Shown here: piece by piece, positions 1 through 64,000 of the stretch | Layout of the letters: every line of letters starts with the position of its first letter | How positions within the stretch are numbered: the first letter of the stretch is position 1 | Source: Stigmatella ashevillena | GTDB taxonomy: Bacteria; Myxococcota; Myxococcia; Myxococcales; Myxococcaceae | Reading direction: 5' to 3' | Assembly: GCF_028368975.1 (NCBI RefSeq) | Contig: NZ_JAQNDM010000002.1 | Span: 434,001 to 498,000, forward strand | Length of the DNA: 64,000 bases | Program-made: the position numbers and the translations under genes | The notes under the pieces: generated by a model | Seen by the model: the letters and a program-made list of their open reading frames with translations, nothing else | Told to the model about the DNA's origin: nothing | The model's database searches: none

Positions 1-1
1 C

Positions 2-1216
2 CTGGTTCCAGAGACGGTGGAGCAGGCGCTCGCGGCCTGTCCCCATGCGGTCACGACCAACACGTACGTGGGCTCGGATTGGTGGGGAACCCTGGTGTTC
101 AAGAACACGGGCACGAGCACCATCACGAGCCCGCAGGTGATCTTCAACGTCCCGAGCGGCGTGACGTGTGATCATGACGAGGCGGGCTGGACGCATACCC
201 AGAGCGGACAGACGTGCACGTACTCCAGCTCCAGCGTGACGATCTCCGCGAACGCGTCGTACACGTTCTATTACTCCACCACGTCCAACAGCTCCTTCAC
301 CGCCACCAACGTGCAGCTCACCTCGGCCAGCTGCGGCGGTGGCGGAGAGGATCCTGGGACTGGCACCGGGCTGACGGCCGGCCAGAAGAAGGTCGCCGAA
401 GGGCTGACCAGCATCTGGGAGAATGACACGCCGGCCATCGACTACGCGTACGCGGAGAACATCGACGACGGCCGCGGGTACACGAACGGACGGGCGGGCT
501 TCTGCACCGGCACGGGCGACGCCATCATGGTCGTCGAGTGCTACAAGAACCTGCGGAGCGCGGCCAACGGCAACCTGCTGGCCAAGTACATGGCGGGGCT
601 CACCACCATCAACAACCGCTTCCTGTCGACGGGCCAGATGCAGGCCTCGACGTCGGAGCTGGACAGCGTGGGCAACTGGGTGTCCGACTGGGCGGCGAGC
701 TACAACAACACCACCACCCGCGCGGACTTCAAGAGCTGCCAGGACAAGATCAACGATCAGCTCTATTACACGCCCGCCATGAACGCGGCCAAGAAGTGGG
801 GCCTCGCCAAGGCGCTCTCGAAGGCCGCGCTCTACGACGCGTTCATCAACCACGGTGAGTGGGGCGCCCTGCAGTTCATCAAGGCCGCCAACAACGCGCT
901 GGGCAACTCCGGGCAGGTGGCGCCGGCGGTGGGCTACAACGGCATCACCGAGACGGCCTTCTTGCAGAAGTTCCTCGAGAAGCGCCGGGACACGCTCGCG
1001 GCGGACTCGACGTGGTCGGGCGCCGTGGACCGCGTCGCGGCCTACGAGAAGGCCCGCCGGCGCAACAACCTGGACCTGGCCACCGCGGTGCAGAACGACG
1101 TGCGCGCCCGGGACTGCTGGGGCACGAGCTACCAGGCCAGCGGCTACACCGTCTACAAGATCAACCCGGACGGCACCTGGAGCAACGTCACCTCGTACAC
1201 GTACTCGTGTAACTGA
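2..1216 (+). CDS. csn: GH46 chitosanase with N-terminal carbohydrate-binding-like domain (5' partial)
   Basis: Secreted endo-chitosanase that would hydrolyse beta-1,4 links in chitosan. The frame is open to the window edge, so the start and presumably a signal peptide lie upstream; the GTG at 17 is probably internal. Counting from that GTG, residues about 10-105 form a Thr/Ser/Cys-rich beta-sandwich like a CBM2-type module. A Gly/Thr linker follows, then the GH46 catalytic domain (about 120-399). The family signature YAYAENIDDGRGY supplies the catalytic Glu (147), and GTGDA supplies the catalytic Asp (168). The gene is followed by a hairpin and faces the convergent envelope gene at 1291-2970. 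The family call is firm; the binding-module class is less certain. Confidence 0.9.
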   Translation: MVPETVEQALAACPHAVTTNTYVGSDWWGTLVFKNTGTSTITSPQVIFNVPSGVTCDHDEAGWTHTQSGQTCTYSSSSVTISANASYTFYYSTTSNSSFTATNVQLTSASCGGGGEDPGTGTGLTAGQKKVAEGLTSIWENDTPAIDYAYAENIDDGRGYTNGRAGFCTGTGDAIMVVECYKNLRSAANGNLLAKYMAGLTTINNRFLSTGQMQASTSELDSVGNWVSDWAASYNNTTTRADFKSCQDKINDQLYYTPAMNAAKKWGLAKALSKAALYDAFINHGEWGALQFIKAANNALGNSGQVAPAVGYNGITETAFLQKFLEKRRDTLAADSTWSGAVDRVAAYEKARRRNNLDLATAVQNDVRARDCWGTSYQASGYTVYKINPDGTWSNVTSYTYSCN

Positions 1217-1229
1217 GGCCCTGACCGCC

Positions 1230-1264
1230 CCGGGGAGCCCTTCCAGCGAGGGAGGGCTCTCCGG
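1230..1264. terminator. Bidirectional hairpin between convergent genes
   Basis: A 12-bp stem with one mismatch (left arm 1230-1241, right arm 1253-1264) and an 11-nt loop sits between the chitosanase stop and the convergent gene ending at 1291. There is no clear T tract. Confidence 0.5.
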
Positions 1265-1290
1265 GAGCACGCTCCTCGGGAGGACGCGCC

Positions 1291-2970
1291 TCAGAAGGAG
1301 GCTGTCGCCCCCCACTCGATGTCGATGTGGCGCTCCCGCGCCACGCCCCCCAGCTCCCAGCCAAAGCGGGCCCCCTTGCCGGTGAAGGTGTCCTTCACCT
1401 GGGACATTCGGCCGCGCACGCGATACCCGATCGGCCCCCACACCTCGCCGGCCACCCCCAGCTCCGCGGACCAGCCCGAGCTGGACACTTCCTCGCCCAG
1501 ATCTCTCACCTCCAGCTCGCGCTCCCCCTCATCCGAGAGGAGGCCCTGGCCGGCCTTGGGCGAGATGAAGAAGAGCCCTCCCGCCTCGACGCGCAGCCAC
1601 GGTTTGATGGGCAGAGAGACTTCCAGGCCCGCGGTGGGATACAGCCGGTGCGAGCCCGTGAGCGGCACGCGCGCCTGCTCATCCACATCGAAGACCCGGC
1701 TCTGCATGCCACCCCGCAGGCCTACGTAGCCAAGCTGCAACTGGGGGTCCGCGAGCAGGCTGAAGGTGTAGCGGTACATGAGCAGGGCGGAGAGCACCGT
1801 GTCCGTGGCCACCACGGTCCGCTGGGGGGTTTCCCCCGTGGAGGTGGTGATGGTCACCTGCGTCTCCGAGTAGCCCCGCGAGGCGCCCAGCTGCAACCCC
1901 AGCCCCCGCACCCACTTCTCCGAGCGCGCCAGCGGCAGCAGTTCGAGCTGTCCCGTCAGCCCCAGGTAGGGGGTTCCCGACTTGAAGTCGATGGTGTCTC
2001 CCTCTCGCTGCTCCGCAGGCAATGCGTCGAACGCTCCGCAGGAGCTGACGCCCGGCCGGGCGCAGTAGCTGCGGAAGGTCGTGATGCCGCCCAGAAACAA
2101 CCGGACCACCGGGAGATGGCGGCGGCGGGGCTGCTCCACCGCCGACGCGCTCAACACCCGGGTGCGGGGAGAGGGCTCGCGGAACGCCACCAGGGTGGTG
2201 GTGTGGGACTCGGGATCCGGGCGCGGAAGATCCGGAACCACCACCACGGGCGTTTCGGACGGTGCGGGCGACGCGGCCGGGGCAGGCTTCGGTGGGGCTT
2301 CTTCCTTCGCCGCTTCCTTTGCTACCTCGACAGGCTTGGGCGCGGGGGGCGTCTCGGTCGGCCCGATCTGCGCGGAGGGCTTGAGCTCCGTGGCCGGAGG
2401 GGCTGCCTTGGGCGCCTCGGCGACTTCGGCGGCGGCCACTGGCTCAGGGGGGGGTTGCGGCACCTGCCCCGCCATGGGCGTGTTGGCCAGGGTGGCCACG
2501 CCCGCGGCCAATCTCCGGACATCGCTCGCCGCCATTCGGCCCCGCTGGAGCTTCACGTCCTTCATCCACAACTCCTGGCCGGTGGCGCTCAGCACTCGGA
2601 CCTGGAGGGACTTCGCCGCCGTGGCGGTGACGACGGCATCCAGCTTGAGGCCCGGCGCCAGGAGCGCCACGGCCTCGGGAGTTCGCGCGTTCGCCCCGCG
2701 CAGCTTCGCCTTGGTGGCGGCAGCCGTGTATTGCTTGAAGGAGATGAGCTGAACCTGGCCACCCTTCTTCAGGGCGGTCTCGACCTGCTTGCGCAAGACA
2801 TCCCGCCGGTCCCCGTCAAAGTCGAGGACCACCACGCGCGATTTGGCGGGGCGGGCAGGCTTCTTCTGGGCCAGCGCCGCCTGCGAGATCATCACCAAGA
2901 CCAGGGCGAGCAGCACGCCCCATCCACTCATCCAGCGTCGCGAGCACATCATCCGGAGAGCGAGGTTCAC
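1291..2970 (-). CDS. Myxobacterial envelope protein with beta-barrel-like C-terminus
   Basis: Unrecognised 559-residue protein. It has an N-terminal signal peptide (hydrophobic stretch about 18-33, likely cleavage after AALA). A small alpha/beta domain follows (about 40-160, beginning RVVVLDFDGDRRD) that loosely recalls TolB/FlgO-type N-terminal domains. A long Pro/Ala/Glu-rich linker (about 165-260) leads to a C-terminal half rich in alternating aromatic strands (about 285-559), ending in TASF, an aromatic terminal residue typical of outer-membrane barrels. I infer an outer-membrane or periplasm-spanning protein, with the linker crossing the periplasm. It lies 33 bp downstream of the AI-2E-type permease and may share its transcript. 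No enzymatic motif is visible. Confidence 0.75.
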   Translation of the reverse strand: MNLALRMMCSRRWMSGWGVLLALVLVMISQAALAQKKPARPAKSRVVVLDFDGDRRDVLRKQVETALKKGGQVQLISFKQYTAAATKAKLRGANARTPEAVALLAPGLKLDAVVTATAAKSLQVRVLSATGQELWMKDVKLQRGRMAASDVRRLAAGVATLANTPMAGQVPQPPPEPVAAAEVAEAPKAAPPATELKPSAQIGPTETPPAPKPVEVAKEAAKEEAPPKPAPAASPAPSETPVVVVPDLPRPDPESHTTTLVAFREPSPRTRVLSASAVEQPRRRHLPVVRLFLGGITTFRSYCARPGVSSCGAFDALPAEQREGDTIDFKSGTPYLGLTGQLELLPLARSEKWVRGLGLQLGASRGYSETQVTITTSTGETPQRTVVATDTVLSALLMYRYTFSLLADPQLQLGYVGLRGGMQSRVFDVDEQARVPLTGSHRLYPTAGLEVSLPIKPWLRVEAGGLFFISPKAGQGLLSDEGERELEVRDLGEEVSSSGWSAELGVAGEVWGPIGYRVRGRMSQVKDTFTGKGARFGWELGGVARERHIDIEWGATASF

Positions 2971-3003
2971 CCACCCTGCCGGGGATGTCCATAACCCCCC
3001 CTA

Positions 3004-4104
3004 TCAGGTCTCGGCGGAAGAGGCGCTCAGCGCCGGGGGGGTCACCCCCAGGAAGTCGCGCCGGTAGATGCGGACCATGGCCATGAAGATGGCGGCGATG
3101 AGGGGCCCCACCAGCAGCCCCATCATCCCGAACACCGCCATTCCGCCGAACATGGAGAGGAAGACGAGCAGCGGGTGAAGCGCCATGCGCGAGCCGCACA
3201 GCCGCGGCCGGATGAGGTTGTCGATGGTGCTCACCACCCCGGCGCCCCAGGCCAGCACGAAGGTCCCCTCTCCCACCTTGCCGGACAGGATGAGGAGGAT
3301 GCCGATGGGTCCCCAGACGAGCGTGGTGCCCCCCACGGGAACCAGCGCCGCGATGACCATGGCCGCGCCCCACACCGGGGCGTGCGGGACGCCCACGATG
3401 AGCAGCCCCACCAGCCCCACGGCCCCCTGCACCAGCGCGGTGATGGTGTTGCCGTAGACGATGGCGTAGGCCACATCGGCGAACTCACGCGAGAAGGCCT
3501 GGATGTAGCGCTTGTCGAGGGGCACCAGCCGGGTGGCCTCGGCGAAGAGCCGGCGTCCATCGAGGAAGAAGTAGTACATGGACACCGTCATGAGGAACAA
3601 ATCGATCAGCAGCTCCGAGCCCATGTTCAGCACGTGCTGGACGATGGCGGCGCCACCGGCCGCGGCCGACAGGAGCATGCGCTCCGTCTCGGAGCCCTCG
3701 GGATCCACGCGCACGTAGCGGCCCAGCCCACGCGGCAGATTGGAGATCAGCTCGGTGCGCAGGTCCACCCGGTCTAGCAGCGTCGGCAGGTCCGCCATGA
3801 GTTGGAGGAGCTCCCGGCCCACCAGCCACCCCACCCCGGCCAGCGGGACCAGCAGGAGCAGGAAGACCGTTGCCGTGCAGAGGGCGGCGCACAGCGACTT
3901 TCGTCCCTTCAACTTCCGGCACAGGAAGTCCTGGACCGGCATGAACAGGACGACCAGAAAGCCGCCCAGCAGCACCGGCATCACGAAGGGCAGCAAGATG
4001 CGAGAGAAGAGAATGATCGCCAGGGCGAAGAGCCCGGCAAAGATCAGATTGGACCACCGCTTGGATTCCGCCGCCGACACGCCCCACCGCCCTGGCGCCC
4101 ACAT
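3004..4104 (-). CDS. AI-2E family transporter (PerM/TqsA-like permease)
   Basis: Inner-membrane protein of the UPF0118/AI-2E exporter family; members include TqsA, YdiK and Na+/H+ antiporter-like proteins, so the substrate cannot be given. The 366-residue length fits. Two N-terminal helices (about 20-60), a third at about 70-95, a long central amphipathic region (about 95-200), and then a cluster of C-terminal helices (about 205-350) reproduce the family topology. The LLPFVMPVLLGGFLVVLF segment near residue 35 is typical. The first ATG is used; an internal start a few residues later cannot be excluded. It diverges from the small lipoprotein gene at 4181 across 76 bp. Confidence 0.85.
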   Translation of the reverse strand: MWAPGRWGVSAAESKRWSNLIFAGLFALAIILFSRILLPFVMPVLLGGFLVVLFMPVQDFLCRKLKGRKSLCAALCTATVFLLLLVPLAGVGWLVGRELLQLMADLPTLLDRVDLRTELISNLPRGLGRYVRVDPEGSETERMLLSAAAGGAAIVQHVLNMGSELLIDLFLMTVSMYYFFLDGRRLFAEATRLVPLDKRYIQAFSREFADVAYAIVYGNTITALVQGAVGLVGLLIVGVPHAPVWGAAMVIAALVPVGGTTLVWGPIGILLILSGKVGEGTFVLAWGAGVVSTIDNLIRPRLCGSRMALHPLLVFLSMFGGMAVFGMMGLLVGPLIAAIFMAMVRIYRRDFLGVTPPALSASSAET

Positions 4105-4180
4105 CCCCCTGCGCCAAGATCAACGTAGGAATGCCCACCACCCCCTGGAAGTCCTGACACTCCCTCCGAGGAACCGACCA

Positions 4181-4639
4181 ATGACTTCTGGACGTTTATG
4201 GCTCGCCGCCCTGTGTCTCCTGGCCACCGGCTGCGATGGAGGAGGCTCTGCCCCTTGCGCGGACTGCCCTCCCATCGAGGGCCGGTATGACCTGGAATTC
4301 GCGGCAGGACCCCTCCCAGCGGCGTGTGTGTCGGAGGGGGTAGGTCTCCCTGCGGGGCCGCTGGACATCCAGCGCTCGGGGGGACAACTCACCGGTTCCG
4401 TGGCAGGGGTGACGCTCCAGGGGTCCGTCTACCCCAACAGCACCTTCACCTTGCTGGGAAGCCGGGCGGCGGATGGGGGCAGTGACAGCCTGAACTTCAC
4501 CGGCAGCTACTCGGCGGGCAGCGCGGATGGGGGAACGGAGGCCCAGCTCGCGGGCTCTCTGACCCGAGGGTTCACACGGGCGGGAGGGACGGGCGCGCCC
4601 TGCTCCCTCATCCGGTCCTTCACGGCCGCCCGCCAGTAG
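4181..4639 (+). CDS. Small secreted lipoprotein of unknown function
   Basis: 152-residue protein. The longer upstream reading frame is antisense to the permease gene, so the ATG at 4181 is taken; it is followed at once by a lipoprotein signal peptide (RLWLAALCLLATGC, lipidated Cys at residue 18). The mature part has four further Cys residues and is Gly/Ser/Asp-rich with repeated beta-strand-like segments (GSVAGVTLQGSVYPNSTFTL), suggesting a small beta-sandwich. No family is recognised. It diverges from the permease gene and converges on the tiny basic protein gene at 4668. Confidence 0.7.
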   Translation: MTSGRLWLAALCLLATGCDGGGSAPCADCPPIEGRYDLEFAAGPLPAACVSEGVGLPAGPLDIQRSGGQLTGSVAGVTLQGSVYPNSTFTLLGSRAADGGSDSLNFTGSYSAGSADGGTEAQLAGSLTRGFTRAGGTGAPCSLIRSFTAARQ

Positions 4640-4667
4640 GCAGGGCAGCCGTGCGGCGTGCGGCGGA

Positions 4668-4784
4668 CTACTTCTTCTTGGCGCCCTCGGCCTTCGCGGC
4701 CTCCTTCTTGCGCTTGAGGCGGGACTTCCACGCCTGACGGATCTTCATCTGCACTCGCTTGTGCTTGCTCTTGCTACGGGCCAT
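4668..4784 (-). CDS. 38-residue highly basic protein
   Basis: Tiny protein starting MARSKSKHKR and ending EGAKKK, with about 40 percent Lys/Arg and almost no acidic residues. The start is well supported: AGGAG lies 8 nt upstream of the ATG at 4784, while the longer version of the frame would run into the peptidase gene. The composition suggests an RNA- or ribosome-associated protein, comparable in character to small auxiliary ribosomal proteins, but no specific family is recognised. It starts 31 bp after the stop of the DmpA-like peptidase gene and is probably cotranscribed with it. Confidence 0.7.
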   Translation of the reverse strand: MARSKSKHKRVQMKIRQAWKSRLKRKKEAAKAEGAKKK

Positions 4785-4815
4785 CGGGTGACTCCTTGCT
4801 GAAGAGAAAGGGGCG

Positions 4816-6180
4816 CTACGTATCAGAAGTACCCCCGGGAGCGGAACCCTCCGTGTGGTCCGCATCGTCGGCCGCGTCGGCCCCGGCCTCCTCGGGCGCC
4901 GGCCGGGTCGGGTAGGGAATGCCTTCGGCGCCTCGGACCTCGGTCGGCAGGGCGGCGGCGACCCGCACATCCCCCTCTTTGTCCACGTCCAGGGGCTTCT
5001 CCCGGGAAGCGGGGGCGCTGCTCTGCGCCAGGCGCTTCTTCACCGAGGCGAAGATGGGGCGGCAGGCGTCCACGAAGCGCCGCACCTCGTCCAAGGGGAG
5101 CGCCGGACAGAAGTTGCCGTTGACCCCCGTCATGGGCTCGGCCATGCACATGGCATTGAGGATGGCCTCCTCGGTGGCCTCCATGACCGCCTCGTAGAGG
5201 GGGTCCAGGCGCTGATCCAGGAGGATCTTCATCTTGTAGACCATCTTCTGGGTGCGCCGGGGAATGATGTTGGCCGTGGAGAACCCCACGACGATCTCCC
5301 CCGAGCCGTGCGCCGCGTAGCTGCCCACCCGGCCAATGCCCAACCCCACGCGCTTGCACAGACGGTTGATCTGATGGCTGAGCAGCGGCGCATCCGTGGC
5401 GACCACCGCGATGATGGAGCCATACGTCTGCCCTCGCCGGGGCACGTCCTTGAACTTCTCCGCCAGCACCTCCCCCACCGGCAAGCCTCCCACCCTCAGG
5501 TTGTGCATCTTCCCGAAGTTGGACATGACCAGCACGCCCAAGGTGTAGCCCCCCAGCGCCTCCGGCAGCTTGCGGGAGGCGGTGCCGATGCCGCCCTTGA
5601 AGTCACACGTCACCATGCCGGTGCCGCCGCCCACGTTGCCCTCGGGCACGGGGCCCGTCTTCGCGTTCTGGATGGCCTGCAGCACGTGCTGGTTGCGCAC
5701 ATGCCGCCCGGAGATGTCGTTGAGGTAGCTGTCGTCGCACTCACCAACGATGGGGATGATGACGTCCAGCTCGTCGCCAATGCCCGGGTAGCGCTCCACC
5801 AGGTAGCGCGCCACCCCGTCCGACACTGCCCCCACCGCCATGGTGTTGGTGAGCAGAATGGGCGTCTCCACCAGCCCCCACTCCATGAGCTGGGTCATCC
5901 CTGACACCTCGCCGGCGCCGTTGAGCACGAACCCGCCACCGCTCATCCGGTCCATGAAGATGTTGCCGTTGTTGGGCAGGATGGCGGTGACGCCCGTGCG
6001 CACGGGGCCATGGCCCGGCCGCAGGGGGCCCTCGCCATGAATGAGCGTGCAGTGGCCGACGAGCACCCCTTCCACGTCGGTGATGGCGTTGAAGCGGCCC
6101 GGCTTGAAGCGGCCCAGGGGAAGACCCAGTTCCCGCGCGCGCACACGCGGTCCATTCGGTTCAAGGGGGGGCGCGGACAT
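4816..6180 (-). CDS. P1 (S58) family N-terminal-nucleophile aminopeptidase, DmpA/BapA-like
   Basis: Self-processing aminopeptidase of the DmpA/BapA family, which removes N-terminal D- or beta-amino acids from peptides. With the ATG at 6180 the protein has 454 residues. The DmpA domain spans about 15-400. The conserved VGGGTGM and FKGGIGTASR segments lie near 183-203. The expected autocleavage point is Gly254-Ser255, in YGSIIAVVATDAPLL; Ser255 would become the nucleophile, at nearly the same position as Ser250 of DmpA. The last 60 or so residues form an acidic, Ala/Asp/Glu-rich tail absent from the core family. No signal peptide is seen, so the enzyme is probably cytoplasmic. The longer open frame upstream of 6180 looks non-coding. 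Confidence 0.88.
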   Translation of the reverse strand: MSAPPLEPNGPRVRARELGLPLGRFKPGRFNAITDVEGVLVGHCTLIHGEGPLRPGHGPVRTGVTAILPNNGNIFMDRMSGGGFVLNGAGEVSGMTQLMEWGLVETPILLTNTMAVGAVSDGVARYLVERYPGIGDELDVIIPIVGECDDSYLNDISGRHVRNQHVLQAIQNAKTGPVPEGNVGGGTGMVTCDFKGGIGTASRKLPEALGGYTLGVLVMSNFGKMHNLRVGGLPVGEVLAEKFKDVPRRGQTYGSIIAVVATDAPLLSHQINRLCKRVGLGIGRVGSYAAHGSGEIVVGFSTANIIPRRTQKMVYKMKILLDQRLDPLYEAVMEATEEAILNAMCMAEPMTGVNGNFCPALPLDEVRRFVDACRPIFASVKKRLAQSSAPASREKPLDVDKEGDVRVAAALPTEVRGAEGIPYPTRPAPEEAGADAADDADHTEGSAPGGTSDT

Positions 6181-6460
6181 ATAGGGCCGGCAAGCTAGTC
6201 CAGCCTCAGGAGGGGTCAACCGCCTTGCGCCCCTCGGCCCCTTTGAACCGAAGCCCCGTCCGGGGGGCCAAGGCCCATCCGTGAGAAGTGCTGGCGTCCC
6301 TGCCTGCTTGCCACTAGTACAGGCGCGGCATGATGCAGTGCGGCGCGGCTTCCCTCGTGCCCCTGGGAGCCCCCCGCCCCGGGCCTGGAGGCCAGGCAGC
6401 CAGACGGCCCCTGGCTCCCACACCTGGCGTGAACCGCTCACCCAGCAGGATATCCGGAAA

Positions 6461-6477
6461 CAACATATTCTGTGTTG
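6461..6477. promoter_or_regulatory. Candidate MarR-type operator upstream of the RND operon
   Basis: A 17-bp pseudo-palindrome with arms CAACA and TGTTG and a 7-bp centre, in the AT-rich part of the leader. Size and symmetry suit a MarR dimer, and a MarR gene sits inside the operon. Binding is inferred, not shown. Confidence 0.4.
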
Positions 6478-6479
6478 CA

Positions 6480-6503
6480 GGATATCTAGAAAGAGGTATA
6501 TCC
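6480..6503. promoter_or_regulatory. GGATAT/ATATCC inverted repeat with possible promoter
   Basis: Perfect 6-bp arms 6480-6485 and 6498-6503. A related GGATATCC palindrome lies at 6448-6455. A weak promoter-like pair (TTGCAG at 6476, TATATC at 6498, 16-bp spacing) overlaps the repeat. Confidence 0.3.
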
Positions 6504-6591
6504 CCGTCCCAGAACTTCAGGATTGTGTACCGCCGGAGCAGAGCCCCCGAGACGACCCTCTCGCGGCAAGACCGGCAGGAGCGGGACGACA

Positions 6592-7713
6592 GTGACGAAG
6601 CCATTCGGAGTGAAGGCAGTGTTGGCAGCGGCGATGGTGGCGGTGACGGTGGGTGGGTGCTCGGGCGGCGCGAACGCCAAGGCGGCGCTGCCCGCCGCCG
6701 ATACCACTGCGGCCCCCAACGCCCTGGGCGTGAAAGCCATTGCGCCGGCCACCCAGCTGGATGCCAACGTGATGCAGGCCACCGGCCAGCTGCGCTCCAA
6801 GCAAGAGGCCGTGCTGAGCTCCCGGGCCTCGGGCCCTCTGACCCGCGTCCTCGCCAAGGTGGGTGACCGGGTGAAGAAGGGCCAGGTCCTTGCCCAGTTG
6901 GACACCGACAGCCTGCAGATTGGCGTGGAGCAGGCCGCCGCCGCCCGGTCCGCCGCCTCGGCGCTGCTCGATGGCGCCACCATCGACGTGGAGCGTGCCC
7001 GCAAGCTCGCCACCTCGGGCAGCCTGGCGCAGTCGGGCCTGGACAAGGCCGAGGTGGGCTTCCGCCAGGCCCAGGCCCAGGCGGCTCAGGCCGCCGCGGC
7101 GTACAAGAACGCCCAGCAGATGCTGCGCGACGCGAGCATCGTGGCCCCCTTCGATGGCGTCATCACCGCGCGCAACAAGAACGTGGGGGACATGGTCAAC
7201 AACAGCGCCTCCATCTTCGGCATCGTGGACACCGAAGGCCTCGAGGTCCGCGTGCAGGTGCCCGAGTCCATCATCGACCGCATCCAGCCGGGAAGCATCG
7301 CCACCGGTACCCTCAACCCGAGCGGTGCGCGCTTCGAGGCGAAGGTGACCAACCTCGGCGCCATCATCGACACCCAGAGCCGCACCGTCGAGGTGCTCGC
7401 GGACGTCGTCCCCGGAAAGGCCGAGACCACCCTGCGCCCGGGCGCGCTCGTGGAGCTCGACTTCGCGGCCGCGGCGGCCGAGGGCGAGGACGGCAAGGGC
7501 CTGTTCCTTCCCGCCCAGGCGGTGAGCAGCAAGGGCCAGCAGGGCTTCGTGTGGGTGGTGCAGGACGGCCGGGTGCAGAAGCGGGACGTGAAGGTCCAGC
7601 GCGTGCTGCCCGGCTATGTGCGCGTGGTGGAGGGCCTCACCTCGCAGGAGCAGGTGGTTGCGGACGCGAGCCTTCCGATGAAGGACGGCACGGCCGTCCG
7701 CGTGGTGCAGTGA
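6592..7713 (+). CDS. RND efflux periplasmic adaptor lipoprotein (HlyD/AcrA family)
   Basis: Membrane-fusion subunit that links the RND pump to the TolC channel. The GTG at 6592 follows AGGAG by 10 nt and gives a proper lipoprotein signal (VLAAAMVAVTVGGC, Cys23), so it is preferred to the longer frame from 6523. The 373-residue protein shows, in order, a first lipoyl half (about 75-105, GPLTRVLAKVGDRVKKGQVL), an alpha-helical hairpin (about 110-180), a second lipoyl half (APFDGVITARNKNVGDM, about 185-205), a beta-barrel (about 210-295) and a membrane-proximal domain. It is the first gene of the efflux operon, 28 bp before the pump gene. Confidence 0.93.
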   Translation: MTKPFGVKAVLAAAMVAVTVGGCSGGANAKAALPAADTTAAPNALGVKAIAPATQLDANVMQATGQLRSKQEAVLSSRASGPLTRVLAKVGDRVKKGQVLAQLDTDSLQIGVEQAAAARSAASALLDGATIDVERARKLATSGSLAQSGLDKAEVGFRQAQAQAAQAAAAYKNAQQMLRDASIVAPFDGVITARNKNVGDMVNNSASIFGIVDTEGLEVRVQVPESIIDRIQPGSIATGTLNPSGARFEAKVTNLGAIIDTQSRTVEVLADVVPGKAETTLRPGALVELDFAAAAAEGEDGKGLFLPAQAVSSKGQQGFVWVVQDGRVQKRDVKVQRVLPGYVRVVEGLTSQEQVVADASLPMKDGTAVRVVQ

Positions 7714-7741
7714 ACCTCTGAGCGAAAGCCCTCTGACCACC

Positions 7742-10884
<3,143 letters not shown>

Positions 10885-10885
<1 letters not shown>

Positions 10886-11412
10886 TGATGGAAACCCCGC
10901 TCCCTCCGGCGCAGGCCCCCGCTCCGGAGTTGCCCGCGCACCTGCGCGCCATGGGGGCTCGCCTCCACGGCATGGTGATGAAGCTCAGCCGGACCCGCTC
11001 CATGCTGAGGGATCCCATCTCGCTGCTGTGTGAGAGCCTGCAACTCAGCTCGCCCCAGTTCCACGCCATCATCTGGCTGGGGTACGAAGGGCCCCTTCAC
11101 ATCGGGGTGCTCGCGCGGCGCTCGGCCATCCACGACAAGAGCATCACCGGCGTCGTGGACAGACTCGAGAAGATGGGGTTCGTCGAGCGGACGCGCTCCC
11201 CGGAAGACCGGCGCAGCGTCACCATCGAGCTCACCTCCGAGGGCCAGAAGCTCTACGCGCAGATCAACACCCTCATCGAGACGGGGTTGGGAAACCTCCT
11301 CTCGATGTTGGAGCCAAATGATCAAACCGCTCTCTTCCAAATCGTCGAGCGGCTCACCCAGGGCATGATGGCCAAACAAACGGGCTGCTCCGCCCAAGCC
11401 GCCGAGACCTAG
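10885..11412 (+). CDS. MarR family transcriptional regulator
   Basis: 175-residue winged-helix repressor or activator, inferred to control the efflux operon in which it is embedded. In-frame starts are GTG 10882, ATG 10885 and ATG 10888; the ATG at 10885 shares one base with the pump stop (TGATG), which suggests translational coupling. The DNA-binding region covers about 75-125: recognition helix DKSITGVVDRLEKMGFVERT and the wing RSPEDRRSVTIELT are typical of the family. Residues 1-25 form a Pro/Ala-rich extension. A candidate operator lies at 6461-6477. Confidence 0.9.
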
Positions 11413-11444
11413 TCCGTCCCACCCAGGTCCGGCGCGTGTTGTCA

Positions 11445-11467
11445 GCGGGTCCCTGAAAAGGGCCCGC
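11445..11467 (+). terminator. Hairpin between marR and tolC-like genes
   Basis: GCGGG and CCC pair with GGG and CCCGC around a single bulged T and a TGAAAA loop. There is no T tract, so it may only attenuate transcription into the downstream channel gene. Confidence 0.35.
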
Positions 11468-11517
11468 AGCGCCCCCTGTGTACTCTCTTCCTTCCTCGAA
11501 GCCGTTCCTCGACCTTT

Positions 11518-12948
11518 ATGTTTATCCGTACCCTTCTGTCCGGCCTCTTGTTGACCCAGGCGCCCAGCGCCTCCGACGCTCCCGTCAATCCTTCCACGGA
11601 AGCGGTCGCCCCCTCTCCCGAGACCCCCTCCTCCACCACCCCGCCGGCCCTGCCCATTCTCACCTTCGAGCAGGCGATTGCGCAGGCGGAGAAGCAGAAC
11701 CCGAGCCTGGATGCGGCCCGGGCCCGGCTCCGCCAGGCCGATGAGCTCAGCAGCAAGGCCTGGTCGGGTTACCTGCCCAACCTCGTCGCCAACGGCTCCT
11801 ACACGCGCCAGCAGGAGGTGGCCATTCCGCTCAGTCCGGACGCGCCTCCCATCGTCATTCAGCAGGCGAACCAGCTCGGGGCGCAGGTCACCTTGCGGCA
11901 GGCATTGATCGTCCCGCAGTTGTGGCCCGCCATCCAGAACGCCTACCTGGGCGAGCGCATCTCGGCCCTGACCACGGAGACCACCCGCCGCGAGCTGCTG
12001 TTCGCCGTGGCGCAGGCCTACCTCGGCGCCGCGAGCCTTCGGGACTCCCTCGCCGTCCAGGAGCAGCTGCTCGAGGTGCGCCGCGGCTTCGAGCACGATG
12101 CCCAGGTGCGCTTCCAGGTGGGCGATGTGGAGCGCATCGCCCTGCTGCGCGCGACCTTGGATCGCAAGCAGGCCGAGCAAGAGCTGATCCGCAGCCGGAA
12201 CGCCTACGCCACCGCCCGGAGCGCGCTGGCGGCACTGCTCGCGCGGCCCGTGGACTTCGATGTGGCCCCGCCCAGTGGCCCCGAGGTCGCCGTGCCCACC
12301 GAGGCGGCCACCCCGGAGAGCGCCGAGCAGACGGCCCTCGACAAACGTCCGGACGTGGGCGCGGCCCGCCTCGCCGTGGACTCGGCCCGCCTCGGCCGCC
12401 GCCAGTACATCTTCCAGTACTTCCCCAACCTCTACGCCACCGCCAACTTCTCGGCGAGCAACGCGGCGGGCCTCACCGGCCAGACGACGATCTGGAACGC
12501 GGGGCTGGCACTCTCCTGGACGTTGTTCGATGGAGGCTTGCGCGAGGCCAACATCCGGGAGGCCTCGGGCAAGATCGCCGAGGCCAACGCCAACCTGCGC
12601 GGGGCCGAGCACAAGGCGCGGGACGAGGTGCGCAAGGCGACGTTCGATCTCGAGAGCGCCGAGGCCAACCTCAGCACGGCCGAGGAGCGGGTGAAGATCG
12701 CCCGGGAAACCGCGCGGCTGACCAAGGAGAGCTTCGAGGCGGGCGCCGCCACCTACCTCCAGGTGACGGACATCAACGCGTCGCTGGCCGGCGCGGAGCT
12801 GTCGGCCGTGGCCGAGGCCCTCAATGTCCGGCTCTCGCGGCTGGCCCTGGCCCGATCCATGGGGCTGTTCGATCCGACCGGCAATACGCTGGCCGAGGCC
12901 TCCGACATGCCGGAGCCCACGAAGACTCCCGCGACTCCCGCCCGTTAA
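11518..12948 (+). CDS. TolC-family outer-membrane efflux channel
   Basis: Outer-membrane exit duct for the adjacent RND pump. The 476-residue length and two internally homologous OEP repeats (about 50-245 and 260-455) fit. Each repeat has long helical stretches with heptad character; the second ends LSRLALARSMGLFD, a common TolC terminus. A signal peptide begins MFIRTLLSGLLLTQAP; a Pro/Ser/Thr-rich spacer follows. The gene lies 105 bp after marR and 24 bp before the Omp85-like gene. Confidence 0.92.
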   Translation: MFIRTLLSGLLLTQAPSASDAPVNPSTEAVAPSPETPSSTTPPALPILTFEQAIAQAEKQNPSLDAARARLRQADELSSKAWSGYLPNLVANGSYTRQQEVAIPLSPDAPPIVIQQANQLGAQVTLRQALIVPQLWPAIQNAYLGERISALTTETTRRELLFAVAQAYLGAASLRDSLAVQEQLLEVRRGFEHDAQVRFQVGDVERIALLRATLDRKQAEQELIRSRNAYATARSALAALLARPVDFDVAPPSGPEVAVPTEAATPESAEQTALDKRPDVGAARLAVDSARLGRRQYIFQYFPNLYATANFSASNAAGLTGQTTIWNAGLALSWTLFDGGLREANIREASGKIAEANANLRGAEHKARDEVRKATFDLESAEANLSTAEERVKIARETARLTKESFEAGAATYLQVTDINASLAGAELSAVAEALNVRLSRLALARSMGLFDPTGNTLAEASDMPEPTKTPATPAR

Positions 12949-12972
12949 CCTCCTTCGAAGGCCTCCGCTCTT

Positions 12973-14238
12973 ATGGTGAAGACATCCCTCCGGAAGATGT
13001 CTGTCCATTGGCTTTTCGCCCTCACCGCCACCCTGGCCGTGGGGGCCTTGGCCGAGGAGGCCTCACCGCCGCCTGAGGACCCTCGCCTCGAGCGGATCGA
13101 AGTCCAAGGCAACACGCGCACCCAGGATCTCGTCATCCTGCGTGCGCTGCGCATCACCCCCGGCGACGCCATCAAACCCGAGATGCAAGGAGAGCTGAGG
13201 CGGCGGCTGCTCAACCTCAAGCTCTTCAAGAGCGTCGAAGTCCTGACCCAGCCTGGCAGCGCCGGGGTGGTGCTCCAGGTGGTGGTGGAGGAGCGCTGGA
13301 CGCTGCTGCCCGTGCCCTTCTTTTCCAGCGCGAAGAACCGGTGGCAGGTGGGCATCTTCGCCCTGGAGTCCAACCTGTTCGGCCTCAACAAGCTGCTGGT
13401 CGCGGGGGGAGTCCTCTCCAACCGGGGCGGCAGCGCGTTTGCCCTCTATAAGGACCCCAGCATCCTGGGCAGCCGCTGGACCGGAGACCTCTCCTTCCTC
13501 TTCTCGCGGGCGGATCGCGAACGGTACAAAGAGGATGCCATCGCCGACAGCTACGAGGACCAGCGCCTGGATCTCGGCGCGGTCCTTGGCTACCAGCTGA
13601 CGCCCGAGCTGAACGCGGGCGCCGGCGTGTTCAGCCTCACCAACCGCCCCTCCCTTCGAGAGGGCTACACCCTCTCGCCCTCCCGAAGCGAGGTGCACGG
13701 GGTGACCGTGGCGGCGGAGTACCAGGGGCAGGACTTCCACTTCTATTTCAACGAGGGGCTCTCGGCCCGGGTGCGCTACCGCGAAGGGCTGGACTTCCTC
13801 GGCTCCTCCCGCTCGCTCCGCCAGCTGTCCCTGGGCGCCAGCTATACCCAGGCGCTGTTCAAGGACCACTCGCTCACCCTGACGGGGGCCTACGAGCGCT
13901 CGAAGGGCGAGCCCACCCTGGACGCGGTGCTCCTGGGCGGACGCACGGGAAGCCGCGGCTTCGTCAACGCGGGCCTCTGGGCCGAGGAGGCCGGGACGTT
14001 CACGGTCGAGTACCAGGCGCCCCTCTGGAGCCCCCGCTTCGCCACCTTCACCGCCCATGCCTTCGTCGATGTCGGCGCTGTGCGCTGGAACAGCCACCCC
14101 ACCCGATATGTCGCCCCAGGCGTGGGCCTGCGTGCCTACCTGCGCAACCTGGCGATTCCGGCGGTGGGCGTCGAAGTGACCCGCTCTGCGGAGACGGGGA
14201 AGCTCGTACCCAGCGTTGCGGTGGGCTTCGCCATGTAG
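12973..14238 (+). CDS. Short Omp85-family outer-membrane protein (POTRA plus barrel)
   Basis: 421-residue relative of BamA/TamA. After a signal peptide (about 1-28), a single POTRA-like domain covers about 36-115 (RIEVQGNTRTQDLVILRALRI and a closing strand VVLQVVVEERW). A 16-strand-type surface-antigen barrel makes up the rest, about 125-421. BamA has five POTRA domains, so this is a reduced member, not the essential assembly factor. The position 24 bp after the TolC-like gene implies cotranscription. It may aid insertion of the channel or act as a separate translocation pore; the sequence does not decide. Confidence 0.8.
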   Translation: MVKTSLRKMSVHWLFALTATLAVGALAEEASPPPEDPRLERIEVQGNTRTQDLVILRALRITPGDAIKPEMQGELRRRLLNLKLFKSVEVLTQPGSAGVVLQVVVEERWTLLPVPFFSSAKNRWQVGIFALESNLFGLNKLLVAGGVLSNRGGSAFALYKDPSILGSRWTGDLSFLFSRADRERYKEDAIADSYEDQRLDLGAVLGYQLTPELNAGAGVFSLTNRPSLREGYTLSPSRSEVHGVTVAAEYQGQDFHFYFNEGLSARVRYREGLDFLGSSRSLRQLSLGASYTQALFKDHSLTLTGAYERSKGEPTLDAVLLGGRTGSRGFVNAGLWAEEAGTFTVEYQAPLWSPRFATFTAHAFVDVGAVRWNSHPTRYVAPGVGLRAYLRNLAIPAVGVEVTRSAETGKLVPSVAVGFAM

Positions 14239-14357
14239 GAAAGACGTGGAAATCCCTCCCCTTCTCCGGGAACGCGCCCCCCCGCTGGCTGCACGGGGCA
14301 TCCCCCTTCGCTAGGCTTCTCTGGGAGACCCCACCGGCAGGGGCTCCAGGGAGCACC

Positions 14358-17300
14358 ATGGCCAGTCGGGCGGGCTACACGTTTCACGAGACGATTCACG
14401 AGAGCACGCGCTCGATGCTCGTCCGAGCCACGCGGCTCAAAGATGAGTGTCCCGTCATCCTCAAGCTGCCTGGAAGCGATTACCTGGACCGGCGCCGGAC
14501 GCTGGAAATCCAGCGCGAGTACGCCATCGCCCGCCGTGTCGAGGGCGAAGGCATCATCCGGGTCTTCGGCGTGGAGGAGTTCACCGACCGGGCCGCCCTT
14601 GTCCTCGAGGATTTTGGCGGACGCTCCCTCCACCACATCCTGCAGGAGCGCGGAGCGCTGGGGGTGGACATGTTCCTCGACTACGCCATCCGCATCACCA
14701 CGGCCCTGGGACACATCCACCGGCATGGCGTCATCCACAAGGACATCAAGCCGCAGAACATCATCGTCAATCCCGACACCGGGATGCTCAAGATCGCCGA
14801 CTTCTCCATCTCGGTGGCCATCGCGCTGGAGTCCGTCACCCCGGACAACCCCACGGTCCTGACGGGGACCCTGGCCTATATGGCGCCCGAGCAGACCGGG
14901 CGGATGAACCGCGGCGTGGACTACCGCGCGGACTTCTATGCCCTGGGCGCCACCTTCTTCGAGCTGCTGACGCACCGCCACGTCTTCGAGTCCGAGACGC
15001 CCCTGGAGCTGCTCCACGCCCACGTGGCGCAGATGCCTCCCTCGCCCCGCGATCTGGTCCCGTCCATCCCGGAGCCCCTCTCGGCCATCGTCGTCAAGCT
15101 GCTCGCCAAGGATCCCGAGGCCCGGTACCAGACCGCCTTCGGCCTCATCGCCGATCTGGAGGAATGCCGGCGCCGTCTTCACGAATGGCAGCTCGTGTCG
15201 CCCTTCGCGCTGGGAACCTCGGACCGGACGCACCAGTTCCGCCTGCCGCAAGGCTTTTATGGGCGCGCCGAGGACGTCGCCCAGTTGAAGGAGGCCCACG
15301 AGCGCGCCGTAAAGGGCGGCAGCGAGCTGCTGCTCATCACCGGCTCGCCGGGAATTGGCAAGTCGTCGCTCGTCAACGAGCTGCACCGGGTGACGGCCGC
15401 GAGCCGGGGCCTGTTCGCCACGGGCAAGAGCGATCCGCTCCAGCGCGGCGTGCCGTTCGATGCCGTCCATCAGGTGCTGGTCCACCTGGTCCAGCAGATC
15501 CTGTCCGAGGGCGGCGCGGAGGTGGCTCGCCTGCGCGCACGCCTGGAGGCCGCGCTCGGCGTGAACACGGCCGTGCTCGTCCAGGCCGTGCCCGAGGTGC
15601 GCACGCTGCTGGGCGAGCAATCCCTGCCCATTCCCCTGCCTTCCTCCGAGTCCCGCAACCGCCTCAACCGCGTGCTCGTGCAGGCACTCCAGGCCTTCAC
15701 GCTGCCCGAGCGCCCGCTCGTCGTCTTCCTGGATGACCTTCAATGGGCGGACGTCGCCACGCTCTCCCTGGTCCAGTCCCTGGCGGTCGAGCCGGACAGC
15801 CATCACCTCCTGCTCATCTGCGCGTACCGGAGCAGCGAGATCTCCGCCTCCCATCCGCTCGCGCTGGCGCTGGGGAGCCTGCACTCCGCCGAGAATCCCC
15901 TGCGGGAGATCCGCGTCTCCCCCCTGGGCATCGAGGAGGTGGTCCGGATGGTCCGCGAGGCCACCTCCGCCGAGCCCCTGAATGCGCTGGAGCTGGGCCA
16001 GCTCATCCACGCGCGCACCGGCGGCAACCCCTTCTCCGTCCGCGAGTTCCTGCGCTTCCTGCATGACCAGCGGCTGCTGCGCTTCGATGCGAGCGCGGGC
16101 CGGTGGGATTGGGATCTCGTCCAGATCGACGCCCGGGAGATTCCCAACGACGTGGCCGATCTGATGGCGGCGGAGATCCGCCGCTTGCCCCCCGAGACCG
16201 GAGACCTGCTTCAGTGGGCGGCCTGCCTGGGAGGGGTGTTCCACTTCAAGGATCTCGCCGTGGTCCACCAGACGACGCCCGCGCAGACCGCGCGCACGCT
16301 GTGGAGCGCCATCGAGCAGGGGCTCGTGCTGCCCCTGAGCAAGGACTACCTGCTGCTGGATCCCCAGGGGGGCCTCTCCCTGCCCGCGGATCTGGAGCTG
16401 AGCTTCCGCTTCCTGCATGACCGGGTCCGCCAGGCAGCCTACCTGTTGCTTCCCTCCGAGGCGCGCGCCGAGCGTCACACGCACATCGGCCTGCGGCTGC
16501 TCGAGTCCGCCCGTGCCGCGGGAATGATTGAAGAGCGGGCCTTCAGCATCCTGCCCCACGTGGCCTATGCCCCCGAGCAGGTGAACTCCACCGCGCTGCG
16601 CCTGGAGTTGGCCGACCTGCACCTGAAGGCGGGGCGCCAAGCGAAGACCTCGGGGGCCTACCGCACGGCCTGCACGCTGTTCCGGACGGGCATCGAGCTG
16701 CTTCCCTCCACGGCCTGGAAGGACGAATACGAGCGGATCCTCGCGCTCCAGCTCGACTTGGCCGAGTCCAGCTACCTGGCCGGTGACTTCGATGCGGCCT
16801 CCGCGGGCTTCGCCACGCTGCTGGAGCAGGCGAACTCTCCCGAGCAGAAGGCGAGCGTGCTCGCCATGCGGGCCACCCTGGCCTCACTCAACAGCCAACA
16901 CGCGGAGGCCATCCAGATTGGCCTCGAGGGCTTGCGGCTGCTGGGCGTGGATGTGCCCGCCTCCCCGGGCCAGGCCGAGCTGGGCGCGGAGCTGACCGCC
17001 GTGGCCGAGGGGCTCCAGGGCCGGCGTGCGGCGCAGCTGCTCGAGCTGCCGCAGATGAGCGACCCCAGCAGGGAGCTCACCCTCAACCTGCTGACCAGCA
17101 TCGCGGCCTCCGCGTACATGGTCCACCAGGGGCTCTTCGCGCTGCTAGCGCTGCGCATCGTGCGGCTCTCCCTGGAGCATGGCCACAGCAGCCTGTCCGC
17201 GTTTGGCTACGTCATCTATGGCGTCCTGCTGTCCTCCATCATCGATGATCCCGCCACGGGCCATGAGTTCGGCCAGCTCGCCGTGGACTTGTCCGCCCGC

Positions 17301-19802
17301 TTCCGGGCGCCGATGCTGCACGCCCGGGTCCGCTACCTGCGCGCGGGGCTCATCGACCACTGGACGCGGAGCGCGCGCGAGGGGGTCGCCGAGTTCACCG
17401 AGGCCTACAAAGGCTCGATGGAGAGCGGCGATTGGATCTACGCCGGGCACTGCGTCATCGTGCGGTTGTGGCGCCGCCTCGCGGTGGGAGATCCCCTGAA
17501 GGATCTGCTGGCCGAAAACGAGCGCTTCATCGAGTTCCTCCAGACGAAGCAGGATCCCGACGCCCTGGAGATGTTCCTCGCGGCGCACCGGACGGTGCTG
17601 GCGCTCACGGGCAGCGAGGAGCCCCTGGAGATGCCGCCGCGGAGCGAGGGGAACACAGCCCGGGCCTACCAGGCGCTGGGCGAGCTGGAGCGGCTCTACC
17701 TGCTGAGCTCCCCTCAAGAGGCGCTGGACAAGGCCGAGCAAGCCGAGCCGCTGGTCCCCTTCGTGACCGGCCTGTTCCAGGTGGCCACGTATGCCTTCTA
17801 CCACGCGCTGAGCGCGGCGGCGGTCTCCACGGAGGCAAGCGAGGAGCGGCGCGAGGAACTGCTCCAGGTGGTGGACCGGCACCGGGCCTTCCTGGAGAAG
17901 TGCGCGCGCCGGAGCCCGGAGAACTTCGCGCCCTACCACCTACTGGTCAGCGCGGAGAAGGCACGGGCCAAAGGGCTGGATGATGAGGCGCTCGTCACCT
18001 TCGAGCGGGCCATCGCCGCGGCCCGCGCCAGTGAGTTCCTGGGCGTGGAGGCGCTGGCCTGCGAGCTGACCTTCCGCTTCCTCACCTCCCGGGAGCGCCG
18101 CATCATCGCCTCGGCCTACCTGCTCGAGTCCCTCTATGCCTACGAGCGCTGGGGCGCCACGGGCAAGACCCGGCTGCTGACCCAAGAGCAGTCCACCCTG
18201 CTGCTGTCCCACGGCTCCACGCTGCGCCACTGGAACCCCAAGGCCCGCGCCGGAGCAACCACCACGGAGCGAGGGAACACCACCCAACCGAGCCCCAGCC
18301 CCAGCCAGAGCACGCACCCCGCCACGCACCCCACCACGCCCACCGGCTCCGAGTCCCTCGTCGAGTCCCTGGACATGGCCTCGGCGATGAAGGCCTCCCA
18401 GGCCATCTCCAGCGAGATCCTCTTCCCCCAGCTCGTCGACAACCTCATCCACGTCATCATGGAGAGCGCCGGCGCCCAGCGGGGCGTGCTCGCCCTCAAA
18501 CGCGGAGCGGACTACTTCGTCGAGGCCTCGGGCGAGGTGAGGCGCCGCGACATGCAGCCGGATCCGCCGCACCTGCTCTCCCAGAGTGACGCCCTCTGCC
18601 TCCTCGTCGTCGAGCAGGCGCTTCGCACCGGAACCCCCCTCCTCCTGGATGACGCTTCCGCCACGGCCCCCTTCCTGCAGGACGAATACGTCATCCGCCA
18701 CGGGGTGCGCTCGGTGCTCTGCATGCCCATCCGCCACCGGGGACAGACGCTCGGGCTGTTCTACCTGGAGAACAACCTGACGCCGGGGGCCTTCAACGCC
18801 AGCCGACTCAAGGTGCTGGGCATGCTCACGGCCCAGGCCTCCATCTCCATCGAGAACGCGGAGCTGTACCGGCGGCTGGAAGACTACAGCCACACGCTGG
18901 AGGAGCGCGTCGCGGACCGGACCCAGGAGCTGCACAGCAAGAACGCGGAGCTGCACCGGGCGCTCGAGACGCTCAAGGCCATGCAGACGCAGATCATCAC
19001 CCAGGAGAAGCTCGCCTCCCTGGGCTCGCTCACCGCGGGCATTGCCCATGAGCTGAAGAACCCGCTGAACTTCGTGACCAACTTCGCCTTGCTCTCCACG
19101 GACCGGGTGCGGGAGCTGCGTCAGGAGATGAGCCCCCTGCTCAAGCCCACCGTCGCGAAGGAGCGGGAGGAGCTCGACTCCCTGCTGGATGAGCTGGAGG
19201 TGAACACCCAGAAGATCCGCGAGCACGGCCAGCGCGCCAGCGGCATCATCGACGGGATGTTGCAACACGCGCGCAGCAACCGGGGCGAGCGGCGCCGCAC
19301 CAACGTGAACCAATTGGTGGAAGAGGCCGTCCGGCTCGTCCACCACGGCCTGAACGCCAAGAGCTCGCGGCGCAACGTCGTCATCGAAACGTCCTTCGAC
19401 GCCAAGGTGCCCGAGGTGGATCTGGTCTCCGACGACATCCGCCGGGTGGTGCTCAACCTGGTGGACAACGCCTGCTATGCGGCGAGCGACAAGCTCCGGC
19501 CCACCGAGACCCTCGAGGAGCCCCGGGTGAAGGTGTCCACCCGGTGGACGGGCAGCAACGTGGAGATCCGCGTCCGGGACAACGGCCAGGGCATCCCCGT
19601 GGCGGCGCGGGACAAGCTCTTCACGCCCTTCTTCACCACCAAGCCCACGGGGGAAGGCACGGGGTTGGGCCTGTCCATCAGCCACGACATCGTCGTGGTG
19701 TCCCTGGGGGGCAAGCTGGTGGTGGAGTCGGAGGAAGGCCAGTACGCGGAGTTCATCGTGGTGCTCCCGAGCGGCTCCCGCCCCAACGCCCCCCGCGCCT
19801 GA
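14358..19802 (+). CDS. Trifunctional Ser/Thr kinase / AAA-type ATPase / GAF / histidine kinase
   Basis: 1814-residue cytoplasmic signalling protein. Domains: Ser/Thr kinase about 8-275 (Lys36, catalytic loop HKDIKPQN with Asp129, DFS instead of DFG at 148-150, APEQ at 177-180); predictor-type ATPase about 300-650 with Walker A GSPGIGKSS at 329-337 and Walker B VVFLDDLQWAD; a long helical TPR-like region about 680-1270; Ser/Thr/Pro linker about 1290-1335; GAF about 1345-1500; coiled coil; and a histidine kinase with phospho-acceptor box HELKNPLNF (His near 1563) and ATP box GEGTGLGLSIS near 1764. No glycine-rich loop is evident at the kinase N-terminus. It has no attached receiver. It converges on the FAD/ADC operon with a 16-bp gap and may be its partner regulator, which is inference. 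Confidence 0.93.
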   Translation: MASRAGYTFHETIHESTRSMLVRATRLKDECPVILKLPGSDYLDRRRTLEIQREYAIARRVEGEGIIRVFGVEEFTDRAALVLEDFGGRSLHHILQERGALGVDMFLDYAIRITTALGHIHRHGVIHKDIKPQNIIVNPDTGMLKIADFSISVAIALESVTPDNPTVLTGTLAYMAPEQTGRMNRGVDYRADFYALGATFFELLTHRHVFESETPLELLHAHVAQMPPSPRDLVPSIPEPLSAIVVKLLAKDPEARYQTAFGLIADLEECRRRLHEWQLVSPFALGTSDRTHQFRLPQGFYGRAEDVAQLKEAHERAVKGGSELLLITGSPGIGKSSLVNELHRVTAASRGLFATGKSDPLQRGVPFDAVHQVLVHLVQQILSEGGAEVARLRARLEAALGVNTAVLVQAVPEVRTLLGEQSLPIPLPSSESRNRLNRVLVQALQAFTLPERPLVVFLDDLQWADVATLSLVQSLAVEPDSHHLLLICAYRSSEISASHPLALALGSLHSAENPLREIRVSPLGIEEVVRMVREATSAEPLNALELGQLIHARTGGNPFSVREFLRFLHDQRLLRFDASAGRWDWDLVQIDAREIPNDVADLMAAEIRRLPPETGDLLQWAACLGGVFHFKDLAVVHQTTPAQTARTLWSAIEQGLVLPLSKDYLLLDPQGGLSLPADLELSFRFLHDRVRQAAYLLLPSEARAERHTHIGLRLLESARAAGMIEERAFSILPHVAYAPEQVNSTALRLELADLHLKAGRQAKTSGAYRTACTLFRTGIELLPSTAWKDEYERILALQLDLAESSYLAGDFDAASAGFATLLEQANSPEQKASVLAMRATLASLNSQHAEAIQIGLEGLRLLGVDVPASPGQAELGAELTAVAEGLQGRRAAQLLELPQMSDPSRELTLNLLTSIAASAYMVHQGLFALLALRIVRLSLEHGHSSLSAFGYVIYGVLLSSIIDDPATGHEFGQLAVDLSARFRAPMLHARVRYLRAGLIDHWTRSAREGVAEFTEAYKGSMESGDWIYAGHCVIVRLWRRLAVGDPLKDLLAENERFIEFLQTKQDPDALEMFLAAHRTVLALTGSEEPLEMPPRSEGNTARAYQALGELERLYLLSSPQEALDKAEQAEPLVPFVTGLFQVATYAFYHALSAAAVSTEASEERREELLQVVDRHRAFLEKCARRSPENFAPYHLLVSAEKARAKGLDDEALVTFERAIAAARASEFLGVEALACELTFRFLTSRERRIIASAYLLESLYAYERWGATGKTRLLTQEQSTLLLSHGSTLRHWNPKARAGATTTERGNTTQPSPSPSQSTHPATHPTTPTGSESLVESLDMASAMKASQAISSEILFPQLVDNLIHVIMESAGAQRGVLALKRGADYFVEASGEVRRRDMQPDPPHLLSQSDALCLLVVEQALRTGTPLLLDDASATAPFLQDEYVIRHGVRSVLCMPIRHRGQTLGLFYLENNLTPGAFNASRLKVLGMLTAQASISIENAELYRRLEDYSHTLEERVADRTQELHSKNAELHRALETLKAMQTQIITQEKLASLGSLTAGIAHELKNPLNFVTNFALLSTDRVRELRQEMSPLLKPTVAKEREELDSLLDELEVNTQKIREHGQRASGIIDGMLQHARSNRGERRRTNVNQLVEEAVRLVHHGLNAKSSRRNVVIETSFDAKVPEVDLVSDDIRRVVLNLVDNACYAASDKLRPTETLEEPRVKVSTRWTGSNVEIRVRDNGQGIPVAARDKLFTPFFTTKPTGEGTGLGLSISHDIVVVSLGGKLVVESEEGQYAEFIVVLPSGSRPNAPRA

Positions 19803-19811
19803 GCGGGGGGC
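19788..19811. terminator. Strong bidirectional hairpin overlapping the kinase stop
   Basis: Perfect 9-bp GC stem (19788-19796 with 19803-19811) and a 6-nt loop that contains the TGA stop of the large kinase. It also lies directly after the convergent FAD gene. Confidence 0.65.
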
Positions 19812-19818
19812 CCGGCGC

Positions 19819-21993
19819 TCAGAAATCGCTCTCGCCGGAGATGTGCTCCGGGTGGCCGCAGATGGCCTGGGCGGCCTGGAGTCCGGACATCACCGCCGCC
19901 TCCACGCACCCGCAGTTGAGCCCTGTGAGCGTCCAATCTCCGGCCAGGTACAGCCCCTGGTAGTCCGACTCGTGCGAGCCGAGCCGGGCCGCGGTCGAGC
20001 CGGGCAGCGACAGCACGTAGCGCTCGGAGGGATCGATGTTGGCCTTCCAGAACTGGCTGTCGAAGCGCGCCGCGCCCTGGCGCGAGCCATCCAGGTCCAC
20101 GAGCAGCTCCCAGTCCAGGGCCGTGGGGTTGTAACCCGTCGCCCGGGGCCACAGCGCGCCCGTCCGCTCCCGGAACCAGCGCAGGGCAATGTCCTTCAGC
20201 CGCTCGTGCTCCCGCCGGGGAAAATCCGTGTCGGAGAAAGGCGGAATCTCGGGCGCGTCCTTCAGCGGCGCGGTGAAGTAGGCCAGGTCCTTGACGGTGC
20301 CGGGCGGCCACTGCTCGCGCGGAAGGAGCTGCGCCATGTCCGCGTAGGTGTTCAGCGGCTCGGCGTAGGAGGTGGCCACGGTGGGCTCCTCCCGCCACCC
20401 CAACCCTTCCAGGGTGCGCGACAGCCAGAGCTGCACGCCCAGGGTCTGGTTCGTCTGGAGCGCCTCCACCATCCGTTGCCAGCGCGGGCTGTGCTCCATC
20501 AGCTCCTGGCACACATAGGGAAAGGCCCCCAAAGAGATGCCCATCACCAGCACGTCATAATCCCGGCCGCGCTCCAGGGTGACGCGCTGCTCGCCCTTCC
20601 AGGCAGGAGCCCAGGCGGACTCCAGGTTGATGCCGGAGGCTTCGAGCTCCTCGCCATCCACGATCTGCTCATAGCGCGGCCGGTCGGGCCAGCAGGGCAA
20701 GCCGAGCACGTCCACCAGGGGCTGGTAGCCGGCCGAAGGATCCTTCAACGCCACCTGCTGGATCATCTCCACCCGGTCCACGTTGCGTGTCAGGGGGTGG
20801 GCGCGCAGCTGGGTCACCTTGTGGAAGAGGCGGAACTGCACCCCGCGCCGCTTCAGCACCTCGTAGAGGGGCGCGAACACCACGTCCCCCATGCCCGCGC
20901 GCATCTTGTAGAAGATGGCGCCTTTGTACGTGAGCGCCATGCGCAGCAGGAAGCGCGTGGCCACGCCCGCCGCCAGGAACTGCTGGGAGGGGTCTCCCTT
21001 CACGTAGGCAAACAGCAGGGTGTACACCCCCTGAACGATGGGGGCCCGGTACAGCGTGAAGTCACTGGCGCCGTGGCGCGCGAGCCAGACCCGGAAGTCC
21101 TCGCCATCGAGGCCGTTGAAGCCCGTCTCCAGCACCCCGTCCCTCAGGATCCCCCGGGCGATGACGAGCCCCAGCTCCAGCAGCGCCCAGAGCTTGCGCA
21201 CCGCGCTGTTCTCCCAGTTCCGGACGATGCGCGCCGACAACCGGCTCCAGGCCTCCTCGACGAGCCAGAGAATCGCCTGGAGGTGATTCGCGTCCGGCTC
21301 CCCTCGCCCTCGGGGCAGCCGGGCGGCGAGCTGCTGCGCCAGTTGGAGCGTGCGGCCGATGCCAGGGACCGCGCCTTTGGGGATGCTCGGCAGCCCCAGG
21401 GCACGCATCACACCCTCGATCTTGGTGGGCAGCGACTCGGGAGCGGGCGTCGCCGCCGCGAGGCCGGCGCCCGGCCCACTGCGCAGCTGCTCCACCAACG
21501 CCTGAAGCCCCTTGTCCAGGGTATCAGCGAGCGCATGAGGCTCCATGCCCTCCCCCACCCCCGGTTCCTTGAGGTTGGTGGGAAAGTGGAAGTTCCAGTC
21601 CACCCAATCGGTGGGCGTCCGCTCGAACAGGGTGATGACGGAGTGCTTCTTGAAGGCCTCGTCCAGGGTGGCCAGCGGCGCGCCCCGGGGACGGCCCAGC
21701 TCTCCATAGACCCGCCGCATCATCCGGAAGGCGTTCTCGTAGTGGCCCATCCAGACGTGGAGGCCATGCTCCTCGATGCGCTGGGCCACATCCGGGTTGC
21801 GCCCGCTGGCCCCCTTGCCTCCCAACCGCCAGCCCAGGCTGTAGAGGATGACCTCGTACTGATCCTTCCACCCCGGGGCGTTGGTCAGCCCGTACGCCGC
21901 CGTCATGGCGCCCACGCCGCCGCCCAGGATGACGATCCTCCGCTTGCGGCCGTGAGGCGCCGCCTGTCTCGAACTCATCACCCTCTCGCTCAT
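19819..21993 (-). CDS. FAD-dependent oxidoreductase, phytoene-desaturase/amine-oxidase superfamily (copy 2)
   Basis: 724-residue predicted flavoenzyme. An N-terminal dinucleotide-binding motif VILGGGVGAMTAAYGL (about 19-34) and the downstream GWRLGGKGASGR segment mark the FAD site. The substrate-side motif EEHGLHVWMGHYENAFRMM and the C-terminal FAD motif YLAGDWTLTGLNCGCVEAAV are shared with carotenoid desaturases and hydroxysqualene dehydroxylase-type enzymes. The central 200 or so residues are a helical insertion not found in typical members. The ATG at 21993 forms an ATGA overlap with the preceding gene. It is a clear paralogue of 21990-24149 and is the last gene of the operon. The substrate is unknown. 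Confidence 0.82.
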   Translation of the reverse strand: MSERVMSSRQAAPHGRKRRIVILGGGVGAMTAAYGLTNAPGWKDQYEVILYSLGWRLGGKGASGRNPDVAQRIEEHGLHVWMGHYENAFRMMRRVYGELGRPRGAPLATLDEAFKKHSVITLFERTPTDWVDWNFHFPTNLKEPGVGEGMEPHALADTLDKGLQALVEQLRSGPGAGLAAATPAPESLPTKIEGVMRALGLPSIPKGAVPGIGRTLQLAQQLAARLPRGRGEPDANHLQAILWLVEEAWSRLSARIVRNWENSAVRKLWALLELGLVIARGILRDGVLETGFNGLDGEDFRVWLARHGASDFTLYRAPIVQGVYTLLFAYVKGDPSQQFLAAGVATRFLLRMALTYKGAIFYKMRAGMGDVVFAPLYEVLKRRGVQFRLFHKVTQLRAHPLTRNVDRVEMIQQVALKDPSAGYQPLVDVLGLPCWPDRPRYEQIVDGEELEASGINLESAWAPAWKGEQRVTLERGRDYDVLVMGISLGAFPYVCQELMEHSPRWQRMVEALQTNQTLGVQLWLSRTLEGLGWREEPTVATSYAEPLNTYADMAQLLPREQWPPGTVKDLAYFTAPLKDAPEIPPFSDTDFPRREHERLKDIALRWFRERTGALWPRATGYNPTALDWELLVDLDGSRQGAARFDSQFWKANIDPSERYVLSLPGSTAARLGSHESDYQGLYLAGDWTLTGLNCGCVEAAVMSGLQAAQAICGHPEHISGESDF

Positions 21994-24149
21994 CGGTACC
22001 AGAACGCCTCTCCGGAGATGGGCAGCGGCTGCCCGGTCACGGCGCGGCACGCGAGCATGCCGGAGATGACGGCTCCCTCCGCCGCGCCGATGTAGAAGCC
22101 GTTGTCCACCCAGTCTCCACAGATGGCCAGGTTGACGAAGCCGGTGCGGTCCGGACGGATCCGGGCCTTGGACGTTCCGGGCAAGGACAAGGTGTAGCGC
22201 TCGCTGGGATCCACGTTGGCGCGCCAGTACTGCGTCTCGAAGCGCGCTTCCCCCTGCCCGCCATTCGAGGGCACCAGCAGCGTCCAGTCGAACACGCCGG
22301 GCGCCTTCGGCTGGGTCGAGCGCGGCCAGAGCACCCCAATGTCATGGCTGAGGAAGTGAACCGCCTCTTTCCGGGCCCGCTCGGTCTCCTGCGCCGGAAA
22401 GCCGTGCGCGTCCGGAGGAGGAGGCTGCGAGGGGCCAGGCAGGGGGCCGCAGAAGTAGGCCACGGTGCGAGGCGCGTTGGGCTGGGCCCAGCCCTCCCGG
22501 GGCAGCAGGTTCGTCATGTCCGCCCACGTATCGATGGGCTCGACATACCCGGTGAGCATGGGGCTGCCCACGGTCCAGCCCAGGGAGCTCAAATCCTTCG
22601 AGACCCAGAGCTGGAAGGACTGCGTCTGGATGGTGGCCACCTGGTCCACCATCCGCCGCCACATGGCGCTCTTTTCGAGGAGGCTCGGACACAGGAAGGG
22701 CACCGAGGCCACCGGGATGCCAAAGACCACATGGTCGAAGTCCCTGCCCACCTCCAGGACCCGCTCCTCCACGCTCTTCCACGGCGTATAGAAGGACTCC
22801 AGGTTCACGCCCTCCCGGAGGAGCTGTTCGCCCTGGACGATCTGATCCCACAGGGGCTGGCTGGGCCAGCACGGCAGGTTCTTCACGACGATGAAGGGCT
22901 GATACTCCTGCGATGGATCCTTCAGATCCACCTGGCGCCCGATGCGGATCTGCCGGATCTGCGGGCGGCCCGTCACATCGTCGGCGACCAACTCCTCCAC
23001 CCGGTGGAAGAACTCGAAGCGAACCCCGTTCTTGCGGCAGGCCTCGTAGAGCGGCACGAAGATGACGTCTCCCATGGAGGCGGCGAACTCGTAGGCGATG
23101 TGCCCCTGGTAGGTCAGACCGATGCGAAGCAGCGCCCGGAGCGCGCTGCCCGCGCCAATGGACTGCCGATCCGGATCGCCGTCCACCATGGACATGGCCG
23201 CGTCATAGATGGCACGGGACAGCGCCGAGCGCAGCGTCAAGTCACTGGCCCCGTGCTTCGCCAGCCACGCGCGGTAGTCGAGCCCGTCAATGGCGTTGAA
23301 TCCCTTGACGAACACCTGATCCGAGAGAATGCCGACGAGGTTGGCCACCAGGAAGTCCAGCCCCACGCAGAGCTGGAAGAACAAGAAGTTCGACTCGAGC
23401 AGGGGCGTGAACCGGATCCACAGCCAACGCAGGAAGCCTCGGAGCGTGTCGAGGAGCGCGCCTTCCGGCACCCCTCGTGCCTCCACCCTTCCCCGGAGCA
23501 CCGCGACGATGTGCCCCTGGGCTTGCTCCAGCAGCGTCTGGCCCTCCAGCACCAGCTTCCGCACGGTCAGGAGCAGGTCGGTCCCCCGCTCCATCTTCTC
23601 CGCCAATATCGCCTGGAGCGTGTCGAGAAACCCCTGGGCCGTCTCTTGTCCCGCCGTGCCCACCAGAAGGCTCTGGGCCCGGTCGAAGAGCTCCAGGACG
23701 GTCTGGAACAGCAGCCCGAGGATCTCCTGGGTGGAGTCGATGCTGTCGGACTCCCCCGGCAAGAGGGCATTCGACGGAAACGGAATGACCCAGCGCTGCC
23801 ACTTTCCCTGCACGAGCTCCTGCAGGGCCATGAGATCCCTGGGCAGGAAGGCCTGCTCGAAGGTGGCCAGTGGCATCGTCGAGGGCCGGTTCATCTCCCG
23901 GTAGCACTCCCGCATCAACCGGAAGGCGTTCTCGTAGAAGCCCCAGAAGATGTGGAGCCCATGCTCTTCGATGCGCCCATGCGGCCCCCGGCCACTGGCC
24001 CCCTTACTACCCAGCCGCCAGCCCACTTGGTAGACGGTGACTTCGTACTGCGCGCGCAGCTCGGGCGTCCGGGACAGATAATAGGCCGTGGTGAGGGCTC
24101 CCGCGCCGCCTCCCAGCACCACCACCTTCTTGCGCGGGGGCGCTGTCAT
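21990..24149 (-). CDS. FAD-dependent oxidoreductase, phytoene-desaturase/amine-oxidase superfamily (copy 1)
   Basis: 719-residue paralogue of the downstream gene. FAD-binding motif VVLGGGAGALTTAYYL lies near residue 10. The family motif EEHGLHIFWGFYENAFRLM is near 60, and the C-terminal FAD motif NLAICGDWVDNGFYIGAAEG is near 680. A long helical insertion (about 120-320) separates the nucleotide-binding and catalytic parts and has hydrophobic helices (LFFQLCVGLDFLVANLVGIL) that could bind membrane or lipid. The ATG at 24149 overlaps the upstream stop by ATGA, and its own stop overlaps the next start in the same way, so translation is probably coupled along the operon. Oxidation or desaturation of a lipidic substrate is plausible but unproven. 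Confidence 0.82.
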   Translation of the reverse strand: MTAPPRKKVVVLGGGAGALTTAYYLSRTPELRAQYEVTVYQVGWRLGSKGASGRGPHGRIEEHGLHIFWGFYENAFRLMRECYREMNRPSTMPLATFEQAFLPRDLMALQELVQGKWQRWVIPFPSNALLPGESDSIDSTQEILGLLFQTVLELFDRAQSLLVGTAGQETAQGFLDTLQAILAEKMERGTDLLLTVRKLVLEGQTLLEQAQGHIVAVLRGRVEARGVPEGALLDTLRGFLRWLWIRFTPLLESNFLFFQLCVGLDFLVANLVGILSDQVFVKGFNAIDGLDYRAWLAKHGASDLTLRSALSRAIYDAAMSMVDGDPDRQSIGAGSALRALLRIGLTYQGHIAYEFAASMGDVIFVPLYEACRKNGVRFEFFHRVEELVADDVTGRPQIRQIRIGRQVDLKDPSQEYQPFIVVKNLPCWPSQPLWDQIVQGEQLLREGVNLESFYTPWKSVEERVLEVGRDFDHVVFGIPVASVPFLCPSLLEKSAMWRRMVDQVATIQTQSFQLWVSKDLSSLGWTVGSPMLTGYVEPIDTWADMTNLLPREGWAQPNAPRTVAYFCGPLPGPSQPPPPDAHGFPAQETERARKEAVHFLSHDIGVLWPRSTQPKAPGVFDWTLLVPSNGGQGEARFETQYWRANVDPSERYTLSLPGTSKARIRPDRTGFVNLAICGDWVDNGFYIGAAEGAVISGMLACRAVTGQPLPISGEAFWYR

Positions 24150-25132
24150 GTACCGCTCCAGATGAGGTGACCTTCGTTGAGCCGGAAATCGAACTGGAGC
24201 TGAATCGCGCCCGCGATGGACACCTGCCCCCGGGCGTTGAGCTCCAACCCGAGATCCTCCGCGATCGGTTGGCTGGCCAGCGAATCGATCGTCAACCGGA
24301 AGCGCTTCGGCAGCAGCCGCAGCCCCCGGAGTTTGATCTGGTCGGCCGCCGCGCCCACGATGGCCTGGTAACACGCCCCCGTGGTCGTCCCGACGTCCCG
24401 GAACTGCTTGAGGAAGACCATGGGAAGGGAGGGACGGAACAGGAAGTCGACGATCCGGGAGCCCATCTCGAAGTTGAAGTCGAGCAACGGGCCGAGCTCA
24501 TCCCGGAGCAAACCCACCTGCTGGAGCAGGTTGTCCGCCTGGAACGCCCCCGCCACCTCCTGCGCGAAGGGCTGGCCATCCGCCCGCTCGAGCAGGAGCA
24601 GCCGGGCCACCTCGGCCCGCGTGTCTGGGCGGAAGGTGCGGTACGCCAGGGTCCTCACCTCGAACGCCCCCGCATCCTGTCCTGTCCCGGGCATGCGAAT
24701 GTCGGCGGCCTGCTTCGGAAAGCCGTAGAGCTCTCGCCCTCCCGCCACGGCCCACGGGTTGTCCGTGTAGATGTAGGGAACGAACAGCTCCACACGCTTG
24801 CACAGCTCGTCCGCACCGTGCCGCTGGTAGTCGCTGGCGGCGATCCAGAACGTCACCTCTCGCTCCGAGGTGTAGCCCCAGTCCTGGAACCCCTCCGCCG
24901 CCGAGGACAACCGTCCCACATGCTGGAAGGTCAGGATGACGAACGGCAACCGGGGGCGGTAGTGGACCGCGCCGCCCGAGGGCTCATTGAGGAACGTGTC
25001 GCAGAGCGCCTGAAGCCTGTCCTGCTTCCCCTTGAGGAAGAAGATGAACTGGGTGACGTCCTGGCACAGGCTCGGCGGGGGGAAGACCTGGAGCGACGGG
25101 CTGTCGACGTATTTCCTGCCCGGCGGGCGCAT
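24146..25132 (-). CDS. Acetoacetate decarboxylase-fold protein (first of two)
   Basis: 328-residue protein of the acetoacetate-decarboxylase (ADC)-like fold. The signature GRELYGFPKQAADI is present: Lys140 would be the Schiff-base lysine, but the neighbouring second lysine of true ADC is Gln141. The N-terminal start is the ATG at 25132, which shares one base with the stop of the preceding paralogue. The family includes decarboxylases, aldolase/dehydratase-like enzymes and non-enzymatic members, so the reaction cannot be named. The tightly coupled position before two flavoenzymes suggests that the pair acts in the same pathway. Confidence 0.72.
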   Translation of the reverse strand: MRPPGRKYVDSPSLQVFPPPSLCQDVTQFIFFLKGKQDRLQALCDTFLNEPSGGAVHYRPRLPFVILTFQHVGRLSSAAEGFQDWGYTSEREVTFWIAASDYQRHGADELCKRVELFVPYIYTDNPWAVAGGRELYGFPKQAADIRMPGTGQDAGAFEVRTLAYRTFRPDTRAEVARLLLLERADGQPFAQEVAGAFQADNLLQQVGLLRDELGPLLDFNFEMGSRIVDFLFRPSLPMVFLKQFRDVGTTTGACYQAIVGAAADQIKLRGLRLLPKRFRLTIDSLASQPIAEDLGLELNARGQVSIAGAIQLQFDFRLNEGHLIWSGT

Positions 25133-26013
25133 CAGCCCTCCCGGCCGTGCCAGTTGAGGGGCTTGGGCATCACGAAGCGGACATCGGGCAGGTACTGCAC
25201 CAACTGGGGCGTGTAGCGCATCTGCACGAGCGCGCGGCCCAGCGTGCTCTCGCTGGAGAGCGAAAACACGTCTCCCTCTCCGAAGAGCCTCAAGCGGGAT
25301 TCCATTTCGAAGTGCATGACGTTGCGTGTCTGGAAGACTTCCTTGGGGGTGACGAAGCCGATGGAGATGCGCTGGTTCTCCGCCGGCTCCTGCGGGTAGC
25401 GCACGCGGCCCTGGGCCAGTTTCTTCCCCTCGCAAGCAACCTCGAACTGACACCACGGCTCGGAGAAGGCGATGTGCACGGGCTGGGGCGATGGGTGCTT
25501 GGCGTGGCCATGAACCTCGCGGCCGAAGTCGATGGGGATCTGCTCATCGAGGATCAACTTGTAACAAAGCGTGGTGACATCGGGATGCGACAACGGCTGG
25601 AGCAATTCCAGCGGCGAGTGGACCGCCACCTCGAGAGGCTTCAGCGACACCATGAAGGTGACGATGAACTCCTTGTAAGGGCCACAAGAGGTGTCGTGGT
25701 AGTGGGCCACCCAGATCGACACGGCGCACTGGCCGCCCCCGATGGAGACGGGCTGGTAACGCTGTCCCGCGAGCAGACTCCGAGCGGCTTCGATGTCCGC
25801 GGGCCCATAGAGCACCACCATGTCCGCGGAGCGGCAGACGTAGGGAATCGAGCAGAGGGCCCCTGAGGAGAGTTCGTACGTCTCGGTGGAGGGATAGGCG
25901 TCGAACAGAGAAGACTCGGACAGCGGCATCTGCATGAGAGGGACCTCTATTGGCCGCGCGGCATGCACGGACATCCACGGGTTGTCACTGCCCCCCACTG
26001 GGATGAGCTTCAC
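25132..26013 (-). CDS. Acetoacetate decarboxylase-fold protein (second paralogue)
   Basis: 293-residue ADC-like protein. The hallmark region is FGREVHGHAKHPSP: Lys172 lines up with the Schiff-base lysine, but the usual Phe-Pro before it is His-Ala and the second lysine is His173. An ADC-type core motif YHDTSCGPYKEFIVTFMV lies near 105-122. No signal peptide is seen. It begins 5 bp after the stop of the kinase-receiver-cyclase gene and overlaps the next ADC gene by one base, so it is the second gene of a five-gene operon. Sequence similarity to the first ADC protein is low but the motif order is the same. The function is unknown. Confidence 0.7.
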   Translation of the reverse strand: MKLIPVGGSDNPWMSVHAARPIEVPLMQMPLSESSLFDAYPSTETYELSSGALCSIPYVCRSADMVVLYGPADIEAARSLLAGQRYQPVSIGGGQCAVSIWVAHYHDTSCGPYKEFIVTFMVSLKPLEVAVHSPLELLQPLSHPDVTTLCYKLILDEQIPIDFGREVHGHAKHPSPQPVHIAFSEPWCQFEVACEGKKLAQGRVRYPQEPAENQRISIGFVTPKEVFQTRNVMHFEMESRLRLFGEGDVFSLSSESTLGRALVQMRYTPQLVQYLPDVRFVMPKPLNWHGREG

Positions 26014-26018
26014 AGGTG

Positions 26019-28016
26019 CTACTTCGGGTCTTGCGCCAGAAAAGCCTCCACGGGAGGGCTCCCCTGCGTGTTCGGCTTGGTCGCGGACTCATCGGGCAAT
26101 GTCGCCGCATGATAGGGCCCGATCACCTCGTAGACATTCACCGGCTCGTTGCTGCCCGGAAGGAGGCGCGCCGTGAGCAGTTGGCACCTGAAGCTCTCCG
26201 CCAACCGCTGGCTCAGTCGCTCGGTCACGAGGATCTGATCCCTCCCCGCCACGGAGGACAGGAGCCCCGCAGTGGTCACCACTTCTCCCAGGACGGCGTA
26301 CTCCAGCCGTCCCAGGTCATGGCTGCCCAGCCCACCGGCGACCACCTTGCCCGAGTCCAGCCCGATGCTGACGCCATGCCCATAGGGGGATTGATCTCCC
26401 GAGCGGAAGGCCCGCGTCTGGAGCTCCAGCCGGATGGACATGCACGCGGTCAACGCACGGAAGAGGTGCTCGTGGCCCCGGAACACGGCCACCACCGTGT
26501 CTCCCATGAACTTGTCCACCACCCCCTGCCGCGAGGTCAGCTCCGGGACGATGACATGGAGGTTCTCGTTCAGCTTCCGGACAATCCCCGCGGGCGACTC
26601 GTGGCGGGTGGCGGCGGTGAAGTCCTTGAAGCTGATGAACACCACCGTGGAGTCCACCCGCTCGCCAGACAGGGCCTCGCGCCCCTGGGTCAACGTGCGC
26701 AGCAGGGACAGGACCGTGCTCTGGACGAAGAGCGCCAGCAGCTCGTTCTCCTTGATGGAGCGGGCCATCTGGCGCAGCTCCCTCACGTGCCGGAGCGTCT
26801 TGTTCAGCGTCGTCTCGAGATCCTGGAAGTCGAGCGGCTTGACCAGGAAGTCGTAGGCCCCGCGATTCATCGCCGTGCGCAGGTTGGTCATGTCGCTGTA
26901 GGCCGACACGATGATGACCTTCGCGAGCGGATAGGCCTCGCTGACCCGGCTGAGCAGGGCCAGACCGTCCATGCGCGGCATGTTGATGTCGGTGACGATC
27001 ACCTCGATGTCGGGGTACTGGCGCAGCTTCTCCAGCGCGTTCTCGCCATCGGAGGCGAAGTAGAACTGGTAGACGTTGTCGCGGATCTGCCGGCGGAAGG
27101 CCTGCTTCAGCAGCATCTCCACGTCCGGCTCATCGTCCACCACCAGGATCCTCGCTGCCTGGGGCCGCTCCGCCGTCTTCACGATCGTCGCGAAGGCGGC
27201 GACCATCTCATGGGCGGACCCGAAGCGCTGGGTGGGATCCGGATGCAGGGCGCGCATGAAGAACCCGTCCAGCTCCGGGCTCAACCCCAGCTTCAGGGTG
27301 GAGGGCGCCACGTCCGGAGGGTGGAAGGTGCCAGACAGCAGGGGACCGACCAGCTCGATGGGAAAGGGAAACTGGCCGGTGAGGGCCCGGTAGATCACCA
27401 CGGAGATGGACCAGAGATCGCTGCGGTGATCGAGGGCGCGATCTCCGCGGATCTGCTCCGGGCTCATGTATCGCAGCGTGCCGATCATCCCATCCGAGGG
27501 TGTATCGAATGAGACTTCCTCGGGCCGCTGGACCAGCCGGGCCAGCCCGAAGTCGAGGATCTTCACCACCTCTTCGCCATCGACACGGGCCAGGAAGATG
27601 TTGGCGGGCTTGAGATCGCGGTGGACGATGCCGGCCGTGTGCGCGGCAGTCAATGCCTTGCCCACCTGGAGCAGCACCGCCGCCACCGAGGCGGGAGGGA
27701 TCTGCTGCTGCCGCCGCAGACGGGCCTCGAGATCCTCCCCGTCGAGCAACTCCATGACGATGTACGGGTCCTCGCCCTTGTCCAGGCCGAAGTCGTAGAT
27801 CTGCACCACGTTCGGGTGGCGGAACTGGGCGATGGCCCGCGCCTCCTGCTCGAATTGGCGCCGCGCCGAGTCCGAGGAGATGCGCAGCGAGGTGGTCAGC
27901 TTGAGCGCGACTTTGCGATCCAGTTGGGGATCATGCGCCAGCCAGATGGCACCCATGCCACCACCGGCGATCTTCTTCTCCAGGATGTACCTGCCACCCA
28001 CCTGGCGTCCCGACAT
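26019..28016 (-). CDS. Ser/Thr kinase - receiver - degenerate class III cyclase fusion
   Basis: 665-residue soluble signalling protein. Kinase domain 8-275 is complete: glycine loop IAGGGMGAIW, Lys39, HRDLKPAN with Asp134, DFG at 155-157, and a PEQ/DHRSDLWS core. A receiver domain follows (about 288-405) with acidic pair DDE, phospho-acceptor Asp343 and Lys393. A class III nucleotide-cyclase-like domain ends the protein (about 450-620). In that last domain the second metal Asp (506) and the substrate Lys (502) remain. The first metal Asp is Ser462, the conserved Asn is Thr581 and the catalytic Arg is Leu585, so cyclase activity is doubtful. It heads the ADC/FAD operon and probably senses or gates that pathway. 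Confidence 0.9.
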   Translation of the reverse strand: MSGRQVGGRYILEKKIAGGGMGAIWLAHDPQLDRKVALKLTTSLRISSDSARRQFEQEARAIAQFRHPNVVQIYDFGLDKGEDPYIVMELLDGEDLEARLRRQQQIPPASVAAVLLQVGKALTAAHTAGIVHRDLKPANIFLARVDGEEVVKILDFGLARLVQRPEEVSFDTPSDGMIGTLRYMSPEQIRGDRALDHRSDLWSISVVIYRALTGQFPFPIELVGPLLSGTFHPPDVAPSTLKLGLSPELDGFFMRALHPDPTQRFGSAHEMVAAFATIVKTAERPQAARILVVDDEPDVEMLLKQAFRRQIRDNVYQFYFASDGENALEKLRQYPDIEVIVTDINMPRMDGLALLSRVSEAYPLAKVIIVSAYSDMTNLRTAMNRGAYDFLVKPLDFQDLETTLNKTLRHVRELRQMARSIKENELLALFVQSTVLSLLRTLTQGREALSGERVDSTVVFISFKDFTAATRHESPAGIVRKLNENLHVIVPELTSRQGVVDKFMGDTVVAVFRGHEHLFRALTACMSIRLELQTRAFRSGDQSPYGHGVSIGLDSGKVVAGGLGSHDLGRLEYAVLGEVVTTAGLLSSVAGRDQILVTERLSQRLAESFRCQLLTARLLPGSNEPVNVYEVIGPYHAATLPDESATKPNTQGSPPVEAFLAQDPK

Positions 28017-28157
28017 GGACTGTCACCTGTGCTTGGTTGCTTCCCCTCATCACAGCACAACTTCCGTCGCTGACGTAGAGGGCGGTTCGTCCGGGGCATC
28101 CCGTCCTCCCAGGTTTCCGATTTTGAGACTCACTCTCCCCATTTTCCCGGGTTAAAA

Positions 28158-28195
28158 CATGTGACTTCCCGTTTTTCCTGGAGATGTGTCACATG
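28158..28195 (+). promoter_or_regulatory. Inverted repeat enclosing the RBS and start codon of the MBL gene
   Basis: Perfect 8-bp arms CATGTGAC (28158-28165) and GTCACATG (28188-28195) with a 22-nt loop. The right arm includes the ATG at 28193 and the loop holds the TGGAG ribosome-binding site. It could be an RNA hairpin controlling translation or a protein-binding site; the right arm is also part of an ATGTG-T-CACAT palindrome. Confidence 0.45.
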
Positions 28196-29257
28196 CCATT
28201 GACCCGTCGGCGCCGTGCCTTGCTCTCCGCGCTGGGAGTCCTCGTGCTGCTTGGGGCCACCCTCGTGGGGGTGGGATGCCACGCTTTTTCCGCCCCCATG
28301 TATCAAGGGCCGAAGTCAGATCATTTCGATGGAAAGCAGTTCATCAACCAGGATCCGCGCCAGGCCAAGATGGGCTTCCTGGACTGGCAGCTCCACCGGG
28401 AGCGAGGCCCTTGGACGGACTGGACAGAAGCCCCTCCGGGCCCTCCCCCACCCCGGCGCGTGCCGCGCGGGGCGCTCCGGGTGACGTTCATCAACCACGC
28501 CACCACGTTGATCCAACTGGATGGCCTGAACGTGTTGACGGATCCCATCTGGTCGGAGCGATGCAGCCCCGTGTCCTTCGCCGGGCCCCAGCGCGTGCGC
28601 CCGCCGGGCCTGCGTTTCGAGGACCTGCCGCCCATTGACGTGGTCCTCCTCAGCCACAACCACTACGATCACATGGACGTGCCGACGCTGAAGCGGCTGG
28701 CGGATCAATTCCCGAACGCGCGCTTCTTCGCGGGGCTCGGGAACCGGGCCTTCCTCCAGTCCAAGGGCCTGCGCAACGCGATGGATCTCGACTGGTGGCA
28801 AGAGGTGCCGCTCACCCCGGAGGTGAAGCTGGTGAGCACCCCGGCCCACCACTTCTCCAACCGGGGGCTGAGCGATCAGAACGGCACGCTGTGGACGAGC
28901 TATGTCCTCCAGGGCCCCTCGGGGGTGACGTACTTCGCCGGAGACACGGGGTACGGCAAGCACTTCCGCCAGGTGCGTGAGCGCTTCGGCCCGCCCCGGC
29001 TCGCCGTGCTCCCCATCGGCGCGTTCCGCCCCGAGGCCTTCATGGAGGTGGTGCACGTCTCGCCCGAGCAAGCGGTCCAGGCCCACCTGGACCTGGAGGC
29101 CCAGGTCAGCGTGCCCATGCACTTCGGGACCTTCAAGCTGGCCGATGACGGGCAGGAAGAGCCCGTCACCCGGCTGCGCGCGGCCCTGGAGGCCCAACCC
29201 GAACCGAAGCCGGCGTTCTGGGTGCTCGGCTTCGGCGAGGGCCGCGACATCCCCTGA
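28193..29257 (+). CDS. Metallo-beta-lactamase-fold hydrolase, NAPE-PLD/UlaG-like lipoprotein
   Basis: 354-residue MBL-fold protein. The ATG at 28193 is preferred to the ATG at 28184 because TGGAG lies 9 nt upstream. A basic N-terminus and hydrophobic stretch end in VGVGC (Cys29), a possible lipidation site. The metal-binding motif SHNHYDHMD gives His155, His157, Asp159 and His160. Further ligand segments are PAHHFSNR, FAGDTGY and PMHFGTFKL. The layout, including the early FINHATTLIQLDGLNVLTDP strand pair, matches the NAPE-hydrolysing phospholipase D-like branch. It is probably envelope-anchored and acts on a phosphodiester or lipid amide; the substrate is not known. It diverges from the kinase-cyclase operon. 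Confidence 0.87.
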   Translation: MPLTRRRRALLSALGVLVLLGATLVGVGCHAFSAPMYQGPKSDHFDGKQFINQDPRQAKMGFLDWQLHRERGPWTDWTEAPPGPPPPRRVPRGALRVTFINHATTLIQLDGLNVLTDPIWSERCSPVSFAGPQRVRPPGLRFEDLPPIDVVLLSHNHYDHMDVPTLKRLADQFPNARFFAGLGNRAFLQSKGLRNAMDLDWWQEVPLTPEVKLVSTPAHHFSNRGLSDQNGTLWTSYVLQGPSGVTYFAGDTGYGKHFRQVRERFGPPRLAVLPIGAFRPEAFMEVVHVSPEQAVQAHLDLEAQVSVPMHFGTFKLADDGQEEPVTRLRAALEAQPEPKPAFWVLGFGEGRDIP

Positions 29258-31435
29258 TCAGGAAATCTTGGGATCCGTCCGGGGATCGCCCCCCATCGCA
29301 GAGGGGACTCCGTGGTGGCCGTTGGCGGGCTTGTCCTCGAGGGCCCCCTTGTCCTGGGCATTCTTCTCCAGCAGGACCTTGGCCGGCGGCTGCTCATCCG
29401 CGGCGCGGCGGGCCTCCCGCTCCTTGTAGCGGCGGATGGCGGGGGCCATGATCTCACCGATGAGCGTGCGGTAGTCCATGCCGGCGCCCTGGGCGATGAG
29501 CACCAGGTCGCTCCAGCCCGGCGTCAGGCCCGGCAGCGGGTTGCACTCGATGAAGTAGAGGCGCCCCTTGTCATCCATGCGGAAGTCGATGCGCGCCACG
29601 TCCCGGCACCCAAGCGCCATGAACGAGCCGCGCGCCGCCGTGCGCAGGCGCTCCAGCAACGCGGGCTCCAGCTTGGCCGGCGCGTCGTAGCGGATGCGGT
29701 CGGTCCAATCGAGCTTGTGCTGGAAGCTGTAGACGGGGTTCTTCTCTTCCTTGTCCAGGAAGACGATCTCCATCGGGGGCAGCACGCGCGGTCGGCGCTC
29801 GCCCAGCAGCCCCACGGTGAACTCACGGCCGCCGATGTACTCCTCGACGAGGGCCGGCTGCTTGTACTTGCTGGCGATCTCCTTGACCACCTCGCGCAGC
29901 TCCGCCTCGCTGTGGCAGACGCTCTTGCTCACCACGCCCTTGGAAGAGCCCTCCGCCACCGGCTTCACCATCAGCGGGAAGGTGAAGTCCTTGTTGAGCC
30001 GCTCCTTGCCCGTGAGCATGAGCTGGAAGTTGGGGGTGTGGATGCCCGCCTGGCGGACGATCTTCTTCGCCAGCGCCTTGTCCAGCGCGAGGGAGAGCGT
30101 GGCCGGATCGCTTCCCGTGTAGGGAATGTCCAGGAGCTCCAGCATGGCCGGCACCTGGCTCTCGCGGTTGCGGCCCTTGAACCCCTCGGCGATGTTGAAC
30201 ACCACGTCCAGGGGCGTGCTGGCCAGCACGCTGGGCAGCTCCTGGTTGGCCTCGAGATCCACCACCTCGTGGCCCCAGGAGGCGATGGCCTCGCGGATGG
30301 CCTGGAGCGTGGCCGGCGAGTCGTACTCGGCCTCGCTGTCCTCCGAGGCATCCACCGTGGGCTTCACACGCTTGACGTTGTAGGTGAACCCCACGCGCAG
30401 GGGGCCCGTCTTGCGCGCGGGCTTGCCCTGGCGCCGGGCCGAGTCCTTGATCTTGTAGCGCTTCGCGGCGCTCTGGATGATGGAGTTGATGACCCCATCC
30501 AGGTGCAACCCCTCGAGCTCGGCGGCGGCGTAGATGCCCGCGCCCGGCTCCAGGCTGGGCAGCGCGTTGATCTCCAGGAAGTACGGCACGCCCGCGTCGC
30601 TGAGCCGGAAGTCGATGCGGCCCAGATCCCGGCAGTCCAGCACCTGGAAGATCGTCTGCGCCATCTTGCGCATGTCCTCCGCCGTCTTCGCGGAGACGTT
30701 CGCGGGGGCGCGCACGCGCACGGCGCTGGGGTGCTTCGTCTTCAGATCGTAGTCGTAGATCGGGTACTTGCGGCCCTCGGTGGCAACCGGGTCGATCACG
30801 TACTCCACCGGCGAGAGGACCCCGTCGTAGTCGTTGTCCACCGCGGCCAGGAAGGGCACCGTGAGATCCCTCCCGCCGATGTACTCCTCGACCAACACGC
30901 CGGCCGGATACTTGGCGAGCGCCTGGGTCACCTTGGCGCGCACTTCATCCAGCGTCTCCGCGATGGAGTCCTGGGTGATGCCCTTGGAGGAGCCCTCGAA
31001 GTTGGGCTTGACGATGACGGGAAAGCGCAGGTTCTCCGCCGTCAGCTCGCTGAGCTTCTCCACGTACTGCCAGCCCGGCGTCCGGATGCCGTGCTTGGCG
31101 AGGATGAGCTTGGTGAGCTGCTTGTCCAGGGTGACCGCCAGCGCGTACGCATCGCTGCCGGTGTACGGGAAGCCCAGCTCGTCGAAGAGGGCCGGATAGA
31201 AGGCCTCGCGGAAGCGGCCCCGGCGTCCCTCGGCGGTATTGAAGATGATATCCGGGCTGTAGGCCTCCAACCGGGCCACGGTGCGCGAGGCGGGCCCGCT
31301 CACCTCGAAGCGCTCCAGCCGGTGGCCGAGCCGCTCGATGGCACCCGCCAGGGCGTTGACCGTCTCCTGCGTGTCGAACTCCGCCTCTTCTTCCAGATCG
31401 GACAGCCTGAGATTGTGCGTCAACGCGATGCGCAC
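29258..31435 (-). CDS. Double ATP-grasp protein: two D-Ala-D-Ala ligase-like units fused
   Basis: 725-residue protein made of two tandem ligase-like halves (about 1-345 and 365-690). Each half has a pre-ATP-grasp domain (IIFNTAEG / VVFNIAEG and PYTGSD), an ATP-binding loop (EGSSKGI / EGSSKGV) and a C-terminal substrate/metal motif (FLEINALPSL / FIECNPLPGL). An ordinary Ddl is one unit of about 310-370 residues. Ddl itself carries a His-Gly in place of the AEG seen here, so these units may ligate other amino or hydroxy acids. A charged, low-complexity tail ends the protein. The start overlaps the RDD gene by 16 bp. The call as a ligase-like pair is firm; the substrate is not known. Confidence 0.85.
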   Translation of the reverse strand: MRIALTHNLRLSDLEEEAEFDTQETVNALAGAIERLGHRLERFEVSGPASRTVARLEAYSPDIIFNTAEGRRGRFREAFYPALFDELGFPYTGSDAYALAVTLDKQLTKLILAKHGIRTPGWQYVEKLSELTAENLRFPVIVKPNFEGSSKGITQDSIAETLDEVRAKVTQALAKYPAGVLVEEYIGGRDLTVPFLAAVDNDYDGVLSPVEYVIDPVATEGRKYPIYDYDLKTKHPSAVRVRAPANVSAKTAEDMRKMAQTIFQVLDCRDLGRIDFRLSDAGVPYFLEINALPSLEPGAGIYAAAELEGLHLDGVINSIIQSAAKRYKIKDSARRQGKPARKTGPLRVGFTYNVKRVKPTVDASEDSEAEYDSPATLQAIREAIASWGHEVVDLEANQELPSVLASTPLDVVFNIAEGFKGRNRESQVPAMLELLDIPYTGSDPATLSLALDKALAKKIVRQAGIHTPNFQLMLTGKERLNKDFTFPLMVKPVAEGSSKGVVSKSVCHSEAELREVVKEIASKYKQPALVEEYIGGREFTVGLLGERRPRVLPPMEIVFLDKEEKNPVYSFQHKLDWTDRIRYDAPAKLEPALLERLRTAARGSFMALGCRDVARIDFRMDDKGRLYFIECNPLPGLTPGWSDLVLIAQGAGMDYRTLIGEIMAPAIRRYKEREARRAADEQPPAKVLLEKNAQDKGALEDKPANGHHGVPSAMGGDPRTDPKIS

Positions 31436-32064
31436 GGCTTTCCCTTTCTCACTTTTTTGAGGGCACGGCCGCGGCGCACCTTGGCCGCGGACAGCAATCG
31501 TCCCGGAGCGCGCTCATGCGCCACCGGTGTGCGGGGAGCAACAGTCGCCCCCGCCACAACTTTCCCGTCCACCACCTGCGTCTGAGCCCACATGTCGCCC
31601 AGCCTCCAACCGAGCGGATCTCTCAGGACCCGCCAGGCCTCCAACCCTCCGATGGCCACCAGTCCCGCGACCGCCGCCACCTGGCCCAGGGGCTGGGGCA
31701 TCATTCCCAGCAGCACGATGAGCGCCAGCGGGGCGTTGCGCAGGGTGCTGTCCCGGTGACGGGCCGCCGAGCGGGTGGGCAGGTGCATCACCTTCACCCC
31801 GAAGATGCGCTTGCCCACGCTCTGGCCCTGGATCATCCCATCCGCCAGCAGCAGGAAGAGCAGCGCGACGACGGAGCCCGCGGCGCCGCACACGGCCGCC
31901 AGCCCCCAAGCCACGGCCACGTCCACCAGCCGAGCGCCCACGCGCAGCCAGAGCGACGCCTTGGGATAGGGCGAGCCCGTGGGGGTTTCATCCTCGTGCA
32001 CCAGGCGCAGCGAGCGAGTCCCCCGCTGTGCCGCCATGCACACACGCTGAGGGGCGGGGCTCAC
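31420..32064 (-). CDS. RDD family membrane protein
   Basis: 214-residue inner-membrane protein. The GTG at 32064 overlaps the preceding stop as GTGA; an ATG at 32037 is possible but has no ribosome-binding site. The RDD core begins LWLRVGARLVDVAVAW near residue 38, followed by a second helix (VVALLFLLLADGM), the conserved GQSVGKRIFGVKVM segment and a third hydrophobic segment (ALIVLLGMMPQPLGQVAAV). The C-terminal 40 residues are basic. RDD proteins are often transport- or envelope-related, but the role is unknown. It is the middle gene of the DUF4177-like / RDD / double-ligase operon. Confidence 0.8.
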   Translation of the reverse strand: MSPAPQRVCMAAQRGTRSLRLVHEDETPTGSPYPKASLWLRVGARLVDVAVAWGLAAVCGAAGSVVALLFLLLADGMIQGQSVGKRIFGVKVMHLPTRSAARHRDSTLRNAPLALIVLLGMMPQPLGQVAAVAGLVAIGGLEAWRVLRDPLGWRLGDMWAQTQVVDGKVVAGATVAPRTPVAHERAPGRLLSAAKVRRGRALKKVRKGKPCASR

Positions 32065-32570
32065 TCCTCGGGCTCCAGGATGAGACCCCGTTCGGGAGGC
32101 TCCGCCTCGTCCAGCCCCGCGAGCTGCGCCAGCCGATCATGGGCACTGATGGGCAGGACCCGGCCCCGCGCGCGCTTCGCATGGACGCGGGCGTGGTCCG
32201 CGGCCAACTCCGCCGTGAGCGAGCCCGCCTCGGACAGCCGCATCAGCCGTTCCCGGGCTTCTTCCTCGTCATGCGTGGCCGCGGCCCCTTCCCGGGTGAA
32301 GAAGATGAAGGCCATGGCCGGCCGCTTGGAGGACTCGCGCATGGCGAACTGCACGCCATCGAGGTTCCAGCCCTGACCGACCCACTGGTTGACGGTGCGC
32401 TCCAGGGCGCCCTCATCGACCGTGGACAGCTCGACCACCTTGTATTGGAGGGGACCCGGGGTACGAACCGCGGGCGCCGGATCGGCCTTGGACGAAGGCC
32501 GGGCCCGGCGGGGGCGTTCAGGCGGAGGTTTTGCCTGCTTGCGTTTCGGCCGCTTCTTCTGGGTGGGCAT
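32061..32570 (-). CDS. DUF4177-like protein
   Basis: 169-residue protein. A very basic, Pro-rich N-terminus (about 1-38) precedes a compact domain (about 42-95) with the DUF4177 pattern: YKVVELSTVDEGALERTV, then NQWVGQGWNLDGVQF and a closing strand. The rest is helical and charged (EEEARERLMRLSEAG). No signal peptide or enzymatic motif is visible. The stop overlaps the RDD start by GTGA. It lies 79 bp after hemB in the same orientation and could be part of a longer transcript. Confidence 0.7.
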   Translation of the reverse strand: MPTQKKRPKRKQAKPPPERPRRARPSSKADPAPAVRTPGPLQYKVVELSTVDEGALERTVNQWVGQGWNLDGVQFAMRESSKRPAMAFIFFTREGAAATHDEEEARERLMRLSEAGSLTAELAADHARVHAKRARGRVLPISAHDRLAQLAGLDEAEPPERGLILEPEE

Positions 32571-32649
32571 CGATTATCCGCCAATCACTTTGCGCGCAGT
32601 CCGGGGCGCGATCAAGCGGATGAACGCGCCTGAGGCCCCGGGGTGTTTC

Positions 32650-33618
32650 CTACAAGAGCTTGGCGGCCTCCAGGGCATGGTAGGTAACGATGAGGTCCGC
32701 CCCAGCGCGCTTGATGGACGTGAGCACCTCCATCATGACCCGCTCGCCATCCACCCACCCGTTCTGGGCGGCGGCCTTGAGCATCGCGTACTCGCCGGAC
32801 ACGTTGTAGGCGGCCACGGGCACGTCGCAGCGCTCCTTCACCCGGTGGATGATGTCCAGGTAGGACAGCGCGGGCTTGACCATGACCATGTCGGCGCCCT
32901 CGGCGAGATCCTGCGCCAGTTCGTGCAGGGCCTCGCGCGCATTGCCCGGGTCCATCTGGTAGCCCCGGCGATCCCCGAATTGGGGGGTGCTCTGGGCTGC
33001 CTCCCGGAAGGGGCCGTAGAAGCCAGAGGCGTATTTGACCGCATAGGAGAGGATGGGGACCTCCGCCTGCCCACCCTCGTCCAGCGCTTTGCGCAAGGCC
33101 AGCACGCGCCCATCCATCATGTCCGAGGGGGCGATGATGTCCGCTCCCGCCTGGGCACAGGTGACGGCCATCTGCGCCAGCAGCGGGAGCGTGGCGTCAT
33201 TGGCCACGTGGCCCCCTTCGATCACGCCGCAGTGGCCGTGGTCCGTGTACTCGCAGAGGCACACGTCCGCGATGACCTGCATGTCGGGGACAGCCTCCTT
33301 CACGGCGCGGATGGCGCGCTGGACGATGCCATCCCGGGCATAGCCCTGCGTGCCGCGGGCATCCTTGTGGTCTGGGATGCCAAAGAGAATCACGGAGGGA
33401 ACCCCCAGGGCCTTGGCCTGCTTGGCCTCCGCGACGGCGTGCTCCAACGAGAGGTTGAAGATGCCGGGCATGGAGGTGATGGGGCGCCGCACGTCCCGGC
33501 CCTCCACGACGAACAGCGGGTAGATGAAATCAGAGGGGGCGAGCGCCGTCTCACGCACCATGTCCCGGAGGACAGCGGAGCGGCGCAGGCGGCGGGGGCG
33601 GTGGATGGGAAAAGCCAT
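32650..33618 (-). CDS. hemB: Delta-aminolevulinic acid dehydratase (porphobilinogen synthase)
   Basis: Condenses two 5-aminolevulinate molecules to porphobilinogen in haem synthesis. The 322-residue length is standard. Zinc ligands Cys120, Cys122 and Cys130 lie in [13 protein letters not shown], so this is the zinc-type enzyme. The two active-site lysines are Lys195 ([15 protein letters not shown]) and Lys248 ([12 protein letters not shown]). The ATG at 33618 ([10 protein letters not shown]) is preferred to the GTG at 33627 because family members begin at that sequence. Neither has a clear Shine-Dalgarno, and a TATACC box lies only 9 nt upstream of the ATG, so a leaderless transcript is possible. 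Confidence 0.97.
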
Positions 33619-33733
33619 GGAGTGCACGGTATAAACCGAGACGGGGTGCCCGCCACGTCTTCGGAGCCTGCGGCGGCCCCCCCGGCAGGCAGTGAGCCAA
33701 CCGGTGTCATGGCGCCCAGACCTCCCCTGAGCC

Positions 33734-34102
33734 CTAGGCCGCCCGATTCACCTTGAGGCAGTGCTTCTCGACTACCTTGACGAGCTGGGAAACCCCGAAA
33801 GGCTTGCGCAGGCAGGCGGCGATCCCTGGAGGCGGCGCACTGTCGCTGGCCGTCATCAGAACAACGGGCAGCGAGGACTTCTGGGGCTCCTGTCGGAGCT
33901 GCGCGAGAAACTCACGTCCGGACAGGATGGGCATCCACAGGTCCAGGACGATGACGCAGGGCGAAGTGTTTTGAGCGAGGACCTCGAGGCCCTCTTGTCC
34001 ATTGGCGGCCGTGGCCACGTGGAACCCCGCATCTTCGAGAACTCCCGCCACCGCTTCCCGGACGTCCGCATCATCTTCCAACAGCAACACTGTTCCGCGC
34101 AT
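33734..34102 (-). CDS. Stand-alone response regulator (CheY-like receiver)
   Basis: 122 residues, one receiver domain and nothing else. All switch residues are present: acidic pair EDD (9-11), phospho-acceptor Asp54 in VLDLWMP, Thr in MTAS and Lys in RKPF. The ATG follows GAGAGGAA. It has no output domain, so it must act by protein contact or relay. It is a close paralogue of the divergently transcribed receiver at 34276, sharing DLWMP and CLRKPF segments. No histidine kinase is adjacent. Confidence 0.9.
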
Positions 34103-34275
34103 GGGTTCCTCTCCCGGTCAACCCTTTCAAGCGCGGCCTCTCCCCCCCTTTATCCAGAGTGCGCCGGGTTCGGCGATTTCGACCTGTTCAGAGCATGCCA
34201 GAGCCATTGCCCGGGGGCACTTGCCGGCTGCTCGCACGATGTCGACCCTGGCCTCCCAACGAGAGGAACTCAACA

Positions 34276-34689
34276 ATGAGCACTCCGGGCGCATCCACCG
34301 AAGCCGAATCGTTGAGCGTGAAGGCCCTGTCGCGGCGAGGACCCCTGCTGGTCGTCGAAGATGATCCCGGCATCCGGGAGGCCCTCACCGGACTGCTGGA
34401 GGAAGCGGGGTTCCATGTCGCGGCGGTCGCCAACGGAAGGGAAGGCCTTCAGGTCATGGCCCGCCTGGGACTGCCCTGCCTCGTCCTGGTGGATCTGTGG
34501 ATGCCGCTGATGTCAGGCGGTGAGTTCATCTCCCATTTGAGGGAGCACCCCAGCCGACGCAATCTGCCGGTGGTGGCCATGACGGCCAGCGAGAGCCCGG
34601 CGCCCTCGGACGTGGAGGCCTGCTTGCGCAAACCCTTCGCGTCTTCAGCCCTGCTCGATCTCGTGAAAGTGCACTGTACGCGCCAATAG
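34276..34689 (+). CDS. Stand-alone response regulator (CheY-like receiver), paralogue
   Basis: 137 residues. The ATG at 34276 is chosen because GAGAGGAA lies about 9 nt upstream; the longer frame has no such site. After a 20-residue Ser/Ala-rich tail comes one receiver domain: EDD (28-30), Asp73 in LVDLWMP, Thr in MTAS and Lys in RKPF are all present. It is a paralogue of the gene at 33734-34102 across a 173-bp divergent spacer, the two reading outward from a shared regulatory region. There is no output domain. It probably serves as a phosphate sink or single-domain relay for an unlinked kinase. Confidence 0.9.
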   Translation: MSTPGASTEAESLSVKALSRRGPLLVVEDDPGIREALTGLLEEAGFHVAAVANGREGLQVMARLGLPCLVLVDLWMPLMSGGEFISHLREHPSRRNLPVVAMTASESPAPSDVEACLRKPFASSALLDLVKVHCTRQ

Positions 34690-34693
34690 CGCG

Positions 34694-34718
34694 CAGACGC
34701 CGAACCTCAGAGCGTCTG
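34694..34718. terminator. Hairpin between convergent genes
   Basis: Perfect 7-bp arms CAGACGC (34694-34700) and GCGTCTG (34712-34718) with an 11-nt loop. It lies right after the receiver stop and overlaps the end of the small gene at 34707. Confidence 0.5.
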
Positions 34719-34898
34719 ACCCCAGTGGGGATCTCGGCCCGCCAGCGAAGCCCGGCCCACGGCCCGCTCCGCCTCGTGAAGCGCCCGGGCATAGCGGGTG
34801 CGCGCCGCCTCCGTGCCAGCCCGAAGCCCCTCTTCGGCTGCCTTCAGTTCGCGCTGCGCCTGTGCCAGCTCCTGCTTCACCGCCTCAACCCATCTCAT
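34707..34898 (-). CDS. 63-residue coiled-coil protein
   Basis: Small protein (MRWVEAVKQELAQAQREL and onward) that is almost entirely alpha-helical, with alternating Ala/Leu and Glu/Arg/Lys in heptads. The ATG at 34898 has GGAG about 8 nt upstream; the longer frame from 35078 lacks support. No cysteine, no signal peptide and no known family. It converges on the receiver gene at 34276. It could be a small scaffold or regulator; nothing in the sequence settles this. Confidence 0.6.
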   Translation of the reverse strand: MRWVEAVKQELAQAQRELKAAEEGLRAGTEAARTRYARALHEAERAVGRASLAGRDPHWGQTL

Positions 34899-35045
34899 TC
34901 GTGTTTCTCCGGTGTTCCGGCTTTTCATGCACGGAGCGGACCAGGAGGGCCCTTCGCGGAAAGGCGCGAAAACTGGACACGTGTTGAGTCGCCGGAGCAG
35001 TCCCCGCGTACTTTTCTTTCCAGGGCTGCGTAGAGGCTGACGCGG

Positions 35046-35070
35046 TTGCCCCGGGGAAGGGGCGGGGCAA
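35046..35070 (+). promoter_or_regulatory. Inverted repeat in the ABC operon leader
   Basis: Perfect 8-bp arms TTGCCCCG (35046-35053) and CGGGGCAA (35063-35070), with a 9-nt loop, 29 bp before the presumed GTG start. It may be a leader hairpin or an operator. Confidence 0.4.
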
Positions 35071-35099
35071 TCGGCCACGGACGTCGTCGTCTACAGTGG

Positions 35100-36017
35100 G
35101 TGTCCGTGCCAGCCATCGAAGTCATCGGTCTTCAAAAGATCTACCGGCGTGCCTTCGGGCGCCGCGGCCAAGAAGCCCTCCGGGGGGTGGATCTCACGGT
35201 ACCCGAGGGGTGTGCCTTCGGGCTGATCGGCCCCAACGGCGCGGGAAAGACGACGTTCATCAAATCCATCCTCGGCATCGTCCAGCCCACGGCGGGCACG
35301 GTGCGGGTGCTGGGAGGCTCGCCCGAGGACCCGCGCATCCGCGCGCGAATCGGCTACCTGCCCGAGCGCCTGCACCTGCCGGGGGCGTGGACCGCGCTCG
35401 CGTTTCTCCGCACGGTGGCGCAACTCAAAGGCCTCCCGCCCGACCCGGCCCAGAACAAACGGTTGCTCGAACGCGTGGGGTTGGCGGAGGCAGAGGGGCG
35501 GCGCATCGGAGGTTATTCCAAGGGCATGCGGCAGCGGCTTGGGCTGGCGGCGGCGCTGCTGGGCGCCCCTTCCTTGCTGGTGCTGGACGAGCCCACGGAT
35601 GGGATTGATCCCCTGGGCCGGGTCGAGGTGCGCGGGATTCTTCAGGAGGAGGTGCGGCGGGGCACCACGCTGTTCCTCAACTCGCACCTGCTGGCGGAGA
35701 CGGAGCGGGTCTGTGCTCGGGTGGCCATCCTCGCCCAGGGACGCGTGCTGCGCGAAGGACGGCTCGAGGAGCTGACGCGGCACCGGCCCCAGTGGATCGC
35801 GCGTTTCTCTCCAGGCCACGACGAGGCCGCCTTGGAGGCCGCGGGATTCCGCCGCGGCGGCACGGCGGGGCTCTACCACCTGGAAGCGGAGGATCCGGCG
35901 GTGCTGAACGCGGCGTTGGACAAGGCCCGAGGCGCAGGCGCGCTGCTGGTGGAGCTCAAGCGCGACGGACAGGATCTGGAGTCCGTGCTGGCCTCCACCC
36001 TGGGGGAGGCCGCGTGA
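35100..36017 (+). CDS. ABC transporter ATP-binding protein
   Basis: 305-residue ATPase that would drive the adjacent six-helix permease. Walker A is GPNGAGKTT near residue 43, the ABC signature YSKGMRQRL is near 140, and Walker B LLVLDEPTDGIDP is near 160, followed by the switch His in NSHLL. The C-terminal 80 residues form the extension seen in NatA/CcmA-type exporters and NosF/YhaQ relatives. The start is uncertain: GTG 35100 (MSVPAIEV) or GTG 35106; neither has a good Shine-Dalgarno. The stop overlaps the permease start as GTGA. It is the first gene of a four-gene operon. Confidence 0.9.
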   Translation: MSVPAIEVIGLQKIYRRAFGRRGQEALRGVDLTVPEGCAFGLIGPNGAGKTTFIKSILGIVQPTAGTVRVLGGSPEDPRIRARIGYLPERLHLPGAWTALAFLRTVAQLKGLPPDPAQNKRLLERVGLAEAEGRRIGGYSKGMRQRLGLAAALLGAPSLLVLDEPTDGIDPLGRVEVRGILQEEVRRGTTLFLNSHLLAETERVCARVAILAQGRVLREGRLEELTRHRPQWIARFSPGHDEAALEAAGFRRGGTAGLYHLEAEDPAVLNAALDKARGAGALLVELKRDGQDLESVLASTLGEAA

Positions 36018-36850
36018 GGCCCGTGTTCGGAATCGCCGGGTACGTGCTGCGGGAAGCCGCCTCGCGCAAGTTCATCCTGGCCTTCGTCATCGGCATCACC
36101 CTGATGCTGCTCGTCCTGTCCCTGAGCCTGAGGCTGGAGGTGCTGGACGGGGCACTGGCCGCGACACGCCTCTTCGGCCAGGACGTGAACACGCGCATTC
36201 GCGCGGTGGATGTGGCGCTCCGGCCCCTGTTCCAGGCCTCCGCCTATGCCGTGTTCTACGGAGGGACCCTCTTCGGCATCGTCGCTTGCTCGGACTTCGC
36301 GCCCAGCCTGATGTCGCCCGGCCGCATCGAGCACCTGCTCGCCCTGCCCCTCCAGCGCTGGCACATCCTGGCGGGCACCTTCCTCGGGGTGCTGACGATG
36401 GCGCTGTGTGGAGCGCTCTACGGCTCGGGTGGGCTCCTGCTCATCCTCGGGGTGAAGACAGGCTACTGGACGGCCGGCCCATTGATCGCCGCGCTGCTGG
36501 CCTGTGTGAGCTTCGCGGCGGTGTACGCGGTGATGTTGACCACGGCCACGGTGGTGCGCAGCGCGGCCCTGTGCGCGGCCACGGGCGCCTTGGCCCTGGT
36601 GGGAGGAATCATCGCGGGGTACCGCACCTCCATCGCCCGGGTCTTCGAGGAAGGGCTGAGCCGGGAAGTCTTCCGGGCGGTGACGCTGGTGCTGCCCCGG
36701 CTGTCATCGTTGGCGGATGCCGCCGCCGACCTGGCAGCCTCACAGCCCCTGGAGGTGCAATCCTTGGGAACACTGCTCGTGGGAGTATTCGTGTTCGGGC
36801 TGGGCGTCTTGGCCGTGGGATTCTGGCACTTTGAAGGAAAGGACTACTGA
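36014..36850 (+). CDS. ABC transporter permease (ABC-2/NosY type)
   Basis: 278-residue inner-membrane subunit. The GTG at 36014 overlaps the ATPase stop (GTGA). Six hydrophobic segments are visible, at about 23-42, 82-98, 125-150, 160-185, 195-212 and 252-272. The long region between helices 1 and 2 (about 45-75) and the SPGRIEHLLALPLQRWHIL motif match ABC-2 permeases of NosY/NatB type. The likely role is export or gene-product assembly in the envelope; the substrate is unknown. Its TGA overlaps the next ATG (TGATG). Confidence 0.87.
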   Translation: MRPVFGIAGYVLREAASRKFILAFVIGITLMLLVLSLSLRLEVLDGALAATRLFGQDVNTRIRAVDVALRPLFQASAYAVFYGGTLFGIVACSDFAPSLMSPGRIEHLLALPLQRWHILAGTFLGVLTMALCGALYGSGGLLLILGVKTGYWTAGPLIAALLACVSFAAVYAVMLTTATVVRSAALCAATGALALVGGIIAGYRTSIARVFEEGLSREVFRAVTLVLPRLSSLADAAADLAASQPLEVQSLGTLLVGVFVFGLGVLAVGFWHFEGKDY

Positions 36851-37965
36851 TGAACCGGCGGCGTGGCGGATGGCTGGCCCTGGCCTTGGTGCTGTTGGCG
36901 CTCGGAGCGGTGCTGATGTTCACCGGCTCCGCGGAGGAGCCCGTCGCCGAAGCGCCCCGCGTGGAGTTTCCGCGCCGCATGCGGCACGAGGAGTGGCAGC
37001 GCGCCGAGAAGCGCCGGACGCAGGCCGTCGCGGTGGTGGACGCGGGTGTGCAGACGGCCCCGCCGCTGCGCCCCAGGGATCCGTTGCTCGCCGCCCTGCC
37101 CCGGGGCAAGGGCCGCTCCGCGGTGGTCATCGAGACCAACGCCCTCCGGCACTCCCCCATTGGGGAGCTGCTCCTGGACTGCCTGATGCGCGACGGCGGA
37201 AAGGACCTGGAGAAGTTCAAGCAGTTCAGCGGCATCGATCCCCTGCAAGACCTGGATCGAATGGTCATCACGGATGACGGCTTCATGCTCTCGGGGGATT
37301 TATCGAAGGCGCGTTTCAAGGACATCCTCCAGGAGAGCGTCTCCATGGACTACGGCTCCGATGCCCGGGTCTACGAGCCGGGTCCCTGGGCCCTCCCTCA
37401 ACCGGATGGAGGCGTCACCCGGGGGCGGCTCTCCAAGTCCCTGGGCCTCTGGAACAACCAGCTCTTGGTGGTCGGTAACTCGCCGGACTCGGTGAAAGGC
37501 GTCATCGATCAGATCGAGGGCCGTGGCTCGGACGAGCCGTCCATCATCTCCGAGGAGAACACGTACGGCGAGATGTACGGGGCGCTGTCGGTGGAACAGC
37601 TCGCACGGTTGCTGCCTCCCGAGCACCTGGAGTTGGCCCAGCGGCTGAAGGACGTGGCCGACACGGTGGAACTTCACCTGGATGCACGCTCGGACGTGGC
37701 GATGGTGGCGCAGGTTCGCGGTGGGGATGAGGAGAAAGTGCGCGACCTGGGCAAGTCGCTGGGAGGCGTGTTGTCGATGGCACGGCTCAAGGCACAGGCC
37801 GAGGGAGAGGAAGACCTGGCACGGCTGCTGGATTTCGCGAACGTGAAGCCAGAGGGCTCCGAGTTCAAAATGGAGATCGCGGTCCCGTTCCCGCTCCTTC
37901 AGGAGCGACTCGCGGCGTGCCGGGAGGGAAAGCCCGTGGAGGAGAACGTGGGGACTCGGCCGTGA
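36850..37965 (+). CDS. Membrane-anchored protein of the ABC operon, unknown function
   Basis: 371-residue protein with one N-terminal transmembrane helix (about 8-27) and no lipobox. It is followed by a charged stretch and a large soluble domain (about 80-360) of mixed alpha/beta character. Segments such as GKGRSAVVIETNALRHSP, LDRMVITDDGFMLSGDL and NQLLVVGNSPDSVKGVIDQI suggest a periplasmic protein with repeated alpha/beta units, as in myxobacterial DUF3352-like families, but I do not recognise it with confidence. It is translationally coupled to both neighbours, so it probably works with the ABC transporter. Confidence 0.65.
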   Translation: MNRRRGGWLALALVLLALGAVLMFTGSAEEPVAEAPRVEFPRRMRHEEWQRAEKRRTQAVAVVDAGVQTAPPLRPRDPLLAALPRGKGRSAVVIETNALRHSPIGELLLDCLMRDGGKDLEKFKQFSGIDPLQDLDRMVITDDGFMLSGDLSKARFKDILQESVSMDYGSDARVYEPGPWALPQPDGGVTRGRLSKSLGLWNNQLLVVGNSPDSVKGVIDQIEGRGSDEPSIISEENTYGEMYGALSVEQLARLLPPEHLELAQRLKDVADTVELHLDARSDVAMVAQVRGGDEEKVRDLGKSLGGVLSMARLKAQAEGEEDLARLLDFANVKPEGSEFKMEIAVPFPLLQERLAACREGKPVEENVGTRP

Positions 37966-38456
37966 GTCCGCCGGGCGAGGGCTCGGCCGCGGTGTCCACC
38001 CTCTGCCAGCACTGTGGGCTGTGTTGCGACGGGAACCTCTTCGATCACGTCCCGCTGCGGGATGCGGAAGTGGACACGATGCGCCGGCTGTCGCTGACCG
38101 TGGTGACGCGCAAGGATGGCTCTGCTGCGCTGGCCCAGCACTGTGATGCACTGAAGGGGCGCGTCTGCACGGCCTATGCGGAACGTCCCGAGGGCTGCCG
38201 CCGCTACCACTGCGCCCTGTTCAGCGCCCTCGCCGAGGGAGAGGTGTCCCTGAACGAAGCCCTCTCGGTGGTGGGCGAGGCGCACGCGCGCATCCAGGCA
38301 GTGGAGGCGGTGCTCCCCACGCCGCGAGCGGATGCGCCCCGGGCCGTGCTGCAACGGGCGCGGCAAGAAGACCTTCCCACTCAGGCCCGTGACACCTGGA
38401 CGCGGGCCGAGGACTGGCTCGACCGGCACTTCCGGGGAAGACAGCGGCACCGCTGA
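37962..38456 (+). CDS. YkgJ family cysteine-cluster protein
   Basis: 164-residue protein of the YkgJ/UPF0153 Fe-S or zinc-cluster family. The GTG at 37962 overlaps the preceding stop. The family cluster is LCQHCGLCCDG (Cys15, Cys18, Cys21, Cys22), followed by CDALKGRVCTAY and GCRRYHC, giving eight or nine Cys overall. Members are thought to bind an Fe-S cluster or zinc and have been linked to metalation or oxidation, but no reaction is established. It is the last gene of the ABC operon and is followed by a strong terminator. Confidence 0.85.
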   Translation: MSPPGEGSAAVSTLCQHCGLCCDGNLFDHVPLRDAEVDTMRRLSLTVVTRKDGSAALAQHCDALKGRVCTAYAERPEGCRRYHCALFSALAEGEVSLNEALSVVGEAHARIQAVEAVLPTPRADAPRAVLQRARQEDLPTQARDTWTRAEDWLDRHFRGRQRHR

Positions 38457-38465
38457 CGGTGGAGC

Positions 38466-38490
38466 GAGCCATCCAAAAAACGGATGGCTC
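38466..38490 (+). terminator. Strong rho-independent-type terminator of the ABC operon
   Basis: Perfect 9-bp stem GAGCCATCC (38466-38474) with GGATGGCTC (38482-38490), an AAAAAAC loop and a short T-rich tail (atcctttctt). Confidence 0.8.
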
Positions 38491-38540
38491 ATCCTTTCTT
38501 CCGTGTGGTGCGCGGATAGCTCCCGGCGCACCTTGCGCAT

Positions 38541-39521
38541 GTGAATCCTCCTTCCCCACTCCCTGCCACACCCATGGCGCCCAAGAGGGGTTGGGGTGCA
38601 GGCCACCTGCTGATGCCCCTCGGAGCGGCGCTCAGCCTCCTGCCCTTCATGTCCACGGGCATCGCCCTGGTGGCGGGAGCAGGCGTGGCCCTCACCGTGG
38701 GCAACCCCTCTCGGGAGCACACCCAACGCGCCGTGCCCCTGCTGCTGTCACTCGCGGTGGTGGGATTGGGGGCCGGGATGGACTTGCGCGGGGTGGCCCG
38801 CGTGGGAGCCCAGGGCATCCTCATCACCCTGGTGAGCATCTCCGCATGCCTGCTGCTGGGAACGCTGTTCGCGTGGGCACTCGGGGTGCCCCGGAGCGTG
38901 GGCCTGCTCATCAGCATCGGCACGGCCATCTGCGGGGGCAGCGCGATTGCCGCCGTCGTCCCGGTGCTTCGCCCGAAGGATCAGGAAGTCTCCGTCGCCC
39001 TGGGAACGGTGTTCCTGCTCAACGCGGTGGCGCTCTTCGTCTTTCCCGCCATGGGGCACTCGCTGGGGCTGAACGCGGGCCAGTTCGGACGCTGGTGCGC
39101 CCTGGCCATCCATGACACCAGCTCCGTGGTGGGCGCGGCCCTGCAATACGGCCCCGAGGCGATGGAGGTGGCCACGACGGTGAAACTGGCACGTGCCTTG
39201 TGGATCGCTCCCCTGGCGCTGGCACTCGAAGCCTGGCAGCGCAGGACCCGGGGAGCCGAGACTCCAGGCACGGCGCGCAAGCCCTGGTTCATTCTTGGCT
39301 TTGTCCTGGCGTCGGCCCTCGTGACCTGGGTTCCCACACTCCAGCCTGCGGGCCACACGGTGGCCGCCGTCTCCAAGCAATTGCTGGTCCTGACGCTGTT
39401 TCTCCTGGGGGCCAATCTCTCCAGGAGCACACTGAAATCCGTGGGCATGCGTCCCCTGGCCATGGGCGTGATTCTCTGGGGGTGCATGGCCGGACTGAGC
39501 CTGGGAGCCCTCCCAGAGTAG
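38541..39521 (+). CDS. YeiH/UPF0324 family putative sulfate exporter-type transporter
   Basis: 326-residue inner-membrane protein. About nine or ten helices are spread from residue 22 to 320. The family core IGTAICGGSAIAAVVPVLRPK is near 130-150, and the second conserved half (AIHDTSSVVGAALQYG) is near 190. YeiH proteins are annotated as sulfate or anion exporters, but direct evidence is limited. The GTG at 38541 or the ATG at 38574 may start it; neither has a good ribosome-binding site. It converges on a LysR regulator, as YeiH often pairs with the LysR protein YeiE, so local control is likely. Confidence 0.8.
   Translation: MNPPSPLPATPMAPKRGWGAGHLLMPLGAALSLLPFMSTGIALVAGAGVALTVGNPSREHTQRAVPLLLSLAVVGLGAGMDLRGVARVGAQGILITLVSISACLLLGTLFAWALGVPRSVGLLISIGTAICGGSAIAAVVPVLRPKDQEVSVALGTVFLLNAVALFVFPAMGHSLGLNAGQFGRWCALAIHDTSSVVGAALQYGPEAMEVATTVKLARALWIAPLALALEAWQRRTRGAETPGTARKPWFILGFVLASALVTWVPTLQPAGHTVAAVSKQLLVLTLFLLGANLSRSTLKSVGMRPLAMGVILWGCMAGLSLGALPE
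39501..39516. terminator. Short hairpin at the YeiH/LysR convergence
   Basis: 6-bp stem CTGGGA with TCCCAG and a 4-nt loop, overlapping the end of the YeiH-type gene. It is weak and has no T tract. Confidence 0.3.
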
Positions 39522-39542
39522 GCAACGCCTCCCACGGGATGG

Positions 39543-40448
39543 CTAACGCCGAGGGGGCACGGCGCGGGCATGCCGCAGGAAATGGCCTGCCAGCCCCGAG
39601 GGGGCATCCACCGGCAACACCCACGAGAATGCACGCTCCACCCGCAGGCCCGAGACGGCCAGGCGTTGGAGCCGTCCCGACGCCAGCTCCTCCTGAATGC
39701 TCCACCGCGACAGGAACCCCACCCCGAGGCCCAACGCCACTGCGCCTTTGATGGCCTCGGTGCTCCCCAGTTGGAGGTCTCCGGACTGAAGCCCACGGCG
39801 GACCCCCGCCTTCCGCAGGGCACGCTCCAGCACGGCGCGGGTGCCCGAGCCAGGCTCTCGCCAGATCAGGGGAGCCCCTTGGAGCGCCTCCACGGTCCGT
39901 ATCCGGAGCAGGTCTCCAGGAGCGCGCGAGGACACCACGGGCACGAGCTCATCCTCCAAGTAGCGCTCGAGCCGGATACGGGCTGCACGGGCGTGCCCTT
40001 CGACCAGCCCCAGCGGCACGTTTCCTTCCGCCACCCAGCCAAGCACCTGAGCGGTGTTGCCGACCTCCAACCTCACCTGGAGGCCCCGGTGGCTCTGGAG
40101 AAAGGACGCCAGAAGCTCGGGCACGACATAGCTGGCGACGGTGGTACTCGCCGCCAGCACCAGTTCCCCTTCCAGCGCCTCTTCCCCCGCGACCGCCTGC
40201 GCCGCCTGCTCCAGGAGTTGGTGGAGGCGCTGCGCGTACTCGAGCAGGGCCCGGCCTGCTTCGTTGACCTGAACGCCTCGGGCGGTGCGGACCAACAAGG
40301 GCCGCCCACAATCCCGCTCGAGCTGGCGCACCTGAGCGGTGACGGCGGGCTGGGACAGATGCAGCAGCCGCGAGGCCGCGGAGATCTGCCCCGTGAGGGC
40401 CACCACCCGAAAGGTTTCGAGACGGCGTGGATCGAGACGGGGAGACAA
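39543..40448 (-). CDS. LysR family transcriptional regulator
   Basis: 301-residue regulator. The helix-turn-helix covers about 8-65 (LETFRVVALTGQISAASRLL, then HLSQPAVTAQVRQLER), and the ligand-binding domain about 90-295. The start codon appears to be TTG at 40448, with no strong Shine-Dalgarno. It converges on the YeiH-like transporter gene and diverges from the barrel gene at 40622. By analogy with YeiE-YeiH and CbbR/CysB-like pairs it probably controls the transporter, but the sites are not visible with certainty. A near-consensus -35 in the divergent spacer belongs to the other direction. Confidence 0.9.
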   Translation of the reverse strand: MSPRLDPRRLETFRVVALTGQISAASRLLHLSQPAVTAQVRQLERDCGRPLLVRTARGVQVNEAGRALLEYAQRLHQLLEQAAQAVAGEEALEGELVLAASTTVASYVVPELLASFLQSHRGLQVRLEVGNTAQVLGWVAEGNVPLGLVEGHARAARIRLERYLEDELVPVVSSRAPGDLLRIRTVEALQGAPLIWREPGSGTRAVLERALRKAGVRRGLQSGDLQLGSTEAIKGAVALGLGVGFLSRWSIQEELASGRLQRLAVSGLRVERAFSWVLPVDAPSGLAGHFLRHARAVPPRR

Positions 40449-40490
40449 GACGATGCCTACTTCCTACAGGCCGCAACTCAGACTGGTGCG

Positions 40491-40520
40491 TTGACAAGCC
40501 ATGAGACAGCCTCCTACGGT
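40491..40520 (+). promoter_or_regulatory. Candidate promoter upstream of the barrel gene
   Basis: Perfect consensus -35 TTGACA (40491-40496), 18-bp spacer and TACGGT (-10, three of six matches) at 40515-40520. It lies about 100 bp before the ATG at 40622, in the spacer shared with the LysR gene. Confidence 0.4.
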
Positions 40521-40621
40521 GACAGGCAAAGTCTTATCTGGGCGACACGAAGCGGCGCCGGCGCTTTCATTTCCAGGTGAATTGGGAGTTGATGGTGAGA
40601 GACCCGCTTGAAGTCCGCGTG

Positions 40622-41566
40622 ATGTCGGCCCCCGTTGGCCCGTGGGCCCCGGCACTTTCAGGGCTCCTCTTCGCATGCACCCTGCTCTTCACCAGCGCGG
40701 CAAGCGCGCAGTCGTCGGAGGACCGGGCTTTCGTCGGCATCACTTTAGGGGGTGGGACGAAGCTGGAGTCGCAAGGTGGAAGGATAGACGATCGGCAGCA
40801 ACTCAAGTTGCGCCTGCCGTTGACGGCCTTCTTCCTGGGGAAGACCGTGCTCGTCCCCTCCTTTGGCTACGAGGGCTGGTTTGGAGGAATGGAGCAGCAA
40901 GGCCCCTTGGCCGATGTGTCGAAGGACGAGTTGAACCGGAACTTTCATAGCTTCCAACTGGGGCTCACGCTGATCCGTCCGCTGACGCCCCGATGGATGC
41001 TGGCAATGGGGGCCATCGCCAACCCTCGCACCGACTTCGAGAGTCCATTCGACTTCGGTCTGGACACCGCATGGACGGGCTTCGCCACAGCGACCTATAT
41101 GATTGGAGACGGGCCCGGGGTGCGCCTGACCTTCGGCGTGGCTGCCCTGTATCCCTACGATGCCACCCCCGTGGCCCCCATCGTGGCCTTCGTCTACCGC
41201 AGGGACGCTTACATCCTTGAGTTGGGCATCCCCCGGGTCGCCATGCTCCTGAAGGTGCGCGAGGGGATTGAGCTGGGCTTGACCGGCGAGTTCGGCCAGC
41301 AGGTATTTCGCACCCGGGTCGGGTCCCACGGACAGATGGGCCCCACGAGCTACTATGCGCGGCAGACGATGCTTCGCGTGGGCCCCACCGTGAATACACG
41401 CCTGAGCAACAGCCTCTGGATGAGCACCTCGCTCGGCTTGGACCTGATGAACGACTACGCGCTGCTCGACATGGACCGGAACAAGGTGGAGGTGGGGATG
41501 TTCAACTCGACGAAGCCCGCTCCCTACCTGAGCGTGTCGCTGGGCTGGCGTCCCCCGCGCCGATGA
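40622..41566 (+). CDS. Outer-membrane beta-barrel protein, DUF6268-like
   Basis: 314 residues from the ATG at 40622, which gives a clean signal peptide (LLFACTLLFTSAASAQ); upstream in-frame GTG and ATG codons would add a non-signal extension. The mature protein consists of repeated amphipathic strands with aromatic girdle residues (SFGYEGWFGGM, MLAMGAIANPRTDFESPF, YLSVSLGWRPPRR), as in myxobacterial outer-membrane barrels of the DUF6268 type. It has no enzyme motif. It is followed by a perfect 11-bp hairpin before the convergent amidase gene. Confidence 0.7.
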   Translation: MSAPVGPWAPALSGLLFACTLLFTSAASAQSSEDRAFVGITLGGGTKLESQGGRIDDRQQLKLRLPLTAFFLGKTVLVPSFGYEGWFGGMEQQGPLADVSKDELNRNFHSFQLGLTLIRPLTPRWMLAMGAIANPRTDFESPFDFGLDTAWTGFATATYMIGDGPGVRLTFGVAALYPYDATPVAPIVAFVYRRDAYILELGIPRVAMLLKVREGIELGLTGEFGQQVFRTRVGSHGQMGPTSYYARQTMLRVGPTVNTRLSNSLWMSTSLGLDLMNDYALLDMDRNKVEVGMFNSTKPAPYLSVSLGWRPPRR

Positions 41567-41577
41567 TCTCCCAGAAC

Positions 41578-41608
41578 GCGCCGTGCCCCTCATGACAGGG
41601 CACGGCGC
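41578..41608. terminator. Strong bidirectional terminator hairpin
   Basis: Perfect 11-bp stem (41578-41588 with 41598-41608) and a 9-nt loop, between convergent genes ending at 41566 and 41617. Confidence 0.75.
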
Positions 41609-41616
41609 CCGGGGGC

Positions 41617-43239
41617 TTAGCGGACCTGAATCGCGTCAGCGACCACCTGATAGCCCGTCCCCGTCCAGCGGCTGACCTGCACCTTGTTCCACCCGGCCGA
41701 GAAGCTCCAGGAGCCCAGGGTGTTCCACTTGCCGCCGTTCGCCTGCTGGTTCACCTTCACCGTGGCCAGCTGGGTACCCGCCGCATTCGAGACGATGAAC
41801 GGCGCGGACGTGGAGCGATCCGTGGCAGATGTCCACCATGCGTCGATCGTCTTCGTCGCCGCCGCGGGCAGGTAGAACCAGAAGGTCGCCGGGTCCGAAA
41901 TGGCCTCCGTGGGCGCCACGAAGTAGCCCGTGCCGTAGTAGCCCCCCACGTTCGTGGAGGAGACCCAGTTCGCGGAGACCTCGATGTAGCCCTTCGCGCT
42001 GTCGTTGTTCGAGTTGTTGCTGTCGATGATCAGGCCACTGGGACTGGGGGTGGTGCCACCACAATAGGAATTGACCTTGCTGAGGTAGCTCGACCACGGC
42101 CAGTTGGGACCCGGGTCCGTGCGGTTGTACGGCTGGAGTCGGCCGTGCGCCACGATGTGGTAGCTGTCACGCGTAATCCCCTGCCCCTTCGAGATGTCGC
42201 ACGAGAGCTTCGCCGAGGCCTCGATCTGCCCCGCGGGGAAGCTCGACTGGCTGGCGAAGCCGCCGTGCTCGATGCCCACCGTGAAGTTGTTCGAGGACGT
42301 GCCGCTGACCCCACACTCCACGCCTCCGTTGAGGGAGCAGTCATAGGTGGCTCCCACGTGCCAGCCGCGATCCGACTCGCGGACCAACTGGGACACCTCG
42401 CTGCCGCTCTCGTTCACCACGTAGTGGGCCGAGACGCCCGACGCCGAGTTCACCAACCAGCCCCAGCACCCCGAGTAGGCGCCCTCGCAGGTGTGGATGA
42501 CGATCATCGAGACTTTCGTGCCCGCGGGCCGCGCGTTGTAGTTGGGCGAGGGACGCCAGATGGCCGCTGCGTAGTCCGGACCAGCCGCCAGCGCACGGGC
42601 CATGGGCAGCGCGAACTTCACCTCCACCGGAGACGGCATGATGGACGCGGTCACCTGCCCATCGGCGCTCTCGGCGAACACGCCGTTGCGCAGCGTGGAG
42701 TAGACCTCCTGGTGAATGTACTCGGCCTGTGCACCGGTGTCGGTGATGCCACTGAGGCGCGCCACCGCAGGGGCCCAGGCGCCCACGTCCGCGCGCTCCA
42801 CCTTCAGCTCGTCCGCATGCGCCGACAGCAGCGCCGCGCCCGCGCGGATGTTGGCCAGCGCATCGTCCCGGACCGCCTCGGCGGAGACGCCCGCCAGGGC
42901 CGCACCGCGCTCCAGCGCCGCTCCCCGCAGCGCCATCACTCCGTGGGCGGCGGGCATGCCGTCGAACTCCTGCTCACCGCGCACCATCTGCCAGCGCGTC
43001 TCGGTGTAGGAGATGGCCTTGAGCAGATCCGCCGGGACGTTGAACTCGCGGGCGGCCTGCTCGAAGAGTGGATCCAAAGCGCCCACCGCACCTCGGCGCA
43101 CCGCATCACCCGCGGCGTCCGCGAAGGCGCCGGAGGGCATCTGCACGGGCTCGGAGGTTTCAGGACTCTGCTCGGGCCCGCAGGCAGCCAGGGACAGGGC
43201 CGCGGTGGCCGCCGCGAGCGCATTTCGCAACGTGGACAT
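41617..43239 (-). CDS. Multidomain peptidoglycan-acting lipoprotein: SLT-like, amidase_2, golvesin-like
   Basis: 540-residue lipoprotein (signal LSLAAC, Cys20). After a spacer there is a lysozyme/transglycosylase-like helical domain (about 60-190, with LLKAISYTETRW carrying a likely acidic residue). An N-acetylmuramoyl-L-alanine amidase_2 (PGRP-like) domain follows at about 230-385, with metal ligands in VIHTCEG and AHGRLQP and the GVSAHYVV strand. The last domain (about 395-540, WFYLPAAATKTIDAWW, WNTLGSWSF, VVADAIQVR) matches the golvesin/Xly carbohydrate-binding-like family. It would cleave peptide side chains from glycan, either in self-remodelling or in prey lysis. The AT-rich DNA at 43370-43410 may hold its promoter. 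Confidence 0.85.
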   Translation of the reverse strand: MSTLRNALAAATAALSLAACGPEQSPETSEPVQMPSGAFADAAGDAVRRGAVGALDPLFEQAAREFNVPADLLKAISYTETRWQMVRGEQEFDGMPAAHGVMALRGAALERGAALAGVSAEAVRDDALANIRAGAALLSAHADELKVERADVGAWAPAVARLSGITDTGAQAEYIHQEVYSTLRNGVFAESADGQVTASIMPSPVEVKFALPMARALAAGPDYAAAIWRPSPNYNARPAGTKVSMIVIHTCEGAYSGCWGWLVNSASGVSAHYVVNESGSEVSQLVRESDRGWHVGATYDCSLNGGVECGVSGTSSNNFTVGIEHGGFASQSSFPAGQIEASAKLSCDISKGQGITRDSYHIVAHGRLQPYNRTDPGPNWPWSSYLSKVNSYCGGTTPSPSGLIIDSNNSNNDSAKGYIEVSANWVSSTNVGGYYGTGYFVAPTEAISDPATFWFYLPAAATKTIDAWWTSATDRSTSAPFIVSNAAGTQLATVKVNQQANGGKWNTLGSWSFSAGWNKVQVSRWTGTGYQVVADAIQVR

Positions 43240-43445
43240 ACAAACTCCTCGGGATGGGAATGGGGGTCAGGGGACCAACGGCGTCTTCCCAGCATCCCCC
43301 GTGCCAACAGGGCGGCCCTCTGGAGAAGCGGCGGAAGGCACCTCCCACCACTGGAGCATGGATGCTCCAATTGTCCTGATTTAATACAAAAACAATTTAA
43401 GCCATTCTCGGAGGATTTCCTTGCATTCCTTGGGAGGCCGAGGCC

Positions 43446-44243
43446 TCACCCCACCATGGCGCTCACCTCTTCGGTGAACGCGTGCTCGTCCTCGGCGTGC
43501 AGCACCAGGGGCGGCAGCACCCTCAAGTCCGCGCGTCCCCCCTTCACCGCATGCAGGAGGACCAGCTTCGCGGGGCGCTCGGCCCTCGGGTGCACCATGC
43601 GCACCGTCTTCGGCTCCAACCGGTGCTCCCGCAGCACCGCCACCAGCTCCGCGAACCGCGCCGCCGGGTACACCAGGCACAGCCCTCCCCGGGGCGTCAG
43701 CAGGTGCCGGGCCGCGCGCGCCACATCCGGCAGCGAGCACGCCACCTCGTGCCGCGCGAGCGCCTTCTCCATCATCATGCTGCTTCGCCCCGTCGCACAG
43801 GCCCGGTACGGCGGGTTGCACAACACATGGCAGAAGCTCCCCGCGGCGAAGAGCCGGGACGCCTGCCGCAGATCTCCCTGCACCAGCGTCACCTGCTGCT
43901 CACAGCGGTTCAGGTACACGTTGCGCTCGGCCAGCGAGTACAGCCGCGGCTGCAACTCCAGCCCCGTCACCTCCCGGAGCCCCAAGCGCTTCGCCAGGAC
44001 GAGCGGGATGATGCCGCTGCCCGCTCCCAAGTCGATCACCCGTCCCCGGTGCGCCCCCGCCTCGTAGACCGCGAAGTGCGCCAGCAGGATGGGATCCAAC
44101 GAGAAGCGGTACCCCGCGCGCCGCTGGAGCACCTGCACCTCTCCTCCGCAGATGGCATCCAGCGTCTCGCCCTGGCCGGGTTGCAGGGCGAGATGCACGC
44201 TCTGGGGAAACTCCAGCAGGTGTCGTGGCGACGGAAGCCTCAC
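43446..44243 (-). CDS. trmN6: tRNA1(Val) A37 N6-methyltransferase (TrmN6/YfiC-like)
   Basis: 265-residue SAM-dependent methyltransferase. Motif I DLGAGSGI is at 71-78 and the N6-adenine motif NPPY is at 143-146. An N-terminal extension contains a segment typical of YfiC-type enzymes (AGYRFSLDPILLAHFA). In E. coli the enzyme methylates A37 of tRNA-Val. NPPY alone fits several adenine/glutamine methyltransferases, but the layout favours TrmN6. It is translated 9 bp downstream of the DUF1015-like gene and probably shares its transcript. The last 25 residues are acidic and Glu/His-rich. Confidence 0.83.
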   Translation of the reverse strand: MRLPSPRHLLEFPQSVHLALQPGQGETLDAICGGEVQVLQRRAGYRFSLDPILLAHFAVYEAGAHRGRVIDLGAGSGIIPLVLAKRLGLREVTGLELQPRLYSLAERNVYLNRCEQQVTLVQGDLRQASRLFAAGSFCHVLCNPPYRACATGRSSMMMEKALARHEVACSLPDVARAARHLLTPRGGLCLVYPAARFAELVAVLREHRLEPKTVRMVHPRAERPAKLVLLHAVKGGRADLRVLPPLVLHAEDEHAFTEEVSAMVG

Positions 44244-44252
44244 CGGAAAAGC

Positions 44253-45392
44253 TTAGGCTTCTGGATCCAGGAACAGGAGGCCCGCGGGCGGCAGGGGTTC
44301 AACGCGCAACGTGCGAGGGGGCAGCGTGGCCGCCGCTTCCATGACTGCCCTCACCTCCCACACCGGGGGGGGGTTGAGCGCGAAGCCTGCCTGGAAGAGT
44401 CCCGCCTCCACCCCTTGGACCAACCCTTCGAGCGATTGAACCGGGAAGACATGCGGATGGCCTGCCTCCTCCGGCTCCCGGATGCCCAGCACCGTGCGCA
44501 GCACCAGTGAATTGAGCAACGCCAGGTCCAGGCTGCGCAAGGTGGGGTTGCGTGGCGCACCCTTCAGGTGTGCCAAATCCAACCCTTGCCGGAACCGGAG
44601 AATCTTCCCACGCCCCTCCGGAAGCACGAGCAGCACCGCGTGGTGGCCGGAGATGAGCGTGGCCAACCGCTCGTGCGCGATGGCCAGCCCGCGCGGAGAG
44701 GTCAGCGGCTCATCCAGGTCATAGACGCGCGCGTAGGCCGCCACCAGGGTGAGGAACGTCTCTTCCTTGAAGGTCTCCACGCCCTTGAGCGCCCGGTGGA
44801 TGGGCTCCAACTGAAGGCCCGGCTCGGACAGGGGCACCACCGCGGTCAGCGTCGGGCGGTGCTCGTCCAGCGCCGCCAGCGGACGGATGGGCGCCTCGTC
44901 GAGGACCGCCTGGATGCGCTTGGACACCGGCGACGTCTCGATGCGCCGCAGCACCACGCGGGAGCGGTCGAGCGCGCCCTCCCACACCAGACTGCCGCGC
45001 TCGGCGGCCTCGGCCAGCAAGCCTCTCAGAACGCCGTGGTCATCCGCGGCCAGGGCCACGGTGGGCTCCGCACACCAGGAGCGCGGGCGGTAGGGCTCGT
45101 GCTCGAGCGGGAGCGCGGCGTCCGGTGTCAGCGAACACAGCAGGAAGCGGACCGGAGGTCCTTCCAACACCCCCGCGGGGCCTTGGATCTCCACGACATA
45201 CAACGCGGGCCGCGGATCCTTGAGGACGGCCCCCGAGGCGCGCCAGCGGCCCAGCTCGGCATCCGGATTCGGGGCCTCGAGCAGCGACCGGACATGCGAG
45301 GGATGAGGAACCCCTCGGGACGGGGCCCCATCCGTTTCCAGACGGGAGCCCAACGTGGACAAGAGAGCGGGAAACGGAAGGACTCGAGCCAT
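44253..45392 (-). CDS. DUF1015-like protein
   Basis: 379-residue cytoplasmic protein. The N-terminus MARVLPFPALL and the following SHVRSLLEAPNPDAELGRWRASGAVLKDPRPALYV recall DUF1015 (N-terminal half of SerC-linked proteins), in which a Trp, a Gly-x-Leu and a Pro-x-Leu-Tyr-Val recur. However, the later HHR-type motif of the family is not clearly present, so it may be a divergent member. The middle (about 130-260) is rich in charged helices. The role is unknown. It lies between the membrane protein gene at 45474 and trmN6. Confidence 0.55.
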   Translation of the reverse strand: MARVLPFPALLSTLGSRLETDGAPSRGVPHPSHVRSLLEAPNPDAELGRWRASGAVLKDPRPALYVVEIQGPAGVLEGPPVRFLLCSLTPDAALPLEHEPYRPRSWCAEPTVALAADDHGVLRGLLAEAAERGSLVWEGALDRSRVVLRRIETSPVSKRIQAVLDEAPIRPLAALDEHRPTLTAVVPLSEPGLQLEPIHRALKGVETFKEETFLTLVAAYARVYDLDEPLTSPRGLAIAHERLATLISGHHAVLLVLPEGRGKILRFRQGLDLAHLKGAPRNPTLRSLDLALLNSLVLRTVLGIREPEEAGHPHVFPVQSLEGLVQGVEAGLFQAGFALNPPPVWEVRAVMEAAATLPPRTLRVEPLPPAGLLFLDPEA

Positions 45393-45448
45393 ACGAGGTG
45401 AAGGTGGGGCCGACCGCTCCCTCCTGCCAGCTCGCCTGGCCGTCCGCT

Positions 45449-45473
45449 CTCCCGGGGGGCTGGCACCCGGGAG
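45449..45473 (-). terminator. Hairpin directly after the membrane protein stop
   Basis: Perfect 8-bp stem CTCCCGGG (45449-45456) with CCCGGGAG (45466-45473) and a 9-nt loop, immediately downstream of the stop at 45474. It separates this gene from the DUF1015-like gene. Confidence 0.55.
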
Positions 45474-46619
45474 CTACCACCAGACGTTCTTGTAGGGCTT
45501 CTTCCGGGACGAGGAGGTGATGGCGGTCCGGTCCACGCTCTCCTCCCACAGCAGGCTCACCGTGGTGATGGCCCCCACGGAGCCGAGGAAGGACAGGACA
45601 TACGGGGTGGGCTGATCGAACCCTCCCAGCACCAGCCCGGACACGAGGAGCACCACGGCGCCCACGCCTCCTCCGAACAGATCCGCGCGGAGGATCTGCC
45701 CCGCCGTCGGGTTGTACTGCATCGTCGCGAGCGCCAGCGCCCCGGCCCCGATGCCTGGAGCAATCAGCAGGGTATTCGTCCAGGTTTTTCCACGGACATC
45801 CGTCCCGGAGAAGTGGACGATGGCCAGGAGCAGCGCGCTATACGCCAACCCCCACCCGGCCCCGGAGGTCACCATCAGGCCATGGTTGAGGGGCATCTGC
45901 CCGCCGCCCACGGTGGCGGTCAGCCATGCGCCCAGCTCCGCGCCCACGAAAGAGGACCAGGCCAGCACATCCCGGTCATCCGAGAGCAGGTGCATGAACC
46001 CTCCCAGGAACATGCCGCCCACGAGTGAGTGGGGAATTCCAAAGTAGGCCATGGGCCGGTCCACCCAGTTGTTGAACTGCCACCAGGCGGCCGCGCCAAA
46101 GCCCAGGCCCGCGCCAATGAGCGTGCCGGCAAGCATGGCTTCCCGGGAGCCCCGATCGAAGCTGAAGTCGTTCGCGAAGCCCTGGGTGAACAGGCCCCCG
46201 GCGGCCCCCAGGAGCGCGTGGTGCATGAGGAAGGTCAAACTGCCCGGCCCGGACAGGAAGGGGCCTTGACGCGGACGGCCATCCAGCAGGGGGCCCCGGC
46301 TCTCAGGGGGAGGCGGCGGCCGGAGGGCGGCGGGCGCCGCGCCGTTCTCCGTCAGCGGAGGCTGGGGAACGGTGCGCAGCGAGCTGGAGTCCGGCGGGGG
46401 TGGCGTGAGCGGAGCGTCCTGCGCCTCCGTGGGAGGGGGCGGCAGGTACGCCGGATCCTCGGCGGGGGCTGCCTGCTCGGCGGGGGCCGCCTCCGAGGGA
46501 ACCCCGTAGTCCGTGGGGGCGGGGGGAGACTCAGGCTCCCACTGGGCCCGGGCGGCTCCCGGCAGCAAAAGGGCGGAGATGGCAATGGCGAGACAGCTCC
46601 AGGTTCTCAGGTGTGGCAC
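45474..46619 (-). CDS. Secreted/membrane protein with Pro-rich region, unknown family
   Basis: 381 residues. The GTG at 46619 has a near-perfect GGAAGGAG five bases upstream. A signal peptide (LAIAISALLLPGAARA, cleavage near 25) is followed by a long Pro/Ala/Glu-rich stretch (about 27-120) and then by Gly/Ala-rich hydrophobic helices, at least six from about 125 to 345. The protein is therefore probably an integral membrane protein with a long flexible periplasmic N-terminal region. It has no recognised family and no enzymatic motif. It diverges from the PHA-system gene across about 210 bp. Confidence 0.65.
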   Translation of the reverse strand: MPHLRTWSCLAIAISALLLPGAARAQWEPESPPAPTDYGVPSEAAPAEQAAPAEDPAYLPPPPTEAQDAPLTPPPPDSSSLRTVPQPPLTENGAAPAALRPPPPPESRGPLLDGRPRQGPFLSGPGSLTFLMHHALLGAAGGLFTQGFANDFSFDRGSREAMLAGTLIGAGLGFGAAAWWQFNNWVDRPMAYFGIPHSLVGGMFLGGFMHLLSDDRDVLAWSSFVGAELGAWLTATVGGGQMPLNHGLMVTSGAGWGLAYSALLLAIVHFSGTDVRGKTWTNTLLIAPGIGAGALALATMQYNPTAGQILRADLFGGGVGAVVLLVSGLVLGGFDQPTPYVLSFLGSVGAITTVSLLWEESVDRTAITSSSRKKPYKNVWW

Positions 46620-46832
46620 GCAAGCTCCTTCCGGCGCCCACCCTAGTCCACTCCCAGGCCGTCAAGGCTGAATTGTCGTGCCCGGAAACCCATGCGTTCA
46701 ACGCCCCTCATTCCCCCCGGCCCAGGCGGTGGCTGTTGACTTCCCACGCCCCTGGTGCAAACGGCGGTTCCCTTCTGGCGCCATCGTCACTAAACCGGCA
46801 TGGCGAGCCATAGATCTCAGGAGCCATACCCG

Positions 46833-47153
46833 ATGGGCACGATGAAGTTCGAGGTTCCCCACTCCTTGCCAAAGGACGAAGTGAAGAAGCGCGTCGAGCA
46901 ACTGCTGCAGTACTGGGGCAGCAAGTACGGCGTGAAGGCGGACTGGGCCGGTGACGGCGCCAAGCTCGTGGGCAAGGTGATGGGCATCAACCTGGACGCC
47001 AGCTTCGTCATCACCGACAAGGCGGTTCAGGGCGAGGGCACCGATCCGGGCATGCTGCTGCGCAGCCAGGCGAAGAACTATCTCCAGAAGAAGTTCGGAG
47101 CGGTGCTGGATCCGGGCAAGAGCCTGACGGACGTGAAGGGCAACCTGGACTAG
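46833..47153 (+). CDS. Polyhydroxyalkanoic acid system family protein
   Basis: 106 residues; the ATG at 46833 has AGGAG 9 nt upstream, while the ATG at 46800 has no ribosome-binding site. The sequence [22 protein letters not shown] and the following alpha/beta pattern fit the PHA-system (PHA_gran_rgn) family, small proteins sometimes linked to PHA granules, though many carriers make no PHA. Here no PHA synthase is nearby. Its stop shares CTAG with the convergent frzF stop. The family call is good; the role is not known. Confidence 0.75.
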
Positions 47154-48823
47154 TGCCCCTCTTCCTCCAGCGCCGCGAGCGCGTAGCGGGCAACCCGGGC
47201 AATGGCATCGGCTGAATCCGGAATGTCCGGGTAGTGGCCCGCGAGCGGGCGCTGGGGAAAACGCAGCTGCGCGATGGCATTGCGGTAGCTGCGCCGGGCC
47301 CCGTCGCGATCCTGGGTCCGCTCCTGCACCTGGGCGAGCAGGTAGTGGCCGAGGGCCAGGGTAGGCTCCAGAAAGAGCGCCTTGCCAAACTCGGAGCGGG
47401 CCTCGACCAGGTTGCCCGCTTGAAGCGCCGCCACACCCCCGAAGATGCGGGCCTCCACGCACAGCGGCTCCCGGACCAGGGCCTGGGCGAAGGCCTCGCG
47501 GGCCTCCGCGATGCGGCCCGTGAGCGAGTAGAGGTTGCCAAGCGTCAGCAGCGCATCCAGGTGGCCCGGCTCGTCGATCAGCAGCTTCTCCACGTCATGG
47601 ATGGCGGCGGTGAAGTCGCTCTGCGTCATCTTCCGCACCGCCTGCTTCAGCCGCTCGGCGGGCGGAAAAATCTTGGCCCCCCCGGGCACCTCGGTGGTGC
47701 GCACCAACCGGGGATCCGGGGCGGGCACCTCCAGCGTGAGACGCGACGGGCGAGCCGGTTCGGCGCCGTTGCGGAGGGAAGCGGTGGTCGCCTGCTCCAG
47801 CAAGGAAGACCGGGGCGCGGGGCTCATCGGCATGGGGGCATCCGGAGGACGCAACCGGCTGAAGGAGGGCGCGGGCCGAGGCGTCGTCCCCGCCGGGGAG
47901 ACGGCCAGGGGCACCGGCGTGGACACCGGAGGGGACATCAGCGGGGACATCGGGACGGGGGTCGTCTTCACGCGGGCCACGCCCAACAGGGGCCGCCGGT
48001 AGACGAACGCTCCGTCCACCTCGATCATCTCGAAGCGGTCATAGACCTTGAAGAGGCTCTCCGAGTACCCCAGGAAGAGCAGCCCCCCGGGCCGCAGCGC
48101 GACCAGGAAGCGGTCCATCAGCGCGCGGATGGTGGGCAGATCGAAATAGATGATGACGTTGCGGCACAGGATGAGATCCAACGAGCCCGGCGTCACCGCG
48201 TCGAAGGTGGGCGCGGCGAGGTTCTGCCCCTCGAAGCGCACGTACTCGCGCAGCGTGGGCTGCACTTCCATGCCATCCTCGACCGGATGGAAGAAGCGCT
48301 CCAGCCGCTCGGAGGAGATGCCCGAGGAGCGCCGCACCGAGAAGCGCCCCAGCCGGGCAGACTCCACCGCGGCCAGGTTGAGATCCGTGGCCCACAAGTC
48401 CACCTCGACGGCCAGCGCGCCCAGCTCCGCCATGACCATGGCCACGCTGTACGCCTCCTCCCCCGTGGCGCACCCGGCCGACCAGATGCACACCCGGCGC
48501 ATCTCCCGCCGCGCCTTGGCCAGAAGCTGCGGAAGGATGAACCGCTCGAGCGCCCGGAACTGCTTGGGGTCCCGGAAGAACTCCGTGTGGCCCACCGTGA
48601 CCAGGGGCAGCAGCGAGCGCAGCTCCTGCTCTCCCCCGATGTCTCGGAGCCTCTGGACGTAGACCTCGGGATCACTGATGCCCGCCACGGGCATGCGCGT
48701 GGACAGGGCCAGCCGGAGGCTGTGGTAACCATCGGGTGTGATTTTCAGACCGGCCCGCTCCAGGAGAAGGGCGGCGAGCTGCTGCAAAGCCTTCTGGCTC
48801 ACGTTCAGCACGTCTCCACCCAC
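47150..48823 (-). CDS. frzF: FrzF, CheR-type methyltransferase with TPR repeats
   Basis: 557 residues. The CheR-type SAM methyltransferase domain occupies about 10-275 ([30 protein letters not shown] motif [13 protein letters not shown]). A Pro/Ser/Thr-rich linker follows (about 285-400), then about three TPR units (about 410-525). This domain order is that of Myxococcus FrzF, which methylates the receptor FrzCD. Its reading frame overlaps the frzG end. Several GTG starts are possible (48823, 48811, 48802); the longest is listed, so the exact start is uncertain. Confidence 0.9.
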
Positions 48824-49824
48824 TCTAGGAGTGTGGGTCCGATCCGATCCAACGGAAGGATCTCCTCCGCGGCACCCAGTTGCACCGCTTCACGCGGCAT
48901 TCCGTAAACAACACATGTTTCTGCGTTTTGCGCGATGGTTCTGCCACCCCGCTCACGGATCTCCTTCAACCCGCGCGCCCCATCCTTCCCCATGCCCGTG
49001 AGAATGACCCCGATACACCGCCGCCCGAATGACTCCGCAGCAGAGGATAGCAGGAGATCACATGAAGGCCGGAACCCTCGTACCGGGGGGCGAGGGTCCA
49101 AGTGGAGCCACCCTTCTGGCCGGACCACCAGGTGGGCGCCCGAGGGGGCGATGTATGCCGTGCCCGGCACCATCTTCTCATCGTGGGGGGCCTCCATCAC
49201 CCGGAGGCCTGTTTCCGAGGCCAGCCAGTGTGCCAACCCTTCCGTGAAACCCACGCTGATGTGTTGACAAATACAGACCGCCGCCGGGAAATCCTTGGGG
49301 AGACTGCGCAGCAGGATGGAGAGCGCCCGGGGGCCTCCCAGGGAGGCGGCAATGGCCACCAAGGGAAACGGGGGCTCGGCCCCATCCACGGGGGGCGGCG
49401 GGGCCCGCCGACGCACCTTGCCCTGAACGTGACGCACCACGCGCACCTGCGAGAGCATCACCAGTTGGCGCGCGATGGTCTGCCAGAAGTCCGCCCCGGG
49501 CACGGGCGTCCGCTCCACCACGTCGAGCGCTCCGAGCGCCAAGGCCTTGAACGCCTCGTCGCGCGTCAACACGCCCGAGCTCATGGCGAGGATGGGGGTG
49601 GGCCGCTCCGCCATCACCTGCGCAATGGCTTCCAGGGCCTCCACCGACGTCAGATCGACGAGAATGGCGTCCGGAGTCTCGTCCTCTACCGTGTCCAGGG
49701 CGTCGGCGAAGGAACACTCGCCGGCCGAGGTGAGCGTCTCTCCTTGAAAGAGGTGCCGTGCCAGGAGGCGGAGTCCGCTTCCCACCAGCAACACCCGGCA
49801 CGGACTCCCTGGAGCAATGCGCAC
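48805..49824 (-). CDS. frzG: FrzG, CheB-type methylesterase with degenerate receiver
   Basis: 339 residues. The methylesterase domain (about 150-330) has the catalytic serine Ser161 (AASLGGP), His188 (QHIS) and an Asp in [11 protein letters not shown]; the typical STGGP is ASLGG here. The N-terminal receiver-like domain (about 8-125) keeps an Asp in LVDLTS (57), but the acidic pair is replaced by LLVGSG, so its phosphorylation is doubtful. In Myxococcus the enzyme demethylates FrzCD. The GTG start lies 10 bp after the frzE stop, with GAGGG upstream. Confidence 0.92.
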
Positions 49825-49834
49825 ACAGCCCTCG

Positions 49835-52138
49835 TCATGTCAGCCGCTCGATGGTCAGGGCCAGACTCTCCACGCCCAGCTCACCTTTGACAAGGTACCC
49901 ATCCGCCCCCGCCTCCAATCCCCGCCGCTTGTCCTCGGGAGAGGCCAGCGAGGACAGGATGATCACGGGAATGCGCGCCACCGCGGGCGTGGTCTTCAAC
50001 CGCCGGGTGAACGAGAAGCCATCCAGCTTGGGCATCTGCACATCGGTGAGGATGAGATCATACGAGGTGTGCTGGACCTTGGCGTAGGCCTCTTCGCCAT
50101 CCTGGGCCTCTTCCACGGAGTGGCCGAGCGCCTTGACGAGCGCGCCCTCGGTGGCCCGGGCGATGGGAGAGTCATCCACCAGCAGCACGCGCAGCCGCTT
50201 GGCCTGGGGCTGCTGGGTGACGGGGCGCGCCATGCGACGCACCTCGGCCATGATGTCCGGCACATGGCACAGCACCGCGATGCGCCCATCCTCCAGCGCC
50301 GCAGTGCCCGCGATGAAGGCGGCGCCCTTGAGGAACTCCCCTCCACACGGCTTGACGGCCACCTCGCGCTCGTCGACGAAGCCATCCACCACCAAGGCGG
50401 CGTGATCGTCTCCGTGACGCACCACCACGGCGGGGGGCTTGTCGAGGCGGTTGCCTCCGTTGACGCCCAGCAGGGGCCCGAGGGCCACGAGCGCGGTGGG
50501 CTTGTTGCGGTGCTTCACCGCCAGTGTGCCGAAGACCTCCATCCGGTCCTCCGGCTTGACGCGCGTCACGGCCACGACGTCCGCCGCGGGAATGCCGTAG
50601 ACGTCGTCTCCGAGGCGGACCAGGAGGACCTTCATCAACGCCAGCGACTGCGGCAGGCGCAGGGTGATGGTGGTGCCCCGGCCCTGACGGCTGACGACGC
50701 CCACCGAGCCTCCCAGGGACTCCACCTTTCGCTTCACCACGTCCATGCCCACGCCGCGGCCGGAGATCTCGCTGACCTGCTCGCGGGTGGAGAAGCCAGG
50801 ACGGAAGATGAGATCGATCGTCTCGCGCTCGGAGAGCGCCGCGGCCTGGGTCTGGGTGATGAGCCGCTTGTTGATGGCCACCGCCCTGAGCCGCTCGGGA
50901 TCGATGCCACGCCCGTCATCCTCCACGTCGATCTGGAGCATGTCCCCGTCAATGCGGACGCGGATGCGCAGCCGTCCCATGGCGGGCTTGCCGAGCTGCT
51001 GCCGGGCATCGGGCACTTCCAGGCCGTGATCCACCGAGTTGCGCAGCAGGTGAACGAGCGCGTCACGCACATCGGCGAGCATGGAGCGGTCCACGCCGAC
51101 GTCGGCGTTCTCGATGACCAGATCCACCTCCTTGCCCTGGGCACGCGACAGCTCGCGCACCGCGCGGGGGAAAGCGTCGAACACGGTGGACAGCGGCACC
51201 AGCCGGGCCTCCGCTACGGAGTCGGCCATCTTGGCCAGGTTGCCGTGCAGGGTGTTGAGGCCGTCCTCGTTGCGGCGCACGAAGCGGAACGCATCGTCGC
51301 GCAGCATGTGCAGATCGCTCTCGATGCCCTCCAACTCCGAGCGCATCTCCGCGGCGAGGTGGAGCCGCTCGCCCAGGTGCAGGAAACGATCGCCCAGGCG
51401 GGAGAAACGCTCGAACAAGGTGGCCGTCTCCGAGCCCCTCAGCCTCCCACGAGCGCTCTCCACGAGCAGGTCGCCCGCGAGCAACCCGAGCGAGTCGAGG
51501 ATCTCGACGTTCACGCGAATGCTGCGATCGGCGATGGAAGACTTGGCGGCCGCGGCGGCGGGGGCCGCCTCCTCCTCCGGCTTGGCGGGCGCCACCACGG
51601 GCGCAGGCGGGGGCGGCGCGGCTACGGGCGCCTCGGCCACCACAGGGGCGCGCGGAGGCGGCGCCACGGGTGCGGGAGGGGCGGCGGCGGGCGCGGGCGG
51701 AGGAGAGGGCGCGGGCCGAGGCTGGGGAGGCTTGTTCCCCAGGGGCGGCATGGGGTGGCCGGAGACGCTCGCGAGCGTCTTGCACATCTCCTCGCTGGCC
51801 TCCGTGCCCGTGTGGGCGCCGGGCAGGTCATCGGTGAGATCGGACAAGACGTCGCAGGCCCGCAAGAGCAGGTCAGTGGCCACCTCGGTGGCCGTCTTGC
51901 CGTCGCGCTCGGCGCGCAGCATGTCCTCGGCGGCGTGCGCCAACTGACCGATGGCGGCGAGCCCCAACATGCGGGCCTCGCCCTTCATCGTGTGCAGCTC
52001 GCGCGCGACATCGTCCGCAGCCTGGTCCGCGTTGTCCTTCTCGAGGTCGAGCACCCCGAGTTGGATCTTCTGGAGCCGGTCTGCGGTGACCTCCTGGAAC
52101 TTCTTCAGGAGGGATTTCTTGAGGGCCTCGGTATCCAT
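49835..52138 (-). CDS. frzE: FrzE, CheA-CheY hybrid histidine kinase
   Basis: 767 residues, matching the CheA-CheY fusion of Myxococcus. The Hpt domain has its phospho-acceptor at His49 (ELHTMKGEARM), the same residue number as in M. xanthus. A Pro/Ala-rich linker (about 130-195) replaces a P2 domain. Dimerisation and ATPase domains follow (HLLRNSVDHGLE, DDGRGID, GRGVGMDVV), then a CheW-like P5 domain (about 500-630) and a C-terminal receiver with Asp699 in LTDVQMP. In M. xanthus that Asp lies the same distance, 68 residues, from the C-terminus. It is the central kinase of the Frz pathway. Confidence 0.95.
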   Translation of the reverse strand: MDTEALKKSLLKKFQEVTADRLQKIQLGVLDLEKDNADQAADDVARELHTMKGEARMLGLAAIGQLAHAAEDMLRAERDGKTATEVATDLLLRACDVLSDLTDDLPGAHTGTEASEEMCKTLASVSGHPMPPLGNKPPQPRPAPSPPPAPAAAPPAPVAPPPRAPVVAEAPVAAPPPPAPVVAPAKPEEEAAPAAAAAKSSIADRSIRVNVEILDSLGLLAGDLLVESARGRLRGSETATLFERFSRLGDRFLHLGERLHLAAEMRSELEGIESDLHMLRDDAFRFVRRNEDGLNTLHGNLAKMADSVAEARLVPLSTVFDAFPRAVRELSRAQGKEVDLVIENADVGVDRSMLADVRDALVHLLRNSVDHGLEVPDARQQLGKPAMGRLRIRVRIDGDMLQIDVEDDGRGIDPERLRAVAINKRLITQTQAAALSERETIDLIFRPGFSTREQVSEISGRGVGMDVVKRKVESLGGSVGVVSRQGRGTTITLRLPQSLALMKVLLVRLGDDVYGIPAADVVAVTRVKPEDRMEVFGTLAVKHRNKPTALVALGPLLGVNGGNRLDKPPAVVVRHGDDHAALVVDGFVDEREVAVKPCGGEFLKGAAFIAGTAALEDGRIAVLCHVPDIMAEVRRMARPVTQQPQAKRLRVLLVDDSPIARATEGALVKALGHSVEEAQDGEEAYAKVQHTSYDLILTDVQMPKLDGFSFTRRLKTTPAVARIPVIILSSLASPEDKRRGLEAGADGYLVKGELGVESLALTIERLT

Positions 52139-52201
52139 GGCCGGGGTTTCTCCGGGCGGATGGGGGCCGCACGGTCTTGCCCCTCTCCTCCCGGGTTGTG
52201 C

Positions 52202-53446
52202 TTAGTCAGCCTTGAATCGCTTGATGAGTTCCGCCAGCCGGCTGGCCAGCTGCGTCAGTTCTGCAGAGGCGCCCGTGGCCTGCTTGGAGGCCTGCGTCGT
52301 CTGGCGGGTGACGTCCTCGATCTCGGCCATGGAGGCCACCACCTGCTCGGTGGCGGTGCGCTGCTGCTGCGTGGCCAGATTGATGACACGCGCCGCGTCG
52401 CTGGTCTCTTGGACACCCGCGAGGATGCCCTCGACGGCGGTGGCCGCCACGGAGCCCAGCTTCTCGCCGGACTCGGTGGCCACCTTGGAGGCATCCGCCG
52501 CGCCGCCCGCGGCGGCCGTGGCCTCGCGGATCTCGGTGATGAGGCTCTTGATCTCCTTGGTGGAGTCCAGAACGTTCTCCGCCAGGCGCCGCATCTCCGC
52601 GGCGACGATGGAGAAGCCCTTGCCGGCTTCACCCGCGCGGCTGCCTTCCAGCGCCGCGTTGAGCGCCAGCAGGTCCGAGCGGTCGGCGATCTCGTCGATC
52701 ACCTCCACCACGGTGCCGATGCGCTCCACGCGCTTGGAGAGCTTGGTGATGGCGTCGGCCACGGCGATCCCATCGCTGCGAATCTGCTGCATGGCCTGGA
52801 TGAACTCGGCGATAGCGCCCCGGCCGGCGCGCGCGGCACCGAGCGTCTCCTCGGCCACGCGGGCCACCGCGCCCGCGTTCTCGGCGATCTGCGCGGAGGC
52901 GTGCTTGAGCTCCTCCATGGTCGCGGTCGTCTCGTGGATGGCCGCGGCCTGCTCGGTGGAGGACGTCTCGTGCTGCGTGGAGGCGGCCAGCACCTGGTTG
53001 GCGGAGGAGGACAGCCGCAGGGCCGCCTCGTTGATCTCCCTCACGAAGGTGCGCAGCGTCTCGATGACCTTGCCAAAGCCCTCCAGCAGGGGCGCCAGCT
53101 GGGGGTCCTCGGTGGTGGTGGTCCAGCGCGACAGGTCGCCTTCACGCACCAGGGCGATGAGCGAGTCGAGGGCCTGGTCGATCTCCTGCGCGGCCACCTG
53201 CTTGCGGTGTTCGGAGTCCGAGAAGCGCTCCAGCACCTGGTTGAGCAGGATGGCCACATCGGCCAGCTCGCCGCTGACGATCTCCGGGGTGATGCGCGCC
53301 TGGAGATTTCCCGCAAGCACCGACCGGAGCGTATCGGACAGGGGCTTGAGGGCCGGGGTGTTGGACTTGGCCGGGGGCTTGGCCGCCGCGGCCTTCTTCG
53401 GGGCGCGGGGCTTCACGGACTTCTCGTTCGGGGTGTCCAGAGACAT
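52202..53446 (-). CDS. frzCD: FrzCD, cytoplasmic methyl-accepting chemotaxis receptor
   Basis: 414 residues with no transmembrane segment, as in Myxococcus FrzCD (about 417). A basic, Ala/Lys/Pro-rich N-terminus (about 1-35) is followed by a domain of about 100 residues and then the MCP signalling helical hairpin. The tip shows RSDLLALNAALEGSRAGEAG and GFSIVAAEMRRLAE. Glu/Gln pairs in the flanking helices offer methylation sites for FrzF/FrzG. It binds FrzA/FrzB and FrzE and controls reversal frequency. It starts 5 bp after the frzB stop. Confidence 0.95.
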   Translation of the reverse strand: MSLDTPNEKSVKPRAPKKAAAAKPPAKSNTPALKPLSDTLRSVLAGNLQARITPEIVSGELADVAILLNQVLERFSDSEHRKQVAAQEIDQALDSLIALVREGDLSRWTTTTEDPQLAPLLEGFGKVIETLRTFVREINEAALRLSSSANQVLAASTQHETSSTEQAAAIHETTATMEELKHASAQIAENAGAVARVAEETLGAARAGRGAIAEFIQAMQQIRSDGIAVADAITKLSKRVERIGTVVEVIDEIADRSDLLALNAALEGSRAGEAGKGFSIVAAEMRRLAENVLDSTKEIKSLITEIREATAAAGGAADASKVATESGEKLGSVAATAVEGILAGVQETSDAARVINLATQQQRTATEQVVASMAEIEDVTRQTTQASKQATGASAELTQLASRLAELIKRFKAD

Positions 53447-53451
53447 TGCGG

Positions 53452-53826
53452 TCAGTGCCTTCCTTGAGTCTTTGCGGTTTCGACCAAATCAATGAGGAGA
53501 ACAGGGTGGGCCACTTCCAGGACCACCCCAATGGCGAAGGAGGACGCGGTGACGGCGGCGGGCAACCGGCGCAGATCCGCGATGTTGATGGGGCGCACCC
53601 CCTGAACGACATCCACCTTGAGGTGGGCCTCCCCCTCGGGGGTATCGAAGACGAGGGCCCTGCGGCCCTGATGGAGCGCGCCCAGCTCGGGGCGGACCAG
53701 ATCGCCGGGCAGGGCCCGCTCGATGCGCTGCACCTGCGAGGCGTCCACGCCATAGACATGGGCGCCAATCTCGAAGAAGAGGATGTCCACCTCTTCATCG
53801 GTGCGAACCGACACATCGTCCATCAT
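53452..53826 (-). CDS. frzB: FrzB, short CheW-like adaptor
   Basis: 124-residue CheW-like protein; its ATG overlaps the frzA stop by ATGA. Beta-rich segments (EVDILFFEIGAHVYGVDASQ, GVRPINIADLRRLP and GVVLEVAHPVLLIDLVE) fit a reduced CheW fold. It lacks the full length of canonical CheW, as is the case for Myxococcus FrzB, and is thought to sit at the receptor rather than bridge to the kinase. The longer upstream frame is a shadow of frzA. Confidence 0.88.
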   Translation of the reverse strand: MMDDVSVRTDEEVDILFFEIGAHVYGVDASQVQRIERALPGDLVRPELGALHQGRRALVFDTPEGEAHLKVDVVQGVRPINIADLRRLPAAVTASSFAIGVVLEVAHPVLLIDLVETAKTQGRH

Positions 53827-54365
53827 CGCGCCACCGCCCGCTGCCGTGCCGTCTGGAGGAGCTTGGAGAAATTGAGCAGGTTGATGGTCTCCTCGGCCGT
53901 GGCCCCCTGGACGACCCCCAGCAGGTGCTCGGTGGCGGCGTCGGCTCCCACCGGGGGCGGGAGGATGTCGGAGACGAGAATGCGGCGCAGCCCCAGCACC
54001 GTGTCGGCCACCACGCCCGCGACGTAGTTGCCGCTGATGCCCACGAATATCCGGGTCCGGGGCATGATGCGCGCCTCCCCCTTGGCCAGGAAACGGAGCA
54101 GATCCAGCACCGGGAGGACCTCGCCCCGGTGTCCAGTAACCCCCAGAAGGAACGAGGGAGAGCGTGGCAAAGGCGTCATCAGGCCCGCCCGAAGCACTTC
54201 CAGGACGTTCTCGCTGGGTACCCCCAGGCGAAGACCGGCTACACGGAAGCAGAAAAACTCTTGCTCGGGACGCGCCTGAGCGGCCAGGGCCCGGTCCGGA
54301 GCAATCCGCAGCGCACGTTGAAGAGGAGTCGAAGTCAAGGCGCCAAAGTATCCGGAGGCGTGCAA
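53823..54365 (-). CDS. frzA: FrzA, CheW-like coupling protein
   Basis: 180 residues in the longest form, with a TTG start at 54365. The CheW domain lies at about 36-165: EFFCFRVAGLRLGVPSENVLEV, FLLGVTGHRGEVLPVLDLLRF and VLGLRRILVSDI are characteristic. It links FrzCD to FrzE. A weak TTG alternative at 54338 (TSTPLQRAL) is possible, and no convincing ribosome-binding site distinguishes the two. First gene of the operon; the divergent frzZ starts 104 bp away. Confidence 0.88.
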   Translation of the reverse strand: MHASGYFGALTSTPLQRALRIAPDRALAAQARPEQEFFCFRVAGLRLGVPSENVLEVLRAGLMTPLPRSPSFLLGVTGHRGEVLPVLDLLRFLAKGEARIMPRTRIFVGISGNYVAGVVADTVLGLRRILVSDILPPPVGADAATEHLLGVVQGATAEETINLLNFSKLLQTARQRAVAR

Positions 54366-54468
54366 AACGGGTCAAGGGGAGTGCCGTGAACGCCTGCTCG
54401 GCCACCGTTTCGATGGTCCCGGGCAGGTCAACCAGTGTAGGGTGGTTTCAGGATTCTTGGGGAGGCAG

Positions 54469-55350
54469 ATGTCTCGCGTACTGGTCATTGACGATAGCCC
54501 GATGCTGGTGGAGCTCACCGTCCGGGCACTTACCGCGGCCGGCTACCAGGCAAGCGGCGCAATGGACCTGGCGAGCCTGGAGCAGAAGCTCGCGGAAGGC
54601 CCATTCGCGCTCATCCTCATGGACGTCAACATGCCGGAGATGTTCGGCGACGACGTCGTGGAGTACCTCCGCAGCCAGAAGAAGGTCACCTCGAAGCTGG
54701 TGCTCTACTCGGACATCCCCGAGACGGAGCTGGCGACCAAGGCACGCGCCTCGGGGGCGGACGGCTACATTCTCAAGGGAGGTGGCCTGGAAGCCGTGCT
54801 CGAAGGGGTGACACGGCTCATCGGCCTGCCGGCCCCCGACGTGGTGGCCGCGCAAGAGGCCCTGGCCGCCGCCGCGGCGGTAGCGCCCCCCGCGGCCTCC
54901 CCTGCCCCCGCGGCCTCCGCCCCGAGCACGGGAGCCCTGCCCTCCGCCCCGAAGACGGGCGGGCGCAAGCCGCGCATCTTGATCGTGGATGACAGCGAGA
55001 TGACGGCCCGAATCATCGAGGCGGACCTGGTCACCAAGGGCTTCGAGGTTCACGTCGCGGACACGGCGGACAAGGCGACGAAGATCATCCTCAAGAAGCA
55101 GACGCGGCCGGATCTCGTGCTGCTGGACGTGCGGATGCCGAACGTGAACGGCGAGCAGTTCTGCCGCTTCATCAAGAGCAACAGCCTCTTCAAGGGCATC
55201 AAGGTCCTGTTGTGTTCAGGAGAGAACGTCGAGGAGCTCCAGCGCATCTGCCGGGAGGCGGGCGCCGACGGCTACGTCCCCAAGGACGCGGTGATGAGCA
55301 GCCTGGTGGCGCGCGAGCTGAGCCCGGCCCCTGCGGCCCCCCAGGAGTAA
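54469..55350 (+). CDS. frzZ: FrzZ, dual-receiver output protein
   Basis: 293 residues: receiver 1 (about 3-120), an Ala/Pro/Ser-rich linker (about 125-165) and receiver 2 (about 168-290). The phospho-acceptors are Asp52 (LMDVNMP) and Asp220 (LLDVRMP), identical in number to the two sites reported for M. xanthus FrzZ. Both acidic pairs (DDS) and the C-terminal Lys residues are present. It is the phosphorylation target of FrzE and the output of the Frz pathway. The ATG has GGGGAGG upstream and diverges from the frz operon, as in Myxococcus. Confidence 0.95.
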   Translation: MSRVLVIDDSPMLVELTVRALTAAGYQASGAMDLASLEQKLAEGPFALILMDVNMPEMFGDDVVEYLRSQKKVTSKLVLYSDIPETELATKARASGADGYILKGGGLEAVLEGVTRLIGLPAPDVVAAQEALAAAAAVAPPAASPAPAASAPSTGALPSAPKTGGRKPRILIVDDSEMTARIIEADLVTKGFEVHVADTADKATKIILKKQTRPDLVLLDVRMPNVNGEQFCRFIKSNSLFKGIKVLLCSGENVEELQRICREAGADGYVPKDAVMSSLVARELSPAPAAPQE

Positions 55351-55355
55351 CTCCG

Positions 55356-55420
55356 GAGCCTAACCCCGGAGCCTAACTCCAGAGCCTAACTCCAGAGCCT
55401 AACTCCAGAGCCTAACTCCA
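55356..55420. repeat. Five tandem 13-bp repeats (GAGCCTAACTCCA)
   Basis: Four perfect copies of the 13-mer at 55369-55420 and one variant (GAGCCTAACCCCG) at 55356-55368; the preceding frzZ stop region (GAGTAACTCCG) resembles a decayed copy. It lies between the convergent frzZ and radical SAM genes. The unit is not a multiple of three and no gene covers it. Confidence 0.9.
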
Positions 55421-55446
55421 GAGCCCCCAAGGCCCGGCGCCCCGCG

Positions 55447-56751
55447 TCATTTGCGGCTGGCGGGGACAGCCCGCTCTTCCAGGCCCCGCGCGAAGTTGCC
55501 GATGATGAGGCCGGGCCGGGCCGCCTTCAGGCGCTGAAGCAGCTCGCGGATGCCCACGGGCTCTCCGCCCGCGCCCCGCTCCCGTGCCACCTCCAGGTAC
55601 TGGAGTGGATCAATGCACAGCGACCGGGTCTGCACCTGATGGACCTGGTACTTGCTCACCAGCCGCTCCAGGGCCTGCACCTCGCCCTCCCGGTCGGTGA
55701 CGCCCGGAAACAGCAGCAGGTTGAGGGCCAGGTAAGCCCCGCGCTTGTGGGCCAGCGCGATGGAGGCCTCCACGTCTTCCCAGGTGTACTTCACCGGCTT
55801 GTAATAGGCCTCGTAGAGATCCTTCACCGCCGAGTTGAGCGAGACGCGGATCGCATCCAGTCCCGCATCGAACAGCGTCTCCAGGCCATGCGTCAGGCTC
55901 GCGTTGGTGTTGATGTTGATGGAGCCCTTGTCCGTGCGCGCCCGCATGTAGCGGATGGCCTCGGCGATGGCCTTGTAGCGGGTGAGCGGCTCCCCTTCGC
56001 ACCCCTGGCCGAAGCTGATCATCGTCCGGCCCGGCGCGTTCTCCAGATGGTACACGCCGATGGCGCCCATCTCCTCGCCCGACGGGCCATCCTCCATGCG
56101 CTCATGGGACGCCGGGGGGCCATCCGCGGGCTGATCCGAGATGCACCCCACGCAGCGCGCGTTGCACATGACCGACGCGGGGATGGCCCCCTCATCGCGC
56201 ACATAGAAGACGTTCTGCGAGGTGAAGCAGCGGTACAGCAAGGCGCACGTCTTGAGCTGCTTGAGGACTCGGTTGTCCGGGAAGCGCTGGAGGTGCTTGT
56301 CCACGAGTTGGCGCATCTGCGGCGTGGAGTAGTTCTCGGGATCCCAGTGGGATCTCTTGTCGGTGTGGATGGCCCAGGCCACGGGCCCATCCTTTCCCCA
56401 CGCGGCGGCGGTGTATGCCCACTGCGGGAGAATGGGCCCGTCCCCCTTCACCTCGCCCGGAAGAAAGGTGCGGGTGTAACCCGGCGGCAACAGCGCGCCC
56501 ACCGCATTGGGCACGAAGGTCTTCCCGCCCACCTTCATCTCGCGCACCAGTTCCAGCTCTCCCGTCTCGGGATCCAGCCCGACGGGCAGACGCCCAGGCA
56601 AATGGACGAGCCTTCCCGTGGCGGGGAGCGGGATGGGACGGTCCTGCGGGGGCACGAGTTCCTCCCCGCTCCGCAAGGTGGCGATCAAGTAGGGGTGTTC
56701 CATCACCCGCCCTTGAGGATCCGCGAACAGCAACTTGGGTGCCGGCTTCAT
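55447..56751 (-). CDS. Radical SAM protein
   Basis: 434 residues. The Fe-S motif is CNARCVGC (Cys196, Cys200, Cys203), a CxxxCxxC arrangement with an unusually long N-terminal extension. Other radical SAM features follow: FGQGCEGEPLTRY (in place of the GGEP motif), INTNASLTHGLETLF and VSLNSAVKDLYEAYYKP. The C-terminus has no clear second Fe-S cluster. The N-terminal 180 residues, with GLDPETGELELV and LPPGYTRTFLPGEV, may be a substrate-binding domain. The target is unknown. It diverges from alanine dehydrogenase and is separated from frzZ by the tandem repeat. Confidence 0.87.
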   Translation of the reverse strand: MKPAPKLLFADPQGRVMEHPYLIATLRSGEELVPPQDRPIPLPATGRLVHLPGRLPVGLDPETGELELVREMKVGGKTFVPNAVGALLPPGYTRTFLPGEVKGDGPILPQWAYTAAAWGKDGPVAWAIHTDKRSHWDPENYSTPQMRQLVDKHLQRFPDNRVLKQLKTCALLYRCFTSQNVFYVRDEGAIPASVMCNARCVGCISDQPADGPPASHERMEDGPSGEEMGAIGVYHLENAPGRTMISFGQGCEGEPLTRYKAIAEAIRYMRARTDKGSININTNASLTHGLETLFDAGLDAIRVSLNSAVKDLYEAYYKPVKYTWEDVEASIALAHKRGAYLALNLLLFPGVTDREGEVQALERLVSKYQVHQVQTRSLCIDPLQYLEVARERGAGGEPVGIRELLQRLKAARPGLIIGNFARGLEERAVPASRK

Positions 56752-56876
56752 AACATTCTCCCTATCACGCCGCGCCGCGCCACGCTTGGACGCACGCGCA
56801 AGGCTCGTGGGGGCGCCTTGATTCCCGAAGGTCCACTGGTATGGTCCGCCCCGCTGTCTTGCCCTGGAGGCACGTC

Positions 56877-58010
56877 GTGATCGTCGGAGTTCCCAAGGAG
56901 ATCAAAACCCGTGAGTACCGCGTCGGCATGGTGCCCGCGGGCGCGCGAGCGCTGACCAGCGCGGGCCACACGGTGTTGATCGAGACGAACGCGGGCGCGG
57001 GCTCGGGCATCCCGGATACCGAGTATCAACGTGTCGGCGCGCAGATCATCAAGAGCGCGGATGAGGTGTGGTCGCGTGCGGAGATGATCGTCAAGGTGAA
57101 GGAGCCCATCGCGCCCGAGTACGAGCGCATCCAGAACGGGCAGATCATCTACACCTACTTCCACCTGGCCGGCGTGGATCCGGAGCTGACCCGCACGCTC
57201 GTGAAGAAGAGGGCAGCGGCCGTGGCCTACGAGACACTCCAACTGGACGACGGCAGCCTGCCGCTGCTCAAGCCCATGAGCGAGGTGGCCGGGAAGATGG
57301 CCATCCAGGTGGGCGCCACCTGCCTGGAGAAGGCTCACGGCGGCAAGGGCATCCTTTTGAGTGGTGTGCCCGGCGTGCGCCGGGGCCGGGTGGCCGTCAT
57401 TGGCGGGGGCGTGGTGGGAACCTGTGCCGCCAAGGTCGCCGTGGGCATGGGCGCTGAAGTCACCCTCCTTGATGTGAACCTGGAGCGGCTCACCTACCTG
57501 GACGATGTCTTCCTGGGCCGCGTGGCCACGCTGAACTCGGACAGCGAGACCATCGCCCGCACCGTGCGCGAGTCGGACCTGGTCATCGGCGCCGTCCTCA
57601 TTCCCGGCGGCAAGGCCCCCAAGCTCGTCCCCGAAGCCCTGCTCAAGGAGATGGAGCCGGGCTCCGTCGTGGTGGATGTGGCCGTGGACCAAGGCGGCTG
57701 CATCGAGACGTGCCGCCCCACCACCCACGACAACCCCACCTACACCGTGCACGGAGTGGTCCACTACTGCGTGGCCAACATGCCCGGCGCGGTGCCTCAG
57801 ACGTCCACCTACGCGCTGACGAACACCACTCGCCCCTACGCCCGGAAGATCGCCGACCTGGGGCTCGTGGAGGCCATCAAGTCGGACCGGGCCCTGGCAC
57901 GCGCCCTGAACACCTACGACGGCAAGGTGACCTACGAGGCCGTGGCCAAGGACCTCGGGTACGACCATGTGCCCATCCACGACGCGATCAGCGCCAAGGC
58001 CGCCCGGTAA
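56877..58010 (+). CDS. ald: Alanine dehydrogenase
   Basis: Interconverts L-alanine and pyruvate with NAD. The GTG at 56877 has CTGGAGG 6 nt upstream and yields 377 residues, the usual length. Arg15, Lys75 ([12 protein letters not shown]) and His96 (YFHLAG) agree in number with the substrate-binding residues of the structurally studied enzymes. The Rossmann motif [15 protein letters not shown] is near 170-185. The protein is cytosolic and hexameric in the family. It diverges from the radical SAM gene. Confidence 0.97.
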
Positions 58011-58029
58011 CGGGCTCTCGTCCCACCCC

Positions 58030-58052
58030 GGAGGGCTGCTTGCCTGCCCTCC
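58030..58052 (+). terminator. Hairpin downstream of ald
   Basis: Perfect 7-bp stem GGAGGGC (58030-58036) with GCCCTCC (58046-58052), 9-nt loop, 19 bp after the ald stop. Confidence 0.55.
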
Positions 58053-58149
58053 TGCCTGCCTTCCCAGGCCATTTGGAATAAAGATTGTCCCAAGGTGTCC
58101 CTCGTCCTTAAGAGCAACCGTGCGAACGACAATGTTGGGGACTGTGTTG

Positions 58150-58177
58150 TTGACCAATCTGTTCCCGTGCATACATT
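58150..58177 (+). promoter_or_regulatory. Candidate sigma-70-type promoter for the ECF sigma gene
   Basis: TTGACC (58150-58155) and TACATT (58172-58177) with a 16-bp spacer, about 57 bp upstream of the ATG at 58235, in an AT-richer stretch. Confidence 0.5.
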
Positions 58178-58234
58178 GATCGGCAGATAACAATGCTTTC
58201 GCCTGTAATCTCGGGCCTTTAGGAAGGCGGCGAC

Positions 58235-58876
58235 ATGTTGGACTTCAGGCAACCGAATCGGACGAAACAGGAATTCGAGGAGCTGGCCCTGGCCCACCTC
58301 GATCCGCTCTACTCCGCCGCCCTGCGGCTGACGAAGAACGAGCGCGATGCGGAAGATCTCGTGCAGGACACCTGCATGCGGGCCTACCGCTTCTTCGACA
58401 AGTTCGAGCGCGGCACCAACATCAAGGCGTGGCTCTTCAAGATCCTCACCAACACCTTCATCAACCGATACCGGCGCAAGGTGAAGGAGCGCACCGTCGT
58501 GGAGGGGGTCGAGCGCGAGGCGGTCCACGAGCGCTTCGTGAGCCGCGACGCGACGGACTTCGCCGCCAATCCCGAGCAATACTTCTTCGACCGGTTGCTG
58601 TCGGATGATGTACTCCGGGCCATCGACTCGCTGCCCATCGACTTCCGGCTGGTGGTCATCCTCGCGGACTTGCAGGAGTTCTCTTACAAGGAGATCGCCG
58701 AGATTCTCGAGTGCCCCGTGGGCACGGTGATGAGCCGCCTGTTCCGGGGCCGCAAACTCCTGCAGAAGACGCTGCGCGAGTACGCCGAGGGTCAGGGGGT
58801 CTTCCGCCATGACGCGGAGCCTGTGAAGGCGCCTGCGGATCTGGAAGAGTACCGTCACAGGAAGAAGACGGGGTAG
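58235..58876 (+). CDS. rpoE1: ECF RNA polymerase sigma factor (RpoE1-like)
   Basis: 213-residue ECF (group 4) sigma factor. Region 2 is about 15-85 ([20 protein letters not shown], then [19 protein letters not shown]) and region 4 about 125-180 ([25 protein letters not shown]). It is followed by its own zinc anti-sigma gene. In M. xanthus an ECF sigma called RpoE1, linked to motility behaviour, is encoded near frz genes; the name rests on that recalled synteny. The ATG follows AGGAAGG. Confidence 0.9.
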
Positions 58877-58949
58877 CAAGAGGTTGACGGGCCCAGAGGC
58901 ATTTCAGCCCCGGGGCCCGTCGCACACTGGCCCTCCTCACAGAGCGCTC

Positions 58950-59777
58950 ATGACCTGCCAGGAACTCGATCGGTTGCTCTACCCGTACCTCGATGGCGAG
59001 TTTCAGCCCGAGGAGCGGATTGAAGTCGAGACCCACCTCGCCACGTGCGAGCCCTGCACCCAACGGGTCGAACACGAGTCGGCGGTCCGGCAGGTGTTGC
59101 GCCGCGCGGCCAACCACTCCGTCCAGTCGCGCCGGGCTCCCGCCTCTCTCCGCGCTGGAATTCAGCTGGGAATGAAGCAGGAACACCGCCGGGCCCAGCA
59201 GCTTCAATGGCTGCGCATGGGGGCTGCGGCACTGGTGGTGGCGACGGTCGGGGGTGCCTGGGTGACGACCCGCCCCGAAGAGCGCCTCCACTTCGTGGAA
59301 GAGGCGGTCCGTCGCCACTCCAAGCGGCTTCCCTTCGAGATTGCCAACGTGGCCCCGGAGCACGTGGAGGCCTGGTTCGATGGAAAGCTGGATCACCCGG
59401 TCCCCGTGCCGCGGCTGCGCAACGTGAGCCTGTCCGGTGCGCGCATCTCCAACATCAAGGATCGTCCGGCCGCTTACATCAGCTACGAGACGCCCCCGCT
59501 GAAGGAAGGCGAAGAGGGCCGCCGCATTGGGGTCTTTGTCTTCGACGATGCGCGGCAGGATCTGGATGCCCAGGCGCTGCCCGCCGTCCAGATGGACTCG
59601 AGCAACGGCTACAACGTGGCCGTCTGGCGCGAGGGAGAGATCGTCTATGAGCTGGTGTCCGATCTGGACGAAGCGGACATCCGCAAGCTGCTGACGGAGA
59701 AGGAGCTGCGCTTGGGCAACGCGCCGCTCCCCCAGACACCGTCCCTGCCCATTCGTCCTGCGTCCCACGTGCCGTAG
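58950..59777 (+). CDS. Zinc-binding anti-sigma factor (zf-HC2 / ZAS type)
   Basis: 275 residues from the ATG at 58950; a TTG start at 58884 would add 22 residues lacking a recognisable site. The ZAS motif is His29-x3-Cys33-x2-Cys36 (VETHLATCEPC), preceded by Cys3, as in RsrA-type proteins. One transmembrane helix lies at about 89-107 (RMGAAALVVATVGGAWV), followed by a periplasmic domain of about 165 residues with a beta-rich portion (RIGVFVFDDARQDLDAQALP). It should hold the adjacent ECF factor inactive at the membrane until an envelope or oxidative signal appears. Confidence 0.87.
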   Translation: MTCQELDRLLYPYLDGEFQPEERIEVETHLATCEPCTQRVEHESAVRQVLRRAANHSVQSRRAPASLRAGIQLGMKQEHRRAQQLQWLRMGAAALVVATVGGAWVTTRPEERLHFVEEAVRRHSKRLPFEIANVAPEHVEAWFDGKLDHPVPVPRLRNVSLSGARISNIKDRPAAYISYETPPLKEGEEGRRIGVFVFDDARQDLDAQALPAVQMDSSNGYNVAVWREGEIVYELVSDLDEADIRKLLTEKELRLGNAPLPQTPSLPIRPASHVP

Positions 59778-59792
59778 CACGCCGGGGCATGA

Positions 59793-59829
59793 GCCTGGCC
59801 GCCCTCCAGGCACCAGCCCGCTACGGGCC
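59793..59829 (+). terminator. Two small hairpins after the anti-sigma gene
   Basis: GCCTGG (59793-59798) pairs with CCAGGC (59806-59811); a second hairpin GCCCG-CTA-CGGGC spans 59817-59829. The stems are short and no T tract follows. Confidence 0.4.
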
Positions 59830-59863
59830 TGTTGCCTCCCGGGAACCGCGCCGGGCCCGATCA

Positions 59864-59892
59864 TTGACGGTCCCCACTCTGGCCGATAGCCT
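59864..59892 (+). promoter_or_regulatory. Candidate promoter for frzS
   Basis: TTGACG (59864-59869), 17-bp spacer and TAGCCT (59887-59892), about 80 bp before the frzS ATG. The -35 is good and the -10 is weak. Confidence 0.4.
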
Positions 59893-59973
59893 CGTTGGAG
59901 ATTTTTTCCGTCGCCCGCCATCGCCTGTGCGAGGCCTTCCGCGTGCGCCGCTTCCAGGTCGGGCCGTCCGTCC

Positions 59974-61755
59974 ATGTCCAAGAGAATCCTGATTGTCGAA
60001 AGTGACACCACCCTTTCCGCGACCCTGCGTGAGGCCTTGGACTCCCGGGGCTTTGGGGTGGACGAGACGGCCGACGGCAAGGGATGCGTGGAGCAGATCC
60101 GCAGAGATCGCCCGGACCTGGTGGTGCTGGCGGTGGATCTGTCCGGCGGACAGAACGGCTACCTCATCTGCGGCAAGCTGAAGAAGGACGACGATCTCAA
60201 GAACGTTCCCATCGTCATCATCGGAAATCCGGACGGTTTTGCCGCCCACCGCAAGCTCAGGGCCCACGCGGACGAGTATGTCGCCAAGCCCGTGGACTCG
60301 GAGCTGTTGGTGGAGCGCGTAGGCGCGCTGATCGGCTTCCCGGACACGGTGATGGGCGAGGTGGTGGAGAACGAGGGCCTCACGCTCGACGGTCTGGCGG
60401 ACGAGCCGATGTCCGACGATGAGCCGATCGTCACCGGCGAGAGCGCCGAGGAGATCGCCGTCGAGGAAGCCTCCAGCTCATCGGGCGAAGAGCTGGACAT
60501 GCTCGACGCGGCCTTCAACGACATGTCCGACGGGGGCGTTCCTGAGGACGAGGAGCCCGTGGTGGCGCCCGTGGACTCCGAGGGGGAAGAGGATCTCTCT
60601 TCTCTCGACAACCTCGGCATGGACTCCGAGGACGCCCTGGATGCCCTCGGGGATGAGGCGGACGAGAAGACCCAGATCGGGTTTCTCTCGCCCCTTCATG
60701 AGCCTGAGATCGTCACGCCCAAGCCCACCGCGCCTGCCCCTCGCCCCGCCCCGGTGGCCACGGCCCCTGTCCCCGCGCGTGTCTCGAGCCCTGCTGCGCC
60801 CGTGACGTCGGCGGCGGACGCCGCAGAGCTCCGCAACCTGCGCGCCAAGGTCGCGGAACTTCAGAGCGCCCTTGAGGACGCCCAGTCCCAGACCTCCTCG
60901 GCGGAGGGCCGGGTGCAGGAGCTGGAATCCCAGTTGGAGACGCAGACGACAGAGCTGGAGACGGCCCGCGCCTCCGCCGGCAAGAACGACAAGGACACCT
61001 TCGCGCTCCGCGATGCGGTCAACAAGAAGGACAAGGAGATCCTCCGGCTCAAGAGCGAGTTGAACCTCCGAGAGCAGGAGAAGGACCGGGAGATCTCCCG
61101 TATCAAGGGCGAGCTGACCCAGAAGGAGCACGACTTCGTCGAGCTGCAGGACAAGCAACTCGAGCTGGAGCGGCAGACCACCGATTCGGCCGCGGAGCTG
61201 GCGCGCCGGGACGCACAGATCAAGACGCTGACCACCAAGGCCGATCAGCTCGCCGCCGACCGCAAGAAGGTGGACCAGCAGCTGCTCGCCGCCAAGGAGG
61301 AAGCGCGCGGAGCCACCTCGAAGCTCACTGCCTTGCAGGCCGAGGTGGACTCGCACCAGGAGCAGCAGAGCGCCGCGCAGGCGGAGCTGGAGGAGCTGCG
61401 CGGACGGACAGATCAGCTCGAAGCGTCGCTCCAGGCCGCCCAGGGCGAGTCCGAGGAGCTGCGCGGCCAGTTGGAAGCCTCCCGCCAGGAGGCCAGCGAC
61501 GTGCAGGGCCAGCTCGAGCAGGCACAGTCGGAACTCTCCAGCCAGGCCGCCCAGGCCGCCGAGGAGACCGAGGGCCTGCGCAAGCGCATCTCCGAGTTGG
61601 AAGAGGCCGCGGTGCGCAGCGAGGAGCGTGTCACGAAGCTCTACTCGCGCATCAAGAACGACGAGAAGCTGCGCGAGCGTGCCAAGAAGGCGCTGGGAAT
61701 CGCCCAGCAGCTCCTGGACGAGCCCTCCTCCTCGCTGGACGAAGCCGCGGCCTGA
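59974..61755 (+). CDS. frzS: FrzS, pseudo-receiver and coiled-coil social-motility protein
   Basis: 593 residues. The N-terminal receiver-like domain (about 1-125) starts MSKRILIVESDTTLSATLRE and keeps Asp55, His92 and Lys105, but the switch Ser/Thr appears as Gly84 (VIIGNPDG), consistent with the atypical receiver described for M. xanthus FrzS, whose His92 also lies at 92. An acidic Pro/Ala linker (about 126-280) leads to a long coiled coil (about 285-575) of Glu/Leu/Arg heptads. In Myxococcus, FrzS localises dynamically to the poles and supports type IV pilus-dependent social motility. The coiled coil here is a little longer than the 555-residue M. xanthus protein would suggest. Confidence 0.95.
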   Translation: MSKRILIVESDTTLSATLREALDSRGFGVDETADGKGCVEQIRRDRPDLVVLAVDLSGGQNGYLICGKLKKDDDLKNVPIVIIGNPDGFAAHRKLRAHADEYVAKPVDSELLVERVGALIGFPDTVMGEVVENEGLTLDGLADEPMSDDEPIVTGESAEEIAVEEASSSSGEELDMLDAAFNDMSDGGVPEDEEPVVAPVDSEGEEDLSSLDNLGMDSEDALDALGDEADEKTQIGFLSPLHEPEIVTPKPTAPAPRPAPVATAPVPARVSSPAAPVTSAADAAELRNLRAKVAELQSALEDAQSQTSSAEGRVQELESQLETQTTELETARASAGKNDKDTFALRDAVNKKDKEILRLKSELNLREQEKDREISRIKGELTQKEHDFVELQDKQLELERQTTDSAAELARRDAQIKTLTTKADQLAADRKKVDQQLLAAKEEARGATSKLTALQAEVDSHQEQQSAAQAELEELRGRTDQLEASLQAAQGESEELRGQLEASRQEASDVQGQLEQAQSELSSQAAQAAEETEGLRKRISELEEAAVRSEERVTKLYSRIKNDEKLRERAKKALGIAQQLLDEPSSSLDEAAA

Positions 61756-61782
61756 GACAGCGGCTCCGGAGCGCTCCCCTCC

Positions 61783-62733
61783 TCACAGTTTGCGCATCCG
61801 GATGCGGCTCACCTTGTGGTCCGGCCCCTTGGCCAGGATGAGGCGTGCCCGAGAGCGGGTGGGCGCGATGTTCTGAGCCAGGTTCGGGCCGTTGATCTCC
61901 TCCCACAGGGTCTCCGCCCGGGCGATGGCTTCTTCCCGCGTCAGCTTGGTGAAGGAGCGGAAGAAGGACTTCTCGTCGTGGAAGGCCGTGTCCCATAACC
62001 GCAGGAAGCGGTTGACGTACCAGCGGCGGATGTCCTGCTCGTTGGCATCCACGTAGATCGAAAAGTCGAAGAAGTCCGAGAGGAAGATGCGCGGTATGGA
62101 CTCGGCGTCCGTGGGCCCCGTCTGCAACACGTTGAGCCCCTCCAGGATGAGGATGTCCGGCTGGCGGATCGTCTTCACCTCGCCCGGGACGATGTCGTAG
62201 GTGTGGTGCGAGTAGATGGAGGTGGTGACCTCGGACCGGCCCGACTTCAGATCGGCCAGGAAGCGCACCAGCGCGCGCCGATCGTAGCTCTCGGGGAACC
62301 CCTTGCGCTTCATGAGGCCGCGCTTGGTCAGCACGTTGTTGGGAAACAGGAAGCCGTCGGTGGTGACGAGCTCCACGCGCGGATGATCCGGCCAGCGACC
62401 CAGCAACGCCTGGAGGATGCGCGCCGTGGTGCTCTTGCCCACCGCGACACTGCCGGCAATGCCGATGACGAAGGGGACTTTCTGGGCGAAGCCCCCCAGG
62501 AAGGACTGCTGGGCCGTCCACAGGTTCTGCGTCGCGGCGACGTTGAGGTTCAGCAGACGCGACAGCGGCAGATAGACGTCAACGACTTCATTGAGATCAA
62601 GCTGCTCCCCCAGGCCCCTCAGTTGTTCGACCTCCTCCTCTGAGAGCGGCAGCGGCGTGGCCGCCCGCAGGGCCCGCCACTCCTCTCTGCCAAAATCGAC
62701 ATACAGGGACGGGCTCGAACTCGAGCTGAACAT
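61783..62733 (-). CDS. coaA: Type I pantothenate kinase
   Basis: Catalyses the first step of coenzyme A synthesis, ATP-dependent phosphorylation of pantothenate. 316 residues, the family length. Walker A GSVAVGKS is at 94-101. Other CoaA segments are [38 protein letters not shown] and FVDANE-type [15 protein letters not shown]. It is the last gene of an operon with the helical unknown at 62738 (4-bp gap) and coaX. It converges on frzS. Confidence 0.96.
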
Positions 62734-62737
62734 GGGC

Positions 62738-63874
62738 TCATCCTCCCTCCTTCTTGGGTGCCGTCTTCTTCTCCAGCACCTTCTTGGCGAAGCTTTGCAC
62801 GCCCGAGGGGACGTTGCGGTCCTTCGACAAATCCTTCAGCTCCGAATCCCGCAGCGAGTTGAGGAACTTCATCACCACCGTGAGCGGCACCTTGGGGTTC
62901 TTCACCAGGGCCAGCTTGATCTTCAAGTTCTTCGTCCACTCCCGGTTGCCATAAATGATGCGCAGCACCTCCTCGTTCGCCGCCTTGTTACCCGCGGAGA
63001 GAAGCACCTCACCATCGGTGATTCGGGGGCTGCGAATGACCGCCGTGCACACCAGCTTGTTCGAGTCGCGGATCAACGCCGAGCGAGCTTCCTTGTTCCC
63101 CAGCGTCGCCAGTTTGATCTTCTCCGCGATGCTCATCTTCATGATGCGCTGGGTGAGGTTGAGGCGCTTGCCCTCCTCCATGGGCGCCGCGGTCTCCTCC
63201 GGGCCCCCTTCCTCCTGGAACTCCTGAAGCACCTGCTCCGCCGTGGGCCCCGGATCCGGCGGCGCCGCCACCGCCTGAGGACCGAAGAGGCGCACGCGGG
63301 CCGCTTGCATCTGCGGTACGTCCGTCAACGTCAGTCCGCTGCGGACCGCGAAGTCACACACCGAGTCGATGAGCGCCGGGCCCACCTGCCCGTTGGCGCA
63401 GAGGTTGCGGATGATGTTCTCGTGGCGAAGGATGCGCAGCTGGTTCTGGCCGATGATTTCCGCCAGCTTCGCGCTGCAGTCCCGCGCCACGTCGGCCACC
63501 GCCTCATCGGGGGTCGAGGCGTTGAGGACCAGCATCTCCGCGTAAACGTCCTTGCCGCGCAAAAGCCCCAGGAACCAGCCCAGCACGGGGGCCTGCACGC
63601 CCTCGTCCCGGAGCGCGGACCCCAGGATGCGGTCCGGCAGCCCAGCGGCCGTCTTGGGCGCCGTGTCGCGCACCCCCTGCTCCGTGTCGTACGTGAGCAT
63701 GTACAGCACGCCCAGCATGTCCGAGGGGTTGAGCGGCACCAGCCCCTTGGCCGCCATCATCCGCAAGGGGACCGGAGCGGCCGGATCCACGTGCTTGCGC
63801 ATGTTGGGCGGAAGGAACTCCGCGTTGAAGGGACAGCCCGGCGGGGCAGCGGGAACGGGAGCAGCAGTGGTCAT
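62738..63874 (-). CDS. Helical protein of unknown function between coaX and coaA
   Basis: 378 residues. The ATG at 63874 overlaps the coaX stop as ATGA. The N-terminus is Pro/Ala-rich, with no signal peptide. Two helical regions follow (about 40-195 and 235-355) joined by a Pro/Glu-rich hinge (about 205-235). Recurrent segments such as [40 protein letters not shown] and [20 protein letters not shown] look like HEAT/Leu-rich-type helical repeats. The Lys-rich C-terminus ends [10 protein letters not shown]. No known domain is recognised. Its place inside a CoA-synthesis operon is the only clue to its role. Confidence 0.7.
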
Positions 63875-64000
63875 GTCGCGTAGTTCCTTCCGTAGATGAT
63901 GCGCAGCCCCTCGAGCATGAGGAGCTCGTCCACTTCCTGGATGACCTTCGACTCCCCCGCGACGAGCGCCGCCATCTCTCCGGTGGCGATGATCTTCGCG
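63871..64000 (-). CDS. coaX: Type III pantothenate kinase, C-terminal part (partial at window edge)
   Basis: Only the last 42 codons are present. Their translation, [18 protein letters not shown] then [17 protein letters not shown], matches the conserved C-terminus of CoaX (ATGG-type loop, then LTLEGLxxIYxRN). The stop overlaps the next ATG. CoaX does the same reaction as CoaA by an unrelated fold and is insensitive to CoA feedback. The family call rests on a short stretch. Confidence 0.8.

What the first reader, a model, noticed from the sequence alone, without database searches (positions are those of the whole stretch)
61783..64000. Two unrelated pantothenate kinases, CoaX and CoaA, in one overlapping operon with an unknown helical protein
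Seen: coaX end, unknown protein and coaA are coupled (ATGA, then 4 bp). Known: CoaA is feedback-inhibited by CoA; CoaX is not. Most bacteria keep only one. Inference: the pair permits two regimes of CoA supply, and the unknown protein may link or regulate them.
Basis: partly seen in the sequence, partly recalled or inferred. Interest (0 to 1): 0.5.

Follow-up and report, generated by a model that had tools for sequence, protein, structure and literature searches.

The report
Second pantothenate kinase beside changing CoaX
In a small group of myxobacteria a second, unrelated vitamin-B5 kinase gene sits in the operon of the original one, and the original enzyme has there changed unusually fast at positions that are otherwise nearly fixed, while the helical protein between them is an old companion of the first gene.

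Summary
On the minus strand a complete coaX (257 aa, starting 644 bases beyond the window), a 378-aa helical protein and coaA are packed by an ATGA overlap and a 4-bp gap.

CoaA is found in 61 of 96 family genomes, but beside this row in only four: the window genome and three relatives. The helical protein goes with coaX: coaX lies directly upstream at 59 of 60 family loci and, outside the family, nearby, same strand and first in 45 of 46 genomes with both rows listed, where no genome (0 of 99) has CoaA over cut-off. So it hardly arose to link two kinases.

Unexpected: in just these four, CoaX sped up on its stem (0.217, against 0.032 in the CoaA-less sister clade; the helical protein 0.062 against 0.063) and lost residues kept by all, or all but one, of 79 other myxobacterial CoaX, among them the ATGG-loop glycine. 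Catalytic motifs remain, and recent selection on CoaX is still purifying. The sister clade shows the opposite outcome: no CoaA, conserved CoaX.

Most likely CoaA is now the main kinase here and CoaX is loosening or changing role. Activity is untested.

The parts
63871..64000 (-). 3' end of coaX (type III pantothenate kinase, 257 aa; the gene runs on to 64644 in window numbering, outside the window)
   Evidence: PF03309 E 1.9e-77, only match in the genome; ORF L002:5645-4872; motifs DVGNTN, GADR, DFGTA present; R28Y, V201A, G223E, L224M, T243M at otherwise (nearly) fixed positions
63871..63874 (-). ATGA overlap of the coaX stop and the start of the unknown protein
   Evidence: sequence
62738..63874 (-). 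378-aa helical-repeat (solenoid-like by model) protein of unknown function, companion of coaX across most of the phylum sample
62734..62737 (-). 4-bp gap between the unknown protein's stop and the coaA start
   Evidence: sequence
61783..62733 (-). coaA, type I pantothenate kinase, 316 aa
   Evidence: TIGR00554 462.5 bits; PDB relatives at E about 1e-114; catalytic positions kept
59974..61755 (+). convergent neighbour: receiver + coiled-coil protein, FrzS-like (context, not part of the operon)
   Evidence: Pfam Response_reg; a relative in 57 of 60 family loci; FrzS described in PMC4546325 (passages)

Best explanation
The locus is the old myxobacterial birA-coaX-solenoid gene row, next to which the family's second pantothenate kinase gene, coaA, came to lie in the ancestor of four closely related species (shown by comparison; one co-transcribed message is inferred from the spacing). 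CoaA became, or already was, able to carry pantothenate phosphorylation and, by analogy with B. subtilis and E. coli, pantetheine salvage (inferred). With CoaA made beside it, the constraint on CoaX fell or changed: CoaX went through a burst of protein change on the stem of this clade and lost otherwise nearly fixed residues, including the second glycine of the ATGG loop, but stayed an intact gene under selection (shown; the causal link is inferred). So CoaA is probably the main pantothenate kinase here, and CoaX is either a weakened kinase or on its way to another role (inferred). The solenoid is a long-standing companion of CoaX, not a link that arose between the two kinases.
For: CoaA over cut-off in 61 of 96 family genomes and 0 of the other 99 phylum genomes; coaA beside the solenoid in 4 of 60 family loci and 4 of 58 CoaA genomes with a solenoid row. 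The window CoaA falls inside the family's CoaA clade (97/96 support, 41 rows) at 73-79% identity, against 60% for Nocardia. coaX upstream of the solenoid at 59 of 60 family loci and, outside the family, same strand and first in 45 of 46 genomes with both rows listed. CoaX stem 0.2165 against 0.0322 in the CoaA-less sister clade; solenoid 0.0616 against 0.0626. Relative-rate tests: CoaX faster in the CoaA-adjacent clade at p<0.05 in 47 of 60 combinations, solenoid 1 of 60 (2 slower), birA 8 of 72 (not independent, uncorrected). Five near-invariant positions lost in all four (R28, V201, G223, L224, T243), E106Q in two. coaA dN/dS 0.04-0.07. The free CoaX tree keeps the clade with G039-G042 (100), so coaX was not replaced by a foreign copy.
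Against: The catalytic motifs of CoaX are intact, and coaX dN/dS between the window genome and G037 is 0.076, like birA (0.067), so recent constraint is strong; the high value in G036-G038 (0.43) is partly shared by birA (0.28) and the solenoid (0.24). birA also has a longer stem here (0.153 against 0.040) and is mildly faster (8 of 72), so part of the speed may be regional or clade-wide. One clade, one event: coaA arrival and CoaX change coincide on one stem. Other CoaA-bearing genera show no comparable change, though g7 is intermediate, so CoaA alone does not cause it; and a CoaA-less outgroup row (G046) has a CoaX/solenoid ratio of 0.82, near the clade's 0.86-0.93. One distant CoaX (L132) lost 6 near-invariant residues in a genome without a CoaA match. 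One short branch has a slightly higher CoaX/solenoid ratio (3.62 against 3.51). No expression or activity data.
Confidence: 0.52

Rival explanations
1. Two working kinases under two regimes: CoaX makes a basal, CoA-insensitive supply, CoaA a CoA-inhibited supply plus pantetheine salvage; both are kept because a predator meets both pantothenate and pantetheine.
For: Both reading frames intact, catalytic motifs kept; strong recent constraint on coaX in the G000-G037 pair (0.076); E. coli positions K101, R106, H177 kept in CoaA (their link to CoA inhibition is recalled); B. subtilis CoaA but not CoaX uses pantetheine, and the double mutant could not be made (PMC11487621, passages).
Against: CoaX is the gene most accelerated in just this clade and has lost nearly fixed residues; the sister clade does without CoaA; E. 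coli F247 is Leu here.
Confidence: 0.27
2. Chance placement: coaA has wandered to several sites in the family, one of them the coaX row, and the CoaX change is unrelated (drift or adaptation).
For: coaA has different neighbours in different sampled genera (short flanks), so it has probably moved more than once; other CoaA-bearing genera show no comparable CoaX change; birA next door is mildly faster too.
Against: Few places in a 9-11 Mb genome would put it directly behind the other pantothenate kinase's row, on the same strand with a 4-bp gap, kept in four species.
Confidence: 0.15
3. The solenoid regulates or assembles CoaX (scaffold or inhibitor), and coaA was later drawn under the same control.
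For: Stable coaX-solenoid linkage and order; a solenoid-like model suits protein binding.
Against: The solenoid did not change pace when CoaX did, as a close partner might; a TPR gene or an EF-G-like gene lies between them in other families; in G105 and G182 no solenoid was found in the stretch fetched around coaX (L134, L133); the frzS-like gene is also a steady neighbour, so shared position could explain the linkage.
Confidence: 0.2

Closest known systems
Bacillus subtilis CoaA + CoaX pair (PMC11487621)
   Same: One genome with a type I and a type III pantothenate kinase of different families.
   Different: Here both genes are in one tightly packed row with a solenoid gene between them, and CoaX has lost nearly fixed residues; in B. 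subtilis single mutants grow and the double mutant could not be constructed (passages).
Mycobacterium tuberculosis CoaA + CoaX, CoaX being an inactive kinase that regulates PanB depupylation (PMC12288473, PMC7770189; passages)
   Same: CoaA present; CoaX changed at positions fixed elsewhere. A CoaX chain that I take to be mycobacterial (9b78; organism not shown by the tool) also lacks the second glycine of the ATGG loop (His there, Glu here).
   Different: Here the motifs DVGNT and DFGTA are intact, unlike 9b78 (DVRNT, DFGSS); no Pup ligase/Dop family was found in 9 of 9 genomes searched, so that mechanism is not available; gene context differs.
birA-coaX gene rows of other bacteria (recalled)
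   Same: birA directly upstream of coaX.
   Different: The solenoid downstream of coaX; its distribution outside Myxococcota was not tested here.

Membership tests
Type I pantothenate kinase (CoaA) | TIGR00554 above its curated cut-off over the full length | tested here: met
   462.5 bits against 235, residues 9-315
Type I pantothenate kinase (CoaA) | P-loop and catalytic/substrate residues (E. coli K101, D127, H177, Y240, N282; roles recalled) | tested here: met
   identical in 4 of 4 CoaA-adjacent and 39 of 39 other family rows aligned
Type I pantothenate kinase (CoaA) | CoA feedback inhibition (E. coli R106, H177, F247; recalled) | tested here: inconclusive
   R106 and H177 kept, F247 is Leu in 4 of 4 and 39 of 39 family rows and in 6 of 7 others; inhibition itself needs an assay
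Type III pantothenate kinase (CoaX) | PF03309 over cut-off and motifs DVGNT, GADR, DFGTA | tested here: met
   motifs in 22 of 22 rows examined
Type III pantothenate kinase (CoaX) | second glycine of the ATGG loop (adenosine loop; role recalled; common but not shown here to be essential) | tested here: not met
   G in 79 of 79 other myxobacterial rows and in PDB chains 2h3g, 3djc, 3bex and 2gtd; E in the 4 CoaA-adjacent rows
Type III pantothenate kinase (CoaX) | pantothenate phosphorylation | not testable with these tools
   needs an enzyme assay or complementation
Mycobacterial CoaX-Dop regulator | Pup ligase/Dop (PF03136) in the genome | tested here: not met
   0 of 9 genomes; the control rings in C. 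glutamicum
HEAT/ARM repeat protein (the unknown) | Pfam HEAT models | tested here: inconclusive
   HEAT_2 in 8 of 11 members at E up to 1, best 0.0014; none for the window protein
HEAT/ARM repeat protein (the unknown) | stacked helix pairs of the HEAT/ARM kind | tested here: inconclusive
   all-helical model, pLDDT 82; no Foldseek match at E 0.001 or better; best VIA Z 7.0, which its note calls common for helical repeats

The most novel reading that the evidence does not exclude
In this clade CoaX is no longer mainly a pantothenate kinase: after coaA joined its row it became a non-catalytic or altered CoaX (for example a pantothenate or CoA-state sensor), an origin of a pseudokinase independent of the mycobacterial one and without Pup/Dop, while the sister clade resolved the same redundancy the other way by losing CoaA. 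The two sister clades would then be a natural experiment in how non-homologous enzymes of one function replace each other.
Probability: 0.28. Interest if true: 0.65.

Novelty: new variant of a known kind. Interest (0 to 1): 0.45.

Why it matters
Genomes with two unrelated pantothenate kinases raise the question of why both are kept. Here two sister clades show opposite outcomes: one lacks CoaA and keeps a conserved CoaX, the other keeps CoaA beside coaX while CoaX changes at nearly fixed sites. If CoaX proves inactive or repurposed, that would be an independent case beside mycobacteria, in harmless laboratory organisms. The solenoid gives an uncharacterised candidate partner of CoaX across most of the phylum sample.

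Tried and rejected
Rejected: the unknown protein as a link that arose with the pair; it is linked to coaX in genomes without CoaA. Rejected: CoaX truncated. Rejected: coaX replaced by a foreign copy (the free tree keeps the clade with G039-G042 at 100; the clade itself has 76 there and deeper forks are weak). Rejected: a mycobacterial-type Dop mechanism (0 of 9). Not established: absence of a type II kinase; the Fumble family found nothing in 9 of 9 genomes, but its control was silent too. Fold searches for the solenoid gave only generic helical-repeat matches; PHROGs gave two weak matches (best E 0.081) and PADLOC none. Literature: the listings showed no title on CoaX and CoaA together in myxobacteria or on the solenoid; the library holds open-licence papers only and long lists were cut. 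The mycobacterial CoaX paper itself (PMC11626117) is not held; I used passages of two reviews.

Caveats on counts. Several of the 60 loci are the same genome reached by two routes. In 3 of the 61 CoaA genomes (G019, G024, G026) no full-length solenoid row exists, and in G051 and G080 the solenoid lies at a contig end, so 'not adjacent' rests there on coaA being on another contig. The table holds only genomes with both rows in the cut lists (46 of 99 outside the family), the better-scoring ones; in three distant loci read apart (L131, L133, L134) only one of the two genes was in the stretch. Relative-rate tests share sequences and are uncorrected. In one search identical proteins and rows with stops or too short were dropped (83 coaX, 82 solenoid, 69 birA rows left), and L001 and L003-L008 were left out because other stretches stand for those genomes. 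The tree has 51 of the 57 hits: L001 was too short and L004-L008 repeat genomes already present. In one search coaA was compared only for three CoaA-adjacent pairs.

Full report
What is there. The minus-strand row is hom - birA - coaX - unknown protein - coaA, with a convergent receiver/coiled-coil gene after coaA; hom and birA are named by me from their sequences, not by a family search. coaX ends at 63871, overlapping the unknown protein's start as ATGA; the unknown protein ends at 62738 and coaA starts at 62733, with four bases between. coaX is complete outside the window (257 aa, only PF03309 match in the genome). CoaA scores 462.5 bits on TIGR00554 and its closest solved relatives are pantothenate kinases. 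The genome is 10.95 Mb in two contigs and lies in a family of 96 held genomes. A same-genus contig length (G041, 113,569) equals that of a Hyalangium versicolor record, and G037 has a single contig of 10,260,756 bases, which I recall as the size of Stigmatella aurantiaca DW4/3-1; so the genus is Stigmatella/Hyalangium-like by inference.

How far the arrangement is conserved. I ran tblastn with six genes of the row over 60 family loci that hold the unknown protein, L005-L064; several come from the same genome by two routes. coaX lies upstream in 59 of 60 (L050 is cut by a contig end) and a frzS-like gene is in 57 of 60. coaA is present in 4 of 60: the window genome and G036, G037, G038, with the same match spacing. 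In the same genus G039, G040 and G041 have no CoaA over cut-off anywhere. CoaA is over cut-off in 61 of the 195 genomes of the phylum sample, all within the 96 of the family, none in the other 99. Of these 61, 4 have coaA beside the solenoid gene, 18 have it at least 1.09 Mb off on the same contig, 36 on another contig, and 3 have no full-length solenoid row. At those other sites its neighbours differ by genus in the stretches fetched. CoaX is found in 182 of 195 and some match to the unknown protein in 183 of 195, the latter including partial matches to its C-terminal part.

The unknown protein goes with coaX. Outside the family both rows are listed for 46 of 99 genomes; in 45 they lie within 10 kb, on the same strand, with coaX first (median gap between matched stretches 726 bases); in the last, G097, they are on different contigs. 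Of 28 loci read closely, 25 hold both genes, all on the same strand with coaX first; three distant ones (L131, L133, L134) hold only one of the two, so the linkage is not universal. In some families a TPR gene (L116, L117) or an EF-G-like gene (L118, L128) lies between them. AlphaFold gives an all-helical, solenoid-like model (pLDDT 82, pTM 0.74); Foldseek has no PDB match at 0.001 or better and VIA-align stays at Z 7.0 or below, which its own note calls common for such folds. HEAT_2 touches 8 of 11 members weakly (best 0.0014).

Where coaA came from. In a 51-row tree the window CoaA groups with the family CoaA (97/96, 41 rows), apart from Nocardia and Tsukamurella and from a second pair in G051 and G080. 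Identity is 73-79% to the other family CoaA fetched, 59-60% to those of G051 and G080, and 60% to Nocardia. In a solenoid+birA tree (28 rows; two genes of this very locus stand in for the species) the CoaA-adjacent clade (93) and the CoaA-less clade G039-G042 (100) are sisters (100), inside a crown whose other sampled genera carry CoaA elsewhere. The plainest reading is one gain in the crown ancestor, several moves, and a loss in G039-G042; re-entry into the CoaA-adjacent clade from a relative is not excluded.

The unexpected part: CoaX. Comparing 83 distinct myxobacterial CoaX proteins, the four CoaA-adjacent ones differ at positions where the other 79 agree: R28 (79/79; Tyr or Ser), G223 (79/79; Glu in all four), L224 (79/79; Met), T243 (79/79; Met), E106 (79/79; Gln in two of the four), and V201 (78/79; Ala). 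Leaving out one cluster at a time, five near-invariant positions are lost in all four members; among 34 clusters only the distant single row L132 loses more (6), and the other clusters with four or more members (4, 6 and 36) lose none in all their members. In solved relatives the ATGG loop keeps its second glycine in 2h3g, 3djc, 3bex and 2gtd, but it is His in 9b78, which I take to be mycobacterial. On a fixed topology the CoaX stem of this clade is 0.2165 against 0.0322 for the CoaA-less sister clade; for the solenoid 0.0616 against 0.0626; for birA 0.1528 against 0.0402, with birA root-to-tip lengths 0.97-1.02 against 0.89-0.93 where CoaX has 0.73-0.80 against 0.55-0.59. Relative-rate tests over four CoaA-adjacent rows, three sisters and the outgroups at hand: CoaX faster at p<0.05 in 47 of 60, solenoid in 1 of 60 (slower in 2), birA in 8 of 72 (examples, such as 32v14, 29v10, 33v11, 31v13, 27v14 for the window CoaX against G039). 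The CoaX/solenoid branch ratio of the stem is 3.51 against a median of 0.73, second of 35 branches, behind a short one at 3.62.

Results against a simple decay story. The motifs DVGNTN, GADR and DFGTA are intact in 22 of 22 rows looked at. coaX dN/dS is 0.076 between the window genome and G037, 0.27 for G000-G036 and 0.43 for G036-G038, against 0.09-0.16 in three sister pairs; but birA (0.28) and the solenoid (0.24) are also high in G036-G038; coaA is 0.04-0.07. So CoaX is not a dead gene: much of the change fell on the stem and constraint continues. That fits a weakened kinase, a changed kinase or a new role about equally. Other CoaA-bearing genera show no comparable change, g7 being intermediate; a CoaA-less outgroup row, G046, has a CoaX/solenoid root-to-tip ratio of 0.82 against 0.86-0.93 in the clade. 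So the presence of CoaA is not enough; nearness of coaA to coaX is the one relevant feature I know to be shared by these four only, and it is one event. birA, also in the row, is mildly faster, so part of the effect may not be specific to CoaX.

Mechanism. Known from others: B. subtilis CoaA phosphorylates pantothenate and pantetheine, CoaX only pantothenate, single mutants grow and the double mutant could not be constructed; many bacilli and actinobacteria have both (PMC11487621, passages). M. tuberculosis CoaX is an inactive kinase that regulates depupylation of PanB through Dop (PMC12288473, passages; PMC7770189, passages). Here PanB is present in 9 of 9 genomes searched and Pup ligase/Dop in 0 of 9. 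I infer that CoaA supplies the main pantothenate kinase activity, with pantetheine salvage that would suit a predator, and that CoaX has been freed to weaken or to change role. Whether CoaA is CoA-inhibited here is open: R106 and H177 of the E. coli site are kept, F247 is Leu (the roles of these residues are recalled).

Verdict. The new element is a single-clade burst of change, strongest in CoaX, that coincides with the arrival of coaA in its row, beside a sister clade with the opposite outcome.

Noticed in passing
window 59974-61755 (+): FrzS-like receiver + coiled-coil gene is a steady convergent neighbour of coaX-solenoid (57 of 60 family loci), and relatives lie near the pair in several other families.
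   Followed up: partly
L118:3601-5691 (-) and L128:3171-5255 (+): An EF-G-like protein gene (about 695 aa) lies between coaX and the solenoid gene in two family f11 loci.
   Followed up: no
L116:3168-3719 (-), L117:3517-4062 (-): A small TPR protein gene lies between coaX and the solenoid gene in loci of families f3 and f9.
   Followed up: no
L143:1867-2637 (-) (G000:C2, about 3.097 Mb): 256-aa ORF in the window genome that overlaps a weak match (28% identity) to the solenoid's C-terminal third; weak matches of this kind recur in many family genomes.
   Followed up: partly
L065-L094, L103-L111: coaA has neighbours that differ by genus in this family, as if it had moved several times.
   Followed up: partly
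L083 (G080), L103 (G051): Two fragmented genomes carry a separate CoaA lineage (grouped at 99/95, 59-60% identity to the window CoaA).
   Followed up: no
L132 (G166): A distant CoaX, in a genome not among those with a CoaA match, lost 6 near-invariant residues.
   Followed up: no
L045 (BNCN01000004.1): A record titled Comamonas sp. KCTC 72670 carries birA-coaX-solenoid-frzS much like the Myxococcus loci; probably mislabelled or contaminated.
   Followed up: no
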